Part shown: positions 1 to 64,000 of the stretch, piece by piece
Numbering within the stretch: the first letter of the stretch is position 1
Layout of the letters: every line of letters begins with the position of its first letter
Translations under genes and position numbers: made by a program
NCBI GenBank assembly: GCA_028693445.1
Contig: JAQUVI010000003.1
Span: forward strand, 1 to 64,000
Direction: 5' to 3'
From: Candidatus Absconditabacteria bacterium
GTDB taxonomy: Bacteria > Patescibacteriota > Gracilibacteria > Absconditabacterales > Absconditicoccaceae
DNA: 64,000 nucleotides
Notes under the pieces: generated by a model
What the model saw: only the letters and a program-made list of their open reading frames with translations
Databases searched by the model: none
What the model was told of the DNA's origin: nothing

Positions 1-175
1 TAACATTATTAATATTTATTTCATTCATTATATCATTAATACGAACATAATTAGAATTTTTTCTTGAAAAAACGTATATATTTTCAAATCATTCAGAAAC
101 TAATTTTATTACTATGTTTGATCATATAAATCATGTAGCTCATGTAATTAATATTCTCTTTTGTTTATCAATCAT
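1..175 (-). CDS. NAD-dependent epimerase/dehydratase, N-terminal part (runs off window)
   Basis: The first 58 residues are visible. They open a Rossmann fold of the extended SDR type, with the motif ITGATGFIGSN near residues 10-20, which binds NAD(P). All three glycines of GxxGxxG are TGA codons. The start at 175 has GGAG 11-14 nt upstream. It lies 27 nt downstream of rfbF in the same direction, so it probably acts on the CDP- or dTDP-sugar made by this operon (for example a 4,6-dehydratase or 4-reductase). The exact substrate cannot be read from the N-terminus. Confidence 0.8.
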
Positions 176-202
176 ATATAATATACTCCAAAAATAAACA
201 AT

Positions 203-970
203 TTACCAAGTTTTCCATTTAGCATTTCAAGATTGCCACATATTTTCCAAAGTATTTTTATTTTGTAATGTATCCATAGCAAACCAAAATCAACTATGTT
301 TATATGCTATAAGCTCTCAATCTTTAGCTATATTTTCCAAAGGATCTTTTTCAAAAGGAATAAAGTCTGAATTTATATAATTCATAATCTTTTTATTCAA
401 TACCATAAATCATCAATTAATCCAACTATCTTCATTATCTTTTTTTTCTGCAAATTCAGTGATTTGATCTCAGTCAAGTCAGAGTCTTCAAAATTTTCAT
501 TCTGGTTGTATTGCACTCAATGTTGCCAATTTTCCATGAGATTTATGGAATTCTATAAGTTTATTTATATCTACATCACTTACTCAATCACCATATGTAA
601 GCATAAATTCATCTCACTGAATATAATCTTTTACTCTTTTTATTCTTCATCATGTCATAGTAGCATCTCATGTGTCTACTAATGTAATTTTCCAATCATC
701 ACAATGATTGTTATGTACAGTTATCTTATTAGTTTTTATATCTATTGTTACATCATTATTATGGAGAAAATAATTAGAAAATCGTTCTTTTATCATATAT
801 CATTTATATCACAAACATATAACAAATTCATTATGTCCATAATGAGCATAATGCTTCATAATATGCCAAATAATAGGTTTTCATCATATTTCAACCATTG
901 GCTTTGGTTTTATAACAGTTTCTTCAGACAATCTTGTACCAAGTCATCCAGCTAATATCACTACTTGCAT
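203..970 (-). CDS. rfbF: glucose-1-phosphate cytidylyltransferase
   Basis: 255 aa, the normal family length. It makes CDP-glucose from glucose-1-phosphate and CTP in the cytoplasm, the first step to CDP-dideoxyhexoses. The N-terminus MQVVILAGGLGTRLSEETV carries the nucleotidyltransferase signature GGxGTRL, followed by KPKPMVEIGGKPI. The C-terminus ends WQSGNAKWKTW, matching the usual LWxSGxAPWKxW tail. Second gene of the visible sugar operon. Several signature glycines are TGA codons. Confidence 0.92.
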
Positions 971-1098
971 AAGAGATTTTTATAATATAAATATATACCC
1001 TTCTAATCATTCCTTCCAACTTCTCAAGACAATTTAACTAGCATTAATTATTACAATAATCAATATTTATTTTGATCCTATGATAAGTATTTTACCGA
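971..1098. other. intergenic spacer within the sugar operon
   Basis: 128 bases between rfbC and rfbF. AT-rich. No gene, clear hairpin or convincing promoter was seen. Confidence 0.5.
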
Positions 1099-1674
1099 TT
1101 AAAAAGGATTATTTTCTAAAAATTCTTTTAGCTTTGGTTGTTTTTTGTCTTTATCAGCAAGAATAAATTCTTGTATATCATATTGATTCTGAATTTTTTC
1201 TCGATCAATATTCAAATCTGGATCCGAATACAATATTCATCAATCAGCTTTTGGATTATAATAATCATCACATTTATACACAAATTCTGTATTGTCTTCC
1301 AATGTCAAAAACCCATGAGCAAAACCTTTTGGCACAAATAATTGTTTCTTGTTTTCTGCACTCAATACTTCCATTATATATTTACCAAATGTCTGAGAAT
1401 TTTTTCTCAAATCTATAGCAAAATCCAAAACAGATCAAGCAAAAACTCTAACCAATTTAGCCTGTGTATTTTGTGTTTGAAAATGGAATCATCTCAAAAC
1501 ACCCTTACTAGATTTACTATGATTATCTTGCACAAAAACACTGGAAATTCAATTTTCTACAAAATCTTTTTGATTATGGCTTTCCATAAAAAATCATCTT
1601 TGATCTCAAAAGACTTGAGGTGTTATCAAAACAACATCTTCTATTAAACTATTCTTTTCAAAACTAAATCACAT
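1099..1674 (-). CDS. rfbC: RmlC-type deoxysugar 3,5-epimerase
   Basis: 191 aa. Family members epimerise C3 and C5 of dTDP-4-keto-6-deoxyglucose in dTDP-rhamnose synthesis; relatives beside RfbF act on CDP-sugars. The RmlC cupin landmarks are in order: VFGDQRGFFMES, VLRGFHFQ, KLVRVFAGSVLDFAIDLR, SQTFGKY, FVPKGFAHGF, EFVYKCDDYYNP. The family His in LRGxH is present. The start at 1674 reproduces the family N-terminus. Same strand as rfbF and probably cotranscribed. Confidence 0.88.
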
Positions 1675-1695
1675 GGAAATATAATAATAAATAAA

Positions 1696-2796
1696 TTATC
1701 CCCTCTTCCAATATCCAATTCCGCCACCTCTCAACACATTAACAATTTTATTTTTTGAATATCTCACCAAAACATGTCCCGTACCTATCAATTTACCATT
1801 TTTATAAAACAAATGTGGACAAAAGTCATAGTAAAAATCTCCCTCAACAATTCAACCATCAAGATAAAGTGATGTTTTTTTTGGCGAGATAGTAATATAT
1901 TCTTGCGCTAAATATTTTTTACCAATATTTTCTTTAATAAGACGTTCTCGTTCTTCTTGGGACAACTCAATTCCAATAAAAACTCAATTTCCTTCATCTA
2001 AATTTGTTGGTTTAATTACATAATTATTTTTATTTTGGATCAAATCATCTTTAATTTTTTCATCCAGTAGAAATGTTTCCATTATCATAGGGTTTTCTAT
2101 TCATTTCAATAAGGATTTATCTCACATACCAGCAATATCAGGAGTATTAACAAATCTAACTTTCTTATTTTTAAGCAAAGAAATTTGATTTTCTGTTAAT
2201 CTTCAGGGACTTACAGAAAAACGAATTACATCAACAATATTACCATCAAAAAATATAGAATCATCTCTAAATTCAAGATTCTCAAATATTCAAATTGAAG
2301 CTTTATATCATCTTCCTACAATTTTCTGATATTCCAAAAAATGAGAATCTATAAATCCTTCATTTTCATACATAATAAATATATTTTCTTCTTTATCAAA
2401 AAGTTGTAAGAACAAATCCAAATTTTTATTACAAAATGTTCCAGATAAAATTGAATATGTATTATCATGCATAAGTAATCAATCAGGCCACTTAGTATTA
2501 ACTTCAACTAATTTCAGTTTTCAATCAGTATTAAACATACAATCAAAACGGACAATACCTGTAAAATTACCTTTATAAAGATCAGTAAATCATTTTTCAA
2601 AAGAACTTGTAGATACCCTTTTAGCTTCTTCATTTTTTTTAAATAATTGCTGCATTACATCATCTAGATTTTTAACCACATTATCAAAATCGACATCAAA
2701 TGTTTCCAACTCTGTCGCTATAGGGATTTTTATCTCTCATTTTGTTATTGGATATGCTGGCACTAATTCTTCCCAAAATTGTTCGTAAGATTTCAT
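1696..2796 (-). CDS. ATP-grasp-like protein, possibly glutathionylspermidine-synthase-related
   Basis: 366 aa, first gene of the sugar operon and 21 nt from rfbC. The middle has RFDCMFNTDGKLKLVEVNTKWPDG, here split as RFDCMFNTDGKLKL and VEVNTKWPDG, which resembles the ligand-binding strand of circularly permuted ATP-grasp ligases. A later stretch, NYVIKPTNLDEGNGVFIG, resembles an ATP-grasp lysine strand and Gly-rich loop. The substrate is unknown. Placement suggests a ligase or transferase in glycan assembly, but that is inference. Confidence 0.5.
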
Positions 2797-2893
2797 ATTA
2801 TAAAAGCATATATAAATTTCTATCTCCCAAAACAATAGCAATCCAGCAAAGGAAATCAAACAAATATATCAAGAAAAAATCAGAAACTTAAAC

Positions 2894-2921
2894 TTGCATT
2901 TTAAAAATAAATTATTATAAT
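2894..2921 (+). promoter_or_regulatory. sigma70-type promoter of a candidate small RNA
   Basis: TTGCAT (2894-2899), 16-bp spacer, TATAAT (2916-2921). It points right into a stretch with no plus-strand gene and is followed about 80 nt later by a hairpin with a T-run. Confidence 0.55.
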
Positions 2922-2927
2922 AATCAC

Positions 2928-3009
2928 ACTATCATAGATTAAATCTATGGATCCCGAATAATCGGGATGGAACTGAAATAAAGAGTGAGAAATCACTCTT
3001 TATTTTTTT
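2928..3009 (+). ncRNA. candidate small RNA of three tandem hairpins
   Basis: Three perfect inverted repeats follow the promoter: CATAGAT/ATCTATG (2933-2949), ATCCCGA/TCGGGAT (2951-2968), and AAGAGTGA/TCACTCTT (2981-3000) followed by TATTTTTTT, a standard intrinsic terminator. No ORF lies in the transcript. Its 3' end is antisense to the last codons of the MazF-like gene. I do not recognise the family. Confidence 0.5.
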
Positions 3010-3485
3010 ATTCAAAAATTATTTAAAACTTTTTCGTCTATTTCCAACAAAATGTAATCTTTTAATTTTCATATTCTTTTATTTATTCTTTTTTTAGATA
3101 CTTGCTTAATAGCCAATATATCAACAATAGAATCTTTAAATAATCAATCAACATCCTCTAACTTCAACAAAACATTAAAAGAATTATTGAACTTTCATTT
3201 ATATGTTTTCAACGGCAACACAACAACTGTATCTCAAAAATTTGCTTTTTTCAAACTATATACCAGACATGGTCTATTTTTATTAAGCTCACTACCAATA
3301 TTTTTTCATAAATTAACAAAAACAATATCTCATTTATTAAGTTTCAAACTTAGACAATTCTTGTTGAAATTTATACACAACTTTTCATAAAACCAATCCA
3401 AAAAATCTGATATAATAGACATATTTATATCGTTTTTTATATTTTCAATCAAACTTCCAATCTTGTTTAATTTTTTTATATGCAT
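3000..3485 (-). CDS. MazF/PemK-like toxin with N-terminal extension
   Basis: 161 aa. Residues from about 53 match the MazF/PemK mRNA-interferase core: KGDIVFVNLGKNIGSELNKN, then RPCLVYS and VVVLPLKTYKGK. Family members cleave mRNA. The first 50 residues are an extension that I do not recognise. No antitoxin gene is next to it. The start at 3485 is chosen because a promoter (3542-3569) lies just upstream, so the longer reading frame to 3593 cannot be fully transcribed from it. Confidence 0.7.
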
Positions 3486-3535
3486 TACTATTAGAAGAAA
3501 TTTGATAAAATAAAAAACACCAAATAAAAACTGCC

Positions 3536-3585
3536 TACACAATTTTATCCAAACAAAAAAGAAAATCAATATATTTTTTGACAAA
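3536..3585. repeat. 50-bp direct repeat, left copy (carries a promoter)
   Basis: 49 of 50 bases are identical to 4991-5040. The two copies flank the disrupted AlbA/AAA_4 gene. Each copy holds the same minus-strand promoter. Confidence 0.85.
3542..3569 (-). promoter_or_regulatory. promoter of the MazF-like gene
   Basis: Minus strand: TTGATT (3569-3564), 16-bp spacer, TAAAAT (3547-3542). The predicted transcript starts near 3535, giving a leader of about 50 nt before the start codon at 3485. Confidence 0.6.
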
Positions 3586-3613
3586 TCTCCCAAGAAAAAA
3601 TCAGAATTTCAAA

Positions 3614-4966
3614 TTATCCAACCACTTCCCAATATCCTCATTTATCTGGACCAATTCTTTTGAGTTTTCAAAGAGATTTAAGTTTTGCAATATTATTTTC
3701 TATTGCAGTAGTAGAAATATTTAATTTCTTTGCCATTTCTGGTATAGTGATATTTGGGTTATCCTTTATAGAAGAAAGAATTAATTTTTGATTTTCACCC
3801 AACTTTTCACCCAACTTTTCACCCAACTTTTCATTATTTTTAAAATCGCTAGAAAAAATTGAGACCTCTATTCATCAAACAAGTTCTCTAATAACTGGTT
3901 TCGGCAATCAATACGAAATAACTCAATCCACTGCTCTTTTAACTCAGCTTCAATATTTTTCAATAAGTCACATTTCCTTAAACATTTCTGCTATTTTAAT
4001 ATTTCTTGGTTAAGATCTCTGTGTTCATAAGTACAAATCTTCAATAGAAAGTTGATTAGGAAGGGATCAATAATTCCAGAAAACAAGCTTATCTCTAAAT
4101 ATTTTAAATTGCGAATGCGTTCATCATACATAATTTCTATGAACAATTGCATTAATAACAAATTCCCTAATTGCAGTAATTGGATATTGCCATTTTTCGT
4201 CCCTCTGTGGTTTTCATGTAATAACATACTCTTTGGTAATATAAGCCATCACAAAATCCATTATTTCCTCTACTTGACCCACCAAATTATTTTTAAGAGA
4301 AAGAGATTTCTTTATCAAAGTATCATCTTCAAAAAGTCAAATAAGAACTTCTCTTTCCAAAAGCTCTTTCTTGGAAAAAAGCAAATACGCTGCATGAGTA
4401 ACACCATCATTATATACCAAATCAAGTTTTTTCAAAAAAGAAAGAATATCTGGCTCTATTTTTTGTTCTCTTTGTTGATTAACAGCAACAATCGCATCAA
4501 AAATCTTTTGCTCATCTAAATCAGACAAAGAAACTCAATTAGCAATAGACATATCTCGACTTTTGTTTCTTATTTTAAGATATTCATAAGCAATTTCATC
4601 AGTACTCATAATATGATTTGAATTAGCTCTTCTAATATAATATCTTCATCTAAAAGAAACTGGTTTAGACGGATATTCAGATATTGAAAAACAGATAATT
4701 TGTTTTTTATCAACCAAAAATAATTCTACATCAGGTGTTATTTTATTATCCGTCTTTTGCTTTACCTCATTTAACCAATTTTGAATAGATTCTTTGGATA
4801 TATCAACACCAATTATATCTCCCTTATCAGAAATTCATATAAAAACGTTTCATCATCTCATATTCGCAAAAGCAACCAAACTTTCTATCACCCTATCAGA
4901 AAAAGACTCCTTGAATTCTAAGTTTTCTCACTCTCATTGTTTGAGTAAATTTTCAATATTTATCAT
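3614..4966 (-). pseudogene. AlbA_2/AAA_4-type transcriptional regulator with in-frame TAA
   Basis: 450 codons with a TAA at 4010-4012 (codon 319). N-terminus LLKQGEGENLEFKES plus FANMRGGNVFIGISDKG is the AlbA_2 (Schlafen-like) putative DNA-binding domain. The middle (EKWQYPITAIREFVINAIVH, R-N-Y) is the RecG-like AAA_4 segment. After the TAA the same frame continues with family sequence: PRNIKIAEMFKEMGLIEKYG, then a C-terminal winged helix (TIPEMAKKLNISTTAIENNI). The stop sits where an Asn is expected in RNPRN. This could be a real nonsense mutation, a two-part protein or a base-call error. Confidence 0.75.
3792..3827. repeat. tandem 12-bp repeat x3 inside the regulator
   Basis: Three units of TTTTCACCCAAC encode three copies of the tetrapeptide GEKL in the linker before the C-terminal winged helix. 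It is likely a slippage-prone, variable-length linker. Confidence 0.85.
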
Positions 4967-4990
4967 GTAAGACAAAATTATAAAACCGCT

Positions 4991-5040
4991 TACACAATTT
5001 TATCCAAACAATAAAGAAAATCAATATATTTTTTGACAAA
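4991..5040. repeat. 50-bp direct repeat, right copy
   Basis: Mate of 3536-3585. It lies directly upstream (minus strand) of the AlbA/AAA_4 start at 4966. Confidence 0.85.
4997..5024 (-). promoter_or_regulatory. promoter of the AlbA/AAA_4 gene
   Basis: TTGATT (5024-5019), 16-bp spacer, TAAAAT (5002-4997) on the minus strand, the same promoter as at 3542-3569. The leader is about 25 nt. Confidence 0.6.
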
Positions 5041-5041
5041 C

Positions 5042-6568
5042 CTATTTACCTCTCATCCTCATAACCTCACTCTTCAACATCATCGCCCTCTTCCAATTCA
5101 CCCCAACAAATACCAAAAAGAAAGCAAATCCAAGTCCAACTAATTTCCACAAATTACTATATCTCATCATATCATCAAAGACAAACAAATCAGACTTTAT
5201 AATCCATATTCAAACACTAAGTATCAACGCAAGAATTGTATTTTTTAGTATAAATTTCCAATCCACACCAAATTTTATATCTTTATATATCAAACGAAAA
5301 CTCAACCAAAATAACAATCCATACCCAGCACCCAAAGCCAGAATTGATCAATAAATTCAGATTGTATATAATCCTACCAAAGAAACTATCGCCACCACAA
5401 CTACAGAAATCAAAAGCATTTTTACCCTTTCTTTGATTTTTCCCATACCTGCAATAACCGCAAAATTAAACCCAACAAAAATAGTGAAAATAGTAAAAAT
5501 TGATCACCAACTTAGCATTTCTCCAGAAAATACGAACTTTTGGCCAAAAAGCACCAACGCAGTTTCCGGTCACAACACCACAAGAAAACTTGCCAAAAGC
5601 AAACTAAACACAGCAAAATACGTATAGAAAAACCTATATAAATTTCTTAATTTTTCGTCATCTTTCTTGGTTATCAATTCAGAAACCAATGGAAAAATCA
5701 AACCAATAATTGGTCAAACAATCATTGTTGATATACCAAACAAACTTATAAAATTAGTATAATAACCAGCTGATTCTGGCCCCAAAACCACGATAACCAA
5801 TTGTTGAATAATTTGCCCAAAAAGATGCCCAGCATTGAGCCCCACAAAACACCAAAACGCATAACCAAGATATTCTTTTATCATAGGTTTTTCCAAAACA
5901 ATTTCTCATTGAAGAAGCGTTTTTCTATAGTTTTTGTAAAACAAAACCCCTGCAACCAAAATTCCCACAGCCAATCCCAAAACTCGGTTGAGACTATACC
6001 ATTCTATACTTTGTCTTCACGTCACGAAGAAAAAAAACGTAAATCAAACAATACTTCGCATCCTCACAAAATCTACAAACTGGAAGGAAAACGTATTTTG
6101 AAAAGCCACAAAAACACTTTGTAATATCTGAAACAAATTTATCCCCAAAAAGTAAAAACAAAAATACCTGAGAATAACTTCTGCACTTGGACTATGAAAA
6201 TAATTTTGTGCCAACCACGGAGCTCCAAACCAAAGCAATAAAACAATCAAAAGCCCTGTAGAAAACTGAGCAAACAAACTCAAATATAAAGAAGTTTTGA
6301 TATAATTATATTGCTTTTTAATCCAATATCTTGGCAAAAAATATTGCAAACTTTCCGTCAAACCCAAATCATTATATACACTCAAAAGTCATATCAAACC
6401 AACCACACTATACAATACTCAAACATCTGCCACAGAAACCGAATTGGAAATCAACACTTTGATAATATATCCTGCTGGTGCCACCAAAAACGAAAAAAGA
6501 TATAACCAGAATCATTTTTTGATTAGTTTTTCTCAAAGTGGCTGATCTTGCAACAATTCTTGATCCAT
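5042..6568 (-). CDS. polysaccharide flippase (MOP superfamily, Wzx-like)
   Basis: 508 aa, the usual length for Wzx/MurJ-type lipid-linked oligosaccharide flippases of the inner membrane. Hydrophobic helices repeat along the whole length (for example SLFAQFSTGLLIVLLLWFGA and GYAFWCFVGLNAGHLFGQII). The N-terminus MDQELLQDQPLGEKLIKKGF precedes the first helix with V-G-V-L-Y-S, and LGLTESLQYFLPRY is typical. It probably exports glycan units made by genes such as the upstream sugar operon. It is broken into five pieces if TGA is read as stop. Confidence 0.8.
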
Positions 6569-6621
6569 AGTATCGATAACATATAAAACACATAAATGCA
6601 AAAGTGGCAATCTATCACTCA

Positions 6622-6683
6622 GTCATTGCGAACAAATGTGAAGCAATCCATTATGTCATTGCGAGCGTTAGCGTGGCAATCCA
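6622..6683. repeat. two copies of the TCATTGCGAG...GCAATCC dispersed repeat
   Basis: GTCATTGCGA-N-AAGCAATCCA at 6622-6650 and GTCATTGCGA-N-TGGCAATCCA at 6655-6683. The ends are loosely complementary (ATTGC/GCAAT). Other copies lie at 7326, 32246, 42906, 43086 and 53512. Confidence 0.85.
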
Positions 6684-6694
6684 TCTTGATAATT

Positions 6695-7294
6695 TTATCT
6701 CGGTTTCCAAGTACCTCCCAATCTTCTCACCACATAAATCACTCTCTCAATATCTCATTCAAAAAGTTTATAGGTATGTCTCTTCTCAAGCCTCAAATTC
6801 ATTTCTCCACAAAGCTGCAAAAGATCTTGTCTTTCTTGTTCATCAACTTGTTTAAACAATATCCAAACACCTCCTTGTTTTAATAAATGTTTGGTCCAAG
6901 GCAAGAGTTTATCAACATAAGCGACAGCTCTCGCTGTAATCACATCAAACTGCAAATCTTTGCATTCCTCTGCTCTTTTCCAAAGCAATTCTATATTGGT
7001 AATTTCAAGTTGTTTAGCCATATCTCAAATCGCATCAAGTTTTTTCCTTACTCAGTCCATTCCTGTAAAATGTACATCAGGATATTCGATAGCCAATGGC
7101 AAAAGTGGAAAACCTCCTCCTGTACCTACATCACACACTTGCATCTCTGGTTGAAAATCAAAAACTTTGGAAACTTCCAAAGCATCACGAATATGTTTAT
7201 CATAAACTCCTTGTTCATCTCTAATAGCACTCAAATTAATCTGACTATTCTTCTCCAAAAATACTTTGATCAACCTCTCTCGTTTTTGTTCCAT
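6695..7294 (-). CDS. rsmG: 16S rRNA (guanine-N7)-methyltransferase RsmG
   Basis: 199 aa. It methylates G527 of 16S rRNA using SAM. Motifs in order: INLSAIRDEQGVYDKHIRDAL (split: INLSAIRDEQ, KHIRDAL), VCDVGTGGGFPLLPLAIEYP (SAM motif I), FDVITARAVAYVDKLLPW, and HLLKQGGVWILFK. An alternative start lies five codons upstream at 7309; neither has a clear ribosome-binding site. It is cut twice by TGA under the standard code. Confidence 0.88.
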
Positions 7295-7325
7295 AATAAT
7301 ACAAATCATCTAAAAACACTTACTT

Positions 7326-7425
7326 GTCATTGCGAGTAACAACGAAGCAATCCAGACTCCGTACAGACGTTTTAACAAAACGTCTTTATAAATCCGATCA
7401 CGTACAGACGCGATTAATCGCGTCT
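7326..7425. repeat. dispersed repeat plus two perfect hairpins
   Basis: One GTCATTGCGAG...GAAGCAATCCA unit (7326-7354), then two hairpins that share the lead-in GTACAGACG: AGACGTTTT/AAAACGTCT (7365-7385) and AGACGCGATT/AATCGCGTCT (7406-7425). No T-run follows on either strand, so they are not clear terminators. Confidence 0.7.
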
Positions 7426-7443
7426 CTAAAAAACACAATTCTT

Positions 7444-8439
7444 TTACACATAATCCCGCACAACTCTATCTCCAAAATATTTTCTAAACAATCAATCAAA
7501 CACTTCCCTATCTGCAGCTGAAACTCTGACCAAACCATCCTCACCAACTTCCAAATCTTTCAATAATTTAAATCCTTGCCTACCGGCAGGCAGGTCTGAT
7601 TCTTTTTTTTGTATAGTTATCCAATCTTGTTTATTATAAATCAAGGTCGCTAGAAAGATACTATTCACATTATTTATATCAATTTCCTGACAAAGTTCAC
7701 GCAAAAATTGCTCATAAATTTCCACATATCCAGGCACTGGCAACAAAGGCAAAAACCTAAGTCCCACCTTCCATCATTTTGCCTGCAATGTTTTGATTGC
7801 AGATATTCTAGACTTCAAAGACGAAGATCAATGTTCATAACTTTCAATAATAGCTTGAGGATTCAAAGAAAATGCTATTTCAGTATTTTGAGGAATTATA
7901 TCCAAATCCAATAATGACTGAATATTTCCAGACTTCGTACGCGTTTCCATCAACACATTATCAAATTGTTCAAAAAACGGGATAAACGACTGATGAAATC
8001 ACGACAACGACTCCATTCCCACAAGATCGGAATAATTACTCGCATAAAGAACAATCTTACCTTTATATCAGCCATGTCTAAGCTCTAAGATCTTAGTTCT
8101 AAGTTCTAATTGAATATCTGAGTAGTTCACAAAGATCACTGGAAAATCATTCTTAAACGCACCCTTGAGATAACAGTAAGCGCAATCAAAGACACAATTA
8201 AGCTGAGTTACAAAAAAGAATGCTTTACAATCTGGATACCCATAATTTTCTGGAACAGAAAATAATTTTAAACGATCACTTTTCGCCAAAATCAAACATT
8301 TTTCTGTAGGATATCCTATCTTTTTATCAAACACATTTTTATAATGCCAAGTTTCCACCACATCCGCATCGGAAAATCTCGACAAAATCTCTTTCGTCAA
8401 GGGATATTCTTTCGCTTCTTGTTCGAGATATATAAGCAT
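7444..8439 (-). CDS. spore-photoproduct-lyase-like radical SAM protein
   Basis: 331 aa, typical of the SplB/DNA repair photolyase family that uses a 4Fe-4S cluster and SAM. The cluster motif is C82-x3-C86-x2-C89 (NCVFDCAYCYLKGAF), the SplB spacing. The N-terminus HYKNVFDK and later Y-A-S-N-Y-S-D also fit. Two dispersed repeats sit in frame: one at 8077-8111 gives LELRTKILELRH and one near 7576-7598 gives LPAGRQG. The gene otherwise looks intact; whether it repairs DNA here is inferred from family. Confidence 0.78.
7576..7598. repeat. palindromic CCGGCAGGCAGG repeat inside a gene
   Basis: TGCC-TACC-GGCA palindrome followed by GGCAGGT. It encodes LPAGRQG in the splB-like gene. A decayed relative (ATACCGGCAGATAG) lies near 37265. 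Confidence 0.7.
8077..8111. repeat. CTAAGTTCTAAG-type repeat inside a gene
   Basis: A run of TCTAAG/CTTAGA units. Intergenic copies occur near 8657-8692, 18213-18250, 21486-21520 and 40688-40724. Here it is translated as part of the splB-like protein. Confidence 0.7.
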
Positions 8440-8454
8440 CAAAAACTAATAATT

Positions 8455-8700
8455 AAAAATAAATTAATTCGATAATTTGAGCAATAAAAAGAACAAATAA
8501 AAGAAGGAAATCATCACACATCTCTCTTTGTCACTCTGAATGAAATGAAGAGTATAAGAGAGCTTATTCTCTTCGACTACTCCTTCAACTACGCTCAGGA
8601 CTTTGGCTCAGAGAGACAAAGCTCAGAATTTAGGTAGCCAAAAAGCAGCGATACAAATCTAAGTTCTAAGTACTAAGTTCTAAGAGCTAAAAAAAGATAC
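8455..8700. repeat. about 245-bp intergenic repeat, inverted mate at 21482-21735
   Basis: This gene-free stretch is nearly the reverse complement of 21482-21735. It is a mosaic: AGAAGGAAATCATCACACAT, the TCTCTTTGTC...GAGAGACAAAG block (which can fold back), a C-A-A-AAAGCA-CGATACAAATCT link and the TCTAAGTTC block. No ORF. Confidence 0.85.
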
Positions 8701-8777
8701 TGCCTTGATGATGAATGAATTTTATTTGTTTTTTATTGCGAAACAACTTAGTTTGTTTTTTATTGCAAAATTAGCAA

Positions 8778-9503
8778 CTAAACACCTTTAATCTCTCATT
8801 CCTTCAAATCACCCAACTCAAACTCCCCTTCACGAATTCTCACCAAATCTTCAACATGATATCTCATCGTACTCATCATTCTCCTAATATGCCTTTTCTT
8901 TCCTTCATTCAAAACCATTCTCACTACACATGAAGAGTTTTTGACTACATCTTCCAATAAAAATTTCTTATATTTTTCATATATTTTATCATCCAAGATT
9001 TGACATTCAATAGCTTTTAAATTCTCTTCTTGGTCATCAATTCCATCCAAACAGGTTTGAGCATCTTGCTGACGAAAAGACTTATTTAATGTAACAAGAT
9101 ATTCTTTGGTTATTCCATGACGTGGATGCTCATATTGATCAACCATTTTGGCATCATTGGTCATCAAAACAAGCCCACGACTATTACTATCCAACCTTCA
9201 TATATAATACCAACTATGATATTCTTTGGGTAATATTTCATAAATTGTAGCATTATGAGGATCTGATTTACTACAAACATATCCTATTGGTTTATAAAAT
9301 ATAATAAATTCTGATTTTTTTTTATCATTTGAAATAGTATAGGTCCAAACTGTATTTTCAAATTTCACAACATCTCCATCATTGAGCATTTCTCAATAAG
9401 ATTCTACTTTTTTATCATTCACAAAAACATTTCCTGCATCAATTGACGCAGTAATATTCCTTCTAGACAATCATTGTTGCTGTAAAAATTCACGTAATTT
9501 CAT
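8778..9503 (-). CDS. RsuA/RluB-family pseudouridine synthase
   Basis: 241 aa. It converts a uridine in rRNA to pseudouridine. The N-terminal S4 RNA-binding domain (KLREFLQQQGLSRRNITASI, then VFVNDKKV) is followed by the catalytic core with YKPIGYVCS, IGRLDSNSRGLVLMTNDA (catalytic Asp in RLD) and the C-terminal R-R-M-M. RsuA (U516) and RluB/E/F cannot be separated by eye. The Gly before RLD is TGA, so standard code would cut off the active site. Confidence 0.88.
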
Positions 9504-9521
9504 AATTATAATTTAAATAAA

Positions 9522-9542
9522 GAAAAAAACCGACGAATCGGT
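9522..9542 (-). terminator. intrinsic terminator of the small lipoprotein gene
   Basis: Minus strand: ACCGATTCGTCGGT followed by seven T. It lies 38 nt after the lipoprotein stop and before the pseudouridine synthase start. Confidence 0.75.
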
Positions 9543-9580
9543 CTTTTTGTAATGTTTAATTTATAAGATTCAACTGAAAA

Positions 9581-9796
9581 TTATTCAGCAGGAACTTCTT
9601 CAACTGGCATTTCTTCTACAACAGCTTCTTCAGCAGCAACTTCTTCAGCTGGCATTTCTTCTACAACTGGCATTTCTTCTACAACAGCTTCTTCAGCAAC
9701 TGGTTCCATAATTTCTTCTTCAGTTGGGTTTGTGTTTACACATCCAGCTAATACTACTACAGAAAGAAGTGCAGCTAACGTCAATAATTTTTTCAT
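9581..9796 (-). CDS. small Glu/Pro/Val-repeat lipoprotein
   Basis: 71 aa. Signal peptide MKKLLTLAALLSVVVLAGC has a classic lipobox (LAGC). The mature part is a low-complexity acidic tail made of imperfect EEMPVEE/AEEAVVEE units, with no Gly. It is probably an envelope-anchored, extended acidic peptide of unknown role. The start at Met 9796 is preferred over longer in-frame options because it gives the signal peptide. Confidence 0.75.
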   Translation of the reverse strand: MKKLLTLAALLSVVVLAGCVNTNPTEEEIMEPVAEEAVVEEMPVVEEMPAEEVAAEEAVVEEMPVEEVPAE

Positions 9797-9990
9797 TTCA
9801 AATAATTTATAAAAATAAAATTTTTTATAACGCAGCCAATATAGAAAAAAAACAACAATTTGCAAGACATTTATTAGTTTTTTTTGTTTTTTATACACAA
9901 AAAAAAGAAAAAACAAAGGAATGCATTGAAAAACAACTACAAAAAACATATATACTAAAAAGACATATTTTTTATGAACAAAAAAAATAT

Positions 9991-12240
9991 ATGGACAAAA
10001 TACAATTCTGACAAAAAATAGAAGAAATTCACAAAAAATATCGTAAAATACACAAACTTCTATTTAAATATTGAATATTTTTATTGATATGAATATTATC
10101 AGGTATCAAAATTTATGCAATTTTTTCTAAAGAAACAGATTTACAATTAGAAATAAAATCTTTAGAAAGCCAAAAACAAGTTAAAATACAAGAATTTCAA
10201 GAAAGAATAAATAAAATAAATAATCAAAACACACTTACTTGACCAATAGCTTTATGAGAATTCGAAGAAACAGAACAATATATAGAATCATTCAACAACA
10301 TACTTTATTATAAATGATTTATTTTACCAAGATTTTTTCGGATATCAAAAACAGCACCACTACAAAATATAGAATATTTCAACAAATGAGAATATTCAAT
10401 AGAAGAGCTAGAAACATTACGAAAAAACGTATTTATATGAAGTAATAAAAACACAAACCAACCAACAAGAAACATATCCTTTCCAATTGCAAAATGAATA
10501 ATAGAAGAATTTAATCTTAGTTGTTTATTTCAAAAAAAAGTAAGCTCTATAGTTTGCAACATTTTTGTTGATAAATTTTTAGATGAATTTTTTATACACA
10601 CTATAGAAACAGATATAGATAACTTTTACACAGTAATGGATAAACTATTATCTGAAAGAAAATACAATGAAAAATGATGTAAAAATCTGATTTATTACAC
10701 ATATTACACAGAAAGAGATAATCAAACAATTGAAAAACTTTTACAGAAATGTAGCCCAACAAACCAAGAAAAATACAAATTATTTATAGATTTTAACGAA
10801 GTCCAAAAAGAATTATTTGGTAAATTTATTAGCAATAAAATATACAGAGACGAAACAATAAACATCTACAAATTAATTTCCTTCCAACAAATCATAAATG
10901 ATGATATTACAAATAAAATAATAAATACCGATCGCATAAACTGATATTTTTCTTTCCTTCAAGAAGTATTAAAAAAAGATAAAATCTGACTTTTTTACAA
11001 GGAAATAATATATTTTTTCAATAACTATTATATCAAAAGAGCAATAGAAAATGTTGAAATAACAAACAAAATTGCAAACAAAACAGAAATAGACAACATA
11101 GCAAAACAACTTATGTCATTCAATAATTGAAACCAACTTATCTGATATGAATGACTTAAAAGCCAAGTAAATAGCAATATTTTAGAAAAAGAATATGTTA
11201 TAAGCGAAGAAAATATTATAAATGAAAGTTACGAACAAAAAATAGAAAACCTACTCAAACAAATCAAAAATATAGATATAAAACAGAGATTTTTATCAGG
11301 AAATAATATTCTTATATATTGAATACGAAAAATAGAAAACAAGTTAAATAACTACAATAAAGATATAAAAATAATAAACGTACCAACAAAATTACGATTA
11401 GAAGAAAACAAAAACACACTAATAGCAAAACAAGTTTCACTTGAATGATTTGATGATATATCTCAAACAATAAACAAACTTATAGAAACAAAAAAACGAT
11501 GATATGCAGATATTCAAAAATATGTAGATCAAAACAGTTTTCTATTTAGTGCAACAAATATTGTCAACGAACAAGAAATAGAAACCATATGCCTAAATCT
11601 AAGTCAAACTTTATCAGATCAAGAAGTTAAAATATGTAACAATAATAAAGTAGATATTGATATGTTGCGAAAAAATAAAATAGTAACTATGACAATAACT
11701 CACAACAACTTTTTATTAAACAATATAGATATTTCTGACAACGATGCAAAAATACAATTAAACCAATATTTAAGTAATCCAGATATTACAAGCAAAATAA
11801 ATTATGAAAAAGTAACAAAAATTGATTTTGTGCAATTTATACAAAAAACAGTTACCGAATTTTTGTCATTTATTCCCAAAGACGAATCAATTATTGAATG
11901 ATCTACAAATACAATAATTATTATAGAAAGAGTTAAAAAATATCTTGGAATTCAAGTAAACGATATTGTAGAAAAAAATGAGAAAATACTAATAGATCTC
12001 ACTATATGATGAATACCTTTTTTATGATATTATAATATACAAGAACACAGGATTAGTCCTTTATATTTCAAAGAAGCAAATACAACAAAAACCCCAGTTC
12101 TTATAAAAAATCTTACATTAACATTAACAGATGAAAATAAACAAGCATTAAACACATTTACACTACAACCATTAGAAATTATAAAACAATATAGCCCAGA
12201 AGAATATCTTCTTTATCAAAAATTTTTATCAGAGAAATAA
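9991..12240 (+). CDS. large membrane-anchored protein of unknown function
   Basis: 749 aa, not recognised. One membrane segment near residues 27-46 (FKYGIFLLIGILSGIKIYAI) is followed by a coiled-coil-prone stretch (LEIKSLESQKQVKIQEFQER) and a long, Asn/Lys/Ile-rich soluble part with few Cys. Topology suggests a single-pass anchor with a large outer domain. It contains many TGA codons, so it exists only in code 25. It stands 4 nt before the exonuclease gene, which suggests cotranscription. Confidence 0.6.
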
Positions 12241-12244
12241 TATT

Positions 12245-13243
12245 ATGTACAAAAGATTTAGTTTAGAAGAAGTAAAATCAATTCAAAACACATTTATTCA
12301 GAATCTTTACAACAATATGAAAAAAGAACGTTGTATAAGCCTGTTTGATTTTTTCAAAAAAATTTTCAAAGACTGATCTGATACTTACTATTGCAATAGA
12401 AATGAAGTCACATTTAGTTGTTCAAAAACAGAAAACAATATAATACTCAGAGATGAAAAAGAAAAAATTGAAGTTATTTTGGATGAAGAAAGCAAAAAAG
12501 AACTTCACAATATTATCAAAAATTTCATAATAAAAAAAGAAAAACAATTCTGACAAAAAACAATCGAACAAATACTTATGGATGAATTTTCATCATGATG
12601 ATTCAATACTATAGATGGCAAACCATACATGGTATACGATATTGAGACAACGATAAGTGATGATATTAAAAATGCTAAATTTTTATTGTGATATGCAATG
12701 TATCCAGCAGAAAACAACAAAATGGAATACGAATATATCAGCCAAGAAAATTTAGCTAGCTTTGTACAAAAAATGATAGATTTTGATTGATATATAGTAT
12801 GATATAATAATATTTGGTTTGATAATCCTGTATGCGTTTACAATTGTTCATGAACTCAAGAACATTTAAATGAAATAAATAAAAAAAGCGTAGATCTTTA
12901 TGTTTTCTTAAACAAATTAACAGGAAAAAGACTTTGATTAAATAAAGTTGCTACTGCTCTTGTTTGAATACAAAAAACATTGGAATCAGGCGCAGAATGA
13001 GAAACACTTTGGAAACAGTACCAAGAAACATGAGAACAAAAGTTTTTAGAAGAATTTAAGATATACTGCAAAAATGATGTAAGAATGACTGCTTTACTTA
13101 TGCTATATCTTCTTCATTTCAAAAAAGTTTTTATAGAATGAGAAGAAAAGAAGTTTGATGATGAAGATTTTTTAAAATTATCAAACAGTACTGAAAAAGA
13201 AAATTTACAAGAAAATACACAACAAGCTACAGCATTATTCTAA
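12245..13243 (+). CDS. predicted DEDD-type 3'-5' exonuclease (RNase H-like)
   Basis: 332 aa. The catalytic motifs are in order: motif I PYMVYDIETT (Asp and Glu), motif II GYIVGYNNIWFDNP (Asp), motif III IYCKNDVRMT (Tyr and Asp, DEDDy type). The spacing is compact, like the PolB-exonuclease-like or RNase_H_2 families. The N-terminal 120 residues are not recognised. It probably trims DNA or RNA ends. It follows the 749-aa gene closely, and the CYTH fusion starts 21 nt after it. Confidence 0.7.
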
Positions 13244-13264
13244 TCTATCTAACCCACCTAATCA

Positions 13265-14533
13265 ATGCTAGAAATCGAAAGAAAATTCCTTATCAATGAA
13301 ATACCCGAAGACATATGATCTTGTGAAAAACAGGAAATTTTACAGTGATATTTTAAACATTATAAAAAAAATATAAGAGTAAGACAAACAATACATATAA
13401 AAAAATGAAGAAAACATATAAAATATCATATGACCCAAAAACAATGAAAATGATTGGTAAGACAAGAAACAGAAAAAGAAATTTCAGAAAAACAATTCAA
13501 AGATTACCGAGAATTTGCACAACATAATCAAATAAAAAAAACTCGCTATTTGTTTCAATATAAAAAAGATGTAATTGAAATAAATCAATTTCATGATAAA
13601 CTTGATGGTTTACGAATGGCAGAAGTAGAATTTTGATCAATCAAAGAAAGCGAAAAATTTGTACCACCATCTTGGTTTGACAAAGAAATAACAAATCAAA
13701 AAGAATGAAATAATAGTTATTTAGCTATGTATTGAATAAATAAATTGATTAAAAAAAACTATTATCAAGACAATATAACTTGTTTGCAACTCAAAAGTTT
13801 TTATAATAAAGAGTCAAAAAAATATAGTCAAACAAGAAAAAAACATCGAGCTGATGCTGATACAATATTACAGACAATAGAAAATTATCCAGAAAAAAAT
13901 ATAAAAATATTGGAACTTGGCTGTTGAGGTTGAAGATTATTACAGCATCTTAATCAAATCAAAGATAAAAAAATAGATTACATAGGAGTTGATTTATCAG
14001 AAAATCTTTTGGAAGAATCAAAGAAAATAAAATTAAACAAAAATATAAAATCAAATTTTATTTGTAGTGATATGATAAAATATTTATCAAATTGTAAACA
14101 AGAAAATATTGATATTATAATCTGAATAGCTAGTTTTCAACATTTAATCAATAAAAAACAAAGATTCTTAGCAGCAAAATATATGTATAGAAATTTAAAA
14201 TATGATTGAATAATCATTATGACAAACCGATCTTTTTCAACTCGAATGATCAAAAAACATCGAAAAACACTTTTGGAAAGCATAATTAAAAAAATTATTA
14301 ATTGGACCAAAAACGAACGAAATAATCTAATGATACCTTGGAAATCAGACTTAAATATATATAAAAGATTTTATCATATATTCACAAAATCAGAATTAAA
14401 AAAAATTTTTTCTCAAAGTTGATTTATTATAAATAAACTTGCTTATAAAACAAAAAACGGTATAGAAACAAATGATCGAAAAGATTCAAACAACACAATT
14501 ATTATAGCAAAAAAAACTATTTTTAGTTTATAA
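13265..14533 (+). CDS. CYTH domain fused to SAM-dependent methyltransferase
   Basis: 422 aa. Residues 1-160 are a CYTH (triphosphate tunnel) domain: MLEIERKFLI carries ExExK, later VRQETEKEI, KTRYLFQYKKDVIEINQFHD and MAEVEF. Residues about 175-420 are a class I methyltransferase: KILELGCGGGRLLQHL (SAM motif I), DYIGVDLSENLLEESK (motif II), and NIDIIIGIASFQHL. The frame is continuous through MYGINKLIKK, whose Gly is TGA. CYTH enzymes act on triphosphates, so a substrate with both activities is possible. Confidence 0.8.
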
Positions 14534-14543
14534 CTATCGTATC

Positions 14544-15104
14544 ATGAGAAGAATTCTAATTATGCTAGTATTTACGACTCTATTATTGACTGGTTGTAGC
14601 AAAACACCAACAGACAATTTAGAAGGAAAAACAATAGAAAAAAAACAAAAAATAACTTCATTAAAATATGAAAATAAACAATATAGACTAAAAATGGATT
14701 TTCCTTCAAATCGAACATTCAAAGAAAATGTTTATTGATCAACAGTTATGTTTTTCACTCCAGAAGAAGAAAACAAAACAACAAAAGAAAATTTATGAAT
14801 AACAATAAAAATTATAAATTCATGAGCAAATTTAAATAGTTTGTATGCAGAAAACAAAGAAATTTTACAATGAATATCAAATGATTTTATTATAGAAAGC
14901 GAAAAAGATATAAAGATAGATAATTATCCAGCAAAACAAATACAATATGCATTTTCACAAGAATGATACAAAATCAGACAAGAACAAACACTAGTTATCA
15001 AATGAGAAATTCTTTATATGATCAATTATACTGCGACACAAGATACTTTCGATAATTACAAAAAAGACATATATAAAATAATTGAAAGTATAAGCATAAG
15101 ATAA
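14544..15104 (+). CDS. lipoprotein, possibly PsbP-like fold
   Basis: 186 aa. Signal peptide MRRILIMLVFTTLLLTGC has a lipobox LTGC. The mature part has YRLKMDFPSNRTFKENVYG, IKIDNYPAKQIQYAF and a final YKKDIYKIIESISI, the rhythm of PsbP/DUF1795-like domains. That match is by eye only. It ends exactly where the convergent SpoU gene ends. Last gene of the 9991-15104 cluster, 10 nt after the CYTH fusion. Confidence 0.6.
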
Positions 15105-15551
15105 TTACAATCCCAATTGCCACATAACAATAGCACTACTTTGTCCAACATTCAAAGATTCCTTGACTCCATTCATTGGGATATAAACCACATCATCTAC
15201 CATTTTCAATGTTTCTTCCAATACTCCATCTACTTCATTTCCAAAAACTACTGCAACACCAGTTCATGATTTTTTATATGTATCAACAGCTATCGCTTGA
15301 GGGGTAATTTCAGCAGCGACAACAGATAATCACAATTCTTTTGCTGCATCAATAGCTTCTTTGGTGAAACCAAATTGTTTCAGATCTACGTGATTTTCTG
15401 CACCAAGAGAAGTTTTGGCTACTTTAGGAACAGTCAGTGGAGACGGGCTATATCAAGTCAACCACACTTTCCACCCCAAAGCATCCGCCGTACGAATAAT
15501 ATTTCCTACATTATAGGCACTACGTATATTTTCCAATATTACAACTTTCAT
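15105..15551 (-). CDS. SpoU/TrmH-family RNA 2'-O-methyltransferase
   Basis: 148 aa, a minimal SPOUT methylase without an RNA-binding extension. The N-terminus VVILENIRSAYNVGNIIRTA is motif 1 (N and R residues). VAVVFGNEVDGV is motif 2 and YIPMNGVKESLNVGQSSAIV (split YIPMNGVKESLN) is motif 3 of the deep trefoil knot. It methylates a ribose in tRNA or rRNA; the site cannot be told. It abuts the convergent lipoprotein gene with no gap. Confidence 0.85.
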
Positions 15552-15587
15552 AACAATACAAACATAAATTAAAATCTGATTTTCTTT

Positions 15588-15623
15588 GTCATTCCGACTT
15601 TGCCAGTTGGAGTCGGAATCTAA
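15588..15623. repeat. CATTCCGACTTT...AGTCGGAATCTA palindromic repeat
   Basis: GTCATTCCGACTTTGCCAG and TTGGAGTCGGAATCTA; TTCCGACT pairs with AGTCGGAA. Relatives lie at 25928, 25978 and 37977, and a half copy lies inside the anti-sigma gene at 38411. Confidence 0.8.
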
Positions 15624-15729
15624 ACGAACATTTTTTTACAGTTTAGTCTTCCATTTGCAAGAACAAGGACTTTTCTTATTATTTGAAAAACAAAAGATAT
15701 TCCATATAATACCAGACATATATAAAAAT

Positions 15730-15848
15730 AAAACAATATATCAATATTCGCTGTTTAAATTTCTTAACGGTAAAAAATACAAACAAATCGGCTACATGTA
15801 TTTTTTTTACCTAAAATTTAAAGCGCTCACTTACGATATATTTGTTTT
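15730..15848 (-). repeat. long-hairpin repeat, copy 1 (reverse orientation)
   Basis: Part of the 331-base gap before dus. Outer arms AAAACAATATATC and GATATATTTGTTTT pair. Inner arms TTTAAATTTT/AAATTTAAA and TACA/TGTA pair. It carries the family's fixed internal bases TTTTAGGTAAA and ACCGTTAAGAAA. The rest of the gap (15624-15729) shows nothing I can name. Confidence 0.8.
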
Positions 15849-15882
15849 ATTTTCTATTTTCATTATTTATTATTACTAATAT

Positions 15883-16836
15883 ATGAAACCAATACTCTGA
15901 CTCGCCCCTATGGATGGATTCACGGATGCTGCCTGCCGCAGCATAGCCCAATATATTCGAGATACTTATTGAGACAAAGATAAGTACGATTTTTTCTTGT
16001 GGACAGAGTTTATGACTGCTGATGGATTTGTAAGAAATCCTGAATGAGTTATCCATCATCTTGAAACAACACCCAATCAAAAGAATCTTATCGCTCAAAT
16101 CTTTGGCGGTAATGAGGAGGCCTTGCTTTACACAGCAAAAAAGCTCAATAAAGATTATAAAAATCGTTTCATCGGTATCGAACTCAATATGGGATGTCCC
16201 GCAAATAATGTCATGAAAAGTTGAGGCTGAGCAGAACTTATAAAAAATAAAAAAAGATCGCTAAAAATTATCAAAAATCTAAGAAAAACAATCGATATGC
16301 CATTTAGCATCAAAACAAGAACAGGAACAAACGAACAAGACAAATTAAATCAGCTGGAATTTCTTCTCCAAGCTAGTCCTTATGTAGATATGATAACTAT
16401 TCACGGTAGGACTACAGCTCAAGGATATGGACCAAATCCAGACCGAAATTTTATTTACCAACTCAAAGAACAACTTCCAAACCAAAAAATTATCGGAAAC
16501 GGAGGGATTGCTAGTTACGAGGATATTGAGAAAATGAGAGAGAATCTCGATGGGGTGATGATATGACAAGCCGCCATAGGAAACCCTTGGATCTTTACCC
16601 CTCATCTCCCCACCCCTCAAGAAAAGCTGACAACGATTCTCAATCACATACAACTTATCAAAGAAAGAAACTCATCAGAAGAACATCTTCAACGTTCGCT
16701 TATGGAATTTAGGAAACACCTCTACTCTTACGTAAAAGGAATCCCCGGCTCAAAAGAATTCAAAGTCGAATGCAATCATATCAAAGAATACGATACATTG
16801 GTTGAGCATATTAAAAATTTCTTTTCTTGATTATAG
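15883..16836 (+). CDS. dus: tRNA-dihydrouridine synthase
   Basis: 317 aa, normal for Dus flavoproteins that reduce uridines in tRNA D-loops. Motifs: LGLAPMDGFTDAACR (FMN site), ELNMGCPANNVMKSGGGAEL (catalytic Cys in GCP), KTRTG, ITIHGRTTAQGY, IIGNGGIASYED, and VMIGQAAIGNPWIF. Several of these glycines (KSGGG, MIG) are TGA codons. The Dus subfamily is not assigned. Confidence 0.9.
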
Positions 16837-16842
16837 AAAAAA

Positions 16843-16863
16843 AAGAGCCGAATGGCTCTTTTT
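16843..16863. terminator. bidirectional terminator between dus and rpsA
   Basis: AAGAGCC-GAAT-GGCTCTT with T-runs on both strands. It serves the convergent dus and rpsA genes. Confidence 0.85.
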
Positions 16864-16881
16864 CTTTATATATTTTCTCAA

Positions 16882-18183
16882 TTATTCAGCTTTAGCTTTT
16901 TTAGTCACTTTTTTAGCAGGTTTTTTCTCTTCTTTTTTCTCTTCTTTTTTCTCTACTTTCTTAGCTGGCTTTTCTTCTATATTTTCAACTGTTTTTTCTT
17001 CTGCTAATTTTTTAACTATATCTTCCAATCCTTTTTTAGAAGAAGTAGGAGCTTTCTTAACTACAGGTTTTTGTGCACTATAATCACCTGTTGGTTCATT
17101 AACTCATTTCATACTAAGTCCAATTTTTCTGTTTTTAGGATCTAATAAGATAATTTTTGCTTTTACAATCTGTCCAAGTTTTACTACTTCATTTGGATTT
17201 TGAGTAGTTTTATGAGAAAGTTCACTCAAGTGAATCAATCCATTGATATCTTGGAAAACTCTAATAAATACTCCATAAGGTACATATCTCACCACTTCTC
17301 CTTCCAAAATATCTCAAACTTTATGAGCTTTTGGTAATTCTGTCCATGGATCATCTTTCAATTTTTTACTAGAAAGAGATATTTTACCATTTTCTAGACC
17401 AATAACTTTAACTTTAATTTTTTCTCCAATTGTTCCTAATTTATCGATATTATTAACATGTCCATAAGTAATTTCCGAAATATGAACAAGTCATTCAACA
17501 GTTCATCCAATAGTCACAAATAATCCATATGAAGATATACCGCTCACAACTCATTCAAATATTTTTCCAACTTCTAATTCTTTGAGTACTGATTCTCTTT
17601 CTTCTTTCAAAGCTTCTCTCTCTGATAAGATAATTCTTTTTTCTTCTTCATCTATATTTATAATTCTTACTTTAAGTTCTTGTCCAATAAGATCTAATAA
17701 TTTTTCGAAAATAGCTTCTTGATCACCATCTTCTACTCTAGGATAATGAATTGGCGCTAATTGAGACAATGGAACAAATCATTTAATACCATGCATATCC
17801 ACAAGTAAACCTCAAAGATTTGCTTCTGTAGGGATAACTGTAATAATTTCATCATCTTCAAATTTTCTCAAGATAGCTTTCCATACATCATATTGTAATA
17901 ATTTTGTAATAGAAACTATATAATATCAATCTTCATGTCTAATATTTGGATTAACTATTTCTAATTCGATTTCTCTTCCTGGAGCTAAATCATATCCTGA
18001 TTTTTCCAATTCTTTTACTTCTTTGGAAAGTATAATTCAAGTAAAAGCTGCATCAGCACAATCTACTAAAACTCAATTACTAATTTTCTTTAAAACGATT
18101 CCCTTTACTTTTTGACCTTCTTTGATCAAAGGAACCGAAAACCCAGCAGAATTTTTAACTTCTGCAATTTTTTTTGGTGTCAT
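16882..18183 (-). CDS. rpsA: 30S ribosomal protein S1
   Basis: 433 aa. S1 binds mRNA on the 30S subunit to start translation. Four S1/OB repeats are visible, at about 20-90, 105-190, 205-275 and 290-360 (for example KIFEGVVSGISSYGLFVTIG and ILEGEVVRYVPYGVFIRVF, then GLIHLSEL). A Lys/Glu/Ala-rich tail of some 50 residues follows (KKVEKKEEKKEEKKPAKK). Four repeats rather than six is common outside Proteobacteria. The gene uses many TGA glycines despite presumed high expression. Confidence 0.9.
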
Positions 18184-18254
18184 AAAAATAAAACGTTAAA
18201 ATATAAAAAGATACTATTCTAAGCTCTAATTTCTAAGAGCTAAATCCTAAATAA

Positions 18255-18506
18255 TTATTTAATACCAAATTTTTTTGAAACAGTAACATAAACATCAAGA
18301 TTTTTTGCTTTCAAATACTTCAAAAGAGTTCTTCTTTTAGCAACTTTTTTCAAAATACTTCTTTTTGCATCAAAATCTTTCTTATTTTTTTCTAAATGAG
18401 TCTGAAGAACAACAATTTCATCTGATAATAATGAAATTTGAAATTCTGGAGAACCTGTGTCTTTTTCATGTCTTTTAACATCAACTTTTTCTTTTTTTAC
18501 AACCAT
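18255..18506 (-). CDS. rpsO: 30S ribosomal protein S15
   Basis: 83 aa. It binds the central domain of 16S rRNA during 30S assembly. The family core HEKDTGSPEFQISLLSDEI, then LQTHLEKNKKDFDAKRSI and KKVAKRRTLLKYLK, is intact. The start at 18506 gives MVVKKEKVDV. Both glycines are GGN, with no TGA. It is immediately upstream of rpsA, with a CTAAG-type repeat in the 71-nt spacer. Confidence 0.92.
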   Translation of the reverse strand: MVVKKEKVDVKRHEKDTGSPEFQISLLSDEIVVLQTHLEKNKKDFDAKRSILKKVAKRRTLLKYLKAKNLDVYVTVSKKFGIK

Positions 18507-18584
18507 AATAATAAAAATAAAAAAATAAAATATAAACACAAAACCAACAGATGGTTAGACCGTTATGGAATGTATTTTTGTAAT

Positions 18585-18657
18585 TACCCCCGACAGGACT
18601 CGAACCTGTATTTACTCCTTAGGAGAGAGTTGTTCTATCCCGTTGAACTACAGGAGC
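18585..18657 (-). tRNA. tRNA-Arg (anticodon CCU)
   Basis: A cloverleaf folds on the minus strand: acceptor GCTCCTG/CGGGGGT (with several G-U pairs), D arm GTTC...GAAC, anticodon arm ACTCT-CTCCTAA-GGAGT, T arm ACAGG-TTCGAGT-CCTGT. The anticodon CCT reads AGG (Arg). The discriminator is A and CCA is not encoded. Confidence 0.88.
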
Positions 18658-18673
18658 CTGTAGAAAGCGTTTC

Positions 18674-18701
18674 TTTATAATTTTTTAAAAACAAAAATCA
18701 A
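18674..18701 (-). promoter_or_regulatory. promoter of the tRNA-Arg gene
   Basis: Minus strand: TTGATT (18701-18696), 16-bp spacer, TATAAA (18679-18674), ending 17 nt before the tRNA 5' end. Confidence 0.55.
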
Positions 18702-18781
18702 CACAAAATATAACAAAAACCATCACCTCAACAATTATAATAACTTTGTCAACAAATAATAGCAAACAAAACGCTTGGAGT

Positions 18782-18810
18782 TTGATTTTTTTTGGCCAAA
18801 GGGATATAAT
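18782..18810 (+). promoter_or_regulatory. promoter of the type IV pilus operon
   Basis: TTGATT (18782-18787), 17-bp spacer, TATAAT (18805-18810). No gene lies between it and the first pil gene at 19037, giving a leader of about 220 nt that contains the repeat block below. Confidence 0.6.
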
Positions 18811-18839
18811 TAATTGAGATACACTTCGTTTTAGATAAA

Positions 18840-19000
18840 AAAAGTTGTTTCTTTGTCTCTCTGAATCTTTTGAACTTTGTCTCTTTTTGAACTTTGTCTC
18901 TCTGAATCTTTTGAACTTTGTCTCTCTGAGCGTAGTCGAAGAGAATAAGTTCTCTTATTCATTTCGGCTATCGCTCAATTAGACAAAGAGAATATTTAAT
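18840..19000. repeat. TTTGTCTCTCTGA...GAGCGTAGTCGAAGAGAATAAG repeat cluster
   Basis: Several tandem, partly decayed units of CTTTGTCTCTCTGA and GAATCTTTTGAA, then GAGCGTAGTCGAAGAGAATAAG and CAATTAGACAAAGAGAA. They form the untranslated leader of the pilus operon. The same blocks occur at 8520-8630, 21550-21690 and 62097-62130. The rest of the 18658-19036 gap holds only the two promoters. Confidence 0.75.
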
Positions 19001-19036
19001 CTATACAATCACTCTATTTACTCTCTATAAAAAACC

Positions 19037-19576
19037 ATGAAATCTCATCGAAAACAATATTTTAAACTAAGTTCATTATTATTCACCATAGTATTAATAA
19101 CACGAATATGTATTCAAGTATACATTTTTTTTCTAAACAAAAATATTCAAGACAGAGATACAATATTAAATCAACAAAACATAGCTTTGGAAGAATATAA
19201 ATCATTGACCTGATTTACAAAACTCATGGCAGTAAAAGAATTAGAATGAAAATATGATGAAATACCTCGATCTACACACATAAATAAGGTTATAACAATG
19301 CTTCAAGAAATAAAAAATTTAGATCAAAAAAATGATGAAACAATATTGTTATCAGATTTCAATGTAGATTTACAAAAAATATCAGTTAAATGACAGGTTT
19401 CAGATCTAAAATTACTTTATTATTCCAATTCAGAAAGATGAATTATTTCTTTAATTGATAGATTTAAAAATTTAGATTTTATAGAAAATTTATATATCAA
19501 AAACTACACAAAAGATAAAGATGAAATTTTTTTCTCATTTATTTTAGAAGCTAACGTTATCAAAGATGCAAAATAA
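19037..19576 (+). CDS. PilN-like type IV pilus assembly protein
   Basis: 179 aa. A short cytoplasmic start (MKSHRKQYFKL) is followed by one membrane helix (SSLLFTIVLITRICIQVYIF) and a coiled-coil/ferredoxin-like periplasmic part. This is the layout of PilN in the PilMNO alignment complex. The call rests on topology and position, since sequence similarity is weak. It overlaps the next gene by 11 nt, indicating translational coupling. Confidence 0.55.
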
Positions 19577-20363
19577 CAATCATGAACAACAAAATGAAGA
19601 ACTAATTCAAAAATTAATGGATCAACAAACCATAAATCAAGAGTCAAAAGATGAAGAACAAATTTCTATATCTACAGCTAGAGTTTCTTCAATAAAATAT
19701 AGGCTTTATGTTCTTATTTTTTTGGCATTAATTGCTGTAGGTATTATAGATTATGTAATTCCAAATCGAGAAAAAACAATATGACTTCGCTCAACTATAG
19801 AAGACAAGCAACAACAAATCACAAATTTTCTTACAAAACAAGCTCAATACGAAAAAGACAAAGATCTTATCTGACTTATAGAAATACATGAAAGCAAAAT
19901 TATTTCTTGTGTAAATTACAAAGTTTGATGTACAGAAATTCCTCAAGAAATTAGAGATAATTTTGGATTTGCAAGATCTTATCTACAATTAAACAATCTT
20001 CACGATCCAAAGATGGAAATAAATGAAAAAATAATTCTTGCAAATATAAACGAATATCTTCTCAAAAAAGTAAGCCAAAATAACAATGAAAATTCACCAA
20101 AAATTTGAAAAATAACCAATATTTCTATTTGAGAACCAAAAGTAGTTGTAAGCCAATTATATTCTATTCCAATCAAATTAGAAGCTAGCTTTGAAAACAA
20201 AGATTATCTTTTAAGTTTTATAGAAAATGTAGATAAAAATGTTTTGGAAAGCAAATCATATCGTATTTTATATAAAATAGATGAAATAAATTACAATATT
20301 ATGGAATACGACCAAGAACAACTTGTTGGAATAAAAATAAGTGCATTTTATTATAAAGAATAA
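19566..20363 (+). CDS. PilO-like type IV pilus assembly protein
   Basis: 265 aa. A hydrophilic N-terminus of about 45 residues, one helix (YRLYVLIFLALIAVGIIDYV), a coiled coil (STIEDKQQQITNFLTKQAQY) and a C-terminal ferredoxin-like part fit PilO, the partner of PilN. The call depends on context, being between a PilN-like gene and pilC. It ends 3 nt before pilC. Confidence 0.6.
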
Positions 20364-20366
20364 AAA

Positions 20367-21485
20367 ATGGATAAAGAGAATAAAAAATTAGATATATTTG
20401 ATACTATTATTATACGCTTCTTACAATCATTTGATAAGAGAAATTTTGCTCAAAAAGATAAAATAATCCTTTTCAAAGAACTATCTTATCTAATGAAATG
20501 ATGAATTTCTTTAAATGAAGCTACAAATATACTACAGCAATCTACAGACAACTTTGCACTCAAAGATATGACAAGAACTATCCAAACATACCTCAAAAAA
20601 GGTATGCCACTTTCTTTTGCTTTGGGAAGACTACCTGATTACTTTGATGAATGAGATGTTGCTGTTATAAAAACATGAGAAGCTTCATGAAAATTACCAA
20701 CAGTACTAACATCATTGGCCACAGAATACGAATATACAGCTGATATAAAAAACAAATATATATGAGCCATGATTTATCCAGTAATTTTATTTTTGGTTGC
20801 CATAGTAGCAGTAATAAGTCTTTTTACACTAGTTCTTCCTTCAATTTTCTCTATTGCAGATTCATTTCAAAATTTACAATTACCTCGGGCTACAAGAGCT
20901 CTTAGGGATATTTCAACATTTTTACAAAACAATCGAAAATGAATTCTCCGAACTGTATGATGAATATCAATAGTATGATGAATATTATTATCTACAGACA
21001 AATGAAAAAAATTCTGGTTTAATATTTTGTTACAAATTCCTTTAGTCGGAAAGATGACCCAATATTATTATGTTGTAAAATTTTGTAGATATATGAAACT
21101 TATGAACTCAGCTGGAATGAGCTATATACAAACATTTCAATTGCTCAAAGATATTTTATGAATTCCTGTATATCAAGATATGCTCGAAAACGTTATTTCC
21201 TGATTGAAAGAATGAAAAGATATTTACTCTTCAATCAAATACGAAAGAGATTTACTTCCAGCTGATGTAGCAGTAATGATAAAAGTATGAGAACAAACAG
21301 CTAGTTTGGAGCAATCACTCAAAAACGTACTCTCAATGTACGAATGAGAATTAAACGTAATGATAAACCGTATTTCAAAAATAATAGAACCTATTATGCT
21401 AATCTGAATTGGTTGAATTGTAGTAATAATCGCCTATGCAGTTTTCGGACTTATTTTACAAATAATGGAGGGCTCTGGACTTTAG
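20367..21485 (+). CDS. pilC: type IV pilus inner-membrane platform protein PilC
   Basis: 372 aa. Two GspF domains (about residues 30-150 and 235-355) are each followed by hydrophobic helices. Landmarks include FKELSYLMKGGISLNEAT, KKGMPLSFALG, DYFDEGDVAVIKTGEASGKL and, in the second half, YIQTFQLLKDI and VMIKVGEQTASLEQSL. PilC couples the assembly ATPase to pilin insertion. Many of these glycines are TGA. Confidence 0.88.
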
Positions 21486-21735
21486 TTTTAGCTCTTAGAA
21501 TTTAGAACTTAGAGTTTAGATTTGTATCGATGCTTTTTGGTTAACTAAGTTCTGAGCTTTGTCTCTCTGAGCTAAAGTCCTGAGCCAAAGCCTTGAGCGT
21601 AGTCGAAAGGGATGTCGAAGGAGTAGTCGAAGAGAATAAGCTCTCTTATACTCTTCATTTCATTCAGAGCGACAAAGAGAGATGTGTGATGATTTCCTTC
21701 TTTTCTTTGTTCTTTTTATTACTCAATTTATTAAG
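21482..21735. repeat. about 250-bp intergenic repeat, inverted mate of 8455-8700
   Basis: It fills the gap between pilC and the first pilin gene and is nearly the reverse complement of 8455-8700, with a short extra GTAGTCGAAAGGGATGTCGA segment. Its presence inside an operon means it is transcribed with the pilus genes unless a promoter intervenes. Confidence 0.85.
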
Positions 21736-21798
21736 AATTATTTGCATACTCTTCACAAATATCTATAACAAGAGGGAAATTTATTTCCTTCTTTTTTT

Positions 21799-22323
21799 AT
21801 GAAATCAAAAAAAAACTGATATACATTATTGGAAATTATGATTGTTTTGTGAGTTATTATAGTAATTATGACGATTACTATGAAATTTAGCTCTTCTCGT
21901 ATAGATGATCTTCATGCACAAACCAGCAAAGACGATTTCAAAAACAGCTACGAACAACTACTTTTAAGCAATATGAGTTCAAATTATCACAATAAAGAAA
22001 GGTATAATAAAATGATGATTTATATATTATCATGAGCAAACTGATTTACTTACAATCTTGAAAACGAGGATGAAGAAATAAAAACATATACTTGATACTT
22101 TGATCCAAAACACGAAATAATAAATTTAAAAATAAATAATTCACCAGCTAATAATATAGAAATAGCACTAACTCCATATCAATTTGGTTGCCAAATAAAC
22201 AACATTACATGAACAGCAATAATCCAAACCCAATCAAAAAACAGACTCCATTGTTTTAAATTAGCAACAAATAATTGTAAATTAGAATATGTTAAATGCC
22301 AAGAGTTTTACCCAGACCAATAG
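21799..22323 (+). CDS. type IV pilin-like protein
   Basis: 174 aa. Prepilin leader MKSKKNG is followed by YTLLEIMIVLGVIIVIMTIT, with Glu5 of the mature protein. The leader Gly where peptidase PilD would cut is a TGA codon. Two Cys pairs in the C-terminal half may form a disulfide loop. It could be a major or minor pilin. First of four pilin-like genes in a row. Confidence 0.82.
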
Positions 22324-22326
22324 AAA

Positions 22327-22902
22327 ATGAATAAAAAGTGATTCACATTGATAGAAGTTATGATTGTTCTCCTTGTTTTTTCTATTGGAGTTTTAGCTGT
22401 GCTTAGATTAATCTTGCACAATATGGAAACTATGAGTCAACTAGAAGCAAAATCCACAGCAACACTTTTGGCAAAAGAATGAATTGAATTAGTTTATAAC
22501 ACAAGAGATAGCAACCGCATAGCATCATTACCTTGGGATTGTATTATAAATCCAAATTATAACGGACAAACAGAAAATCAATTTTGTAAGAACCACTTCT
22601 TAGATAACTGATGAATTTGGAAAATAGAAAACTACGAAAACATACAACGAACAACAATAAACCCAGAATATATTTTTGAAGAAAGCAAATTATATATAAA
22701 AGATAACATCACAACAAAATATACTCACGAAGTAAACGATCAACCAAGCATATTTTCTAGATATATTTATTTTACAGGAGTAAAAGATAACGACAATATA
22801 ATCAATACTTGATATATTTTAAAAATTGAATCTCATGTAATTTACCAAAAATGATCAAGAACTGGTGAAATAATTCTAGAATCATTTATTTGAAATTATT
22901 AA
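22327..22902 (+). CDS. PilV-like minor pilin
   Basis: 191 aa. Leader MNKKG (Gly is TGA), then FTLIEVMIVLLVFSIGVLAV with Glu5. The stretch LEAKSTATLLAKEGIELVYNTRDSN, here cut to ATLLAKEGIELVYNTRDSN, is typical of PilV-type minor pilins (ALLLAxEGIExv). The start codon is 4 nt after the previous stop. Confidence 0.8.
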
Positions 22903-22903
22903 T

Positions 22904-23518
22904 ATGCACAAAAAGAAATACTGATTTACTCTCATAGAATTACTTATATCGATATCTATCATCTCAATTTTGGTAGTAATTTTATTTAGAGCATACAATA
23001 GCATTTCACAAGTAACTTTTCGTTCACAACAAGAAAAAAACATCCAACAAGAAATGATTTGGATTTCTCAAACATTGCAAAACATAGCAGATAATCATAG
23101 TATAGATTTTGATAGTTACAAGTTAGAAACAACAAATGAAAAACTTTTCCTTTCAGGAAAAACAGAAAAAATCATAATAACTACAACATGAATATGTATT
23201 CCTGATATCCAGATAACAACTTGATTTACCCAGGAACAAAGAGAAGATCCATGCCAATTAATTATCGTAAATCAAAACGGATCAATCACACCAATAACCA
23301 CCACATCAGAAAGTTTTATATCCAAACCATATTTTACAATTATTCCATCAAAATCAAACGAAGAAATAATAGATGATCCAAATTGATTTCCTTTTCTAAA
23401 AATAAGACAACCAGGATTCCAAGTAAATTTTACAATATATACTCCTTTATACGAAAAATGAAACTGGATAAAAATGAGTAAAATTTTGTTCCAACAATTC
23501 TTTAATTTACAAAAATAA
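22904..23518 (+). CDS. PilW/PilJ-like minor pilin
   Basis: 204 aa. Leader MHKKKYG (TGA Gly), then FTLIELLISISIISILVVIL with Glu5. The next part, IQQEMIWISQTLQNIADNHS, is a common PilW pattern. ATG overlaps the region of the previous stop (TAATATG), so translation is probably coupled. Confidence 0.75.
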
Positions 23519-23519
23519 T

Positions 23520-24410
23520 ATGAAGAAAAAATGAAATATAAGTTTGTTGATTTTGTTTGTCCTAGTAGCCTGTTCATTACTAGGAATCATTGCTGTACAA
23601 TATACCAAACATATGGCAATCCAAACAAACCAAGTCTATAATTATTACAAAACGTATTATCTTGCAAAATGAGGAAGTGAAATTGGTTTGAGTCTTATGC
23701 AACTTCGTTGAATTTGATATTCATTAAATATAGAAGAAAACTCAGATTTTGTCCAACAGAATATAAGTACATGAAGTACCTTTTCTCTTAATATACAAGG
23801 AGATTCATCAATAATTTCCAATTGATACCCAGGCGATGAAACTTGTTCAAACCCTATAATAATATATTCATGACAAAGCTTTATTCTACCACTATTTATA
23901 GATACACCAATAAATATAGAAACATTACAGGAAAAAAATTTAACAGAACATTTTTCTGAACAAAAATTTTATACAAACAAATCTGAATTTTTAAAATCAA
24001 TAAAAATAACAAACAACGAACCTCGCAACATAAATATATGAATAATAATTTCCTCTTGATGACAATTAAATGAATTTTGAATATTTTTTAAGACAGGAAT
24101 TTTTGATTGAGATGATTTTTTTGAAGAACTTAATGAAAACATCAAAGACGTATTGGAAAGAACCAATAATTACGAAGCTATAAACTGGTTAAGTTTACAA
24201 AACTTACAAAATTATATCATAATAGCCAATAAAGATTCTCAAGAATTAAGTTTTTGTCTAGAATTACCAGAATGAAACACTTTAGCATTACCAAAAACTT
24301 ATATATCAAGTTTCGGTTCTACAAACACAAAAAAAATGTGACTAGAAACTATTTATCAACAACCAACTCCTTCATATCTTATTGATAGTAGTATAATAGA
24401 AAATAAATAA
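23520..24410 (+). CDS. PilX-like pilus assembly protein
   Basis: 296 aa. MKKKGNISLLILFVLVACSL is a membrane helix preceded by a KKKG leader, and YYKTYYLAKGGSEIGLSLM is the PilX_N signature, with the Ala-x-Gly stretch of minor pilins that lack Glu5. The C-terminal part is a unique extracellular domain. Last gene of the pilus operon, preceded by TAATATG coupling. Confidence 0.72.
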
Positions 24411-24413
24411 AAA

Positions 24414-24446
24414 AAGGGTAAAGCCTATTAAACTATACCCTATTTA
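24414..24446. terminator. bidirectional terminator after the pilus operon
   Basis: AGGGTA...TACCCT stem flanked by A/T runs, between the convergent pilus operon and the 24462-25025 gene. Confidence 0.6.
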
Positions 24447-24461
24447 TCTATTTATCTAATT

Positions 24462-25025
24462 TTACAATTTTCCCATCAAATCACCCAATTTAGATTCTTG
24501 TTCTTGTTTTGCTTTTTGAGTAAGTTCTTCTTTATCCATAGTATCCAAAACAGCTTTCCATCTTTTGATTCTCGCTTCTCTTTCACCGTCAATAGCTACT
24601 TGTTCATTTTCTTCTTCTTTACGAAGAGAATGTAAATTCATTTGCTCCTCTATATATATTTCATAAAGTCTTAGAATTTGAAATGACCAAAGTTCTGAAA
24701 CAGTTTTTACAACACTCTGATCTCCACTTTTAACTGCTATATAAAGTTCTTTTTCTTCCTGATCTTTTTCCTTTTTAATTTCATAATCACTACTAAAAGA
24801 GCCCAAAACCAACTGTTGCAACAAACCCCAATCAAAATCTTCTTTGAGTTCTTCTGGAACTTTGTAAACAAGTGGTACAAATTTTACCAAATATTCTGTA
24901 TACCATTCTTGATCTTTTATATCTCATGTAATTGGTCAAACAAGTTGTTCATATTTTTCTACAATTTGCTTTTTTTCTGGCTTTTCTCTAAGTTCTTCTA
25001 TAAATGCTTGAAAATCAAAAAGCAT
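24462..25025 (-). CDS. acidic helical protein of unknown function
   Basis: 187 aa, not recognised. It is Glu/Lys/Gln-rich with long predicted helices (YEIYIEEQMNLHSLRKEEEN and EARIKRWKAVLDTM). No Cys, no signal peptide and no membrane segment. Two TGA glycines sit near residue 30 (LVGPITGDIK). It is likely cytoplasmic. No operon partner is obvious. Confidence 0.6.
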
Positions 25026-25168
25026 GTTGGTTACGTAAAAAATAAAGATTTTATTAGATTCACTATATGCAATAGTAAACATATTTCAAGAGGTTTTATT
25101 ATAATCTAGACAGAATTAGATTTTTAGATAGAATAGACATGATTAGGAGTTTTGACATGATTAAATTC

Positions 25169-25900
25169 CTAATCTATCTCATTAATCTCAATTTTCCAAA
25201 TATCGGCTAAATAAGAAAGTACCTCTGGGGTTTTGTAACGAGGATCCTGTTGGTTCGCGTAGTACCACTTATACGGATGAACAAGAACAACAGATTGAAG
25301 ATCTTTAAAATCTTGAAACAACTCAGCATGAGTTACCAAAACATATTTCACTAGTCCTTGTTTTACTTGCCAAAACGCTTTATCCTTCTTCGCTTGAGTA
25401 TCTGACGAACTCAACAACAAAACCCCAGTTTCATTATTTAAAGACTTATCAATCATCATTTGCATTGTCCACAAATCTGGATATACAATCAAAGTTTGAC
25501 CTTTTACAGAAACAGTATCTACTCAAAAAAGTTTAGGATCCAATTGAACTTTCTTTAATCATTTTGATTTTTTAGTAATCTCTTTTTTCAACAACAATTC
25601 AATATCCTGACTCAAAAAATATTTCATAACATTTCTATACGTACTATAATATTGGGCTACCATCCAATTAATTCGATCAATATATTTTTTTGAAACAAAA
25701 CCAGAATAAATTAATTCCAATTGACGATCTTGTGGGAAACGAGCAATATATTGTTCAACAAAAGAAACTTCATCACCCAATACCAAAAAATATTCATCAT
25801 CAGATTGTAATAAATCTCCAACGGAAAATCACAGATCATCACAATCTAGTTTCATTACTTTGTCTATTCCCGCAAATGTCGTAAATCCATAAAGATACAT
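25169..25900 (-). CDS. degenerate PriA-like protein
   Basis: 243 aa. KQGLVKYVLVTHAELFQDFK followed by DLQSVVLVHPYKWYYANQQD and PRYKTPEVLSYLADI matches the PriA region GTRSAxFxPFxNLxLIIVDEEHxxxYKQxxxPRYxARDVA, with VHPY where DEEH should be. The N-terminus (YLYGFTTFAGIDKVM, FSVGDLLQ) may be a reduced 3'-binding domain. The Walker B acids are lost and the helicase C-half is missing, so it cannot be an active helicase. It may be a replisome scaffold or a decaying gene. Confidence 0.55.
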
Positions 25901-25925
25901 AAATTTTTACAAAAAATAAATACTT

Positions 25926-26016
25926 TTTGTCATTCCGACTTAAAGAATTTGGAGTCGGAATCTTAGGTTTTTAGTTTAGATTCCAGCTCCAACAGACAAA
26001 GCTGGAATGACATACG
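25926..26016. repeat. two palindromic GGAGTCGGAATC/GATTCCAGCTCC units
   Basis: GTCATTCCGACT...AGTCGGAATCTT (25928-25963) and GATTCCAGCTCC...AGCTGGAATGACAT (25978-26014). Each folds back on itself. Confidence 0.75.
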
Positions 26017-26026
26017 ATACCAAACA

Positions 26027-27226
26027 TTAAACAGTAAATTTTCCATCCTTATAAATCACTTTTTTACTTCAATCTTCCAAATATGCAGTAACTTTTCTAT
26101 CTGCTGTAGAAATAATATCTGCGTGTTCTGTACTTTGATTCAATCAAAGTTCTTTTTTTTCTTCTTCAGATAAATTATTCAAATTACCAACATAAGTTTC
26201 ATCAAACGATCTTCAAATAGCTATATGAGTATTCCCAAATTCTCATCACATATTTTCATCATACAAAGTTTCTCACATAAATCTAGTAATATGAGAATGT
26301 CTACGGTCAGTCAAACTAAATTCTCCCAAAAATTTTGTTCCTGGAATTTCAAAAATTTTAGCCAAAACATCTTTTCACTCCTTTGCATCAAATTCCACAA
26401 TTTCTCACCTTTCAAATTTTAAACTAATTCAATCTATTTTTTGTCAATATCTATACAAAGGCTGATTAAATTTCATCCAACCTTCAATATCTCTAAAATC
26501 TGGTGAGGTAAAAATTTCAAATGAAGGAATATTTCTTCACTCTCAATGCATCCGTTTTCTATCCGATCATATTTTAAGTCTCAAATCGACATCATCTCAA
26601 ACCATATGAATATATTGAATTTTCATATCACTCAATTTCTGAGAAATTTTTCCAATTGATGATATAGTTTTTTCCCATTCAAAAACAGGATTTTCATAAT
26701 CCAAATAACATGCCTTTATTATCTGATCCCAATATTCTTCATAAGTCATACCAACATCATCAGCCATAGCTTGGGTGCCATACAAAGCTCAAGTCCAGGT
26801 CATTTTTCCCTCTAATTCTTTTTGAGTACGTCTACGAATATATTCTTTACGAGACTGTATTCTTGTCGCCATTTTCTGTGGATTAACTCATTTAAGTTCA
26901 TATTTATCATGCTCTGCAATAATAGAAATCACATGAGTCATTTGATCTACTTTTCCATGCAAATAATGATGCGGATAAAAGGCAATTTGTTCATCAGTCG
27001 CATGCTCATAAAAATGTCTACTTACTCCATCAGGATAATATTCAAAAATTGGATGAGCTCATGCTTCCAAGATCGCTTTTTGCAAAGGCAAATAAAATGG
27101 TTTCGCACATTCAGGCAACTGCACAAAAATTACATCGCCCTTCTTCGCTCATTCCCCACTCCACAAAGCAAATTTTACTAATACATCTGCATATTTTTTA
27201 AGTAATTCCGGACTTGGTTGATACAT
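26027..27226 (-). CDS. M29-family aminopeptidase (AmpS-like)
   Basis: 399 aa, close to the about 410 aa of thermophilic aminopeptidases. It is a cytoplasmic metallo-aminopeptidase that frees N-terminal residues. MYQPSPELLKKYADVLVKFA resembles the M29 N-terminus. MYGTQAMADDVGMTYEEYWD is the conserved mid region (AxAxExGMSxEEYxxx). A typical C-terminal metal-binding part follows. The subfamily is assigned by these blocks; substrate preference is unknown. Confidence 0.78.
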
Positions 27227-27312
27227 AACAAACAACAATAAATAATATAAAACAATAAGATTCTTATTATTTTCTTTTTTACAATTTTACTTTCAAGTTA
27301 CAATTAAAAAAC

Positions 27313-27345
27313 AAAAAAAAGCCAGATTTTTACATCTGACCTTTT
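27313..27345 (-). terminator. intrinsic terminator of the RuBisCO gene
   Basis: Minus strand: GGTCAGATGTAAAAATCTGG followed by C and eight T, 37 nt after the RuBisCO stop. Confidence 0.8.
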
Positions 27346-27381
27346 AACTATCTAACGTTCCAAATTCCAAAGTTCCAACAA

Positions 27382-28842
27382 CTAATTAGATTCTGTTCTC
27401 TCAGCATGTCTAACGTCTTTGTTCTCTTTTTTTGTAAAAAATTCAATCGCTTCAGCTAATTCTATATGATCCTTTGCATATTCAGCAATATCAATTCCCT
27501 TTTGATATGCTTCGCATGCTTGTACCAATGCTGTTGCTCCCACCTTAGTTCCTCTTGGATGTGCATGACAACCAGCACCCATAGTCGTGATAAAATCTAC
27601 ATTTTCCATCACATCAATAAACGGTTTCAAAAGTGTTGGATTGAGTCCTCCAGAAATAATTGGACAACATTTTTTGAGATTTCTCCAACTATCATCTTCT
27701 TTTGTGAGATGTTGATGATGATCTTCTTGTACTTTTTTAACTCGGTCTTCATCATTTGTAGGAATAGTTCCCCAAGATTGTTGGAAAATATGCCCTGGAG
27801 CATCAAGTCCAAAAATATTATGAGCTGCGGTTACATCTTCTTCAGGTGTCCCAGCCATTTTACCTACCCCAGCAGTACCTGTATGGATACCAGAAGTTCC
27901 TGCCAATCTAGCAAATTTAGACAATACTAATACACTATATCCAATTGGATTTTCTGGTCTTGTAAAGGCACCATGTCCAGCTCTATGGAAATGAATAAAT
28001 ACATCTGGATATTTTCTTCTAAGTGTTTGTACTGCCATCCATCCTGCTGTAGTACCATCAATCAAAAACGCATATGATCATTTTTCCATTCCTGAATTAA
28101 CAATCATTTCACATCTCTTGATCATAGTATCATAATCAGCAGCAGAAACATTAAATGAATGTACTTTTTTCTTTCCTGTTTCTTTTACTGCTTTATCCAT
28201 AGCTTCTTTGATATGAGCTACCATTTTGTCATAAGGACAGAAATCTTGATCCGCCTGTGGTTCATCGTTTTTTACAAAATCTCCTCCCCCAACTCGGAAA
28301 TCATAGGCAACCTCAGCATATTCAGCTGAAGTAAGTCCCATTTTTGGTTTTACAATAGTTCCAAGAATTGGTCTATCATAAACATTTAAATATTTTCTCA
28401 TATCATCCAAAGTATAACTAGGTCCATCATATTGTTCTAGCATTGCAGGTGGAAACCAAACATCCAAAAGTTTCAATGCTTGAATTTCTTTCATTCCAAA
28501 AATATTTCAAGCAATATAAGTTAAAATATTTTGTACATTTCCTCCTCTATCAAAAAGTCTCCATGGATAAGCAATCCAAACCAAATTTTTTTCCAAATCT
28601 ACTTTATAAACCAAAGCATTCAATAGTTTAGAATAAGCTGTCTCTGTTTGTACGAGAAAATTTGTTCCAGTACTAGATTCTGCAGCTACTTCGCATGCGG
28701 CCTGCAAAATATTTAATTTTCCACCAGGAATCAAATGAAACGCAGCCAACATATAATCCCCATTTGTTGGATCTTTTAGATCCATGTTGATATACGCCGC
28801 TTGATGTGAATTTAGCGTTGCGATAAGTTCTTGTAAATTCAT
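27382..28842 (-). CDS. rbcL: RuBisCO large subunit, form II/III-like
   Basis: 486 aa. It carboxylates ribulose-1,5-bisphosphate; in ultrasmall bacteria this is usually part of AMP/nucleoside salvage. Catalytic residues are present: TIVKPK (Lys165/167), GGGDFVKNDEPQ with carbamylated Lys191, FHRAGHGAFT (His290), and loop 6 GTAGVGK with Lys328. Sequence and numbering follow the Rhodospirillum form II enzyme, as in form II/III. Only two of its many glycines are TGA (28504-28506 and 28075-28077), but both would truncate it in the standard code. It stands alone. Confidence 0.93.
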
Positions 28843-29079
28843 AGATATGTTATAAAAGAATAAAAACAATTTTACAAATTAAGTATACAGAAGAACATAA
28901 AAAAAACAATAAATCTGATAGATTTATCGCATTTTTATTTGACATTTTTTGTCATTATTGGGCGGTTTATATAATTATCTTGATAATCATTTTCAACAAC
29001 ATATCATTCGATTTATATGTAACATATCAAAAACATTTTCGTATTATAAAAGAATATTTATTTTTTTAAACCAATTTTT

Positions 29080-29733
29080 ATGAAAAAATTAATTTTAATC
29101 GCATTACTTTTTACAAGTTTTATTTTGGTATGATGTACCCAAAATCCCCAAGAGATTTCTTACGACCAAGACAGCCGAAAAACAATGATACCAGAAACTT
29201 GCAAATCATTTTTTGATGGTTGCAACAATTGTTCAAGAATGAATGACTGAGAAAATATAGCTTGTACAAAAATGTTTTGCGAAACCTATGAAGAACCAAA
29301 ATGTTTGGATACCATGCATCCAAGTTGGGATCTAGATAATGATTGAATAAATGACTGTGAATCAGATGGAACTTGTGATGACAGCGTTGATTACACAAAA
29401 CCAAAGCAAGAAACAAAACAAGGAAATATTTCAGAATCATGTACTATGGAATACGCCCCTGTTTGTGCAAAAGTGGAAATACAATGTATCAGGGCACCAT
29501 GTGAACCAATTGAACAAACATTTAGCAATAGATGCATGATAAATGCAAACAAACTTGCGACATTTCTTTACGAATGAGAATGCAAAACCAATAAAAACGA
29601 TGAAAATATAATTCCAGAAACTTGTAAATCTTTTTTTGATGGTTGCAACAATTGTTTTAAAGAAAATAATTGAGAAACTATTTGTACAGAAATATATTGC
29701 GAAACCTACCAAGAACCAAAATGTTTGGATTAA
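29080..29733 (+). CDS. Cys-rich lipoprotein with duplicated domain and Kazal-like segment
   Basis: 217 aa. Signal peptide ends LVGC, whose lipobox Gly is TGA. Two copies of a Cys-rich unit (PETCKSFFDGCNNC ... FCETYEEPKCLD and IYCETYQEPKCLD) flank a Kazal-like piece: CTMEYAPVCAKVEIQC, then CEPIEQTFSNRC. Kazal domains inhibit serine proteases. The unit duplication is also visible at DNA level. A short Asp-rich stretch (DLDNDGINDCESDG) may bind calcium. Confidence 0.7.
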
Positions 29734-29750
29734 AAAACAAGTAATATAAA

Positions 29751-29780
29751 ACACCTTCACGCAAAAAACGTGAAGGTGTT
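29751..29780. terminator. intrins h airpin after the Kazal-like lipoprotein
   Basis: ACACCTTCACG-CAAAAAA-CGTGAAGGTGT followed by TGGTTT. Strong stem between two convergent genes. Confidence 0.75.
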
Positions 29781-29786
29781 GGTTTA

Positions 29787-30131
29787 TTAAAAGTTTTTCC
29801 TGATTTCTCGAGCAATTTTGTCTGCAAGAGACCGAATAGCTCGGAACAATTTTTTATTAAATTCTTTAAGGCGCCTTTTTAGGATGCCATACTGATTTTG
29901 GATCTCCTTAATACCATAAACGCCACAAATTACCCAATAAGCAAAACCCTTGTAAAAATATTGTTCCATATCCTGGTTTGCTTTTAAAAAATTTTCCAAA
30001 GCACTTGGAGCTTTTTTATGATAAGACACAAATTCATGCCCAAACACATTAGATAACTCACACATTCTTGGAGCAACCCAAATTTGAGTTTTTTCTCCAG
30101 AACAATTAACTGCTACGTGTATCGTTTTCAT
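29787..30131 (-). CDS. hypothetical protein, 114 aa
   Basis: Not recognised. MKTIHVAVNCSGEKTQIWVA opens a beta-rich N-terminal half. The C-terminal half is basic and helical (GILKRRLKEFNKKLFRAIRS). All six glycines are GGN, with no TGA. No signal peptide. The gene is unbroken in either code. It ends 6 nt from the terminator hairpin. Confidence 0.6.
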   Translation of the reverse strand: MKTIHVAVNCSGEKTQIWVAPRMCELSNVFGHEFVSYHKKAPSALENFLKANQDMEQYFYKGFAYWVICGVYGIKEIQNQYGILKRRLKEFNKKLFRAIRSLADKIAREIRKNF

Positions 30132-30199
30132 AATATTATATTTTAGTTTTTATTTCTATCTTAATATATAAATTTAACAATAAATGTCAATATGTAAAT

Positions 30200-31270
30200 C
30201 TACCTTTTGAGTTCAACCAAAGCCAATTCACTCTGAGTCCCTATCCTAATAGGAGCTCACCAAGCACCAACTCATTGAGATACAAAAGCAATTTTTCCAT
30301 TTTCATCATATCTTCCATACGCATAATCATTGAATAATCCAATAATCCACGACAAAGGAACAAACTGACCTCTGTGCGTATGCCCCGCCAATTGCAAATC
30401 AATTGGATAATTTTCCATCAAAGAAAGTTTATAAGGTTGATGACTAACCAATATCGTATACAAAGCATCTTTTATCTCACTCTCATCCAACACATCAGCA
30501 AGATTTTTCCCACTCCAAAAGCTTTTGTCATCAATACCTACAAGCTGAATATCCTCGAAAAAAACCTTTTGATTCCTCAAAAACTTTATATTTGTTTTTT
30601 CAAAAAGACTTATATCAAGAGGTATTTTTCCTATTTTTTCATGATTACCAAGCGTCGCATAAACTGGAATATCAAACTGGTTAAAAGGCAAAAAAGCTTG
30701 AATATATTCTGGCTTTACTCTATCAAGCAAATCTCAACCAATCAACACAAAATCTGGTTCCAAATTTTGTATTTTATTTACAATTTTTTGTACATAAGAC
30801 GTATGACGCAATGCTTGCGCATGAAAATCACTAACAAAAACAAATCTATAATCACGAGACAATCCTGTATTTTCCAAAACTAAATTTGTCGTTTTTGTCG
30901 TCATTCACAGATAAAAACCAACTAACAAATATAGACCAGTCACAATTATCATTACAAAACCAGGGATTTTATACCAAATAGAAATCAAATCCCTCAGCAA
31001 AAACAAAGGCAAAACAACCCACAAAGCATACATCAATCAAACTATCAACGAAGTATACACTCACAGCATCATTCATCCCGAAGCTCCAAATGAAAATCAC
31101 AAAAAAACAAGTCCAAAAAACAAAAGCGTAACAAGAACAATATATTTTACAGGAAAATTAAATCCAAAAGATACATTTCCTCTCCAAAAAGAAAGGAACA
31201 AACCTCAAATCGAAACTCCAAAAAACACCACAAAAAACAAAATACGAAGATATATATTTTCTACAAACAT
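30200..31270 (-). CDS. membrane-anchored metallophosphoesterase
   Basis: 356 aa. Four or five N-terminal helices (about 1-140) precede a calcineurin-like phosphoesterase domain. Metal ligands are seen in FVFVSDFHAQ (D-x-H), LIGGDLLD (GGD), TLGNHEK (GNHE), LVSHQP and LAGHTHRGQF (GHTH). YkuE/YaeI-type relatives act on phospholipids such as UDP-diacylglucosamine or at the membrane surface. The GGD motif contains a TGA Gly. Confidence 0.82.
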
Positions 31271-31291
31271 AAGAATCAAAAAAGATAAAAA

Positions 31292-32209
31292 TTATTTTTT
31301 TCTATACTGACTCAGAAAATCAATCAAAATTACAATTCCAAACCCAACCAAACAAAATAAAATTCAGATTAAAATTTCATTTGACCAAATAGGGATGATA
31401 TTTTTTTCTATCAACGGCTGTATTTCTCCATGTCTATCTATATATGTTTCTACAACTTCTTTCCAAGGCCATACTTTATTTAATGCTCACAATATAAATC
31501 ACATCAATACAACAACCATTTGATCATGCCATTTTGCTTTTATCCAGTGAAGAACTTTTGCAAAACCAAGCAATCAAACAATTGCTCCAAACATAAAAAT
31601 CATCAAAGGAATCAATGCTGACCAATTTCCACCAACAAAATCGACAACATTACTCAAAACTTGTTGATATTGTCATAAAATAACAAGTATATACGACCCA
31701 CTAATCCCCGGCAAAATCATTGCGATAATGGCAATAGCCCCAGAACCAAACATCGTCAAACTCCCTGATCCCAAATTTAAAGCTGGCAACGATGTCAAAT
31801 AATACCCCATCGCAATACCAATTGCCAACAACAACAAATAAATATATCTAAACTTTTTGATAGATTTTCTCAAAATCAATACAGAAGCCAAAATTAATCA
31901 AAAGAAAAATGCCCAAACAAAAACAGGATACGTCTCCAAAAGATAGCTGATTAATTTTGCAAAACTAAAAATTGCCACAAATATTCCACCAAAAAGTGTC
32001 ACCAAAAAATTACCATTGATAGCTTTCCACGCACTGGCAATTTTTCATCTGAAAACTAATTTCAAAGTAGTCAAATTAAATGCATACAACGCATCTATCA
32101 AATCATCATAAATTCCCGTAACAAAAGCTATCGTTCCCCCACTAACTCCAGGAATCACATCACACGCTCACATCAAAATTCCTTTCAAAAACAAAACCAC
32201 TTTTTGCAT
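31292..32209 (-). CDS. DUF368-family membrane protein (polyprenyl-phosphate transporter-like)
   Basis: 305 aa, about eight to nine helices. The N-terminus KGILMGACDVIPGVSGGTIA is the DUF368 signature, and a second similar loop, GAIAIIAMILPGISGSYI, occurs mid-protein, as in this family. Members have been linked to recycling of undecaprenyl phosphate, which fits the cell-wall and glycan genes in the window. It lies 22 nt from the phosphoesterase gene, so an operon is likely. Confidence 0.82.
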
Positions 32210-32245
32210 ATGTACAATAAAAAATTAAAATCACTTTTCCTCTAA

Positions 32246-32279
32246 GTCATTGCGAAGAGTGAAACGACGTGGCAATCCA
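32246..32279. repeat. GTCATTGCGA...GGCAATCC dispersed repeat
   Basis: A single copy with a slightly longer middle (GTCATTGCGAAGAGTGAAAC then GACGTGGCAATCC), between the divergent DUF368 and arsR genes. Confidence 0.75.
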
Positions 32280-32338
32280 ATTCAATCTACCTAATCCATC
32301 AAAAAAATCAACAACAAAAATCTCTTGCATTTCAAAAA

Positions 32339-32372
32339 CATATCAATATCTGTTGATATGATAATTTATAAT
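32339..32372 (+). promoter_or_regulatory. ArsR operator dyad and promoter
   Basis: A perfect 8-bp dyad CATATCAA-TATCTG-TTGATATG (32339-32360) covers the expected -35 position of a TATAAT box at 32367-32372, 17 nt before the arsR start codon. This is where an ArsR-type repressor would bind to control its own operon. Confidence 0.65.
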
Positions 32373-32389
32373 ATTGCTAAAAACAGCAA

Positions 32390-32680
32390 ATGAAATGCCA
32401 TCAAAAGATTAATCTTCAAGAACTTTCTGATTCTTTAAGCATCATTTCTCAACCAAATAGACTACAAATAATCTGTTTACTCAAAAACGGAGAACTTTGT
32501 GTTTGTAAAATCATCGAAGCGCTACAATTGAAACAAAATCTTATTTCTCATCATCTAAATTTACTCAAAAAAATATGATTAGTCACAAGCAGAAGAGATG
32601 GTAAAAATATATTTTACAAATTAAATACAAAAAACATACAAAATATACAACTGTGATTATCACAAATTATTAATTCTTAA
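32390..32680 (+). CDS. arsR: ArsR/SmtB-family metal-sensing repressor
   Basis: 96 aa. Winged helix with QPNRLQIICLLKNGELCVCK; the CVC in ELCVC is the arsenic/antimony-binding site of helix alpha-3 in ArsR. The recognition helix is LKQNLISHHLNLLKKIGLV. It should release DNA when As(III) binds. It heads an operon with a thioredoxin-like gene and an ArsP-like permease, with an operator dyad upstream. Confidence 0.87.
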
Positions 32681-32703
32681 TCTTTTATTCTTAATTATAT
32701 ATC

Positions 32704-32943
32704 ATGATTATTAAAATTCTCGGAACAGGATGTCCAAAATGTAAATTACTAGAACAAAGTATAAGAAATGTTGTTAAAAACAACCAAATAAACACAGAAA
32801 TTATTAAAATTCAAAATATGGAAGAAATTATGCAATATGATATCATGGCATTACCTGGTATTGTAATCAACGAAAAAGTTGTAATGACAGGAAAATTACC
32901 AGACGAAAAAGAACTCTTATCTCTTTTAACAATCAATAAATAG
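32704..32943 (+). CDS. small thioredoxin-like thiol/disulfide protein
   Basis: 79 aa. It belongs to the redox-active disulfide (TM0996/MTH895-like) group: MIIKILGTGCPKCKLLEQSI has the CPKC active site and ALPGIVINEKVVMTGKLP has the cis-Pro. It commonly accompanies ArsP/DUF318 permeases. Next gene starts 2 nt after its stop. Confidence 0.85.
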   Translation: MIIKILGTGCPKCKLLEQSIRNVVKNNQINTEIIKIQNMEEIMQYDIMALPGIVINEKVVMTGKLPDEKELLSLLTINK

Positions 32944-32945
32944 AT

Positions 32946-33914
32946 ATGTTTATACGATTAGAAAATATAATTAACTGGATCACATATTCTGTTTTGAATC
33001 TAGAAGCCACTAACCATCGAGCAGCAGCTCTTAATTTTTTCATCAATGATAGTATCAAAATATTTTTGCTATTGATACTTATCACCTTCATTATGACACT
33101 GATCAACTCTTATTTACCGATAGAAAAGATTAGAAATTTTCTTACAAAAAATAAATTATTCTGATTAGAATATTTTTTCGCATCATTTTTTGGAGCGATT
33201 ACTCCTTTCTGCACTTGTTCTTCTATTCCTTTGTTTGTTGGATTTCTCAAAGGAGGAATTCCTTTGGGAGTTACCTTTTCTTTTCTAATTACTTCTCCTT
33301 TGGTAAATGAAGTTGCTATAGCAATGTTTCTTGGTATTTTCGGAATAAAAATTACTGCGATCTATATGGGAACTGGAATGTTTTTGGGAATTATAGGAGG
33401 ATGGATACTTGGAAAACTTTGATTAGAAAAATACCTCGCTGATTTTATTCAAACACAAAGAGCAAATTGATGAAACTTTGGCGACAATATTAAAATCACT
33501 ATACAACAAAGACTCAAAGAAGCTGGTCAAGAAGCTCGATCAATAACCAAAAAAGTAATGCCATATGTATTGCTTTGAGTGGCAATTTGAGCGCTAATTC
33601 ACGGTTTTGTACCAACATGATTTTTTGAAAGCCACATCACCAAAACAAATCCTTTTGCGGTTCCATTGGCAGTAATTTTCTGAATTCCCATGTATGCAAA
33701 TGCAACGAGCATTATACCTATTGTGCAAGCATTAATAGCTAAATGAATTCCGCTGGGAACAGGTTTGGCCTTTATGATGGCTGTCGTAGGATTATCACTC
33801 CCAGAATTTTTAATCCTCAAAAAAGTAATGAAAACAAGATTACTAATTACATTTTTTTGAGTAGTTACTCTATCAATAATTATTGCTGGATACCTTTTTA
33901 ACTGGATATTATAA
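32946..33914 (+). CDS. ArsP/DUF318-family permease
   Basis: 322 aa, about eight helices. The family hallmark FFGAITPFCTCSSIPLFVGF (Cys pair) is present, followed by LKGGIPLGVTFSFLITSPLV and the second-half repeat GIPMYANATSIIPIVQALI. ArsP exports trivalent organoarsenicals; other members are of unknown substrate. The ArsR with an As-type CVC site supports a metalloid role. Confidence 0.85.
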
Positions 33915-33931
33915 ACCCAATAAATAAAAAT

Positions 33932-34036
33932 TATACTCGACCGCCCAAAGAATCTTAAAGAAGTTGCTTTGGGATGCGAGAGAGTATACTAAAACTAATT
34001 ATAATTTATTTCAGATTTCTAAGTTGGTTTAGTATA
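33932..34036 (+). promoter_or_regulatory. possible RNA switch: two mutually exclusive stems
   Basis: Stem 1: TATACTC (33932-33938) with GAGTATA (33982-33988), enclosing CCCAAAG/CTTTGGG (33944-33950 and 33967-33973). Stem 2: TATACTAAA (33985-33993) with TTTAGTATA (34028-34036). The two share 33985-33988, so only one can form at a time. It sits directly upstream of the ferric-reductase-like gene. Confidence 0.4.
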
Positions 34037-34065
34037 AAACACAATTTTACAAACAATTTCACAAT

Positions 34066-34971
34066 ATGAAAAACATAAAAGGCAACATATTCTGACTATT
34101 TTTATTTATTATTATAAGCATAAATATAAGCTTTGCCCAAACTTGTCCATTTGGAGTAACAAATGATCCTTATCCATGACAATGTGGCAGATATACAGAC
34201 CAAGATCAAAACTGATTTTGTGATTTTGGACAAACAACTATCGAAAAGCAATGAGAAATAGATGAAAACAATATCAAAGAACAAACAATAGATAACGAAG
34301 AAACAAAACCAATAATAATCTTTTTATTGATACGAACTATCACGTTAACATTAACATATATCATAAGTCAAACCTTATGAAAAAAAACATTTTTTCATAG
34401 ATTATTTTGTTGCTTAGATTCAAATATAACATTACTCCTTATTCCATTATTCGCTTTTTTTTGGTTTTTACAGGTACAATCACCTGTGCAATATTGAGCC
34501 GCTCGATGATATTGAGCATTGCGAGGATTGTGGTTGTTATTAATTTCTCGTCCATTACTCAACATCTTACAAAAAACAACATATAAAAATACAATTCTGA
34601 CAAAATTTCTTTTATGGTTTGTTTGTCATCGTAAACAATTTGGAATTATTATGTTTTGGCTTGCTGCTGTACATTCTTTTTTATATTTAAATATTTGGTA
34701 TAACTACAACACACTACGATCAAATTTATTAACATACGCATGAATAACATGATTTTTGGCATTACTCACCTCTTTTATATGATATATAACTTCCAATAGA
34801 CGATCACTATGTAATTTAAAATCATACCGAAAACTAATACAAAAATTGGCATATATTTGACTTATCGCAACTGTAATCCATATCTATATTATCAACCCAC
34901 AAAGTGGGATAATTTTCTGAGCACTGACTATAATTTGGGCTATATTACGATTTTTAGCTAGGAGAAAATAG
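34066..34971 (+). CDS. ferric-reductase-like transmembrane protein
   Basis: 301 aa. A signal-like helix is followed by a Cys-rich extracytoplasmic segment (CPFGVTNDPYPGQCG, then YTDQDQNGFCDFGQ, a calcium-loop-like DxDxNG). Six or more helices follow. KQFGIIMFWLAAVHSFLYLN and LAYIGLIATVIHIYII carry the His residues expected for b-type haem in the MsrQ/YedZ ferric-reductase domain. There is no NAD or flavin domain, so it would pass electrons across the membrane from a partner. Confidence 0.7.
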
Positions 34972-35047
34972 ACTTTGACATTTCTTGGTAAATATTTAGA
35001 TTGAACACAACAAAAACTAATAGAAGCAAAATAAGGAGAACAAAAGT

Positions 35048-35527
35048 ATGGAACACTTATCAAGTTACATGAAAGAAATAAACAAATTAAAAACAAAGGC
35101 CAAAGGATTTTCAATAATCTCTCAGGCTATAATAGGTGGCTTAGCAACATTAATAATCACCTATCTAATGTTCAAAGAATTTTTTGAAGAGGTAACAGCA
35201 ATAATCTGGATAATACTCCTAATTATCATTGTCATCTTCAAAACCAGAACCAAAAACGCAAACAATGCCAAATATCCAAAAGGTAAAAGCATTGTTGAAA
35301 TCAACGAAAACTTCATAAAAAAATCAAGAAGAATCGTTGAAAAGAAAAACAATTACACACAATTTGACAGAAGGACAAAATGCCCCATCGAAGGCAAAAA
35401 CTGGGAAATAGTAAGCCAGAAATGCCAACAATGCAAAGAATACGTTCACCATGAACTCATCCAAGATGAGCATGGCCGTGTAGAAGGTTATTTGATTAAT
35501 TGCAAAAAACTTAACAAAAACAAATAG
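35048..35527 (+). CDS. membrane protein with C-terminal Cys4 motif
   Basis: 159 aa, not recognised. Two helices (SIISQAIIGGLATLIITYLM and AIIWIILLIIIVIF) are followed by a basic linker and a possible zinc-binding end: CPIEG, then CQQCKEY and C-K-K-L. A strong AAGGAG ribosome-binding site precedes it, unusual in this window, and none of its glycines is TGA. Both features suggest a different history from its neighbours. Confidence 0.65.
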   Translation: MEHLSSYMKEINKLKTKAKGFSIISQAIIGGLATLIITYLMFKEFFEEVTAIIWIILLIIIVIFKTRTKNANNAKYPKGKSIVEINENFIKKSRRIVEKKNNYTQFDRRTKCPIEGKNWEIVSQKCQQCKEYVHHELIQDEHGRVEGYLINCKKLNKNK

Positions 35528-35541
35528 AAAGGGAAAACATT

Positions 35542-35693
35542 ATGAACGAAGAATTAAAAACAAACCACAAAAAGAATCAGATTATGTTGAAGGTTTTTTA
35601 AGCGAATTTCTGGATAAAAACAGAGATAAAATAGAAGAACTAGAACGGAAAATTATTCTTCTAGAAACCGAACTAGATCTCATAGGTTTCTAA
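35542..35693 (+). pseudogene. small coiled-coil ORF with a probable -1 base frameshift
   Basis: ATG at 35542 with a good ribosome-binding site (GGGAAAA) starts MNEELKT but reaches TAA after 19 codons. The overlapping frame, without a start, reads on to 35693 as K-P-Q-KESDYVEGFLSEFLDKNR and IEELERKIILLETEL. One extra A in the five-A run near 35556-35560 would join them into about 50 residues. It is either a frameshift mutation, base error or slippage site. Confidence 0.45.
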
Positions 35694-35711
35694 ATAACGA
35701 CAATATAACGA

Positions 35712-35746
35712 AAATCCCTAGTAGTAATTCTAATAGGGATTTTTTT
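35712..35746 (+). terminator. intrinsic terminator
   Basis: AAATCCCTA...TAGGGATTT followed by TTTT, ending the 35048-35693 transcription unit. Confidence 0.8.
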
Positions 35747-35853
35747 GAAAAAATATTGAAAATAAATTTTTGTCAAAAAAAGATTTGATAAATCAAGATA
35801 AATTATTATAATTCTGATAACATTATTTTCTTTACTATATCAAACCTAGAAAG

Positions 35854-36675
35854 ATGACAAAGAACGAAAATATTAGCATCTTTGAGAAAAAACAAATCAG
35901 AAGAATTTGGGACGAAAAATTAGAAAAGCGATATTTTTCGGTTGTAGATATTGTAGGTATTTTAATAGAACAAGATGATTACAAAAAAGCAAAAAGCTAT
36001 CGGACAACACTCAAAAGTCGCTTAAAAAGCGAATGATCTGAGTTGGTCACAAATTGTGACCAACTGAAAATGCTAGCTGCAGATTGAAAATATTATTTAA
36101 CAGATGTTGCTGATGCAGAGGTTATTCTTCGTCTGGTCCAATCAATTCCAAGCAAAAAAGCTGAGCCAATAAAACTCCGACTAGCAAAAGTAGGTTACGA
36201 AAGAATGCAAGAAATTATAGATCCAGCGCAATCTATAGACAGAGCAAGAGAAAATCGAAAAAAACAATGAAGAAGCGAAAAACGAATACAACAAAGAATG
36301 CTATGACAAGAAACGAGAAATAAATTAACTGATTATCGAAAAGATCACAACGTCAAACCATGAGATGAATTTGCAATTTTAACAAATATAATTCACCAAG
36401 AACGAACTGGATTAACAGTCAAAGAACACAAAGAAATTAAAAATCTAAAAACACAAAATCTCAGAGACCATATGAGTGATGCAGAACTAATTTTTACAGC
36501 ATTAGCAGAACTTTCTACCAAACATATAGCAGAAGCAACTCATGCAAATTGATTCGAAGATAATAAAATCCCAGCAAAAAAAGGATGAGAAATAGCAAAA
36601 AATGCTAGAAAACAATTAGAAGACAAAACAGGTAAATCAATTATTACAGATCATAACTTTTTACCAAAAAAATAA
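35854..36675 (+). CDS. BRO-N/DinD-like protein
   Basis: 273 aa. The N-terminus ISIFEKKQIRRIWDEKLEKR then YFSVVDIVGIL is the BRO-N/antirepressor fold. The rest (VGYERMQEIIDPAQSIDRAR, LRDHMSDAELIFTALAELST, GFEDNKIPAKKGGEIAKNAR) matches DNA-damage-inducible protein D. The role of DinD is modulation of RecA filaments in E. coli. Plausibly SOS-linked with the LexA-like gene at 59579. Stop of this gene and ATG of the next are one base apart. Confidence 0.78.
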
Positions 36676-36676
36676 T

Positions 36677-37051
36677 ATGATAACAATCTCGCATTACTCC
36701 TCTATCGAAGATCTTCTTTCCAAACCCTCACCAGAGCATCGTTTTCTCGTAGAAAAAGCCAGAAATCTACTCCTCAAATACGGAGCAAAGGAAACGTTGA
36801 AATCCATCCACATCTGCTATAAATTTCCAAATAATATGCGATTTTACCTCAATAGCTACAAAAAGAAATTTCCTATTCTTTCCTGCAACTGCTATCGCAT
36901 TTTCGATCAATATCCTATGCTACAACATCTTTTCGATACGAGCAAGAACAAATATATTAGCAAAATACTACTCAGAAACGAAGACATCTTCCAACAAAAA
37001 GCTATCGAACAACTCATCAAACTCGTCAGCGAAGCAAATGCAAATAAATAA
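36677..37051 (+). CDS. hypothetical protein, 124 aa
   Basis: Not recognised. It is helical and basic, with three Cys (HICYKF, SCNCYR). There is no signal peptide, and no glycine codon other than GGN. It starts 1 nt after the DinD-like stop, so it is translationally linked to it. A T-run terminator (37123-37165) ends the unit. Confidence 0.6.
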   Translation: MITISHYSSIEDLLSKPSPEHRFLVEKARNLLLKYGAKETLKSIHICYKFPNNMRFYLNSYKKKFPILSCNCYRIFDQYPMLQHLFDTSKNKYISKILLRNEDIFQQKAIEQLIKLVSEANANK

Positions 37052-37122
37052 AACAAGAAAAAATTAAACAATTCTTACGTTTCGATATAGCTGAAATAAT
37101 TACGTTGACTAAGTAAACCAAA

Positions 37123-37165
37123 GGCCAAACAAACATGGCGGACTTGTTTGGCCTAGACTTTTTTT
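37123..37165 (+). terminator. intrinsic terminator, large stem
   Basis: GGCCAAACAA...TTGTTTGGCC followed by TAGACTTTTTTT. A second hairpin (ACTTTTTTGG...CCAAAAAAGT, about 37166-37194) follows. These fill most of the gene-free 37052-37396 gap. Confidence 0.75.
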
Positions 37166-37267
37166 GTAACTTTTTTGGGGCAATGCCAAAAAAGTTAATA
37201 GAAACCAAAACATCAAAATATAATATTTTTTAAAAAAATACTTATTAATTTGCTTACTTCTTGCATA

Positions 37268-37302
37268 CCGGCAGATAGTTTTGACCTGGGAGCAAAAAGT
37301 AA
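37268..37302. repeat. TTTTGACCTGGGAGCAAAAAGTAAC repeat, copy 1
   Basis: TTTTG-ACCTGGGAG-CAAAAAGTAAC. A fuller copy, with its complementary GTTACTTTTTG arm, is at 54409-54441. A decayed CCGGCAG repeat lies just before it. Confidence 0.7.
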
Positions 37303-37327
37303 CGTAAAAAAAATAAAAAAATTCTCT

Positions 37328-37353
37328 GTAACTTTTCCCTTCAATTTCCGTAC
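37328..37353 (+). promoter_or_regulatory. possible ECF-type promoter
   Basis: GTAAC (37328-37332), 16-bp spacer, CGTAC (37349-37353), similar to the AAC...CGT pattern of ECF-sigma promoters and located 44 nt before the ECF sigma gene. It suggests autoregulation. Confidence 0.45.
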
Positions 37354-37396
37354 TACATATGTATAAAGAGCTCGTTTATACTTTTACGCGTAATGA

Positions 37397-37966
37397 ATGC
37401 CGGTTTCAGATATCGATCTTGTAAAGTCTATCCAACAAGGAAAGACTGATAATTTTGTACAGATTTACGAAAAATATGTTAAAAAGATTTTTGACTTTAT
37501 TTTTTTCAAAGTTGGAAATAAGCAAGATGCAGAAGATCTGACCTCTGATACCTTCCTCAAAGCATTCGACAAAATAAAAACATTCGACAACAAAAAAAAT
37601 ATCCAATTTTCATCACGATTATACAGCATTGCAAGAAATACAACTATCGATTTCTTCCGTCAAAATCGCACAGATTATCCAGAATATACACGGTTAGAAG
37701 AACAATCTACAGAAATAGATATGCTCCAATGAATCCAAGACCGCGACAAATTAAACCAGATTTTACAATTTTTAGATACCTTAGGGAACGAAAAAAAAGA
37801 AATATTTCTCCTCAGAGTTTGGAATGAAATGTCATACGATGAAATCGCTCATATCATAGGCAAAACACCAAACACCTGCAAAGTAACCTTCCATAGAACC
37901 TTACAAACTGTCCTCCAAAAATACGGATATATGTGACTATTAATCTTACTCATCAACATAAAATAA
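37397..37966 (+). CDS. ECF-type RNA polymerase sigma factor
   Basis: 189 aa. Region 2: FVQIYEKYVKKIFDFIFFKV, KQDAEDLTSDTFLKAF and SRLYSIARNTTIDFFRQ. Region 4: ILQFLDTLGNEKKEIFLLRV and MSYDEIAHIIGKTPNTCKVT. No region 1 or 3. A hydrophobic C-terminus (MGLLILLINIK) is unusual. The next gene encodes a single-pass membrane protein fitting an anti-sigma partner. Confidence 0.88.
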
Positions 37967-37976
37967 CTTTATCTCA

Positions 37977-38012
37977 GTCATTCCGACTTTGTCAGTTGGA
38001 GTCGGAATCTAA
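37977..38012. repeat. CATTCCGACTTT...AGTCGGAATCTA repeat
   Basis: Same palindrome as at 15588, placed between the sigma and anti-sigma genes. Confidence 0.8.
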
Positions 38013-38035
38013 CCTTTTATCAACTACAAACCAAA

Positions 38036-39052
38036 ATGTCTCAAGCCATCATCCAAGAAATCATAAACGATATTATCGCCATAGATCCAGATCTCAAAAA
38101 CATCAAATCTGAGCTAGAAAAACTGGTACAGGAACTTATCACTAATAAACCACAAACTCCTTTTACCAAAGAGTTTAAAGATTCTCTCAAAGCTCAAATA
38201 ATTTGAGCAATTAACGAACAAAGGATTGTTCACGAAGAAGAAAATAAATGGGATCGAAGTGGTATGTTTCATTCGCTAAAATTTTGGATGATTTGATTTT
38301 CTACGGTTACTGCTTGATTTTTGATTTTTACTATTTTTCACTATATAGAAGATATTCAACAGCCTACAACACAAATAACATATATAGATAACAATTATAT
38401 GCCTGTTACATTGGAGTCAGAATCTAATAAAAACAAAGAAGAATCAATACAAGAAAAAACTACAATAAAAGATTTATCAATAACTGAAGAAATGCCTATA
38501 ATTAATCAAGGTGGTGGCGCTTCAAATAGTGCTGATAATGTAATGATGCTTGCAATACCTGAAACAAATTTAGAGCCAGAAATGAGGTCTTTTTCAATTA
38601 ATGATGAACCAATCATTGAAGATGAACCAATCGCTGAATATGCAATGATGAAAGCAATGACAATTGAAGAAGACACTAATTTAGACTTCTGCGAAACAAG
38701 TAAACAATTTCTTCTCGCCAACAACATAACTGAAAATACAACAAAAACGTTTACTTACGAAAATCAGATATACAAAGCAACTATCAATTTTACAAGCAAC
38801 AACATAAACATCGACCATATTGGCACCCAAGATGATAGCAAAATCCAAACAGAAATACCAAATCTGAATTTATTTTTTGAAAAAAACAATTTTAATATAA
38901 AATCTGACTATCTTTCACCAATTATAGAAGAATCGGAAAACATAATTGAATACTATTACCCAGGAAACAATCAACAAGAATGAATAACAGTTCGTATAGA
39001 CAAAACCAACAATATTATTTTTTATATCCAAAATATTTGTCTTTATCTATAA
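38036..39052 (+). CDS. putative membrane anti-sigma factor
   Basis: 338 aa. A cytoplasmic helical N-terminus (about 80 aa), one helix at about residues 85-103 (FWMIGFSTVTAGFLIFTIFH) and a large acidic extracytoplasmic domain. There is no recognisable zinc-binding anti-sigma motif, so the call rests on topology and position after the ECF gene. A half copy of the AGTCGGAATCTA repeat (38411-38431) is translated as TLESESN just after the membrane segment. Confidence 0.6.
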
Positions 39053-39118
39053 TTTCTACTTGAATTTTAATAGTAAAATAATATGTTTAACAAACGATTT
39101 AATCTATAAAGAAATAAA

Positions 39119-39619
39119 ATGAAAGTAGAAAGAACTTTGGTTGTACTCAAACCAGACACGATTTGACGCTCTATTTCAGGAGAGATAATATCTCGTTTCG
39201 AAAGAGCTGGACTACACATAGTAGGTATAAAAATGCTTAGACCTGACAAAGATTTTTTGCACCATCATTACGAAACAATCGGACAAATGATATCTCGTCG
39301 TGGACAAAAACCATTTGATGTAACTATAGAGCTTATGACAAAAAATCCAGTTATTGCTATGGTTTTGGAATGAGTTGCTGCAATTGAATTTGTTCGTAAA
39401 TTAGTTGGTTCTACAGAACCAAAGACAGCTGCTCCAGGAACTATTAGAGGAGATTATGCTCATATGTCTTTTGGATATGCTGACACAGCAAATATCGGAG
39501 TACCAAATCTTGTACATGCATCATGAAATGCAGAAGAAGCTGAAGCCGAAATCAAACACCGATTCTCAGAAAGAGAATTATATAGCTACAAACCAAGTCA
39601 CCACGAATTCACTCGCTAA
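39119..39619 (+). CDS. ndk: nucleoside diphosphate kinase
   Basis: 166 aa. It balances NTP pools by phosphate transfer from ATP. Motifs: RTLVVLKPDTIGR, P-FDVTIELM, APGTIRGDYAHM and NLVHASGNAEEAEAEI with the catalytic His (usual NxxHxSDS, here HASGN). It is slightly longer than bacterial Ndk (about 140 aa) because of an insert near residue 45-65 and a short C-terminal tail. Confidence 0.93.
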
Positions 39620-39703
39620 TACACTTCTTATATAAAAACCGTAGTTTCCAACTTGTGAATAATCACTTGTCTACGTAAAAATTTATTATCTTATATGTAA
39701 ACA

Positions 39704-39928
39704 ATGAAAGACAAAATCCATCCAAAATATTACAACGATGTAGAAGTAAACTGTATATGTGGAGCAACATTCACTATCAATACAACTGTTCCAGGACCAA
39801 TCAAAGTTGAAACTTGCTACAAATGCCATCCAGCATACAACAAAGACAAAGTTATCAAGAAAGTAGCTAAAGGAAGAATGGAAAAATTCTTGGAAAAACA
39901 AAAAAAGATTGAAACTATGCAAAAATAG
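39704..39928 (+). CDS. rpmE: 50S ribosomal protein bL31
   Basis: 74 aa. KDKIHPKYYNDVEVNCICGA and CYKCHPAYNK carry the C-x-C and C-x2-C zinc ligands of the C+ form. All glycines are GGN. It sits between ndk and a membrane protein gene. Confidence 0.93.
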   Translation: MKDKIHPKYYNDVEVNCICGATFTINTTVPGPIKVETCYKCHPAYNKDKVIKKVAKGRMEKFLEKQKKIETMQK

Positions 39929-39946
39929 TTTTATTACCAATTTTTC

Positions 39947-40558
39947 ATGATATTAAAAACCTTTATCACTCAATATCTAAATGAAAATAATGTCGAAGAC
40001 ATTATTTTTCATAGTGGAAGCATAATTATAAAAGATACAATTAGAACTATTTGATTATTAGTTATTTTTTACTGAATTTTTTATGTGTTAGATTATTATA
40101 TCCAACGACATTTATTACCATGGGTTTTCTGAATTATTTGAATAATTTTTTTATTAAAATTTGGTATAGATGCTTTTAATAAATGAGTAGATTGTATTGT
40201 TTTGACAAAACATGGAATTACTTTTTTTGCCCGAGACGGTGTTTTTAAATATAAAACAGAATTTTTTGGCCGAGATACTATAGAAACAATTTCTCATCAA
40301 CAAAACACGTTTTGGGATAAACTATTTTTAAGATGAGATATTAGGATTCAGCTAGACCATGCTATAACATATGATTTTGAACAAGTTACAAATCCAAAAA
40401 AATACGTAAAAAAAATAATGAAATTAAAAGATAAATATCTTGCAAAAAAAGAACAAGAAGAAGATGAACAAATAACCAACATAGATCACGACCAGATTTG
40501 AGTTCTTTCAGAAGCACTTTCTGATGTTATCAAAGAATATTTAGTAAAGAAAAAATAA
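39947..40558 (+). CDS. PH-domain-like membrane protein
   Basis: 203 aa. Two helices (GLLVIFYGIFYVLDYYI and LPWVFGIIGIIFLLKFGIDA) are followed by a bacterial PH-like segment (DCIVLTKHGITFFARDGVFK, GRDTIETISH, FWDKLFLRGDIRIQL) and a charged C-terminal tail. The function is unknown; this layout is common in small membrane proteins. It starts 18 nt after rpmE. Confidence 0.6.
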
Positions 40559-40597
40559 AAAGATTTTGATTTGACCAAGAAAAAAGTAAAACACATC

Positions 40598-40724
40598 TAT
40601 CATTCCCGTGAAAACAGGAATCTAAATTGAATATCTAAGATTTCCAATTATCCCCATTTTCATGAGGACAGTGGGCATAAATAAAAACCTAAGCTCTAAG
40701 TACTAAGTTCTAAGATCTAAATTA
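40598..40724. repeat. mixed short dispersed repeats
   Basis: TCATTCCCGTGAAAACAGGA followed by ATCTA (hairpin), then a CTAAGCTCTAAGTACTAAGT block of the TCTAAG family. No ORF. Confidence 0.65.
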
Positions 40725-40728
40725 TAAA

Positions 40729-41352
40729 TTATAAATCAATTTCCCACTGATCTTGCTTATTATCAATAATATTTCTTACTACTGCCAAAATATCATCCAA
40801 GGCAGTTTTTTTATATTCATCAAAAATAATCTGACTATTTTTATGAAAGTTGGTCTCGACTATTTTTGGATTGATCAAAAAAACACGTTTTCCTATTTCT
40901 TTTCTAAGAGATCCAACAAATCATCTAAGTCAAAATTTGGATGCTTGATATCAAGCACCACCAGAAAATAAAGTCTTTCCCGCTACACTTCAGACAAAAA
41001 TAAATTGCGTTTTTGTGGAAACTTTCGGCAAAAGATATTTCACAAAAAGCATATTTGCTCGCAAATTTACCTGCAGCATCTCTTTTTCTTGCTCTAAAGT
41101 AAGCGATCAAAAATCTCCAAAATATCATATTCCCGCATTGAAAACAAAAACATCTATTTCAAGATTAGAAAGTTTTTCCGTAAGATCGATAATTTGCTGA
41201 TCATCACGCAAATCACACGAAAAATACGTAATTCCAGGATTCTTCGAGGGGGATCTAGACGCGGTATAAACCTCACAATTTGCAAGCAAATTGTTCGCCA
41301 CATACTCCCCAATCCCACTAGATCCCCCACTGATAAACACCTTTTTTTTCAT
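40729..41352 (-). CDS. short-chain dehydrogenase/reductase
   Basis: 207 aa, a compact classical SDR that uses NAD(P)(H). Motifs: VFISGGSSGIGEYVA (cofactor loop), FSCDLRD, VFVFNAGIG (NNAG-like), IFVGSVAGKTLFSGGAGYQA with S and Y-x3-K (YQASK). Substrate unknown. The second half is reached only through TGA glycines. Confidence 0.85.
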
Positions 41353-41434
41353 AGAAAAATAATTAAATAAATTACTTCATATGTAGCAAAAAATCACAAA
41401 AGTTCAATTGTAATTTTTACATATAAATTTTAAC

Positions 41435-41585
41435 TACAAAAAAACAATATCACAAGTGAAGCCTTAAATTTTAGGTAAAAAATGCGGCCATAGGCAAAAT
41501 ATACATGGAGCCGATTTGTTTGTAGATTTTAGCATTTTTTGCCGTAAAGAAAATTAACTGCAAACGGTGATATTGTTTTTTTGTA
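41435..41585 (+). repeat. long-hairpin repeat, copy 2
   Basis: Outer arms AAAAACAATATCAC and GTGATATTGTTTTT; inner arms TTAAATTTT and AAAATTAA; internal bases TTTTAGGTAAA and GCCGTAAAGAAA; loop GAGCCGATTTGTTTGT. It fills most of the 357-base gap before the surface locus. Confidence 0.8.
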
Positions 41586-41643
41586 AATTTATTTCTCTTA
41601 AAAAGTATGAAAAAATTTGTTTATAAATTTTCTTTAATAAAAT

Positions 41644-41671
41644 TTGCAAATTTTAAAATTCTCGTTATAAT
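41644..41671 (+). promoter_or_regulatory. strong promoter of the secreted surface protein
   Basis: TTGCAA (41644-41649), 16-bp spacer, TATAAT (41666-41671). The leader is about 32 nt to the start codon at 41710. Confidence 0.7.
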
Positions 41672-41709
41672 TAAATAGAAGTTTTTTATTTCTTATTTCA
41701 AAAACAAAA

Positions 41710-42276
41710 ATGTTTAAATCAACAAAAACTCTATTAGTTGGAGCTTTTCTAACTCTTGTAGCATTCGCTTCAATGACAAAAGCTCAAGTAAGTACAGATG
41801 TATATTTAACTATCTTGGGTGGTAACGTAACAATTGGAACAACTGGTGCATTTGATTTTGGATCATTTCCAGTTTCATCAACAGAAAACCTTGTAGAAAA
41901 ACAATTTACTGGAGATGATTATTTCCGAGTAGATGACATGAAAGGTGCTGATGAAGGTTATTATACAACTCTTCAAGTAACAGATCTTTCTGGAGCAAAT
42001 GGAAGTATACCAGCTACAAACATCTCTACAAAAGTTGATTCTACTAGTACAACTCTTATAAATGGTACAGACAACGCAAATGTTGTTGTTGCTGATGGTT
42101 TATTAAATTACACACCATTAAACACTGCTATCACATTTATAAAAAGAGACACTGGCGCAAACGCTGGTAAATTGGGTAGATATGCTGCGTTTCCTCGATT
42201 GCAAGTAACTATTCCTGCTTATCAATCAGTTGGTTCATACCAAGCAACTTTGACTTATACAATTATAGAAAATTAA
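41710..42276 (+). CDS. secreted WxL-like surface protein (YxL variant)
   Basis: 188 aa. Signal peptide MFKSTKTLLVGAFLTLVAFA then SMTKAQ. The mature protein is one domain homologous to the last 140 residues of the 2,834-aa neighbour: FTGDDYFRVDDMKGADEGYY vs FSDYFRIEDPIGANNGYY, AITFIKRDTGANAGKLGRY vs PITYIKRDTASNFGVKGKY, SYQATLTYTIIEN vs EYKATLTYTLYEN. The ending recalls the distal YxxTLTWTL motif of WxL domains with Y for W. All 17 glycines are GGN, none TGA, suggesting very high expression. Own promoter and terminator. Confidence 0.65.
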   Translation: MFKSTKTLLVGAFLTLVAFASMTKAQVSTDVYLTILGGNVTIGTTGAFDFGSFPVSSTENLVEKQFTGDDYFRVDDMKGADEGYYTTLQVTDLSGANGSIPATNISTKVDSTSTTLINGTDNANVVVADGLLNYTPLNTAITFIKRDTGANAGKLGRYAAFPRLQVTIPAYQSVGSYQATLTYTIIEN

Positions 42277-42308
42277 AAAATAAATATAACAATAAAAACA
42301 CAAAAAAA

Positions 42309-42331
42309 GACGCAAAAGCGTCTTTTTTTTT
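42309..42331 (+). terminator. intrinsic terminator
   Basis: GACGC-AAAA-GCGTC followed by nine or ten T, 32 nt after the secreted protein gene. Confidence 0.9.
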
Positions 42332-42467
42332 GTATTGTCAACTATTTATTGATGATTTTAAAAATAAGCAAGTCTTTTTTATCTATATATATACCCAAAA
42401 TTGCCCTCAAAAAATAGCTAAGTATACTTGTATTGTGAGCAAATTATGTATTTTATTTAAGCAAAAA

Positions 42468-45400
42468 ATGAAAAAAACAAAAGAACACATCATTCATCAT
42501 ACAAAAAGGCTTGCTGCTCATGGCCAAAAAGTGGTTCATCACTCAGCAAAAATAGCCCACAAACACAGGCATATTCTTCTTGGATATATGCATGTTTGTC
42601 TTGTTGTTATCGGAATGTATGTGTTTCATATGGCAACTTCGATGTATGCACAAGAAAATGGAGAGACAATTATTAGCCAAAAAACTATGAGTATGGAAAA
42701 TATATTAACACAAGAAACCGATGTCGAAGAAATAAGCATAGAAGAATTAAATACTGAAGAAATAATTACAGAAATAAATGAAGAAAAAGAATTGACTTGA
42801 ACAGTTAACGAAGACTCTGTTTTAACATGAGTTACAAACAACAACGAAATAACACAAACTTGATCAGATTTAACTTGAAATATTGAACCAGCATTAACCT
42901 GAGCAGTCATTGCGAGCGACAGCGAAGCAATCCAAATCTGATCAAAACTCACCTGAGCAGTCATTGCTAATGACAACGAAATAATACAAACTTGATCAGA
43001 ATTAACTTGAGCTATTGAATCAGAATTAACTTGAACTGTTGAATCAGATTTAACTTGAACTATTGAATCAGCATTAACCTGAACAGTCATTGCGAGCGAC
43101 AGCGAAGCAATCCAAACTTGATCAACAACCTGAGAACTAATTTTACCAGAAATCAACAATCCTTCAGACATAAATTGATTACAAACCTGGTTGGATGCAA
43201 ATAAAATCGAAAGTATCGAACTATCTGGAAATTACGTAACACTACGAAAAGATAGACGCTGATTCGCCAGCAAAGCATTTTCTCCAGAAGAGAATAAAAT
43301 GCCATCACTAGTACCATGAGTAGTAAACAACCTATCTGCAATCTATTTTGACAACATTGATGATGGAATGCAAACAAACATAAAACTAAATTCTGAATAT
43401 ACTCTTTTTATAATTTACAACAAAGAACATACTCCTATCAACTTTTCATCTGCTATTTGAAGTAATTCAAATTGGTTTATAGGATTTCAACAAGATAATT
43501 TCTGATTTTTTGCAACTGGGCTCATAAATATACCAACACCTCGAGCTGGAAATAATTTCAAAGTAGTTGCTGTGCAAGCTAATAATTCTGGAACACAAGT
43601 TTTCTTAAATAATCAAAATGTAACTTTGGAAAATCCAACAATTTTACCAACACAAGAATTAACACTTGGGAATATATCAGATCAAAAAACATTATGAGGA
43701 TATATTGCAGAAATAATCGTTTACGAAAAAACACTTTGAGAATATGAAATGACCAAAATCCAAGAATATTTCCAAAGAAAATATAGCCCATTCACCTCCA
43801 TATGAGCGCCTACACAAACAATTGAATCTCAAAAAGAAATAATTTTTCCAACAGAAAATCAAAATAATAGCGAAGAAGATAATTGCGACAACCTTGGTTG
43901 TGAAGAGGAATTAAACAACGACATAGTAATTCAAAATAACGAATCAGAAGACAACAATTCTATTTCAACAGAAGAAATAAAAAACGACGAAACACAAATG
44001 GAAACAGAAAATAATTGACTTTCATGAAACATTGAAGATCAAATCGAAAATATATGACTTACATGAAACAACAAAGAAGAGACAATAAATTCAGAATTAA
44101 AATTTTCTAAAGCATTCAAAAAAAATCAAGAAAACGAAATGATATGAGCGTTGCAAGAATTTTTAATTCGATATGGAACATACCAATGAGAAATAACAAA
44201 CATTTATGATGAAATAACTATTGAAGCTATTTATCAATTCCAACTAAAAGAAGATTTATTGAGATGACAACAAAACAATAGAAGTATTTATTGATATCTT
44301 GGCCCATCAACAAGAAAAAGAATAAACCAATTACGAAAAGATTTCGTGAATAGTATTTATTGAGAAGCAAATAATAATGAAGAACAAGAGGAAATAAACG
44401 AATGAGAACTTACCTGAAATATTGAAGATGAAATAATAGATATATGACTAACTTGAGATATGGAAGGTGAATTAGATATCAAAGAACGTTTCAAAAGAAT
44501 GTTGCTATGACTTGGATATCAAGAAGAAATAAACAAAGGGAAAGAAATGATGAGAGGTAAAAAATGATTTAAATTAGAAATTAGTGAATGAATTATACCA
44601 ATTTCAACAACGATAAACAAAAATAACGAATCATTTATAGGAGAAATAACATTCCCAGAAGAAGTTATAATCAAAACAGAAACTAATGATGAATATACAG
44701 GAGATATTTTGTTTTTCGATATAGAAGAAAACAATAATACAGAAAATTGAATCAAAAATATAAAAACGTTTAAAGCTGGTGCTGATGAACCAATTTTCTT
44801 AGAAGACGATCTAGGTAATCCAAAAAATGCAACTATCAAAATTTCATTACCAGAAAATACTTTATGAGAAAAAATCATTATACGCTCATCTCAAGATGGT
44901 AATATATGGGAATACTTGGACACTGTAGAAACAAGTACTGATGGAACTTGAGTTTTTGCTAATTTTCAAACAAATCATTTTACTATTTTCTCACTAGGAA
45001 TCTGGACAGGAAGTTTTGTAATAAATAATGATGAAGAAACAATAACAGGTTACAATGTAACACTAACAACAAACATAACTGGAGCAACTCATATGAAATT
45101 TTGAAACACTCCGACAGAAAGAGACAGCGCCAGCCGAATTACTTACAATGACACTTATCCTCGAACACTCGCTGGCGCTGATTGAGAAAAAACTGTCTAT
45201 GCTATGTTTAGCTGAAACTGAACTGTTGCATATATCCAAGACACAATATATCTAGATACTTCATCCCAACAGCCAACAGAATTACAATTATATCTTGATG
45301 GATCATACAACGGAAATATTTTTTACGATCTTTCGCAAAACAATTATCTTGCAACATCTATAAATAATGTTTTCAACTCTAGCCTATGATGATTACCAAC

Positions 45401-48400
45401 AATGGGATTTAATGGTACAAACAATTACATAGAAATCAATCAACCAATTGTAACTAATTATCCATTCACTATCTCTGCTTGGGTAAAACCCGATAGAATT
45501 ACTGGTACTCAATGAATTGTACTTAGAGGAAGGAATAATACCAATAATAGATACTATGGAATTAATTTAAATAATGCAACATTTCAGGCAACAGCTAGAA
45601 ATACAACAGCCAGAACAGCAAATGGAACAATCTCAGCTCAAATAGGACAACGATATCATATTGTCGGAATTTTTGATGGAGATAGAAGTAGAACAATTTA
45701 TATAAATACTGTTCAATGAGCGACAAACACTTCTAGAGTAAAATTTGACACAACTACTCCACATCGAACAGTTGGTAAATATCCAGGCACAGCTACCAAT
45801 TATTTTTCTGGAGAAATAGACGAAGTTCGTATATACAACAAATCATTAACTACTACTGAAATACAAGCACTTTATATTACTCCACCGATATTTCAAGCAA
45901 CTACACAATATATCTCAAATCCAATTATCCAAGGATTTTCAGCAGATAAAAATATGAATATAGAAGTAGTTATAAATGGAAATACCTATCCAGCAACCAA
46001 TACAAACTGAATTCGAAAATCTTATATAAACAATCCAATGTTGTCTGGATGAACTTATGATGTCACATTGAATTATACAAATATATATTGAGCAACTGGC
46101 TCTACTACATTTACCAACGCATTAACTATCAATCCTATCCGAAGTATTATCTATTCTCCAGATTCTACTACATTTGGTAGTGTGACAGCTACACTTAATT
46201 GATTAGATAACAACTTTTTTATCACAAATAATAATGGATCAAATCAATATATATTTGATACGAATTGAGATTTTGTTTTTGAAGTACAAAGCACAACAGG
46301 ATTACAATACAAAGTATCATCAACCGTAAATCGAATACAAAAATGAAATATCGACTATTCTACAGGAATTTTCTACGAAGATGAAGATATCAACAATTGA
46401 AGTATCATCAATACCATAACAGCTATACTTACAGGAGATACTTTTTCTCCAGATATCATAAGCAACAATCTCATAAAAATAGAAAACCTTCCTCTATGAT
46501 TAACAGGAAATTATACACCCAGCGGAAACAATCAAATCATCATAGCATTGGAAGGTAATGCAATAAGTCATACAAGTTGAGCATCTGTAAATAGTATAAA
46601 CATCAATTTCCTTTCTTGAGCTTTTTCTACTTACAATCCAAGCGATATAGGAAATAGTATCAAAACAGATATTCAAATACAATTTATAGATTGAGATATT
46701 ATTCCTGGACAAATACTTTGGTTAGATTGAAATAAAATTTGAAATAATTTTCTCGATCTTTCGCAAAACAATAAAACAACTACTGGAATCAACAATATTG
46801 GAAATTCATTATTGGGTACAGAAACAATAATCTGACCTTTCAATGGAACAAATCAATATATAGAAGTCTGAAATTACAATCTTTCTACTTACACTATCAG
46901 TGCATGGTTCAATTCTGCTCAATTAAACAATTGACGAAGAACAATCATCTGAGATCCAGGTACAAGTTTTGAAATATCTCAAAACACAAGTAATCAAATA
47001 GAAGTTTATTGAGTAATCACATCAAATACTGTCATTTCTGCAAACACACGATATCATGTTACACTTGTTGTTTCTCCTACACAAACAAATCTTTATATAA
47101 ACGGTGAAATAGACAATTCAAATACAACTCCAAAAACAATCAACAGTCCTTTGACTGTGGGTATGTGATACAATGGACAATACCGAAATGGATCTATAGA
47201 TGAAGTTATGATTTACAATATAGCTTTGGATACACAGCAAATTCAAGATCTATATATGAAAAAACCAAGTTTTTCAAACACAACATCCTATATAGAAAAT
47301 CCCACACTCAAATGAACATCTCCAGATTCACAAATGACTATAAATGTGGTTATTGATTGAAATACTTATCCAGCAACCAACAATCAGGATTGAACACGAA
47401 CAGTAAACTGAGCTTGACCATTTGCAAGTTGAACTTATGATGTAACATTAAATTATACAAATGTATATTGAGCAACTGGTTCTACTATATTTACAAATGC
47501 ATTAACTATTAATCCTATTCGAAGTATTATTTATTCTCCAGATTCTACTACGTTTGGTAATGTTACAGCTACACTCACTTGATTGGATGGAAATCACACT
47601 ATTATCAACAATAGCTGATCTCCAGAATATATTTTCACTGAAAACTGAAATTTCACATATCAAGTACAAAACGACTTAGAAGAAATTATCGAAGTAACAG
47701 CAACAGTTGATCGAATACAAAAATGATTTGTCACATGATCAAATCTGATTTTTTACGAAGATGAAATACTCAACAATGGATGAATACAAAATACAATCAA
47801 CTTCCAAATTAGTGGAGATACATTTGATATCAATGCTCCAACAAATGGAAGTATTACCATGTCTGGAGTACCAGCTGGACTTACACCAAATTATTATCTT
47901 AGCGGAACGCAAACTTTGATAGTATGATTATCGTGAACAGCAACCAATCACGCAAATATCAATGATATCAATAATATTGAAATCAGATTTTGAAATTGAG
48001 CTTTTACAAATTCCCAAGAAAACGAAATCCAAAATAGCACTATAACTGATATTAGAATAGACTTCTTAGATCCATATGTAGGATTGCAACTATATCCAAG
48101 TGATGATACAATGATAGACGCCGATACTGACGTAGCAAATGGTTGTGGAGATGGAGTCTGTCAAGAATATAACTTTGGATCAATGCAATATATATGTGCT
48201 TCTGATTTTTGATCAAAAATACTTATGAAATTTGATCCTTCTAGCATTCCAACATGATCAAAAATCACATCAGCAAAATTAAGATTAAGTAGATATTATA
48301 TAAACACCCAAACACCAGGTATGTCATTTAGCCTAAGACCTGTTATAAATAATTTCTGATGGGTAGAAGGAAATAAATCAAACACAAAAGCAACTGCAGG

Positions 48401-50972
48401 TGAAGTAAACTATAAAATGCTCAAACGAGAACAAGAATCTTGGTTTAATTGAAATATTGGTATGGTAAATTGAGTTGATTATTGAATCAATAATATGACA
48501 AGCAATCCTGAATTTACATGACCAATAACAACAAGCAATACACAAGAATTTGATTTCAATAGTTATGGAATATCTCGAGTACAAAATTGGCTAGACAATC
48601 CAGAAACAAATCAATGAATTATGATATGAGATAGCAATGATTATTGGTTGTGTGTTCGTTCAAAAGAATTTGGCACAATATCAAACAGACCAATGATGAC
48701 AGTAACTTACGCTATTGATACTGACAGCCCAGAAATCACATCAATTAGTCCATACAACAATGAAACAAATGTTTGATTATATAACAATCTTATTATTAAC
48801 TTCAATGAAAACATCAGAAAACATACATGATACAATATAACAATCAAAAGGTTGCACGACAATAGCATTTTTCAAACAATAGATGCAGGAAGTCAAAATG
48901 TAACAATAAATAATAATGTTGTGACAATCTGACATGGAATTCCTTTTGAGAATTATACATGATATTATATAGAAATTCAAAGTGGGGCATTTAGAGATGT
49001 TGCTGGAAATAGTTTTCCTGGATTTGTAGGCTTAGAAAGTTGGAGGTTTACAACAGTCAATACACAAGTAGTTCCAGCAATTACATGAAACACAGCAACA
49101 AACGTTGGTACAAACAGTGCATTAGCAACAGCAACAATAACATCTACAGGAAGTGCAAACATTACTGAAAGATGATTTTATCGAAGCCTGACAAATTGAT
49201 TCAATGATTGAATGTGAACAAAGGTAAGTGAAGTTTGAAATCGAAATAACTTAGAAGATTTTTCTTTAACATTAACATGACTTCCATCAGGAACTTGGAT
49301 TTATTTCAAATGATTTGCAACAAATAGTTACGGATCAAAATTTACTCAACAATCATGATTTCTGACACTTCCAGCAAAACCAATCTTAAAACCAGCAACA
49401 TATATAGACAATGATGGGTTTAGAATAAATCGAGAAACAACAACAGGAGCTACAAGTTATAAACTTCGAGTCTCAACCTGATCTTCATTTTATACAACAT
49501 TACCTTGATATAGTGGAAAAACTATCACAGATATCAAAGAAAATCTAATATGACTACAAAAAGAAACTCGATATTATTACAAACTACAAGCAATAAACAA
49601 TGCTGGACAAAGTGAAATGTCAAACACACAATCGACACAGACAACTTGGTTACCAGCACCTTGGTCTTGGTTAAAACTAGAAGAAACCTCAGGAAGTACA
49701 ACATTTGATAGTTCATTAAACAATAATTATGGAATCTTACTCTGATGAGTGACAATGAACCAAGCAGGAATTGATGGAAAAGCTTTCCAATTTGATTGAG
49801 TAAACGACGAACTAAGTATTGTAGATTTTGATCATTGACCAGATCTTACAGTTTCTTTCCGATTCAAAACAAACAGTACAAACAATAATATGTATCTTTA
49901 TAGTCACTGAGATAGTACGGCTACAAATTCCATAAATGTAGTCTTAAACAATAGTGATCAAACACTAAAAACATTTATAAATTGACAACAAACAATATTA
50001 AATCTGAATTCAACAATATACAATACAATCACAGACAACGAGCGACATCTTTACACATTGACAATTAACGATGATTGAGAAATTGCTGGCAAAAAGAAAG
50101 CCACCGTATATATAGATGGACAAGAAAAAATCAGTAACTCCTCTATCGATTCTGGAATATATAACCCAACAAACAACATCACCCTTGCCAGAAGAAGTAC
50201 AAACCAAGCAAATACTTTTTATCAAGGAATGTTGGATGATATTCGTATTTACAATAAAACATTAACATCATGACAAGTTTATAACCTTTATGCTGCATTT
50301 ATAGATACAATACCACCAACAGCATATATAGAATATTCACCATGATCTTGAACCTGCTACAATTGAGATGTTGTCGCTACTTTGACATGAGCTTCAGAGC
50401 CAATTGTAATCACAAATAACTGATGATCAAACACTTACACATTTACAGAAAACAATACATTTACGTTTACTTTTAGAGACGCTGGATTTAATACATGAGA
50501 AGCAACCGCAACTGTAGATTGGATATGTAAAGATCCTGTAAACATTTGATGACCAGCAATGGTAAATGCAAATATACAAGCAACAAATGATTTACAAATT
50601 GTAGAGCAAGAATTCTCAGATTATTTCCGAATAGAAGATCCTATTTGAGCAAACAATTGATATTACACAACAATAGCTATTTCTGATCTATCTGGACAAT
50701 ATCAAAGCATCAGCAAAAACACTATTGCTATGAAATCAACAGATATAATAGTTCTTTCTGGAACAACAAATCCTCGCGTAGAAATAAATAGTAATTTAAG
50801 TAACTATCAGTCAATCTGAGAACCTATAACCTATATCAAAAGAGATACAGCAAGCAACTTTTGAGTTAAAGGTAAATACGGAAACAAACCTTGGTTAAAA
50901 TTTGACATTCCTGCCTATGTTCGTATAGATGAATATAAAGCAACGCTAACCTATACTCTTTATGAAAATTAG
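42468..50972 (+). CDS. giant multidomain surface adhesin
   Basis: 2,834 aa, one frame in code 25. A His-rich cytoplasmic start and helix (HVCLVVIGMYVFHMATSMYA) form a long signal. Then LTG/TGS repeats (about 110-225); ConA/LamG-like domains at about 237-437, 936-1135, 1415-1598 and 2397-2615 (AWVKPDR, EIDEVRIYN, DDIRIYN); a PG-binding-1-like domain at 544-628; ZU5-like at 698-845; two near-identical Ig-like blocks at 1141-1291 and 1598-1751; a DNRLRE-like domain at 1864-2085; an SbsA/Big_5 Ig domain at 2086-2198; Fn3-like 2200-2395; and a C-terminal WxL-like domain at 2695-2834. It probably binds glycans or host cells while held on peptidoglycan. Confidence 0.8.
42906..43114 (+). repeat. dispersed GTCATTGCGAGC repeat copies translated inside the adhesin
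   Basis: Intact copies at 42906-42934 and 43086-43114 encode VIASDSEAIQ. A decayed copy at 42960-42988 encodes VIANDNEIIQ. Confidence 0.8.
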
Positions 50973-51038
50973 TTGCAACTGAGTAAGATTTTTCTATATA
51001 TTAAGCTTAATAAACATTTTATTTTTTAGAAACAAAAG

Positions 51039-52100
51039 ATGAAAAAATTTTTAACATCATTATTTTTATTTGGAATAATTTTATTAAGTAGCACATATGC
51101 TGCAAATATCTGAGATGTAGCTCTAAGATTTTGTAATACAGAAACATTAGAAAAAACAATATCACTTACAACAAGTTGACAAGAAGAGAAAGAAATCTGT
51201 ATGACTCTTATAAACTGATCATATGAAGATGTAAACATAAATATAAGTTTTGTAGACGGAACAATAACAAATGATACCGACCAAAAAAAAGCATGTAAAA
51301 ACGAGTGAGAAAATGAGAATTTTTGACAATATATGAGTTTAGAAAGTAATATTATAAAAGTACCAGCTAGATGACAGGCGTTTTTTACTGGAGTTCTGCA
51401 GTTACCAGAAGAAGCTGCTTGAGAAATTCGTGGTTGCGTAACTTATTTTATAGCAAATGACACCAATCAAAAGGAAATGTTTACTATTATGGTGCGTAGA
51501 GCTAATTTTATAGATGTTTTTGCAAAAGGAGTTGTTACTGTTTGATTGGAATTTATAGATGTAGAAAGTCAGACAAAAAGCATTTCAAAAAATCCGAAAA
51601 TAGTAAGCTTTTTCAACAAAGACGAAAAAAAACTATACATACAAGCAATGCTAAATAACAAATGAACAGCAGAACAATGAATCACAATCAAATGAGAAAT
51701 CAAAAATCGATTTTGATACAAAAAAACATTTTTCGAAGAAAAAAGGACATTGTTTGCAAAACAAACCTCAATGATAAATAATGTTGTAGAAAAATTGCCT
51801 TTCTACAAAGGACCATTTACTATCACTTATACGGTAGAACATAGTGCAAACATAATTGAAGGACTAGAAACAGATATAGAAGAAAAAAGTTGAGTAATAA
51901 CAGAAAAAGCAGATATTATTATACTAAACATCTGAACATATATTAGTTTGTTTGTGATTTTAACAATAATAAATGGTATTATTTTCTTGATATTAAAAAG
52001 AAAACATAGAAAAATAATCAAAAAAACACACAATACAAAAAACAAAAAAACAGAAACTAAAATAATCACAAAAAAACCTAGTAAAAAATCTCATAAATAA
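51039..52100 (+). CDS. DUF916-like membrane-anchored surface protein
   Basis: 353 aa. Signal peptide MKKFLTSLFLFGIILLSSTYA, two beta-sandwich-like domains, one C-terminal helix (TYISLFVILTIINGIIFLIL) and a Lys-rich cytoplasmic tail. KVPARGQAFFTGVLQLPEEA and YIQAMLNNKGTAEQGITIKG recall DUF916/DUF3324 proteins that accompany WxL proteins in Firmicutes and bridge peptidoglycan and membrane. Similarity is by layout and short blocks only. It starts 66 nt after the giant adhesin. Confidence 0.5.
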
Positions 52101-52118
52101 TTTATATTTCTGAGAAAA

Positions 52119-53504
52119 ATGCGACAAAAAATAATTATCTGAGTAATTTGAATTTTACTTTTAAGTATAAATCAAACAAAAGCTGTTGATGTTGACGTTT
52201 ATCTAAAAATCATCAATTCTTTTTCTTGAACAATAAACATAACTTGATCAAATATTTTTACAAAAAACAATATTGTCTACACTACTACAACAACGCCTAT
52301 TATTGAAATAACATCTGACGAAGCTTCAACTTATATTATAACATGAGATTTAACTTCCCCTATAAGTTGATCTCAATCAAATCCTTATACCCTACAAACA
52401 AATCTATCGCTTATTAAGACCAATGCAATAAATACAATTTTTCCTGTATTTTGGAAAGAATTAGAACTACTTAGACATAAAACTTTACAGGTTTTTGTCG
52501 ATACATCTGCGCCAACAATTCCAACAATCATTTCTCCTAGCAACAATGCAAATCGAAATTGATCTACAATAATTTCTCGAACACCATCAACAGATTTATG
52601 AGCTGGACTCAAAGAATATATTATTCTGATTTCAACAGATCAATTATTTTCTACAACATTATATTATCAAACAACTACAAACGATGAACAATATATCAAT
52701 ACATCTACATTTCCTTCTGGAAATTTATATATCAAAATTCTTGCAAAAGACGAAATTGCAAATATCAGCGAATCTCAAATGATTACAGTTTGCAACAAAT
52801 GTGCAACACCACCAAGTTGATGAGGTTGATGATGATGAGGTTTTTACACACCACCTTCCGAACCAACAGATATACAACGAATAACTATTATAGAAAATTT
52901 AGAAGAACAACAAAAAATCGAAATTAAAGAAGATCCAAAAATCTGATTTATAAGTAATATTTTATATGATGAAGAATTATTAGATGCATATAAATATGCC
53001 TATAATTTGGGCATAACAACGATGCCAACAGCTTATCAAGCAAATCTCAAAGGAAAATTAGTAAGAAAAGATCTAGCAAAAATGATTTCAGAATATGCTC
53101 TCAAAGTCTTAAAACTCAAACCGGATAATAGACTAACTTGTCTTTTTGATGATTTAGAAGACGAAACTTTGGAAACAAAATACTACACGAAATTAGCATG
53201 TAAACTATGATTAATGGGACGACATGCAGATGGAAAATCAAAACTCGACAACTTTATGCCAGATGAAGCAGTTAATAGAGCTCAATTTGGAACTGTTCTT
53301 TCCAGAACACTTTTTGGCGAATCACACAATATAAATAAATGAGAAAACTTCGAACGATATCAAAAACATCTCCTCGCGCTCAACCAAAATAACATTATGA
53401 AAGTTATAGATATTCCTTGGATGGTAGAGCTTAGATGACGAGTTATGTTGACCATGATGAGAGCAGATCCAAACCGCACTATTCAACACGCCTCAGCTAA
53501 ATAA
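52119..53504 (+). CDS. secreted protein with Ig-like and SLH-like domains
   Basis: 461 aa. Signal peptide MRQKIIIGVIGILLLSINQT, then an Ig-like domain (DTSAPTIPTIISPSNNA, TPSTDLGAGLKEYIILIS), an eight-glycine linker (PPSGGGGGGGGFY, six of eight codons TGA), and C-terminal SLH-like repeats (YKYAYNLGITTMPTAYQANL, LVRKDLAKMISEYAL, PDEAVNRAQFGTVLSRTLFG). SLH domains tether proteins to the cell wall. Last gene of the surface locus, 18 nt after the DUF916-like gene. Confidence 0.72.
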
Positions 53505-53511
53505 TTACTAA

Positions 53512-53540
53512 GTCATTGCGAGTAAAAACGAAGCAATCCA
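53512..53540. repeat. GTCATTGCGAG...GAAGCAATCC dispersed repeat
   Basis: Single copy between the surface locus and rsmE. Confidence 0.8.
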
Positions 53541-53563
53541 ACTTTATTATTATAACAGAATCT

Positions 53564-54259
53564 ATGCAACTTTTCCACGAAGAACATACTACAAAAAACA
53601 ATATTCTGACTATTTCCAATCCCGACACTATTGCTCAATGCAGAAAAGTCCTAAGACTCAAGACTGGGGATCTCATTCACGTCCAATCTACCAAAGCAAA
53701 TACTACTACAAGACATCTTGTGAAAATTTCTGATTTAAGCCAAACACTCACATGAGAAATTATTGAAACAAAAACACAAGAAAAAAAAGAGAATTATACA
53801 CAAATTTTGGTTGCACTACCAAATAAACAAGATAAACTAGAACTCATTGCCCAAAAACTCACAGAAATTTGAATAGACGAAATTATTTTCCGACCAGCGG
53901 AAAGATCTATTGTCAAACAACGAAACAAAAATAAAGAACAAAGACTTCTTTCTATCATCAAAGAAGCATTGGAACAATCTCGAGGTCGATTTTTACCTCA
54001 AATTTCTTTTAGAGAAAATCCTGAAGACGCTATCCAACCCAAAACGCTTGTCTATCTTTTTGATAAAAAAGAAAATACAACAACAGACAGAGAAACTTCT
54101 CCCAAAAAAGCAGGAATCATATGACCTGAAGGATGATTGACCCAAAAAGACTACGATCGCTTCGCAAAACATAATCCCAAAATCTACGACCTTGGCTCAA
54201 CCATCCTCAGAATGGAAACCGCCGCTATCGTTTGATGATGGTTATTGAAAAATAAATAA
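53564..54259 (+). CDS. rsmE: 16S rRNA (uracil1498-N3)-methyltransferase
   Basis: 231 aa. SPOUT methylase acting on U1498. N-terminal PUA-like part (HCRKVLRLKTGDLIHV without the first His: QCRKVLRLKTGDLIHV), then KLELIAQKLTEIGIDEIIFR, IVKQRNK, EALEQSRGRFLPQI, GIIGPEGGLTQKDYDRF and LGSTILRMETAAI, the full RsmE signature. Two glycines of GPEGG are encoded around TGA. The start at 53564 is the first ATG after the repeat. Confidence 0.9.
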
Positions 54260-54281
54260 GGTTGAAAGAATTAAAATAAAA

Positions 54282-54441
54282 GTTATAACCAAACAAATGA
54301 AAAAACAAGAAGTGAGCGCTTACATTTTTAGGTAAAGAAAACACAGAGCCAAGTGTTTGTTTGTGTTTTCTACCGTCAAGAAAATGTAACAGCTCACGAG
54401 GGGTTTTTGGTTACTTTTTGACCTGGGAGCAAAAAGTAACA
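54282..54441 (+). repeat. long-hairpin repeat copy 3, overlapping a GTTACTTTTTG palindrome
   Basis: Hairpin 54282-54414: GTTATAACC/GGTTAC ends, GTGAGC/GCTCAC, CTTACATTTT/AAAATGTAA, AGAAAACACA/TGTGTTTTCT. It runs into GTTACTTTTTG-ACCTGGGAG-CAAAAAGTAAC (54409-54441), the mate of 37268. Together they fill most of the gap before murE. Confidence 0.8.
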
Positions 54442-54534
54442 TTAAGAAAAGTAATCCCAGCGGAGCGAAAAAAAGTAACATATAAAACAACGACAACGAA
54501 ATAATCAAAAAATATTTTAACTATAAATTATTTC

Positions 54535-55839
54535 ATGAAATCTCTTATTAAAAAACTTATCGCATACGACAAAATATACCACCATCTCAAAACAAGCATT
54601 TTTTACCAACTCCGAAAACAACTCAACGGCCAACTCGCAAACATCACTTACGGACATCCTTCCAAAGATTTTTTTGTTATTGGAGTTACGGGAACAAACG
54701 GTAAAACTACAACAGTTAATATCATCCACAAAATTCTCAACGACTGTTTAGGCAAAACTATGATGATTAGCACGGCAAATATCAAAATCGGAAACAAAGA
54801 AATCAAAAACACCAAAAAAATGACATCTCTCGATATTTACGATCTCCAATCAAACCTCGCTATCGCCAAAGACGCCGGTTGCAAAATAGCGGTCCTAGAA
54901 GTCTCTTCTCATGGACTAGAACAATATAGATTTGAAGGTGTAAAATTTGATTGCGGAGTATTGACCAATATCACTCACGACCATCTAGATTATCACAAAA
55001 CCATGGACAACTACGCAAAAGCAAAAAAGCAACTTTTCAAATACATTCTTCACAACGGAAAAAATCACAAATACGCAATTCTTCCAACTGATGATTCTTA
55101 TGGAAGAAAACGATTTGAAGAATTTGCTTTTGACAAAAAAATAAGCTACAGCATACATTGATCATCATTTCTCAAAGCTGAAAATATTCACGAATTCAAA
55201 GACAAAACTACTTTTGATTTCAACTATCTAGGCAAGATTTACCATATCACGACTCATATGGTAGGACTTTTTAATGTTTACAATATCCTCGCGGCTCTTG
55301 GAGTTGCTCTGGAAATAGGAGTCCCCGTACAAAAAGCCATCGCCGCCATCCAAGAATTCTCCGGTGTCGAAGGAAGAATGCAAAGAATTGATCACAAAGG
55401 AATCACCGCTTACATAGATTTCGCCCACACTCCAGATTGACTAGAAAAAGCATTATCTTACCTCAAAACCATAAAAGGCGAAGGAAGACTTATCACCACC
55501 TTCGGTGCCCCTTGAGTCAGAGACAAAGAAAAAAGACCAATTATGGGCCAAATCGCAGCTGATTACTCAGATATCGTGATCATTACCGATGACGACGCCG
55601 ATACAGAAAATAGACTTGAAATCATCGACCAAATCCAAAAATGAATTTCAAATAAAACTCTAGGAAAAGATCTCTTCATCATTCCAGAAAGGACACTCGC
55701 TATCGAATTTTCTACCAATATTGCACAAACCAACGATATTCTTATGTTCGCCGGAAAAGGCCACGAATCCATTCAACTCACCAACACTGGCAAACGCCCT
55801 TGGAGTGATTTTGAAGAGGTAAAAAAGAGATTGAAGTAA
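54535..55839 (+). CDS. murE: UDP-N-acetylmuramyl-tripeptide synthetase
   Basis: 434 aa, a little short for MurE. It adds the third amino acid of the peptidoglycan stem. Motifs: VIGVTGTNGKTTT (ATP loop), LEVSSHGLEQYRFEGVKFDC, TNITHDHLDYHKTMDNY (with SSHGL and HLDYH), GLFNVYNILAAL, GRMQRID, YIDFAHTPDGL, and TFGAPGVRDKEKRPIMG. The DAP versus Lys selectivity motif is not clear. The standard code would break it at three or four places. Confidence 0.9.
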
Positions 55840-55866
55840 TTTTTATTTTTTACAATATAAGACAAA

Positions 55867-56100
55867 ATGAATAACGCTTCAGATCAAGACTATCTACAAC
55901 CACAGGTAAACCTTACAGAAAAACAACAAAAAGCACTAAAAACAATTACACAAAAGGAATTTGAAATAAAAGAAAAACAAAAAGAAATAAGTAATATACA
56001 AAACGAAATAAATCAAATTCTACTAGAAAACGATCTTCATCAAATCGATATAAGCTATTCCAAACAAGATGAATTATTCAATAATTTTAAAGTAAAATAA
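55867..56100 (+). CDS. small coiled-coil protein, 77 aa
   Basis: Not recognised. Lys/Gln/Glu-rich with heptad-like NLTEKQQKALKTITQKEFEI and KEKQKEISNIQNEINQILLE. No glycine at all, no membrane segment. It follows murE by 27 nt. Confidence 0.55.
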   Translation: MNNASDQDYLQPQVNLTEKQQKALKTITQKEFEIKEKQKEISNIQNEINQILLENDLHQIDISYSKQDELFNNFKVK

Positions 56101-56268
56101 ATCAAAAAATAAAATTCTGACCACATACATGACAATTTGATAATCCAGATTAAAATCTCAAAACCACTACAGAAAACTCACCAAATTAGAACATTTCACG
56201 CCACACAACATCACACAACACAACCAGATTGACCACTTGTGCGCCACTCCCATGTCGCACAAAACCTA
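56101..56268. other. gene-free spacer left of the restriction-modification island
   Basis: AT-rich, then an unusually CA-rich run (56200-56230: CGCCACACAACATCACACAA). No gene recognised. A few GC-richer bases (56240-56262) resemble nothing I can name. Confidence 0.4.
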
Positions 56269-56322
56269 GTTATGTGTCATATCCCCAGTAATAATACTCA
56301 TTCAAAAAGAAAATGGATGGGC
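56269..56322 (-). repeat. imperfect inverted repeat, left end of the RM island
   Basis: Minus strand reads GCCCATCCATTT...GGGGATATGACACATAAC. The right copy (60219-60269) reads GCCCATCCATTT...GGGGGTACGAACACATAAC on the plus strand. Confidence 0.65.
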
Positions 56323-56333
56323 TTTTTTTTATT

Positions 56334-56352
56334 TTAATTTAGATTTATGTTA
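56334..56352. repeat. 19-bp direct repeat, left boundary
   Basis: TTAATTTAGATTTATGTTA, identical at 60184-60202. The pair encloses the restriction-modification island. Confidence 0.8.
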
Positions 56353-56450
56353 GAGAATAACCAATATTTGACAGAAAAAATAAAAAGAATAAAATATCAA
56401 TGTTACTTATTGTCTGTAAACTTATTGTTAACATTAATTAATATGTCATT

Positions 56451-56654
56451 ATGGAAATCAAACAACGTATAGGAAAAAATATTCGTAAATTTAGGCTTGA
56501 TAAATGATATTCTCAAGAACAATTTGCTGTTATAAGCAAATTTCACAGGACTTATATAAGTTTAGTTGAAAGATGATTGAGAAATATATCTGTAGAAAAT
56601 CTTGAAAAAATTGCCAATGCTCTTGATATATCTATAACTGATTTACTTCAATAA
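56451..56654 (+). CDS. XRE-family regulator (RM controller-like)
   Basis: 67 aa. HTH_3 fold: KNIRKFRLDKGYSQEQFAVI, SKFHRTYISLVERGLRNISV and LEKIANALDIS. The size and the position 10 nt before the endonuclease gene fit a C protein that delays endonuclease expression. Confidence 0.82.
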
Positions 56655-56664
56655 TTTTAAAATC

Positions 56665-57243
56665 ATGAAAAAAGAAGAAAAAATTTGTAAAGTTTTTTGA
56701 ATAGAAGCAAAATTAACTTATTTAAAATTAGAAAAATCTGATAAAAAATTACGAAAAAAACTTTTTGACTCTTGGAATATTCTAAACAAATGATTAAAGA
56801 ATTATAATGCTAGATGAGCAAATCTACCAGAAGGAATTAGTGAAGTTGCTTTTTGTTTAGCAACATGATCTGTAAGATATTTAGAAGCAAAACCAACTCA
56901 TTCAAAAGAAAAAATCAAACAAAGTTTTGATACATATAACCTTAAAACACAAGAAACAGAACAAATTAAAGCCTGCTCAGTAGAATATGATTTAACAAGT
57001 TTTTGACCTAAAAGCAAACGAGATAAATTGTACTTTCTTGATTTTTATAGAGACTGAAAAATGGATTGATCTTTTGATGTATATCTTATCCCAAATAAAT
57101 ATATTACTTGAGCAAATGTAAATAAATGACAAAAGTTCACTGATCAACAATGAGAAAAAAGAAGACCTAGATTTTCAATTAAAAAAGAAATTATCTGACC
57201 AAAGAAAATTCAGCCAATTTTAAAGAATGTAAAAGTTTGGTAG
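56665..57243 (+). CDS. type II restriction endonuclease, possibly Bsp6I-like
   Basis: 192 aa. NARGANLPEGISEVAFCLAT resembles the conserved block of the Bsp6I group (GCNGC cutters), which fits the partner being a C5-cytosine methylase. KSKRDKLYFLDFYRDGKMDG and FDVYLI may hold the acidic active-site residues. Identification is from the block and context. Its last 53 bases overlap the 3' end of the convergent methylase gene. Confidence 0.6.
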
Positions 57244-58213
57244 GAGCAATCTTTATAGTAGGATTTATTGCCTCTAAAATAGAAACACCTATTCTTTCAA
57301 GTACTGGAACAGAAACACTATTCCCTGCTTGTTTATATAAATGACTATCAGCTAATTTTGGTAATTTAAAATTACTTGGATAACCTTGCATCCTAAATGT
57401 TTCTCTAGGAGTCATTTTTCTAATTCATTTTTTATCCATAATCAGTGGGACATTATGTCATCCTGTTCACATATTTGCAGTAAGAGTTGGACAAAGTCAC
57501 ATTTTATTTTCTCTTACATATTGTCTTCTCCATTGATATACTGTATTATATCTCTTCATTCATTCTACTAATTTTCCATATAGATGAGAATTATTATAAT
57601 AATATTTTTCTTCAACATCTTCATTTAATAGATCTCTAAAAGAGACCTCTAATCAAATTTTAGAAGGAAAATTAAAACGGTTAAAGGCATTTTTATCTCT
57701 AAATCATACTATATATATTCTTTCTCTATTTTGTGGAACATTTCAGTATTGATGACTATTCAAAACCTTAAAATGCACATAATATCATAATTCAGCTAAT
57801 GTTTCCTTTATAACTTTAAAAGTATTTCAATTATCATGCGAAACGAGATTCTTAACATTTTCTAAAAAAACAACACTAGGTTTCTTCTTTTCAATAATTC
57901 TTGCTACATCAAAGAACAGATTTCATCTATCATCTTCAAATCATTTTCTATATCAAGCTATACTAAAAGCTTGACAAGGAAATCATGCACAAAAAACATC
58001 ATGGTCTGGTATTTCATTTCATGAAAGCTTAGTAATATCTTCAAAAAAATATCAAGAATCAAAAAGTTCTTTATTGTGTTCGTAAAAATTAAGACGATAT
58101 GTTTCCATTGCCTTTTTATCTATTTCACAAACAGAAACACATTGACCTCACAATCTGCTAAGTGCTAAGTGAAATCATCAAACTCCTGCAAAAAAATCTA
58201 CGAATTTAAACAT
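57191..58213 (-). CDS. DNA (cytosine-5) methyltransferase
   Basis: 340 aa. Motif [19 protein letters not shown], motif IV D-HDVFCAGFPCQAFS with the catalytic Cys in PCQ, motif VIII/IX region and C-terminal [16 protein letters not shown] (motif X). SAM-dependent methylation should protect the host from the partner endonuclease. The PCQ-adjacent and motif I glycines include TGA codons. Confidence 0.92.
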
Positions 58214-58306
58214 ATCAAACCATGAATTTATATAAAATCATATACACTAAAATAAAGATTCTGTTCAATTATTCAATTCTATTATTTCAAATCAAACACC
58301 AAATTC

Positions 58307-59164
58307 TTAATTTATTATTTTATGTTCTTTTAAAATATCCAAATAGTTTTCAACAGGTACTCATATTGAATAATATGAAGTATTAATATCAAATGCTCAT
58401 AATTTTTTTTTAGATCAATCTGGCATCTGCTGATCTATTGCTATAGGTTTTATATCAGACAATATTCTCTTATATCATTTTACCAATCAAATCAAGGTTC
58501 AGTCTTTTGTATTAAATATTGGTCATCAACTATTTCATTTATTAAATTGAATTGTAAATTCATTATAAATAACAGCATCTTTTCACAGCCTATATCTTCA
58601 ATTTATAACTCATTTATCAGTTCTTAAAATTATATTTCAAATATTTGGTTTTTGCATATCTCAATCCATAAATTCTAACTTACAATAAGGATATCAAAGA
58701 ATACCAATATCTGTTCAAATAAATTGGGGTTCCTTATTTATTTTTACATACTCATTAGGAAGTTTAAATATTTTTTCACCAGATTGATAAAACTCTTTTT
58801 CCAAATATATTATAGATAAATCAAATTTCTCATAAATAAAAAGATTTTTTCATATATTTAAATTAAAAATTGAAGTATGTCGATGATCCAAATCATCATG
58901 TCTAACAAAATAATATAAAGATCAATCTTTATGTCATTTTCATCCATTTATTACATGAGAACAAGTTATCATTCTTCATTCCGAAACAATAACTCAAGTT
59001 CCTAAAGTTTCCCATTGTATTCAATCTTTTTTAGGATTTCATCTAACTATTAGATAAGTAGATTTTTTAACCCAGTCTACACAATCAACAAAATTAGAAA
59101 ATTTAGTAGGCATTTTAGGTATTACTTTGTGTGATAATACCTTTTTCTTTGTTTTCTTTGACAT
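58307..59164 (-). CDS. trypsin-like serine protease
   Basis: 285 aa, no signal peptide, so cytoplasmic. The full chymotrypsin-fold triad is visible: His70 in MITCSHVING, Asp in YEKFDLSIIYL (about residue 120) and Ser212 in FNKGNSGGPIF. The oxyanion-hole glycines are TGA codons. It lies in the RM island, on the same strand as the methylase and 93 nt upstream of it. Role unknown; trypsin-like domains do occur in bacterial conflict systems. Confidence 0.8.
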
Positions 59165-59189
59165 AAAATAATTATTTTAAAAATTAAAA

Positions 59190-59420
59190 CTATTTCCCCG
59201 TAATTAAATCATTTAAGGATTTTTCTGATACTTTTTTCAAAAGAGTTCATAGTTTCATATCTCCACGAACTCAAAAATCTACTCAATATTGTTTTTCTAT
59301 AGTTTTTACAAAAGTATCACTTCTTTTTTGTCTAAGAGGTCATAATTTTGTACGAGATCTAATTCATCTCATTCAAGGTGCATCGTTTGTTTTGTTGGTC
59401 ATAATAAATATTTTAGCCAT
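59190..59420 (-). CDS. small basic protein, 76 aa
   Basis: Not recognised. MAKIFIMTNKTNDAPGMRGI is followed by basic RSRTKLGPLRQKRSDTFVKT and a helical end (DMKLGTLLKKVSEKSLNDL) that could be a DNA-binding helix pair. It is upstream of the protease gene with a 25-nt gap and probably cotranscribed. Confidence 0.6.
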
Positions 59421-59578
59421 ATAAAAGCTTGATCTTCTTGATTATAATAAAAAACTTTCCAAAATCAAGGGAAAGTGAATATGGGTGAATAAATTAGTAA
59501 AAACAGATAAATATATCTTGTAATCATTCTCAAAAAATATATATTTTATATACAAATTTATACATTTCTCTCTTAAAA

Positions 59579-60181
59579 ATGCTACAAAGAATTTCAAAAA
59601 GCCAAGAAAATGTACTGTCTTATTACAGAAATTATATCACACATCACAAAGAATCCCCAACATACGAAGAAGCATCAGAAAAATTAAAAATAAACCCAAG
59701 CGCAATCTACAAACACATTAAAAATCTTATTAACATGGGATATATACAAAAGGATGCTTCATGAAAATTATTTATACCAGAGAATTTTGATAAAGTACCT
59801 ATTTTATGAGAAATAGCATGTTGAGAACCATTAACCGTCTATGAAAAAGTAGAAGATATGATAGATATTCCTAAATCAATGATGAAATGACCCTGACCTT
59901 TCTACGCATTAAAAGCTAAATGATCTAGTATGGAAGAAGCGAATATCTTTGAATGAGATATTTTGATAATCAGACAAGAAGACGACGTACTTGATGGAGA
60001 TATTTGAGTAATAATCGAATCAGATAATTGAGATGAAAAAGCAACATTAAAAAAGGTTTTTCATACGAAAGCGTGAATATTAGGAAAACCACAGAATAGC
60101 AGATTTTCTAACATAATCATAGACAAAAAAAAAGCTTCAATTAGAGGAAAACTAGTAGGGATAATATCTCAATTCGAATAA
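59579..60181 (+). CDS. lexA: LexA-like self-cleaving repressor
   Basis: 200 aa. N-terminal winged helix (SPTYEEASEKLKINPSAIYK) and C-terminal S24 peptidase domain. The cleavage loop is PILGEIACGEPLTV, with Cys81-Gly82 where LexA has Ala-Gly (the Gly is TGA). Catalytic Ser117 is in KGSSMEEA and Lys158 in ATLKKVF. It should repress SOS-type genes until RecA filaments trigger cleavage. Its stop is 2 nt from the right direct repeat. Confidence 0.85.
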
Positions 60182-60183
60182 AA

Positions 60184-60202
60184 TTAATTTAGATTTATGT
60201 TA
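60184..60202. repeat. 19-bp direct repeat, right boundary
   Basis: Identical to 56334-56352. Confidence 0.8.
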
Positions 60203-60218
60203 TTTTAGTTTAGAAAAC

Positions 60219-60269
60219 GCCCATCCATTTAAAAAAATATAGAATAATTAGGGGGTACGAACACATAAC
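60219..60269 (+). repeat. imperfect inverted repeat, right end of the RM island
   Basis: Mate of 56269-56322, outside the direct repeat and in opposite orientation. Confidence 0.65.
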
Positions 60270-60352
60270 AGCCACTATCCTATATATTCGTTTCACTCAT
60301 ACATCGGATCAGTGGCAAACGTTATAAAAACTTTACCCCTAACCCATACCAG

Positions 60353-60670
60353 ATGAAAAAATCAAAACTCATTCTCTCAATAAGCATAATTCTTCTAGTT
60401 ATCCTTTGAATTATCGTAATCAAATTACAAAACAACAACACAAACACTCAAGAACCTATAACTGATTCCACAGTTTCTCGAGATAAAGCAATCGAAATCC
60501 TCAATCAATGAGAAATCGAAGAAGTCTTTCAGTCCCATAGTCTTGATGTGATTTTAAAACACAAAAATTGAGCAGAAATTTCTACCAAAGAACCAAATAT
60601 CGACGATATTTTTGATGAAGTAAGAAAATGCGGAAATATATGTAAAGATATTATTCTAGCTACTGAGTAA
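60353..60670 (+). CDS. small membrane-anchored protein, 105 aa
   Basis: Not recognised. One N-terminal helix (LILSISIILLVILGIIVIKL) is followed by an acidic soluble part with KAIEILNQGEIEEVFQSHSL and a C-terminal C-x3-C (KCGNICKD). It overlaps the convergent ruvX gene by 11 nt at the 3' end. Confidence 0.6.
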
Positions 60671-61058
60671 TCATCCATCTTTCCAAAATTTTCATAGCTG
60701 CCACGGTATCTTTGGCGTTAGTTTTTTTGTACGCGGTACCATCTTTTTGGATTTCACTAAGCATCGCTCACGCTTCAACTGACGTGTAATCCTCTCCTAC
60801 ATATTCCACAGGAATTTCTACAAACATCTGCATTTTTTTGACAAATGCTTTGATTTTTTCTTGGATCGCAAGCTCTTTTTGAGGCAATCCGACAACTATC
60901 TGAGAAATTTTTTCTTGAGCGATAATCCCTGCCAAACTAAAATACAACTCTCCATCATTTTTCATAAATCCAATAGGAAAAATCACTTTATCCGACAAAT
61001 TTACTTTTGCCAACCCAAGCATCCTACTTCCTCGATCTATCCCAAGAACTATTGTCAT
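60660..61058 (-). CDS. ruvX: Holliday junction resolvase-like RuvX (YqgF)
   Basis: 132 aa, normal length. RNase H-like fold: VLGIDRGSRMLGLAKV (catalytic Asp in GIDxG), IAQEKISQIVVGLPQK, VEYVGEDYTSVEA (the usual DER/DE-T-S-xxA) and K-TNAKDTVAAMKILERWM with the last Asp (DxxAAxxIL). It acts in pre-rRNA or recombination processing. Confidence 0.88.
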
Positions 61059-61212
61059 ATAAGAAAAATATTAACTAAATATAAATTGAGCAATAAAAAG
61101 AACAGCGTTGTCTTTTTTTATATCTTTCGCTGTCAATAAATATAAACAGCGAACATTGATCTTTTATTTATAATTTTTTCAACAAAACATCAAAACAACA
61201 CAATAACAACAC
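61059..61212. other. gene-free region with repeat remnants
   Basis: 61080-61100 matches part of the 8455/21482 repeat (TTGAGCAATAAAAAGAAC). 61128-61170 holds a remnant of the long-hairpin family's right arm (ATAAACAGCGAACATTGATC). No ORF. Confidence 0.55.
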
Positions 61213-61343
61213 AACAATAAACAAATATATAACAAGTGAGCGCTTACATTTTTAGGTTAAGAAAACACAGAGCCAAGTATTTGTTTGTGTTTTCTACCGT
61301 TAAAAAAATGTAACAGTGAACGGTTATATATTTGTTTATTGTT
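61213..61343 (+). repeat. long-hairpin repeat, copy 4
   Basis: Outer arms of 21 bp are perfectly complementary (61213-61233 with 61323-61343; ends AACAATAAACA and TGTTTATTGTT). Inner arms CTTACATTTT/AAAATGTAA and AGAAAACACA/TGTGTTTTCT. A right-arm remnant (CGCGAACGTTGATGTTTTAT) follows at 61351-61372. Confidence 0.85.
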
Positions 61344-61405
61344 AAAACTAAACCGCGAACGTTGATGTTTTATTTATCTTTTTATTGCAAAATAATACAA
61401 CATAT

Positions 61406-62005
61406 TTATCCAGAAATCGGATCAATCATATATTCTGGACTTACTGCAGAAACATCTTTCAATCACAAATCTTCTACACTGAAATAATTTTTCTCTCATT
61501 TCCAAAGCAAGAAAAGTCACTTCTCATCGTTACCAAAACTTACCATATCAAAATTTTCTCCCCAATAGGAACTATCTCACAACATATCACAAAAAGATTC
61601 TGATTCAAAAACAAAAGACTGACTAACAATCTCATAAGAATCCTTTTGGAAGTCATATTTCCAAACATTATTTTTCTGTCACAAATAAATATATCAAATC
61701 GACGGCAAAATCCCCTTTTTGACAAAATAACGATACAAATCTATCTTCGTACACGAAAAAAATTGCACCTTTTGCTGACGCAAATCCAGAAGATGGGCCA
61801 CCAGATTCCAAGTCAACGCGCCAACCCTGAGGTTGGTAAACCCACCTGGCCCATTAAGCAAGAAAACCTGATCAAATGGAGATTTTTTTGACCAGTCAAC
61901 CAAGGTTGGTCACAAAACTTTTTCAATACCATTTCTTTCCAAAAAAATCTCCCCCTTCTCATCTTTTATATGTACTTTATCACTCGAAATATTGCAGAAC
62001 AACAT
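61406..62005 (-). CDS. tsaB: tRNA threonylcarbamoyladenosine biosynthesis protein TsaB
   Basis: 199 aa. It is the scaffold partner of TsaD in making t6A37 of ANN-decoding tRNAs. LNGPGGFTNLRVGALTWNLV is the GPGSFTGLRxG signature, with a Gly for Ser and an Asn for Gly. The N-terminus is shortened (MLFCNISSDKVHIKD), with the usual LxIDTS reduced, as is often seen in reduced genomes. The rest is weakly conserved. Confidence 0.8.
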
Positions 62006-62039
62006 TTTCAATACAAATGTTAGATTTTAAATATTATAT

Positions 62040-62189
62040 AACAATAAACAAATATATAACAAGTGAACGCTTACATTTTTAGGTAAAGAAAACACAACTT
62101 TGTCTTATTGAGCGTAGTCGAAATAAATAGTTTGTGTTTTCTACCGTTAAGAAAATGTAACATTGAACGGTTATATATTATTTATTGTT
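62040..62189 (+). repeat. long-hairpin repeat, copy 5, with a second repeat in its loop
   Basis: Outer arms AACAATAAACAAATATATAA and TTATATATTATTTATTGTT; inner arms as in copy 4. The loop between AAAACACA and TGTGTTTT is replaced by CTTTGTCTTATTGAGCGTAG and TCGAA, a piece of the GTCTCTCTGAGCG repeat family. Confidence 0.85.
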
Positions 62190-62255
62190 GGAACTAAACT
62201 GCGAACGTTGATGTTTTATTTATTTTTTCTAATGTAGTAGTCAACGGTTATAACC

Positions 62256-62385
62256 AAAGATAAATAAAAATATCATAAGTGAAGCCATTATATTTTAGGC
62301 GTAAAAAACACAGAGCCAAGTGTTTGTTTGTGTTTTTTGCCGTTAAGAAATATAAACTGCGAACGTTGATGTTTTCTTTATCTTT
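62256..62385 (+). repeat. long-hairpin repeat, copy 6
   Basis: Outer arms AAAGATAAA...AAAATATCA and TGATGTTTT...TTTATCTTT; inner arms TTATATTTT/AAATATAA and AAAACACA/TGTGTTTT. Loop GAGCCAAGTGTTTGTT as in copies 3 and 4. The sequences of the outer arms differ from the other copies but remain paired. Confidence 0.85.
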
Positions 62386-62488
62386 TTACTACAAAATATT
62401 TTTCAATAATTATACACAACAATCAAACCATACTATATAAACTTTAGCAAAAAATACAAGACGACCATACAAAAGAATCTGATTTTTT

Positions 62489-62517
62489 TTGTATTTCCAA
62501 GTGATTGAGAATATAAT
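62489..62517 (+). promoter_or_regulatory. promoter of the polytopic membrane protein gene
   Basis: TTGTAT (62489-62494), 17-bp spacer, TATAAT (62512-62517), about 30 nt before the start codon. Confidence 0.6.
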
Positions 62518-62547
62518 TGAATAGATTTATACCTTTTCTAAAACTCT

Positions 62548-64000
62548 ATGAAAATTCGCAAAAAGTTACTAGGATACCTTGCGGTTATTGGCTTATGATT
62601 TACTACATTTGCACCATCAACTATGATGGGAAATATTGTACATGCACAAGATACCACAACACAACAAACATCTATAGAAGAATGACGAAAGGAATTTTGG
62701 GATTTTATCGATTTATGACTGAAACTTATATATGTGGTTTTGCGACCAATGCTATTTTTGGCAGGAATCGCTATGGATAATTCTATGGTATATTGATCAA
62801 TTTTCAATATGGACGCTCCTTTATGGGCTTTTTGGAATATGACCAAAAATTTTGCAAATTTCACACTGGGATTTATAGTACTTTTTTCGATTCTCAAATG
62901 AATTTTTTCTTCTTTTTGAAAAGATAAATGAAAAGACGCACGAAGTCCTATAACTGTAATAAAAAATACTTTAATTGCTGGTGTTCTTATACAAGCTAGT
63001 TGGTTTTTGACAGCAGCACTTATAGATGTATCTACTGTAGCAACATATTCTATTTGAGGAATGCCAACGGCTTTATTAAAAAACACAGAAGATACAAAAA
63101 AACCTTTACCAAAAATTCTACCAACACACAGTCAATTAGATTTAGATAATATGAGCACAATATGAGAAAAAGATCTTATGGTGCGATACAAAATACCGTT
63201 ATCTTGAGAGTTTGAATGACAAACAATCAATGTTTCACCATGTTTAATTAGACAATTATGAACAAGTTCTTATATCGTAGGTAGACAATATGGTTGAACA
63301 ACAGTTGATTTCAATCATACAAACAAAAAATATATAACAGGTAAAGAGAACCCAAGCAGAAACATCTGTGTATTTTGAAACAAAATCTATTTTTTCAACG
63401 AATTTCCAAATGTTTTATTAAGTGGTGAAAACAACTATTGAACAAGTCTTATGAATAACATTAATTTATTGTGAAGTGGTGTTGCAAAAGAAGTTGCAAA
63501 TTGTGGGTTTTTCATAGATTTACGACAAGAAAAAAGCAGCACTGGTGTATGTTCACAAGAGAAAATAAAAAATTGACTAACAGAAGAAAATTTTACAAAA
63601 ATATTTTTAACTACTCCTATTAATGCTGATAACGCAATATGAGTAGGCGGAGATAGTAAAGACAGTCGAATAAACCAAACAGCAGCGCCAACAGTAGCAT
63701 ATATTATAGAAGAATCCAAATGATTTATGGGTCCTTTGGCTACAATATACGTATCTATTATGGATTTTGCAAATTTGGGAGATACTTCACCTCAAAACAG
63801 CTCTTTGGGTAAAAATTTATGAGATTTATTGATTAGACTCTGAGTTGCTTTGTGAATGGCTTTTCCTTTGATTGCTTTGGCTGTAGTACTTTTTATAAGA
63901 ATCTGATTTCTTTGGGTTGTAATTGCTGCTAGTCCACTAATTATTTTGGCAAATGTTTTCAAAGACACACTCAAAATAGATAAAATACTAGAAAATTTTT
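62548..64000 (+). CDS. polytopic membrane protein, N-terminal part (runs off window)
   Basis: The first 484 residues are visible. Signal-like helix MKIRKKLLGYLAVIGLGFTT with HA-Q cut site, then helices near 55-75, 95-120 (FTLGFIVLFSILKGIFSSF) and 135-160, a long non-hydrophobic extracytoplasmic stretch (about 180-370), and two strong helices at the end (ALGMAFPLIALAVVLFIRIG, FLWVVIAASPLIIL). This resembles TrbL/VirB6-like or other CPR membrane proteins seen with type IV machineries. No firm family was recognised. Confidence 0.65.

What the first reader, a model, noticed from the sequence alone, without database searches (positions are those of the whole stretch)
58307..59420. Trypsin-like protease and small basic protein inside the RM island
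A cytoplasmic protease with a complete triad, next to a 76-aa basic protein, is not part of ordinary type II systems. It may be a backup suicide or regulator-cleaving module triggered when restriction fails, similar in logic to other protease-armed defence systems. LexA in the same island is a possible substrate or sensor.
Basis: inference. Interest (0 to 1): 0.6.

Follow-up and report, generated by a model that had tools for sequence, protein, structure and literature searches.

The report
Protease carried by mobile restriction-modification unit
In a bacterium that reads TGA as glycine, a compact mobile stretch of DNA carrying a restriction-modification (anti-virus) system also carries an intracellular trypsin-like protease, a small basic protein and a LexA-type DNA-damage switch, which may give the cell a second, inducible line of defence, although the protease's target is unknown.

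Summary
Under code 25 (TGA=Gly), 58307-59164(-) encodes a 285-aa trypsin-like protease (Trypsin_2, E 2.6e-12; triad H70/D115/S212; no export signal), and 59190-59420(-) a 76-aa basic protein 25 bp upstream on the same strand. Both lie in a 4.8-kb insertion between murE and ruvX, which are adjacent in a congener. Inside it, a perfect 19-bp direct repeat brackets exactly six genes: control protein, Bsp6I-type endonuclease, C5 methyltransferase, protease, 76-aa protein, LexA. They probably moved as one unit. The only full-length protease relative found (44% identity, another class) also lies in a type II RM island, of ApaLI type. The 76-aa protein is not a dedicated protease partner: it belongs to an undescribed small-protein family. 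One branch accompanies many defence systems (type I RM, CBASS, IetS, PD-Lambda-2-like, ThsB-type TIR); the other precedes HEPN-like genes. The island LexA is a self-cleaving LexA distinct from the genome's recA-linked repressor. Best reading: a LexA-switched accessory effector of a mobile RM unit. LexA control, trigger, substrate and outcome are inferred, not shown.

The parts
56334..56352 (+). left copy of the 19-bp perfect direct repeat TTAATTTAGATTTATGTTA
   Evidence: longest exact repeat reaches 19 bp in 1 of 500 dinucleotide shuffles of the region
60184..60202 (+). right copy of the 19-bp direct repeat, 2 bp after the LexA stop codon
56311..56322 (+). left arm AAATGGATGGGC of a 12-bp inverted repeat just outside the unit
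60219..60230 (-). right arm of the 12-bp inverted repeat
56405..56428 (+). direct repeat ACTTATTGT-N6-ACTTATTGT, C-box-like, upstream of the control-protein gene
   Evidence: only match in the window; a match with up to 3 mismatches appears in 16 of 100 shuffles; C-box assignment is inference
56451..56654 (+). RM control (C) protein, 67 aa
   Evidence: PADLOC Control_protein E 1e-21; HTH_3
56665..57243 (+). Bsp6I-type restriction endonuclease, 192 aa
   Evidence: PF09504 E 5.1e-14; PADLOC REase_II E 3.2e-25
57191..58213 (-). C5 cytosine DNA methyltransferase, 340 aa
   Evidence: PF00145 E 8.7e-91; TIGR00675
58307..59164 (-). trypsin-like serine protease, 285 aa, triad H70/D115/S212, no export signal
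59190..59420 (-). 76-aa basic protein of an undescribed small-protein family (subfamily B)
59421..59578 (.). 158-bp divergent intergenic region between the 76-aa gene and lexA; presumed shared promoter region
   Evidence: no operator recognised; control by LexA is inference
59579..60181 (+). LexA, 200 aa, with Cys-Gly cleavage bond and Ser/Lys dyad
   Evidence: TIGR00498 above cut-off; residues from the sequence

Best explanation
The stretch 56334-60202 is a mobile type II RM unit (C, R, M) that carries a second, inducible arm: a LexA switch divergent from an operon of a 76-aa defence-family protein and a cytosolic trypsin-like protease. Proposed action: normally LexA keeps the operon low; when restriction fails or the unit damages DNA, RecA filaments drive LexA self-cleavage and the operon is derepressed; the protease then cleaves a host, phage or RM-linked protein and limits the infection as a backup effector. 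Shown here: the genes and the triad, the borders of the unit, its absence from a congener, a second RM island with the same kind of protease, and an intact LexA self-cleavage apparatus. Inferred: LexA control of this operon, the trigger, the substrate and the outcome.
For: Protease, 76-aa gene and lexA lie inside the 19-bp bracket with C, R and M; murE and ruvX are adjacent in congener G010. The full-length relative in another class lies in an ApaLI-type RM island with unrelated R and M. The best PADLOC profile matches are defence proteases, PDC-M35A E 1e-11 and RT-Protease_XI E 6e-10. The 76-aa subfamily recurs beside CBASS, IetS, type I RM, PD-Lambda-2-like and TIR genes. LexA is divergent from the operon and of true LexA lineage. 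Trypsin-like proteases act in other phage defences (PMC12799240).
Against: Only two proteases of this type are known, and the second island shows neither LexA nor the small gene. No sensor domain is fused, no nuclease proenzyme is next to it, no LexA operator was recognised, and there is no phenotype. Defence islands also collect unrelated genes.
Confidence: 0.4

Rival explanations
1. Passenger: an ordinary cytosolic protease of unrelated function (for example quality control) that was caught in the RM unit or in a defence island and has no functional link to restriction.
For: Only two members are known; insertions often carry cargo; the gene order is not conserved between the two islands.
Against: Two RM islands of unrelated specificity in two classes carry it; it sits inside the 19-bp bracket rather than at an edge; it is absent from other genomes of the class.
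Confidence: 0.25
2. Restriction alleviation: on DNA damage the protease degrades the endonuclease or the C protein and so protects the host from self-restriction, especially after the unit enters a new cell.
For: It travels with a C-controlled, potentially toxic endonuclease and a DNA-damage repressor. ClpXP-dependent alleviation of a type I enzyme is a precedent (abstract of PMC4231737).
Against: The endonucleases of the two islands are of unrelated families, Bsp6I and ApaLI, and the C proteins are 30% identical, so a shared specific substrate is not obvious.
Confidence: 0.18
3. Toxin-antitoxin pair: the protease is the toxin and the 76-aa protein its antitoxin.
For: Gene order small-then-effector, 25 bp apart. 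Subfamily A of the same family directly precedes HEPN-like genes, and a plasmid member precedes a ThsB-type TIR gene.
Against: Subfamily B, to which the 76-aa protein belongs, mostly has no constant partner, and the G360 protease has no such gene beside it.
Confidence: 0.09
4. Activating protease: it cuts and thereby switches on a nuclease, as in the nuclease-protease pairs; the candidate would be the RM endonuclease here and the DUF6602 protein in G360.
For: Trypsin-like proteases activate pro-nucleases in Hachiman and AVAST (PMC12799240). In G360 a DUF6602 gene (related to PD-(D/E)XK profiles) directly precedes the protease.
Against: No metallo-beta-lactamase nuclease and no DUF6602 gene lies in the window unit; the G360 DUF6602 gene matches only the second half of the model and looks truncated.
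Confidence: 0.08

Closest known systems
Nuclease-protease pairs of Hachiman, AVAST, Lamassu and DRT (Tuck et al. 2025, PMC12799240)
   Same: trypsin-like protease in a bacterial anti-phage context; distant profile similarity to RT-linked proteases
   Different: stand-alone protease, not fused to a defence enzyme; no metallo-beta-lactamase nuclease beside it; linked to a type II RM system
C-protein-controlled type II RM systems (Bsp6I-type endonuclease)
   Same: C, R and M genes; C-box-like repeat upstream of C
   Different: carries in addition a protease, a 76-aa protein and lexA inside the same repeat bracket
RM units inserted with target duplication (Nobusato et al. 2000, cited in PMC3874152)
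   Same: RM genes bracketed by a direct repeat, absent from a relative
   Different: repeat is 19 bp; the cargo is more than R and M; no transposase seen
HtrA/DegP and related proteases
   Same: GNSGG active-site motif; weak profile similarity
   Different: no export signal, no PDZ domain, far below the curated cut-off (32.9 against 416 bits)
IetAS (subtilisin-like protease with AAA ATPase)
   Same: protease in a small defence or toxin-antitoxin module; a relative of the 76-aa protein lies beside an IetS gene (L064)
   Different: subtilase rather than trypsin-like; partner is an ATPase

Membership tests
Trypsin-like proteases (PF13365 Trypsin_2) | domain match above the curated cut-off | tested here: met
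   48.1 bits against 27.6, E 2.6e-12
Trypsin-like proteases (PF13365 Trypsin_2) | His-Asp-Ser catalytic triad | tested here: met
   H70, D115, S212 invariant in four aligned proteases
Trypsin-like proteases (PF13365 Trypsin_2) | double beta-barrel fold | tested here: inconclusive
   prediction from two sequences failed, pLDDT 31
Nuclease-protease pairs (Tuck et al. 2025) | metallo-beta-lactamase nuclease gene immediately upstream | tested here: not met
   upstream gene is the 76-aa protein, then LexA
Nuclease-protease pairs (Tuck et al. 2025) | trypsin-like domain fused to a defence enzyme | tested here: not met
   285-aa protein with a single domain
DRT/RT-Protease type XI | reverse transcriptase domain in the same protein | tested here: not met
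   match only to the protease part of the profile, positions 329-487 of 510
HtrA/DegP | export signal and PDZ domain, curated cut-off | tested here: not met
   no PDZ match, 32.9 against 416.2 bits
Trypco1/Trypco2 (small partners of trypsin-like peptidases, PMC7159879) | the 76-aa protein matches a described trypsin-co-occurring domain | tested here: inconclusive
   no Pfam family for it or 34 relatives; whether both Trypco models are in that library was not checked
C-controlled type II RM system | C protein, endonuclease and methyltransferase genes | tested here: met
C-controlled type II RM system | cutting and methylation of the same site | not testable with these tools
   needs biochemistry or methylation data
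LexA | equivalog score and self-cleavage residues | tested here: met
   128.8 against 110.95 bits; IACGEP bond, KGSSM serine, TLKK lysine in the sequence
LexA | operator in its own and the divergent promoter | tested here: inconclusive
   AT-rich palindromes only; clade operator unknown
Toxin-antitoxin pair (76-aa protein and protease) | conserved pairing of the two genes | tested here: not met
   about 44 loci of the small protein without an orthologue of this protease; G360 protease without the small protein
Anti-phage defence system | protection against phage | not testable with these tools
   needs phage challenge

The most novel reading that the evidence does not exclude
A mobile type II RM unit with a built-in second line: a LexA-switched protease that acts when restriction fails. 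Its 76-aa companion would belong to an undescribed small-protein family used as a shared component by many unrelated defence systems and, in its other branch, by a new small protein/HEPN-like two-gene module.
Probability: 0.2. Interest if true: 0.75.

Novelty: new variant of a known kind. Interest (0 to 1): 0.5.

Why it matters
If true, a restriction-modification unit would carry its own inducible backup effector, coupling DNA-damage sensing to a protease within one mobile package. It would also give a first lead on a small-protein family that recurs beside many unrelated defence systems and for which I found no described role. The link is testable with one short recoded construct in a laboratory strain.

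Tried and rejected
Protease and 76-aa protein as a dedicated pair: rejected; about 44 distinct loci of the small protein show no orthologue of this protease nearby; one (L033) has a secreted 22%-identical trypsin-like protein 1.3 kb away. Protease as HtrA: rejected on domain content. LexA as the genome's common recA-linked repressor: not supported; that one is at G000:C1:92966-93436 and is shared with G032. More protease orthologues in plasmids, phages, viral contigs and further class samples: none; one weak phage hit (28%) was not pursued. Three of these class searches were poorly chosen: two very small classes and one class already covered. Structure of the protease: failed, pLDDT 31. Fold search with the 76-aa model: nothing at E 0.001 or better. 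Flanking direct repeats over 10 bp at the G360 island: none found. A LexA operator shared by eye between window, G144 and G151: none convincing. Literature for RM-linked trypsin-like proteases: nothing direct.

Full report
WHAT IS THERE. The window belongs to a bacterium that reads TGA as glycine. Under code 25 the finding's coordinates are exact: a 285-aa protein at 58307-59164(-) and a 76-aa protein at 59190-59420(-). The larger one is a trypsin-like protease (PF13365, E 2.6e-12) with triad H70, D115 and S212, conserved in all four proteases aligned, and without an export signal. It is not a chance frame: a full-length 44-45% identical protein exists in a genome that uses the standard code, and 14 of the 24 TGA codons encode glycines that are glycine there too.

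THE UNIT. The neighbours are a control protein (56451-56654), a Bsp6I-type endonuclease (56665-57243), a C5 methyltransferase (57191-58213, -) and, on the other side, LexA (59579-60181). A perfect 19-bp direct repeat lies at 56334-56352, upstream of the control-protein gene, and at 60184-60202, 2 bp after the LexA stop. In 500 dinucleotide shuffles of the region the longest exact repeat reached 19 bp once, and its position at the gene borders is a further coincidence. A 12-bp inverted repeat lies just outside, which suggests insertion into a palindrome (inference). The whole 4.8-kb block between murE and ruvX is missing in congener G010, where the two genes are adjacent. The bracketed segment has lower GC than its flanks (25.7% against 31-32%), and its genes use TGA for 0.67-0.92 of their glycines against 0.10-0.55 in the flanking genes rsmE, murE, ruvX and tsaB. 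So the protease, the 76-aa gene and lexA are inside the RM unit, not merely near it. Insertion of RM genes with target duplication is a described phenomenon (Nobusato et al. 2000, cited in PMC3874152); that it applies here is inference.

RELATIVES OF THE PROTEASE. In a sample of 288 genomes of the class only one weak match appeared, a protein with an export signal and other extra parts. In a sample of 380 genomes of the phylum, which overlaps the first, one full-length relative appeared (G360). It lies in a second type II RM island: control protein, ApaLI-type endonuclease, N4/N6 methyltransferase, a truncated DUF6602 gene, then the protease. The endonucleases of the two islands are of unrelated families and the C proteins are 30% identical. 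The same kind of protease has therefore joined two different RM systems, or stayed while they were exchanged. Plasmids, phages, viral contigs and further class-level samples gave no other orthologue. The best PADLOC profiles are a defence-candidate protease (PDC-M35A) and reverse-transcriptase-linked proteases.

THE 76-AA PROTEIN. It belongs to a widespread small-protein family without a Pfam, PHROG or convincing PDB relative. The predicted structure is a disordered N-terminus followed by three short helices (mean pLDDT 74.5). Two subfamilies can be told apart. Subfamily A (mostly 52-60 aa) lies directly upstream of, often overlapping, a gene for a protein of about 170-205 aa with an invariant RN-x-x-H motif. 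HEPN-like is an inference from that motif; the best Pfam hint is weak (PF05168, E 0.08). One such pair follows a HindIII-type endonuclease and a methyltransferase (L073). Subfamily B (66-77 aa), to which the window protein belongs, usually stands alone. It occurs beside type I RM with a divergent S24 repressor and a DUF4062 gene (L051), hsdM and a recombinase (L067), an EcoRI-type methylase and a GmrSD-type nuclease with a divergent S24 repressor (L026), a CBASS cyclase and SAVED-HNH effector (L077), IetS (L064), a PD-Lambda-2-like gene (L074) and Tn7-like transposition genes (L056). A related plasmid member (L043) precedes a ThsB-type TIR gene and is divergent from an XRE-ImmA pair. Other members have no such neighbours (for example L025, L028, L078), and no formal enrichment test was made. 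It looks like a defence-associated family rather than a protease partner. I saw no description of it in the papers searched, but a family cannot be looked up there by sequence.

LEXA. It scores above the LexA equivalog cut-off and keeps a Cys-Gly bond and the Ser/Lys dyad. Its nearest homologue (G144, 45%) sits directly upstream of recA, so it derives from true LexA. Another homologue (G151, 35%) lies in a type I RM island. The own genome has a different, recA-divergent S24 repressor that is shared with congener G032. The island LexA is divergent from the 76-aa/protease operon with 158 bp between; no operator could be recognised.

HOW IT MAY WORK. Most likely LexA holds the operon down and releases it on DNA damage, for instance when restriction fails or the RM unit cuts the host. 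The protease then cuts an unknown target and limits infection as a backup effector (0.4). Rivals: a passenger protease (0.25), restriction alleviation by cutting R or C (0.18), a toxin-antitoxin pair (0.09), and activation of a nuclease as in the pairs of Tuck et al. 2025 (0.08). The favourite rests on the borders of the unit, the second RM island and the LexA switch. Its weak points are n=2 and the absence of LexA and of the small gene from the second island.

MEMBERSHIP AND NOVELTY. It is a trypsin-like protease and the RM genes are a C-controlled type II system (met). It is not a nuclease-protease pair in the published sense (two defining features not met) and not HtrA. A stand-alone trypsin-like protease within a type II RM unit was not found in the papers searched. 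I rate it a new variant of a known kind.

Noticed in passing
L031:6090-6858, L054:5007-5769, L055:4962-5775, L057:4986-5754, L058:4986-5751, L062:5001-5778, L073:4989-5665, L076:4971-5692 and others: A recurring two-gene module in Patescibacteria: a 52-70-aa relative of the 76-aa protein directly upstream of a HEPN-like protein with an invariant RN-x-x-H motif; possibly an undescribed toxin-antitoxin or defence pair.
   Followed up: partly
L043:3490-4908 (Bradyrhizobium sp. BTAi1 plasmid NC_009475.1): A related small protein lies 11 bp upstream of a ThsB-type TIR gene (PADLOC E 2.8e-122) and is divergent from an XRE-ImmA pair; further TIR and caspase genes are nearby.
   Followed up: partly
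L107:2210-12248 (G151): A LexA homologue (35% to the island LexA) sits in the middle of a type I RM locus between hsdR and hsdS/hsdM.
   Followed up: partly
window 54310-54332, 61234-61256, 62061-62083, 15810-15832(-); also 62326-62343: A repeated intergenic element with partly complementary arms (AAGTGAGCGCTTACATTTTTAGG ... GTTTGTGTTTTCTACCGT), several copies in the window, none expected by chance.
   Followed up: partly
window 55867-56100 and 60353-60670: Two small genes (77 aa, 105 aa) lie outside the 19-bp repeats but inside the murE-ruvX insertion, so the site may have received more than one insertion.
   Followed up: no
window 42330-50972: A 2880-aa predicted surface protein with an N-terminal stretch of TELTGAVIASDSEAIQ-like repeats.
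   Followed up: no
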